Assembly: GCA_027063545.1 (NCBI GenBank)
Contig: JAMORN010000195.1
Span: 1 to 5,118 of the forward strand
Reading direction: 5' to 3'
DNA from: JAMORN01 sp027063545 [NCBI: bacterium]
GTDB lineage: Bacteria > JAMORN01
Length of the DNA: 5,118 nt
A model generated the notes under the pieces. That model did not search any database and was not told where the DNA came from. It saw only the letters and a list, made by a program, of their open reading frames with translations. This document shows, in pieces, positions 1-5,118 of the stretch; position 1 is the first letter of the stretch, and every line of letters starts with the position of its first letter. The position numbers were made by a program, and so were the translations under genes.

Positions 1-1138
1 GATGAAAATTAAATATATCCCCTAATGTAATAGTCTCATCAATTTTTGTAAATATAATTCCATCTAATTTTAACTCTGAGAAATTTTCATATATCATAAG
101 CATGTCCTTCAGCTTTGTAGTAGCTGAAATAAGTAAATATATTCTATCAATAGAAGAGTTTTTTATTATATTAAATATCTCCTGAAGATGTTCTTTTTTT
201 CTTGGACTTCTCCCAGCAGTATCTATAAAAATATAATCAAAACCTGTAAACTTAGCTATTGCATTTTCCAAATTTTCTTTTGTATAACATAACTCAAAAG
301 GTATAGAACTTATATCAGCAAATGTCTTTAACTGCTCTGCTGCTGCTATTCTATATGTATCTAAAGATAACAACACAACTTTTCTTTCTTTTATTATTTT
401 ATTTATTGATGCAATTTTGGCAATTGTTGTAGTTTTACCCACTCCTGTTGGACCTATAAAAGCAACCGTAAAAGGTTTTTTTTCTGGCAATTCTTCTATC
501 TCTTTATTTACTCTAATCTTAGCACTTATATTTTTTATAATAACCTCTCTTAAATAATCAAAATCTTCTATTCTCTCTGGGGGTAGTTTTGTCTCAATCT
601 TTTCTAAAAGCTGAATTGTGAAAGTTTCATCTAATTCTTTATCTCTTAATGTTAAATACCATTTCTGAATATTTTTATGATGATGTTCAAAATTTTCCTT
701 AAAGTTAATTTCTACCAGCTTTTGAACAACAGTTTTTAATTCCTTTATATCCTTCTTTATATCTACTATAGAACTATCAAATCTTTCACTTTTAGCTTCT
801 GTTTTTAATTCTTTATTAATATTCTGTTGAAGATCTGAGAATTTTTTATAAAGATTTCCTACATATGAGTCCCTTGAAATACTACCTCTATTATAAGAAT
901 AAGAAGGTGATGAGGAAGTTTCTATGGTATCTGAAGGGCTTTTTATTGTATTTAATTCCTGAGAAATATCTGTATCAAGAGCCACAATAACTTCATATTT
1001 TTCCTCTGCTATACCTCCAAACATCCCTTTTTTAGGGACCTTTTTGGTATTAATTATTATAATATCCTCTCCTAATTCCTGCTTTGCCTGTAATATAGCT
1101 TCCTTTATACTATTTGCTACATACTTTTTTATTTTCAT
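1..1138 (-). CDS. flhF: Flagellar biosynthesis SRP-like GTPase FlhF (3' end outside window)
   Basis: FlhF is a signal-recognition-particle-type GTPase, related to Ffh and FtsY, that controls flagellar position and number and is stimulated by FlhG. Translating from the ATG at 1138-1136 gives 379 complete codons with no stop or frameshift before the window edge; roughly the last few dozen residues are missing. Seen: the diagnostic N-terminus MKIKKYVANSIKEA with QELGEDIIIINTKKV, a Ser/Pro/Tyr-rich linker (about 62-92), and a Lys/Glu-rich helical region with a His triplet at 152-154 leading into the N domain. The G domain motifs follow: G1 GPTGVGKTTT (229-238), DTYRIAAAEQL (260-270), G3 DTAGR (306-310) and G4 TKID (364-367), followed by ETITLGDIFN. 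A strong ribosome binding site supports the start. The N-terminal extension and the flhA neighbour separate it from Ffh and FtsY. The next gene is probably flhG, but it cannot be seen here. Confidence 0.97.
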   Translation of the reverse strand, partial: MKIKKYVANSIKEAILQAKQELGEDIIIINTKKVPKKGMFGGIAEEKYEVIVALDTDISQELNTIKSPSDTIETSSSPSYSYNRGSISRDSYVGNLYKKFSDLQQNINKELKTEAKSERFDSSIVDIKKDIKELKTVVQKLVEINFKENFEHHHKNIQKWYLTLRDKELDETFTIQLLEKIETKLPPERIEDFDYLREVIIKNISAKIRVNKEIEELPEKKPFTVAFIGPTGVGKTTTIAKIASINKIIKERKVVLLSLDTYRIAAAEQLKTFADISSIPFELCYTKENLENAIAKFTGFDYIFIDTAGRSPRKKEHLQEIFNIIKNSSIDRIYLLISATTKLKDMLMIYENFSELKLDGIIFTKIDETITLGDIFNFH

Positions 1139-1143
1139 ATCTT

Positions 1144-1151
1144 ATCACCTC
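1144..1151 (-). promoter_or_regulatory. Strong Shine-Dalgarno site for flhF
   Basis: On the minus strand the 24-base flhA-flhF gap contains GAGGTGAT, an eight-base match to the 16S rRNA anti-Shine-Dalgarno region (complement of AGGAGGTGAT). It lies 5 bases before the flhF ATG. It is the best ribosome binding site in the window and fixes the flhF start at 1138. It suggests flhF is initiated independently and not only by coupling from flhA. Confidence 0.85.
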
Positions 1152-1162
1152 TTTTATATTTA

Positions 1163-3238
1163 TTATAAACTCACTCTTTCCTCACTTATTACCTCAAAAT
1201 CTGAAGGCACTTCAGATATAGATATAACATTTAAATTCTTTATATAAGGATGTAAAAGTCTTTTCAATTGTAATCTAAGTACTGGTGATACTAATAAAAC
1301 AGGTACATAACCTTTCATACTTAAATTCTCCACAGCCTTTTTTATATTTTCAACTAATCTAGCCACTGTATCTGGATCCAACACAAGTCTTAAACTCTGA
1401 TTATTATCCGGCTGAAGATTATCTTCTAAGTATTTCTCTGTTTCTGGGGATAAAGTAATAACATGAAGTTTTTTATCACTACTTAATAAACTTGTACATA
1501 TCTGTCTACCTAGAGCATGTCTAACATATTCTGTTAATACATCTGTATTTTTTGTAACTTTTGCATAATCACCCAAGGTCTCTATTATTGTTGATAAATC
1601 CCTAATAGAAACCTTTTCCCATAATAGATTTTGTAATACCTTTTGTATATCTCCTATTTTAAGTAAATCAGGTATAACCTCTTCTACTGCAGCAGGATTT
1701 ATCTTCTTAAGATTTTCTATTAATTGTTTTACATCTTCTCTTGTTAATAACTCATATGCATGATCTTTTATAATCTCTGTTAAATGAGTTGAAATAACAG
1801 CAGGTACTTCTACAACAATATATCCTGCAGCCTCTGCTTTAGACTTTTCTGCTTCTGTTATCCACATAGCATCTAAGCCAAAAGTAGGATCTTTTGTTGG
1901 AATACCTTCTAGTTCTTCCTGTACGTCACCTGGATTTATTGCCATATAATATCCAGGCATAACTTCTGCTCTAGACACTTCTATTCCCTTTATTTTTATA
2001 ACATATTCATTAGGTTTTAAATCTAAGTTATCCCTTATTCTTATTGGGGGGACTTTAAAACCCAAATCTACAGCTATCTGTTTACGTATTAATGTTATTC
2101 TATCTAATAAATCTCCTCCTTGAGCAGGATCTACATAACTTATAAGAGCATACCCTATCTCAAGTTCCATAGGATCAACAAAAAGAAAATCCTCTATCTT
2201 TTCCTCCTGCTCCTCTTCTTCCTTTGTTTCCTCTTTAACTTCTTCCTCTGAAGGTGCTAAAGCTGTATTTCTTGCTGATATATAACCAACACCCATTAAA
2301 AGAGTTCCCAAAGCCATAAAAGTAATCTTAGGAAATCCAGGAACTAATCCTAATAAAAACAAAACTCCTCCTGTTATCATTAAGGCTTTAGATTGGGAAA
2401 ATAATTGCTTGATTAATTCCTGCCCCATATCATGTTTAGATGATGCCCTCGAGACAATAATACCCGCAGATGTAGAGATTAAAAGAGCAGGAATCTGACT
2501 AACCAATCCATCTCCTATTGTTAATTTTGTATATTTTTCTATAATATCAGCAAAACTTCCACCCTCTCTAAAATATCCAATTAATATTCCACCTATTATA
2601 TTAATAATAGTAATAATAATACCTGCTATAGCATCTCCTCTAACAAACTTAGAAGCTCCATCCATAGCTCCATAAAAATCTGCTTCTCTTGCTATTTCTT
2701 CTCTTCTTTTTCTTGCTGTTTCCTCATCTATTAAACCGGCATTTAAATCAGCATCTATAGCCATTTGTTTACCAGGCATAGCATCAAGGGTAAATCTTGC
2801 TGCTACTTCAGCTATTCTTCCTGCACCTTTGGTTATCACAATAAATTGAATAATTACCAAAATAATGAAAATAACAACTCCAACAACAATATTACCCATA
2901 GTAACAAAATTTCCAAATGTTTCTATTACCTTACCAGGATTCCCTGTAGCTAGTATTAAACGTGTAGAAGAAACATTTAAAGAAAGCCTAAATAAAGTGG
3001 TTATAAGTAAAAGCCCAGGAAATATTGAAAAGTCTAAAGGTCTTTCTGTATATATAGTTGTCAGTAGAATAATAATTGCTGTTGCGATATTTAAAGATAA
3101 TAATATATCCATTAACCATGGTGGAATAGGAATTACCATTATTATAACAATTCCTATTACCACCAATGGTATAAGAAACTCTTGTCTTTGCGCTAACTTA
3201 TTAAAAAAATTGGTATTTAATGATAATGTATTTGCCAT
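1163..3238 (-). CDS. flhA: Flagellar type III export gate protein FlhA
   Basis: Complete 691-residue FlhA, the usual length for the family. FlhA sits in the inner membrane at the base of the flagellum, forms a nonameric ring through its cytosolic domain, docks substrate-chaperone complexes and couples export to proton flow. Seen: eight hydrophobic segments at roughly 21-38, 40-61, 70-88, 112-135, 205-222, 243-262, 285-304 and 306-322. The FHIPEP family signature RFTLDAMPGKQMAIDADL is at 148-165. The cytoplasmic loop reads FVRGDAIAG (198-206), and its Asp202 probably corresponds to the proton-relay Asp208 of Salmonella FlhA. A very acidic linker (about 330-350) leads into the substrate-binding domain (351-691), which contains LDAMWI (455-460), the STHLTEIIKDHA helix (483-494) and YVRHALGRQI (571-580). 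The start is chosen because MANTLSL leaves about 20 residues before the first membrane segment, as is typical. It begins 6 bases after the lipoprotein stop, and flhF follows after 24 bases. No key motif is missing. Confidence 0.98.
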   Translation of the reverse strand: MANTLSLNTNFFNKLAQRQEFLIPLVVIGIVIIMVIPIPPWLMDILLSLNIATAIIILLTTIYTERPLDFSIFPGLLLITTLFRLSLNVSSTRLILATGNPGKVIETFGNFVTMGNIVVGVVIFIILVIIQFIVITKGAGRIAEVAARFTLDAMPGKQMAIDADLNAGLIDEETARKRREEIAREADFYGAMDGASKFVRGDAIAGIIITIINIIGGILIGYFREGGSFADIIEKYTKLTIGDGLVSQIPALLISTSAGIIVSRASSKHDMGQELIKQLFSQSKALMITGGVLFLLGLVPGFPKITFMALGTLLMGVGYISARNTALAPSEEEVKEETKEEEEQEEKIEDFLFVDPMELEIGYALISYVDPAQGGDLLDRITLIRKQIAVDLGFKVPPIRIRDNLDLKPNEYVIKIKGIEVSRAEVMPGYYMAINPGDVQEELEGIPTKDPTFGLDAMWITEAEKSKAEAAGYIVVEVPAVISTHLTEIIKDHAYELLTREDVKQLIENLKKINPAAVEEVIPDLLKIGDIQKVLQNLLWEKVSIRDLSTIIETLGDYAKVTKNTDVLTEYVRHALGRQICTSLLSSDKKLHVITLSPETEKYLEDNLQPDNNQSLRLVLDPDTVARLVENIKKAVENLSMKGYVPVLLVSPVLRLQLKRLLHPYIKNLNVISISEVPSDFEVISEERVSL

Positions 3239-3244
3239 ATTTAT

Positions 3245-4891
3245 CTATTCTATTCCTTTATTTATAACAACCTTCTTAGGAAAATAAAAATAGCCCTGTA
3301 TCTCTCTTATTAATAACCCTGAAGAATTTAATTTCACTACCCTGTTATTATGCTCATCACAAATCCAAATATTCCCTTCTCCATCAGCATCTTTATATTC
3401 ATTAACAATTATATAACTTGGTTTATCCAATCCTACATTTATTATATTATCTATTAAAGGAGAGACATTATAGTTCATTTTTATTGGTAATTTAACTTTC
3501 ATCATTCCATAAACTGCATCAAGTATATATAATTCTGATGTTAGTCTATTTATATCCATATCAACAAGTGTTCCAAATCCATAAAGTTTTCCTACAATTG
3601 AATCTGATGCTATATCATATGAATATAAAATATTTTTTCCATAATCAGCTATATAAACATAACCATTATATCCTATTATTTTTGATATATTTAAAAATCC
3701 AGCTTTTCGTCTATATAATGTATCATTTCTTATTATCAGCAGAAAATTTGAATCTAACCTCTCCTCTACAGTAATATAAAAATCTTCTAGATCTGTTAAT
3801 AACTTCAATTTCCCTTTATATGAGAAAACTTTATCAAAATCTTCATATCCTAAAGAATAAATATTACTTAAACTATCATCTGGAGAATATGTTAATACAA
3901 ACAAAGTATTTTTCACTTTCTGGAGTGATGTTATATGCTCAGAAAAACTGTATGTATTAAGAAGTGTTCCATCGGTATAATATTCTCTTATTACATTATT
4001 ATCTACTAAATACAACATATTTGTACCATCTAAAAATTCTAAGTCCTCTACTTGTATACTATCCCACACTATTAAAGGACTCCCTTTTGAAGTAAATTTA
4101 TATATACGTCCCTTATCATCCCTCACCCATATACTCCCAACTTCTTTATATATATCAATTAAAATAGAATCTTCGGTATATGCACCTCTTGTATTTATTG
4201 CCCTAATATATATTGTATCTATTAATTCCTCTAATGGTATATTAAAAATTAGAGATTTATAGTTGGTTAACTCTTTAGATATAGATAACCCACTTTTAGA
4301 ATACCAATAAACTACCACTGTATCATCTAAGTAGCTTGATACTTTTACATTAACATATCCTAATCCACTTCCTATTAAAAATGAAGCATAATTTTTATTT
4401 CCCCATTTAATAAAATTACCATTTTCAATATATATAGAATCTATAGATGGGGGAAAATCTATAAGCTTTATCTCTTTTTTGTACTCATACCATCTGTTAT
4501 TATATAAAAATTTTATTGTTATTGTATCCTTCTCTCTTATTCTATATATAACTGAATCCAGAGAAGAACTATCATCACTAGAAACTTTCTCTTTTATATA
4601 TGGAATGCCTGAATATTCAATAAAAACTGTATCCCTTATAATACTATCTAAAGAAGATTTTCCATTAAATATAACTAAACCTGAAGCAGAAGTCCATTCA
4701 AGATTTTTCACATAATCATTAAAAACAATAATGCCTTTCATTGGTAAACCATAATATTCATCAGGTACAATTGAAAATTTTTCTAAAGGACTATCATCTT
4801 CAAAATCAAAAATTGAACAGCCTGAAAATATTGTAATTATAAATAATAAAGAAAACAATAAGTTAAACTTTATTTTTGAGTTTATAAACAT
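3245..4891 (-). CDS. Predicted lipoprotein with Ig/PKD-like modules and NHL-like beta-propeller, encoded within the flagellar operon
   Basis: I do not recognise this 548-residue protein as a named family. Seen: a lysine-containing n-region (K6, K8), a hydrophobic core (about 9-22) and I-F-S-G-C with Cys25, a plausible though imperfect lipobox (Phe at -3). Ser26 and then an acidic stretch (DFEDD) follow, so it is probably lipidated and exported. Residues about 38-145 and 146-250 look like two beta-rich Ig/PKD-like modules, each with W-x-S-x-S-G-L (W66, W196). From about 252 onward there are repeated blade-like units: GSIWVRDDKGRIYKF (252), NMLYLVDNN (291), GYVYIADYGKN (410), SELYILDAV (452) and GNIWICDEHNNRVVKL (506). 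The last strongly resembles an NHL repeat, suggesting a beta-propeller of about six or seven blades. The ATG overlaps the end of flhB by 29 bases and the TAG stop lies 6 bases before flhA. Codon style matches the neighbours, so recent transfer is not evident. A structural or surface role linked to the flagellum is inference from position only. Confidence 0.85.
   Translation of the reverse strand: MFINSKIKFNLLFSLLFIITIFSGCSIFDFEDDSPLEKFSIVPDEYYGLPMKGIIVFNDYVKNLEWTSASGLVIFNGKSSLDSIIRDTVFIEYSGIPYIKEKVSSDDSSSLDSVIYRIREKDTITIKFLYNNRWYEYKKEIKLIDFPPSIDSIYIENGNFIKWGNKNYASFLIGSGLGYVNVKVSSYLDDTVVVYWYSKSGLSISKELTNYKSLIFNIPLEELIDTIYIRAINTRGAYTEDSILIDIYKEVGSIWVRDDKGRIYKFTSKGSPLIVWDSIQVEDLEFLDGTNMLYLVDNNVIREYYTDGTLLNTYSFSEHITSLQKVKNTLFVLTYSPDDSLSNIYSLGYEDFDKVFSYKGKLKLLTDLEDFYITVEERLDSNFLLIIRNDTLYRRKAGFLNISKIIGYNGYVYIADYGKNILYSYDIASDSIVGKLYGFGTLVDMDINRLTSELYILDAVYGMMKVKLPIKMNYNVSPLIDNIINVGLDKPSYIIVNEYKDADGEGNIWICDEHNNRVVKLNSSGLLIREIQGYFYFPKKVVINKGIE
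3254..3258 (-). promoter_or_regulatory. Possible weak, distant Shine-Dalgarno (AAGGA) for flhA
   Basis: AAGGA occurs in the final codons of the lipoprotein gene (the K-G-I-E end), 15 bases before the flhA ATG. That is longer than the usual spacing. No better purine tract lies closer, so flhA may depend partly on ribosomes finishing the lipoprotein gene 6 bases upstream. Confidence 0.35.
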
Positions 4892-5118
4892 AAGCTATAA
4901 TCTCCGCTACAGCTTCATAATATTCTGGAGGTATTTCTTCACTTATATCAACAGCATCATATAAAGCTCTGGCTAATGGTTTATTTTCAACTATAGGAAT
5001 ATTATTCTCTATTGCTATTTCTCTTATTCTTTCCGCTATTTTTCTCATACCTTTTGCTACAACAATAGGAGCCCTCATTCCCTGTTCATATTGAATAGCT
5101 ATAGCTATAAATGTAGGG
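4863..5118 (-). CDS. flhB: Flagellar export switch protein FlhB, C-terminal fragment (5' end outside window)
   Basis: FlhB is the inner-membrane export-gate protein whose cytosolic C-terminal domain switches secretion from rod/hook to filament substrates. Only 84 complete codons are visible, beginning with P-T-F at 5117. The frame is open to the window edge, so the Met at 5078 is internal and not the start. Seen: P-T-F-I-A-I-A-I-Q-Y, then APIVVAKG, then a helix with IREIA, then VENKPLARALYD, then EIPPEYYEAVAEIIAYVYKLK, which matches the post-cleavage domain of flagellar FlhB along its length. The window begins exactly where the autocleavage motif N|PTH should lie; the one upstream base (C) is compatible with an AAC Asn codon but does not prove it. 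The motif His is replaced by Phe, and one residue is missing between the conserved Tyr and the Met before APIVVAKG, compared with the Salmonella and Bacillus proteins as I recall them. The stop TAA (4863-4865) lies inside the next gene. VVAKG and the flhA/flhF neighbours favour a flagellar protein over an injectisome homologue. Confidence 0.95.
   Translation of the reverse strand, partial: PTFIAIAIQYEQGMRAPIVVAKGMRKIAERIREIAIENNIPIVENKPLARALYDAVDISEEIPPEYYEAVAEIIAYVYKLKNKV
4902..4905 (-). promoter_or_regulatory. Shine-Dalgarno GGAG for the lipoprotein, inside the flhB coding sequence
   Basis: GGAG on the minus strand lies 10 bases upstream of the lipoprotein ATG at 4891, within the last codons of flhB (A-E-I-I-A-Y region). 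Together with the lysine-bearing signal peptide that begins at this ATG, it supports the overlapping start over a later one. The only other possible start nearby is the TTG codon at residue 12, which would remove the positive n-region. Confidence 0.6.

What the first reader, a model, noticed from the sequence alone, without database searches (positions are those of the whole stretch)
3245..4891. Unrecognised surface lipoprotein gene embedded between flhB and flhA
flhB and flhA are usually adjacent, and their products form one export machine. Here a 1.6 kb gene for a probable lipoprotein with Ig/PKD-like modules and a beta-propeller is inserted between them, overlapping flhB by 29 bases and ending 6 bases before flhA. 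Such tight packing means it is co-transcribed with, and possibly translationally coupled to, the export gate. It could be a lineage-specific flagellar component (periplasmic or outer-membrane scaffold, ring or collar) or a passenger fixed by chance. The domain reading is from the sequence; any flagellar function is inference.
Basis: partly seen in the sequence, partly recalled or inferred. Interest (0 to 1): 0.62.

Follow-up and report, generated by a model that had tools for sequence, protein, structure and literature searches.

The report
Propeller lipoprotein in flagellar operon
A gene for a probable membrane-anchored, propeller-shaped protein sits inside the flagellum-building operon of an uncultured bacterium, and similar genes sit at other spots in flagellar operons of distant bacteria, so it may be an undescribed accessory part of some flagella, though this is untested.

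Summary
In detail: a 548-codon ORF (3245-4891, minus strand) overlaps flhB by 29 bases and ends 6 bases before flhA, with a lipobox cysteine (C25). Pfam and NCBIfam give no match over a cut-off (NHL repeat, E 0.012).

It appears to be a very diverged member of a small family for which my paper searches found no description: lipoproteins with two Ig-like modules and seven NHL repeats. I found full-length members in 12 genomes of four phylum-level groups. Six of the 12 lie at flagellar loci, in different places: flhB-X-flhA (only here), flgE-X-motA (two), and after FlhX or a conserved flagellar-operon gene (three). One is undetermined. Five, all of one group, lie elsewhere, beside an unidentified protein.

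All 7 carriers among 386 sampled genomes have FlhA. In 103 of 109 other FlhA loci flhB directly precedes flhA.

Best reading: a lineage-restricted flagellar accessory lipoprotein of the outer membrane, perhaps a ring, collar or stator-scaffold part. Function is inferred. Homology of the window protein is remote (about 20% identity), its Ig part alone found no relative, and structure prediction failed.

The parts
3245..4891 (-). Lipoprotein gene of the Ig-Ig-NHL family, 548 aa (the finding)
   Evidence: ORF; remote full-length similarity to flagellar-locus lipoproteins
4817..4891 (-). Signal peptide and lipobox, residues 1-25 (FSGC, lipid cysteine C25; serine follows it)
   Evidence: Sequence; C25 invariant in 12 aligned members
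4148..4786 (-). Region aligned to two Ig/PKD-like modules, about residues 36-248
   Evidence: Alignment to relatives in which Pfam finds Big_9 in 3 of 5 and PKD in 1 of 5; alone this region found no relative
3248..4147 (-). Region aligned to the seven-repeat NHL propeller, residues 249-548
   Evidence: profile of 7 members matches solved NHL propellers
3257..3367 (-). The one NHL repeat recognisable on its own, residues 509-545, with the C-terminal P-x3-VIN-x-G end
   Evidence: Repeat HMM iE 1.8e-9; Pfam NHL E 0.012
4863..5117 (-). flhB, C-terminal 84 aa, cut by the contig end
   Evidence: TIGR00328 E 1e-33
4863..4891 (-). 29-base overlap of flhB with the lipoprotein gene
4902..4905 (-). GGAG, possible ribosome-binding site, 10 bases before the ATG
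   Evidence: Sequence printed; consensus recalled
3239..3244 (-). 6-base gap between the lipoprotein gene and flhA
1163..3238 (-). flhA
   Evidence: TIGR01398 E 1e-272
2..1138 (-). flhF, cut by the contig end
   Evidence: TIGR03499 E 9.9e-62

Best explanation
The gene encodes a diverged member of a small family of envelope lipoproteins: a lipid-anchored N-terminus, two Ig-like spacer modules and a seven-repeat NHL beta-propeller whose extreme C-terminus probably closes the ring. It works as a lineage-restricted accessory of the flagellum: held in the outer membrane by its lipid, it projects the propeller into the periplasm around the rod and L/P rings or the stators, where the rigid propeller acts as a binding or ring-forming platform (collar, stator scaffold, or shield of the outer membrane around the turning rod). 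Its place in the flhB-flhA operon lets it be made together with the export gate. Shown here: gene, lipobox, family, repeats, linkage to flagellar genes in three groups. Inferred: co-transcription, outer-membrane location, ring formation and every functional step.
For: Six of 12 full-length members are at flagellar loci in three phylum-level groups, at different positions, so the link has survived rearrangement: flhB-X-flhA; flgE-X-motA-motB-fliL-fliM...flhB-flhA in G136, and the same order from flgE to fliL in G274 (FlgE, MotA, MotB, FliL, FliM, FlhB of G136 named by NCBIfam); right after an FlhX-like ORF in G055 and G386; after a HDOD-GAF-AMIN/TPR gene set in G388 that follows flhB-flhA-flhF on the same contig in G055 and G330. 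All 7 carriers among 386 genomes have FlhA, against 174 of 386 overall; in the group of G136 gene and FlhA coincide, 2 and 2 of 4. With the window protein alone as query, the three best other proteins among 3604 held ORFs are the flagellar-locus ones of G055, G274 and G136 (E 2.5e-15 to 2e-14), and in 58 other genomes its only match was the one of G055 (E 2.3e-4). Two signatures unite the family: the Ig-propeller junction in 12 of 12 and the C-terminal end in 10 of 12, against 1 and 0 of 66 other NHL/PKD proteins. Base composition is native (GC3 0.15 against 0.12-0.17 for the neighbours).
Against: Five members (all 5 genomes of G051's group) lie away from flagellar genes, and G387's upstream side is unknown. 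G198 and G330, in the group of G055, have FlhA but no full-length member (assemblies 83% and 79% complete). Most of the 174 genomes with an FlhA match have none, so it is not needed for flagella in general. The window protein is only about 20% identical to the others, on an end branch of 5.82 against a median of 0.34; left out of the profile it scores E 3.2e-19, below many ordinary NHL proteins. Its Ig part alone found no relative. The single-sequence model failed (pLDDT 33). MotA_N was not found in the window's own genome. No experiment bears on function.
Confidence: 0.5

Rival explanations
1. Co-expressed passenger. A general surface or periplasmic NHL/PKD lipoprotein (adhesin, sensor or enzyme-binding platform) that has settled in flagellar operons because it is useful in the motile state, without touching the flagellum.
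For: NHL and PKD proteins are common: 96 of 386 genomes have a match to the 5-row profile at E <= 1e-8. Five members are outside flagellar loci. The position inside flagellar operons changes from group to group.
Against: Three groups at flagellar loci, with 7 of 7 sampled carriers holding FlhA, is more linkage than a random passenger should show; in G136 and G274 it sits inside the operon, right before motA, motB and fliL.
Confidence: 0.28
2. General envelope partner. The propeller works with an exported partner protein of the outer membrane, as the conserved gene pair in G051's group suggests, and the flagellar position in other groups is a secondary link.
For: In all 5 genomes of G051's group the gene follows a gene for a protein of 482-541 aa on the same strand; the three copies compared are 29-35% identical.
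Against: The partner matched no Pfam family in the 2 copies scanned; that it is a beta-barrel is only my reading. No such partner was seen by eye next to the flagellar-locus members.
Confidence: 0.14
3. The window protein is not homologous as a whole: an unrelated lipoprotein with a propeller of its own that landed between flhB and flhA.
For: About 20% identity, very long branch, Ig part without detectable relatives, generic NHL proteins reach similar scores.
Against: Equal length and order of parts, end-to-end alignment with C25, the junction and the C-terminal end conserved, and the best matches are flagellar-locus proteins.
Confidence: 0.06
4. Assembly or binning artefact that joined a foreign gene between flhB and flhA.
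For: A metagenome-type assembly in 355 contigs; the window is one whole short contig.
Against: The ORF overlaps flhB in frame-preserving fashion, both flanking frames are open, base composition matches.
Confidence: 0.02

Closest known systems
FapH ring lipoprotein of Helicobacter pylori (HP0838; PMC11756786, abstract and outline seen)
   Same: Lipoprotein encoded with a flagellar accessory gene (flgP), lineage-restricted, not part of the E. coli or Salmonella motor; forms a ring at the outer membrane.
   Different: Different lineage; no sequence comparison was made here. Its role in guarding the outer membrane is shown by mutants; ours has no experiment.
FlgP / FlgO outer-membrane lipoproteins and FlgT of basal disks and H-rings (PMC12222027, PMC7990780; passages seen)
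   Same: Envelope lipoproteins added to the motor in particular lineages; rings or disks at the outer membrane that help stator scaffolds.
   Different: FlgP-type fold (SHS2-like per PMC12222027); the window protein matched only NHL and DUF6164, both below cut-off, in Pfam.
PG1058 of the type IX secretion system of Porphyromonas gingivalis (PMC5053529, passages seen)
   Same: Lipoprotein with a predicted beta-propeller, at the periplasmic side of the outer membrane, proposed scaffold of an envelope machine.
   Different: TPR, CRD and OmpA_C-like domains instead of Ig-like modules; five-bladed WD40-type propeller predicted; secretion, not flagella.
NHL-repeat propellers (Pfam PF01436; PknD sensor domain 1rwi and designed 'Pizza' proteins)
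   Same: The propeller fold: family profile matches 3wwa at E 6.5e-44 and 1rwi at E 4.8e-29.
   Different: Six blades in PknD and Pizza6 (recalled), seven repeats here; lipid anchor and Ig-like modules; flagellar loci.

Membership tests
Ig-Ig-NHL lipoprotein family defined here | Lipobox cysteine | tested here: met
   C25 invariant in 12 of 12 rows
Ig-Ig-NHL lipoprotein family defined here | Junction [VIL][YF]xxxG[SCA]xW[VIL] between second Ig module and propeller | tested here: met
   12 of 12 members including the window, 1 of 66 other NHL/PKD proteins; pattern written after seeing the alignment, so not independent
Ig-Ig-NHL lipoprotein family defined here | C-terminal end P-x-[VI]N-x-G at the last residues | tested here: met
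   10 of 12 members including the window, 0 of 66 others; same caveat
Ig-Ig-NHL lipoprotein family defined here | Score to a profile built without the window protein above that of ordinary NHL/PKD proteins | tested here: not met
   E 3.2e-19, below many other NHL/PKD proteins. Membership is therefore claimed as probable only
Ig-Ig-NHL lipoprotein family defined here | Seven NHL repeats | tested here: inconclusive
   Seven in G136 and G274, about seven in the other relatives; one recognised in the window protein
NHL repeat (PF01436) | Score over Pfam's gathering cut-off | tested here: not met
   16.1 bits against 20 for the window protein; family members reach E 4.2e-23
Flagellar accessory component | Encoded in flagellar operons across lineages | tested here: inconclusive
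   6 of 12 members yes, 1 undetermined, 5 no
Flagellar accessory component | Carried only by genomes with FlhA | tested here: inconclusive
   7 of 7 carriers among 386 genomes, and 2 of 2 against 0 of 2 in one group; FlhA not sought in the 5 other carriers (G386, G387, G388, G415, G416); MotA_N found in 3 of those 5
Flagellar accessory component | Present in basal bodies or needed for motility or motor structure | not testable with these tools
   Needs experiments
FapH | Sequence or fold similarity to HP0838 | not tested
   Its sequence was not fetched
FlgP / FlgT / MotY type ring proteins | Pfam match to their families | tested here: not met
   Only NHL and DUF6164 below E 1, both under cut-off
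PG1058 (type IX secretion) | TPR and OmpA_C-like domains around a propeller | tested here: not met
   No such match to the window protein

The most novel reading that the evidence does not exclude
An undescribed class of flagellar accessory structure: a ring or collar of lipid-anchored seven-bladed NHL propellers at the outer membrane, kept in flagellar operons of several deep, mostly uncultured lineages and moved between flgE-motA, flhB-flhA and FlhX sites, giving these motors an outer-membrane bushing or stator scaffold of a fold not known from any flagellum in my searches.
Probability: 0.3. Interest if true: 0.72.

Novelty: new variant of a known kind. Interest (0 to 1): 0.5.

Why it matters
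Lineage-specific parts of flagellar motors explain differences in torque and in how the outer membrane stands up to a turning rod, but those known come from a few cultured groups (passages of PMC12222027 and PMC7990780; abstract of PMC11756786). If this family belongs to the flagellum, it adds a fold, the NHL propeller, that my searches did not find linked to flagella, and gives a gene marker with which motors of uncultured lineages can be imaged and tested. If it is a passenger, it still shows that the tight flhB-flhA junction tolerates a 1.6 kb gene.

Tried and rejected
Close relatives of the window genome: none available; all sampled genomes are kin only at domain level. A scan of named genomes with the protein found none (46 stretches matched a pattern, none a relative). 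The structure job used the single sequence and failed (mean pLDDT 32.8); I ran no fold search on it. Artefact and chance ORF were considered and rejected. Identity between named and unnamed loci was sought by blastn at 85% or more; none. Membership by profile score alone was rejected as a proof, because the window protein left out of the profile scores below ordinary NHL proteins. The E-values are inflated for the 7 carriers, since all 7 are rows of that profile; the five not in the profile scored 1.6e-115 to 1.4e-73, the next protein 7.2e-39. Paper searches with NHL, propeller, lipoprotein, PKD and flagellar terms found no description of such a flagellar protein; most papers in their listings were not opened, and subscription journals are mostly missing from that library.

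Full report
What is there. The window is one whole contig (C195, 5118 bases) of an assembly of 1.57 Mb in 355 contigs, 82.7% complete. On the minus strand it reads flhB (C-terminal 84 aa, cut by the contig end), the ORF 3245-4891, flhA, flhF (cut). Overlap with flhB is 29 bases and the gap to flhA is 6 bases. Contig C263 carries genes that I read as fliO, fliP, fliQ and fliR, then flhB up to profile position 238; C195 begins at 258. The ORF is real by any count, of native composition (GC3 0.151 against 0.162 in flhA and 0.174 in flhF), and starts with a signal peptide and lipobox. Pfam gives NHL at E 0.012, under its cut-off, and NCBIfam nothing.

The usual order. Among 109 other FlhA loci (29 of the best unnamed and the 80 named loci kept) 103 have flhB next to flhA with a gap of -20 to 181 bases; in 3 no flhB was found upstream, and 3 had only 56-708 bases upstream. 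So a 1.6 kb gene between them is unusual, and none of the 103 has one.

Relatives. With the window protein alone, 58 other genomes gave one match, in G055 at E 2.3e-4. That protein stands behind an FlhX-like ORF and aligns over residues 227-548 (22% identity), both proteins ending in VxNxGIE. From it the group of G055 gave full-length members in 4 of 6 genomes. A profile of these five found, in 386 genomes, five further full-length or near full-length members: G274 (E 1.6e-115), G136 (2.9e-100), G193 (6.1e-79), G051 (1.2e-74), G325 (1.4e-73); the next protein, 7.2e-39, is a propeller part of a 2446-codon frame. The group of G051 has the gene in 5 of 5 genomes. A 12-row profile found the same 7 carriers in the 386 genomes; all 7 are rows of that profile, so their E-values there are inflated.

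Where they lie. G136 and G274: between flgE and motA, in a run that in G136 goes on through motB, fliL, fliM, fliN-R and flhB to flhA (FlgE, TIGR02530, MotA, MotB, FliL, FliM and FlhB of G136 named by NCBIfam; the rest by reading). G055 and G386: right after an FlhX-like ORF; the two ORFs are 52% identical over 64 residues, and G055's reaches TIGR00789 at E 2.1e-16 but under its cut-off. In G386 a TPR gene precedes that; its homologue in G055 (49% identity) lies on the flhB-flhA-flhF contig. G388: after HDOD, GAF and AMIN/TPR genes, the set that follows flhB-flhA-flhF in G055 and G330. G387: the gene begins 36 bases from the contig end, and its downstream neighbours are not flagellar by reading. 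G051, G193, G325, G415, G416: behind a protein of 482-541 aa and with no flagellar gene recognised by eye in the 4.7-20 kb read. In total 6 of 12 at flagellar loci, 1 undetermined, 5 not.

With flagella or not. 174 of 386 genomes match FlhA at E <= 0.001, a count that may include injectisome homologues and one marginal match; all 7 carriers are among them, each at E 1.4e-200 or better. In the group of G136 the 2 of 4 genomes with the gene are the 2 of 4 with FlhA. G198 and G330 have FlhA and no full-length member, but are 83% and 79% complete. MotA_N was found in 7 of 13 genomes searched, 6 of them carriers (G055, G387, G388, G416, G051, G325) and not in the window's own genome. The carriers fall in few groups, so the seven are not seven independent cases.

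What the protein is. In relatives Pfam sees NHL in 5 of 5 rows scanned (counting the window's weak match), Big_9 in 3 and PKD in 1. Cutting the propellers of G136 and G274 gives seven repeats each, and a repeat model finds about seven in the other relatives and one in the window protein. The 7-row profile matches designed NHL propellers and the PknD propeller in the PDB (E 6.5e-44 and 4.8e-29). I infer a seven-bladed propeller closed by the conserved C-terminal strand; this is not shown by a model, since the single-sequence prediction failed.

How sure is kinship. Identity to the window protein is 18-23% and its branch is 5.82 against a median of 0.34. Left out of the profile it scores E 3.2e-19, below many ordinary NHL/PKD proteins. 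In its favour: with the window protein as query the best three other proteins of 3604 held ORFs are the flagellar-locus ones of G055, G274 and G136, though an ordinary NHL protein (L199) comes fourth and the best single stretches are weak; the junction and C-terminal signatures separate 12 and 10 of 12 members from 66 other NHL/PKD proteins (1 and 0). The patterns were written after seeing the alignment. The Ig part alone found no relative. I call it a probable, remote member.

How it may work. Flagellar motors of several lineages carry added envelope proteins: FlgO, FlgP and FlgT, MotX and MotY in Vibrio, PflA, PflB and FlgP in Campylobacterota (PMC7990780 and PMC12222027, passages), and the FapH lipoprotein ring, which guards the outer membrane during rotation (PMC11756786, abstract and outline). 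PG1058 of the type IX system is a lipoprotein with a predicted propeller at the periplasmic face of the outer membrane, proposed as a scaffold (PMC5053529, passages). By analogy I propose that this lipoprotein sits in the outer membrane (serine after the lipid cysteine, sorting rule recalled from E. coli) and holds a rigid propeller on two Ig-like spacers in the periplasm near the rod, the L/P rings or the stators. Its place before motA-motB-fliL in G136 and G274 points mildly to the stators. The five non-flagellar members show that the fold also serves elsewhere, or that the gene moved.

Verdict. It is a new variant of a known kind, since added envelope lipoproteins of motors are known and this architecture was not found in print in my searches.

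Noticed in passing
L136 (contig C151 of the window's genome) 2318-6420: Flagellin, a 321-aa protein without Pfam match, a weakly FliK-like 519-aa protein (Flg_hook E 0.0038, under cut-off) and a stand-alone FlhX-like ORF of 88 aa (TIGR00789 E 5.7e-30, under cut-off) in a row.
   Followed up: partly
L131 87-347 and L132 4333-4542: FlhX-like ORFs of G055 and G386 look shortened at the N-terminal side compared with the 88-aa ORF of the window's genome, and stand right before the propeller lipoprotein gene.
   Followed up: partly
L202, L203, L204, L215, L216: In G051's group the propeller lipoprotein follows a gene for a 482-541-aa protein with no Pfam match in the two copies scanned; possibly an outer-membrane barrel, by reading only.
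   Followed up: partly
L139, L219, L036: HDOD, GAF and AMIN/TPR-type genes follow flhB-flhA-flhF and two to three further genes in G330, G055 and the KSB1 bacterium 4484_219, a shared unexplained tail of the flagellar operon.
   Followed up: partly
L131 3126-4400, L132 329-1606, L134 25-1452: A 424-475-aa protein near the lipoprotein gene in G055, G386 and G387 (37-63% identical among them) with no Pfam match in the copy scanned.
   Followed up: partly
L018, L026, L084: Three FlhA loci with no flhB found upstream; in L026 a protein that reads like a STAS anti-sigma-factor antagonist precedes flhA.
   Followed up: no
G390 (genome of L037, Fibrobacteres bacterium): 22 separate matches to the NHL/Ig profile in one genome of 3.8 Mb.
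   Followed up: no
window's genome G000: MotA_N (PF20560) was not found; the assembly is 82.7% complete, so it may be missing or diverged.
   Followed up: no
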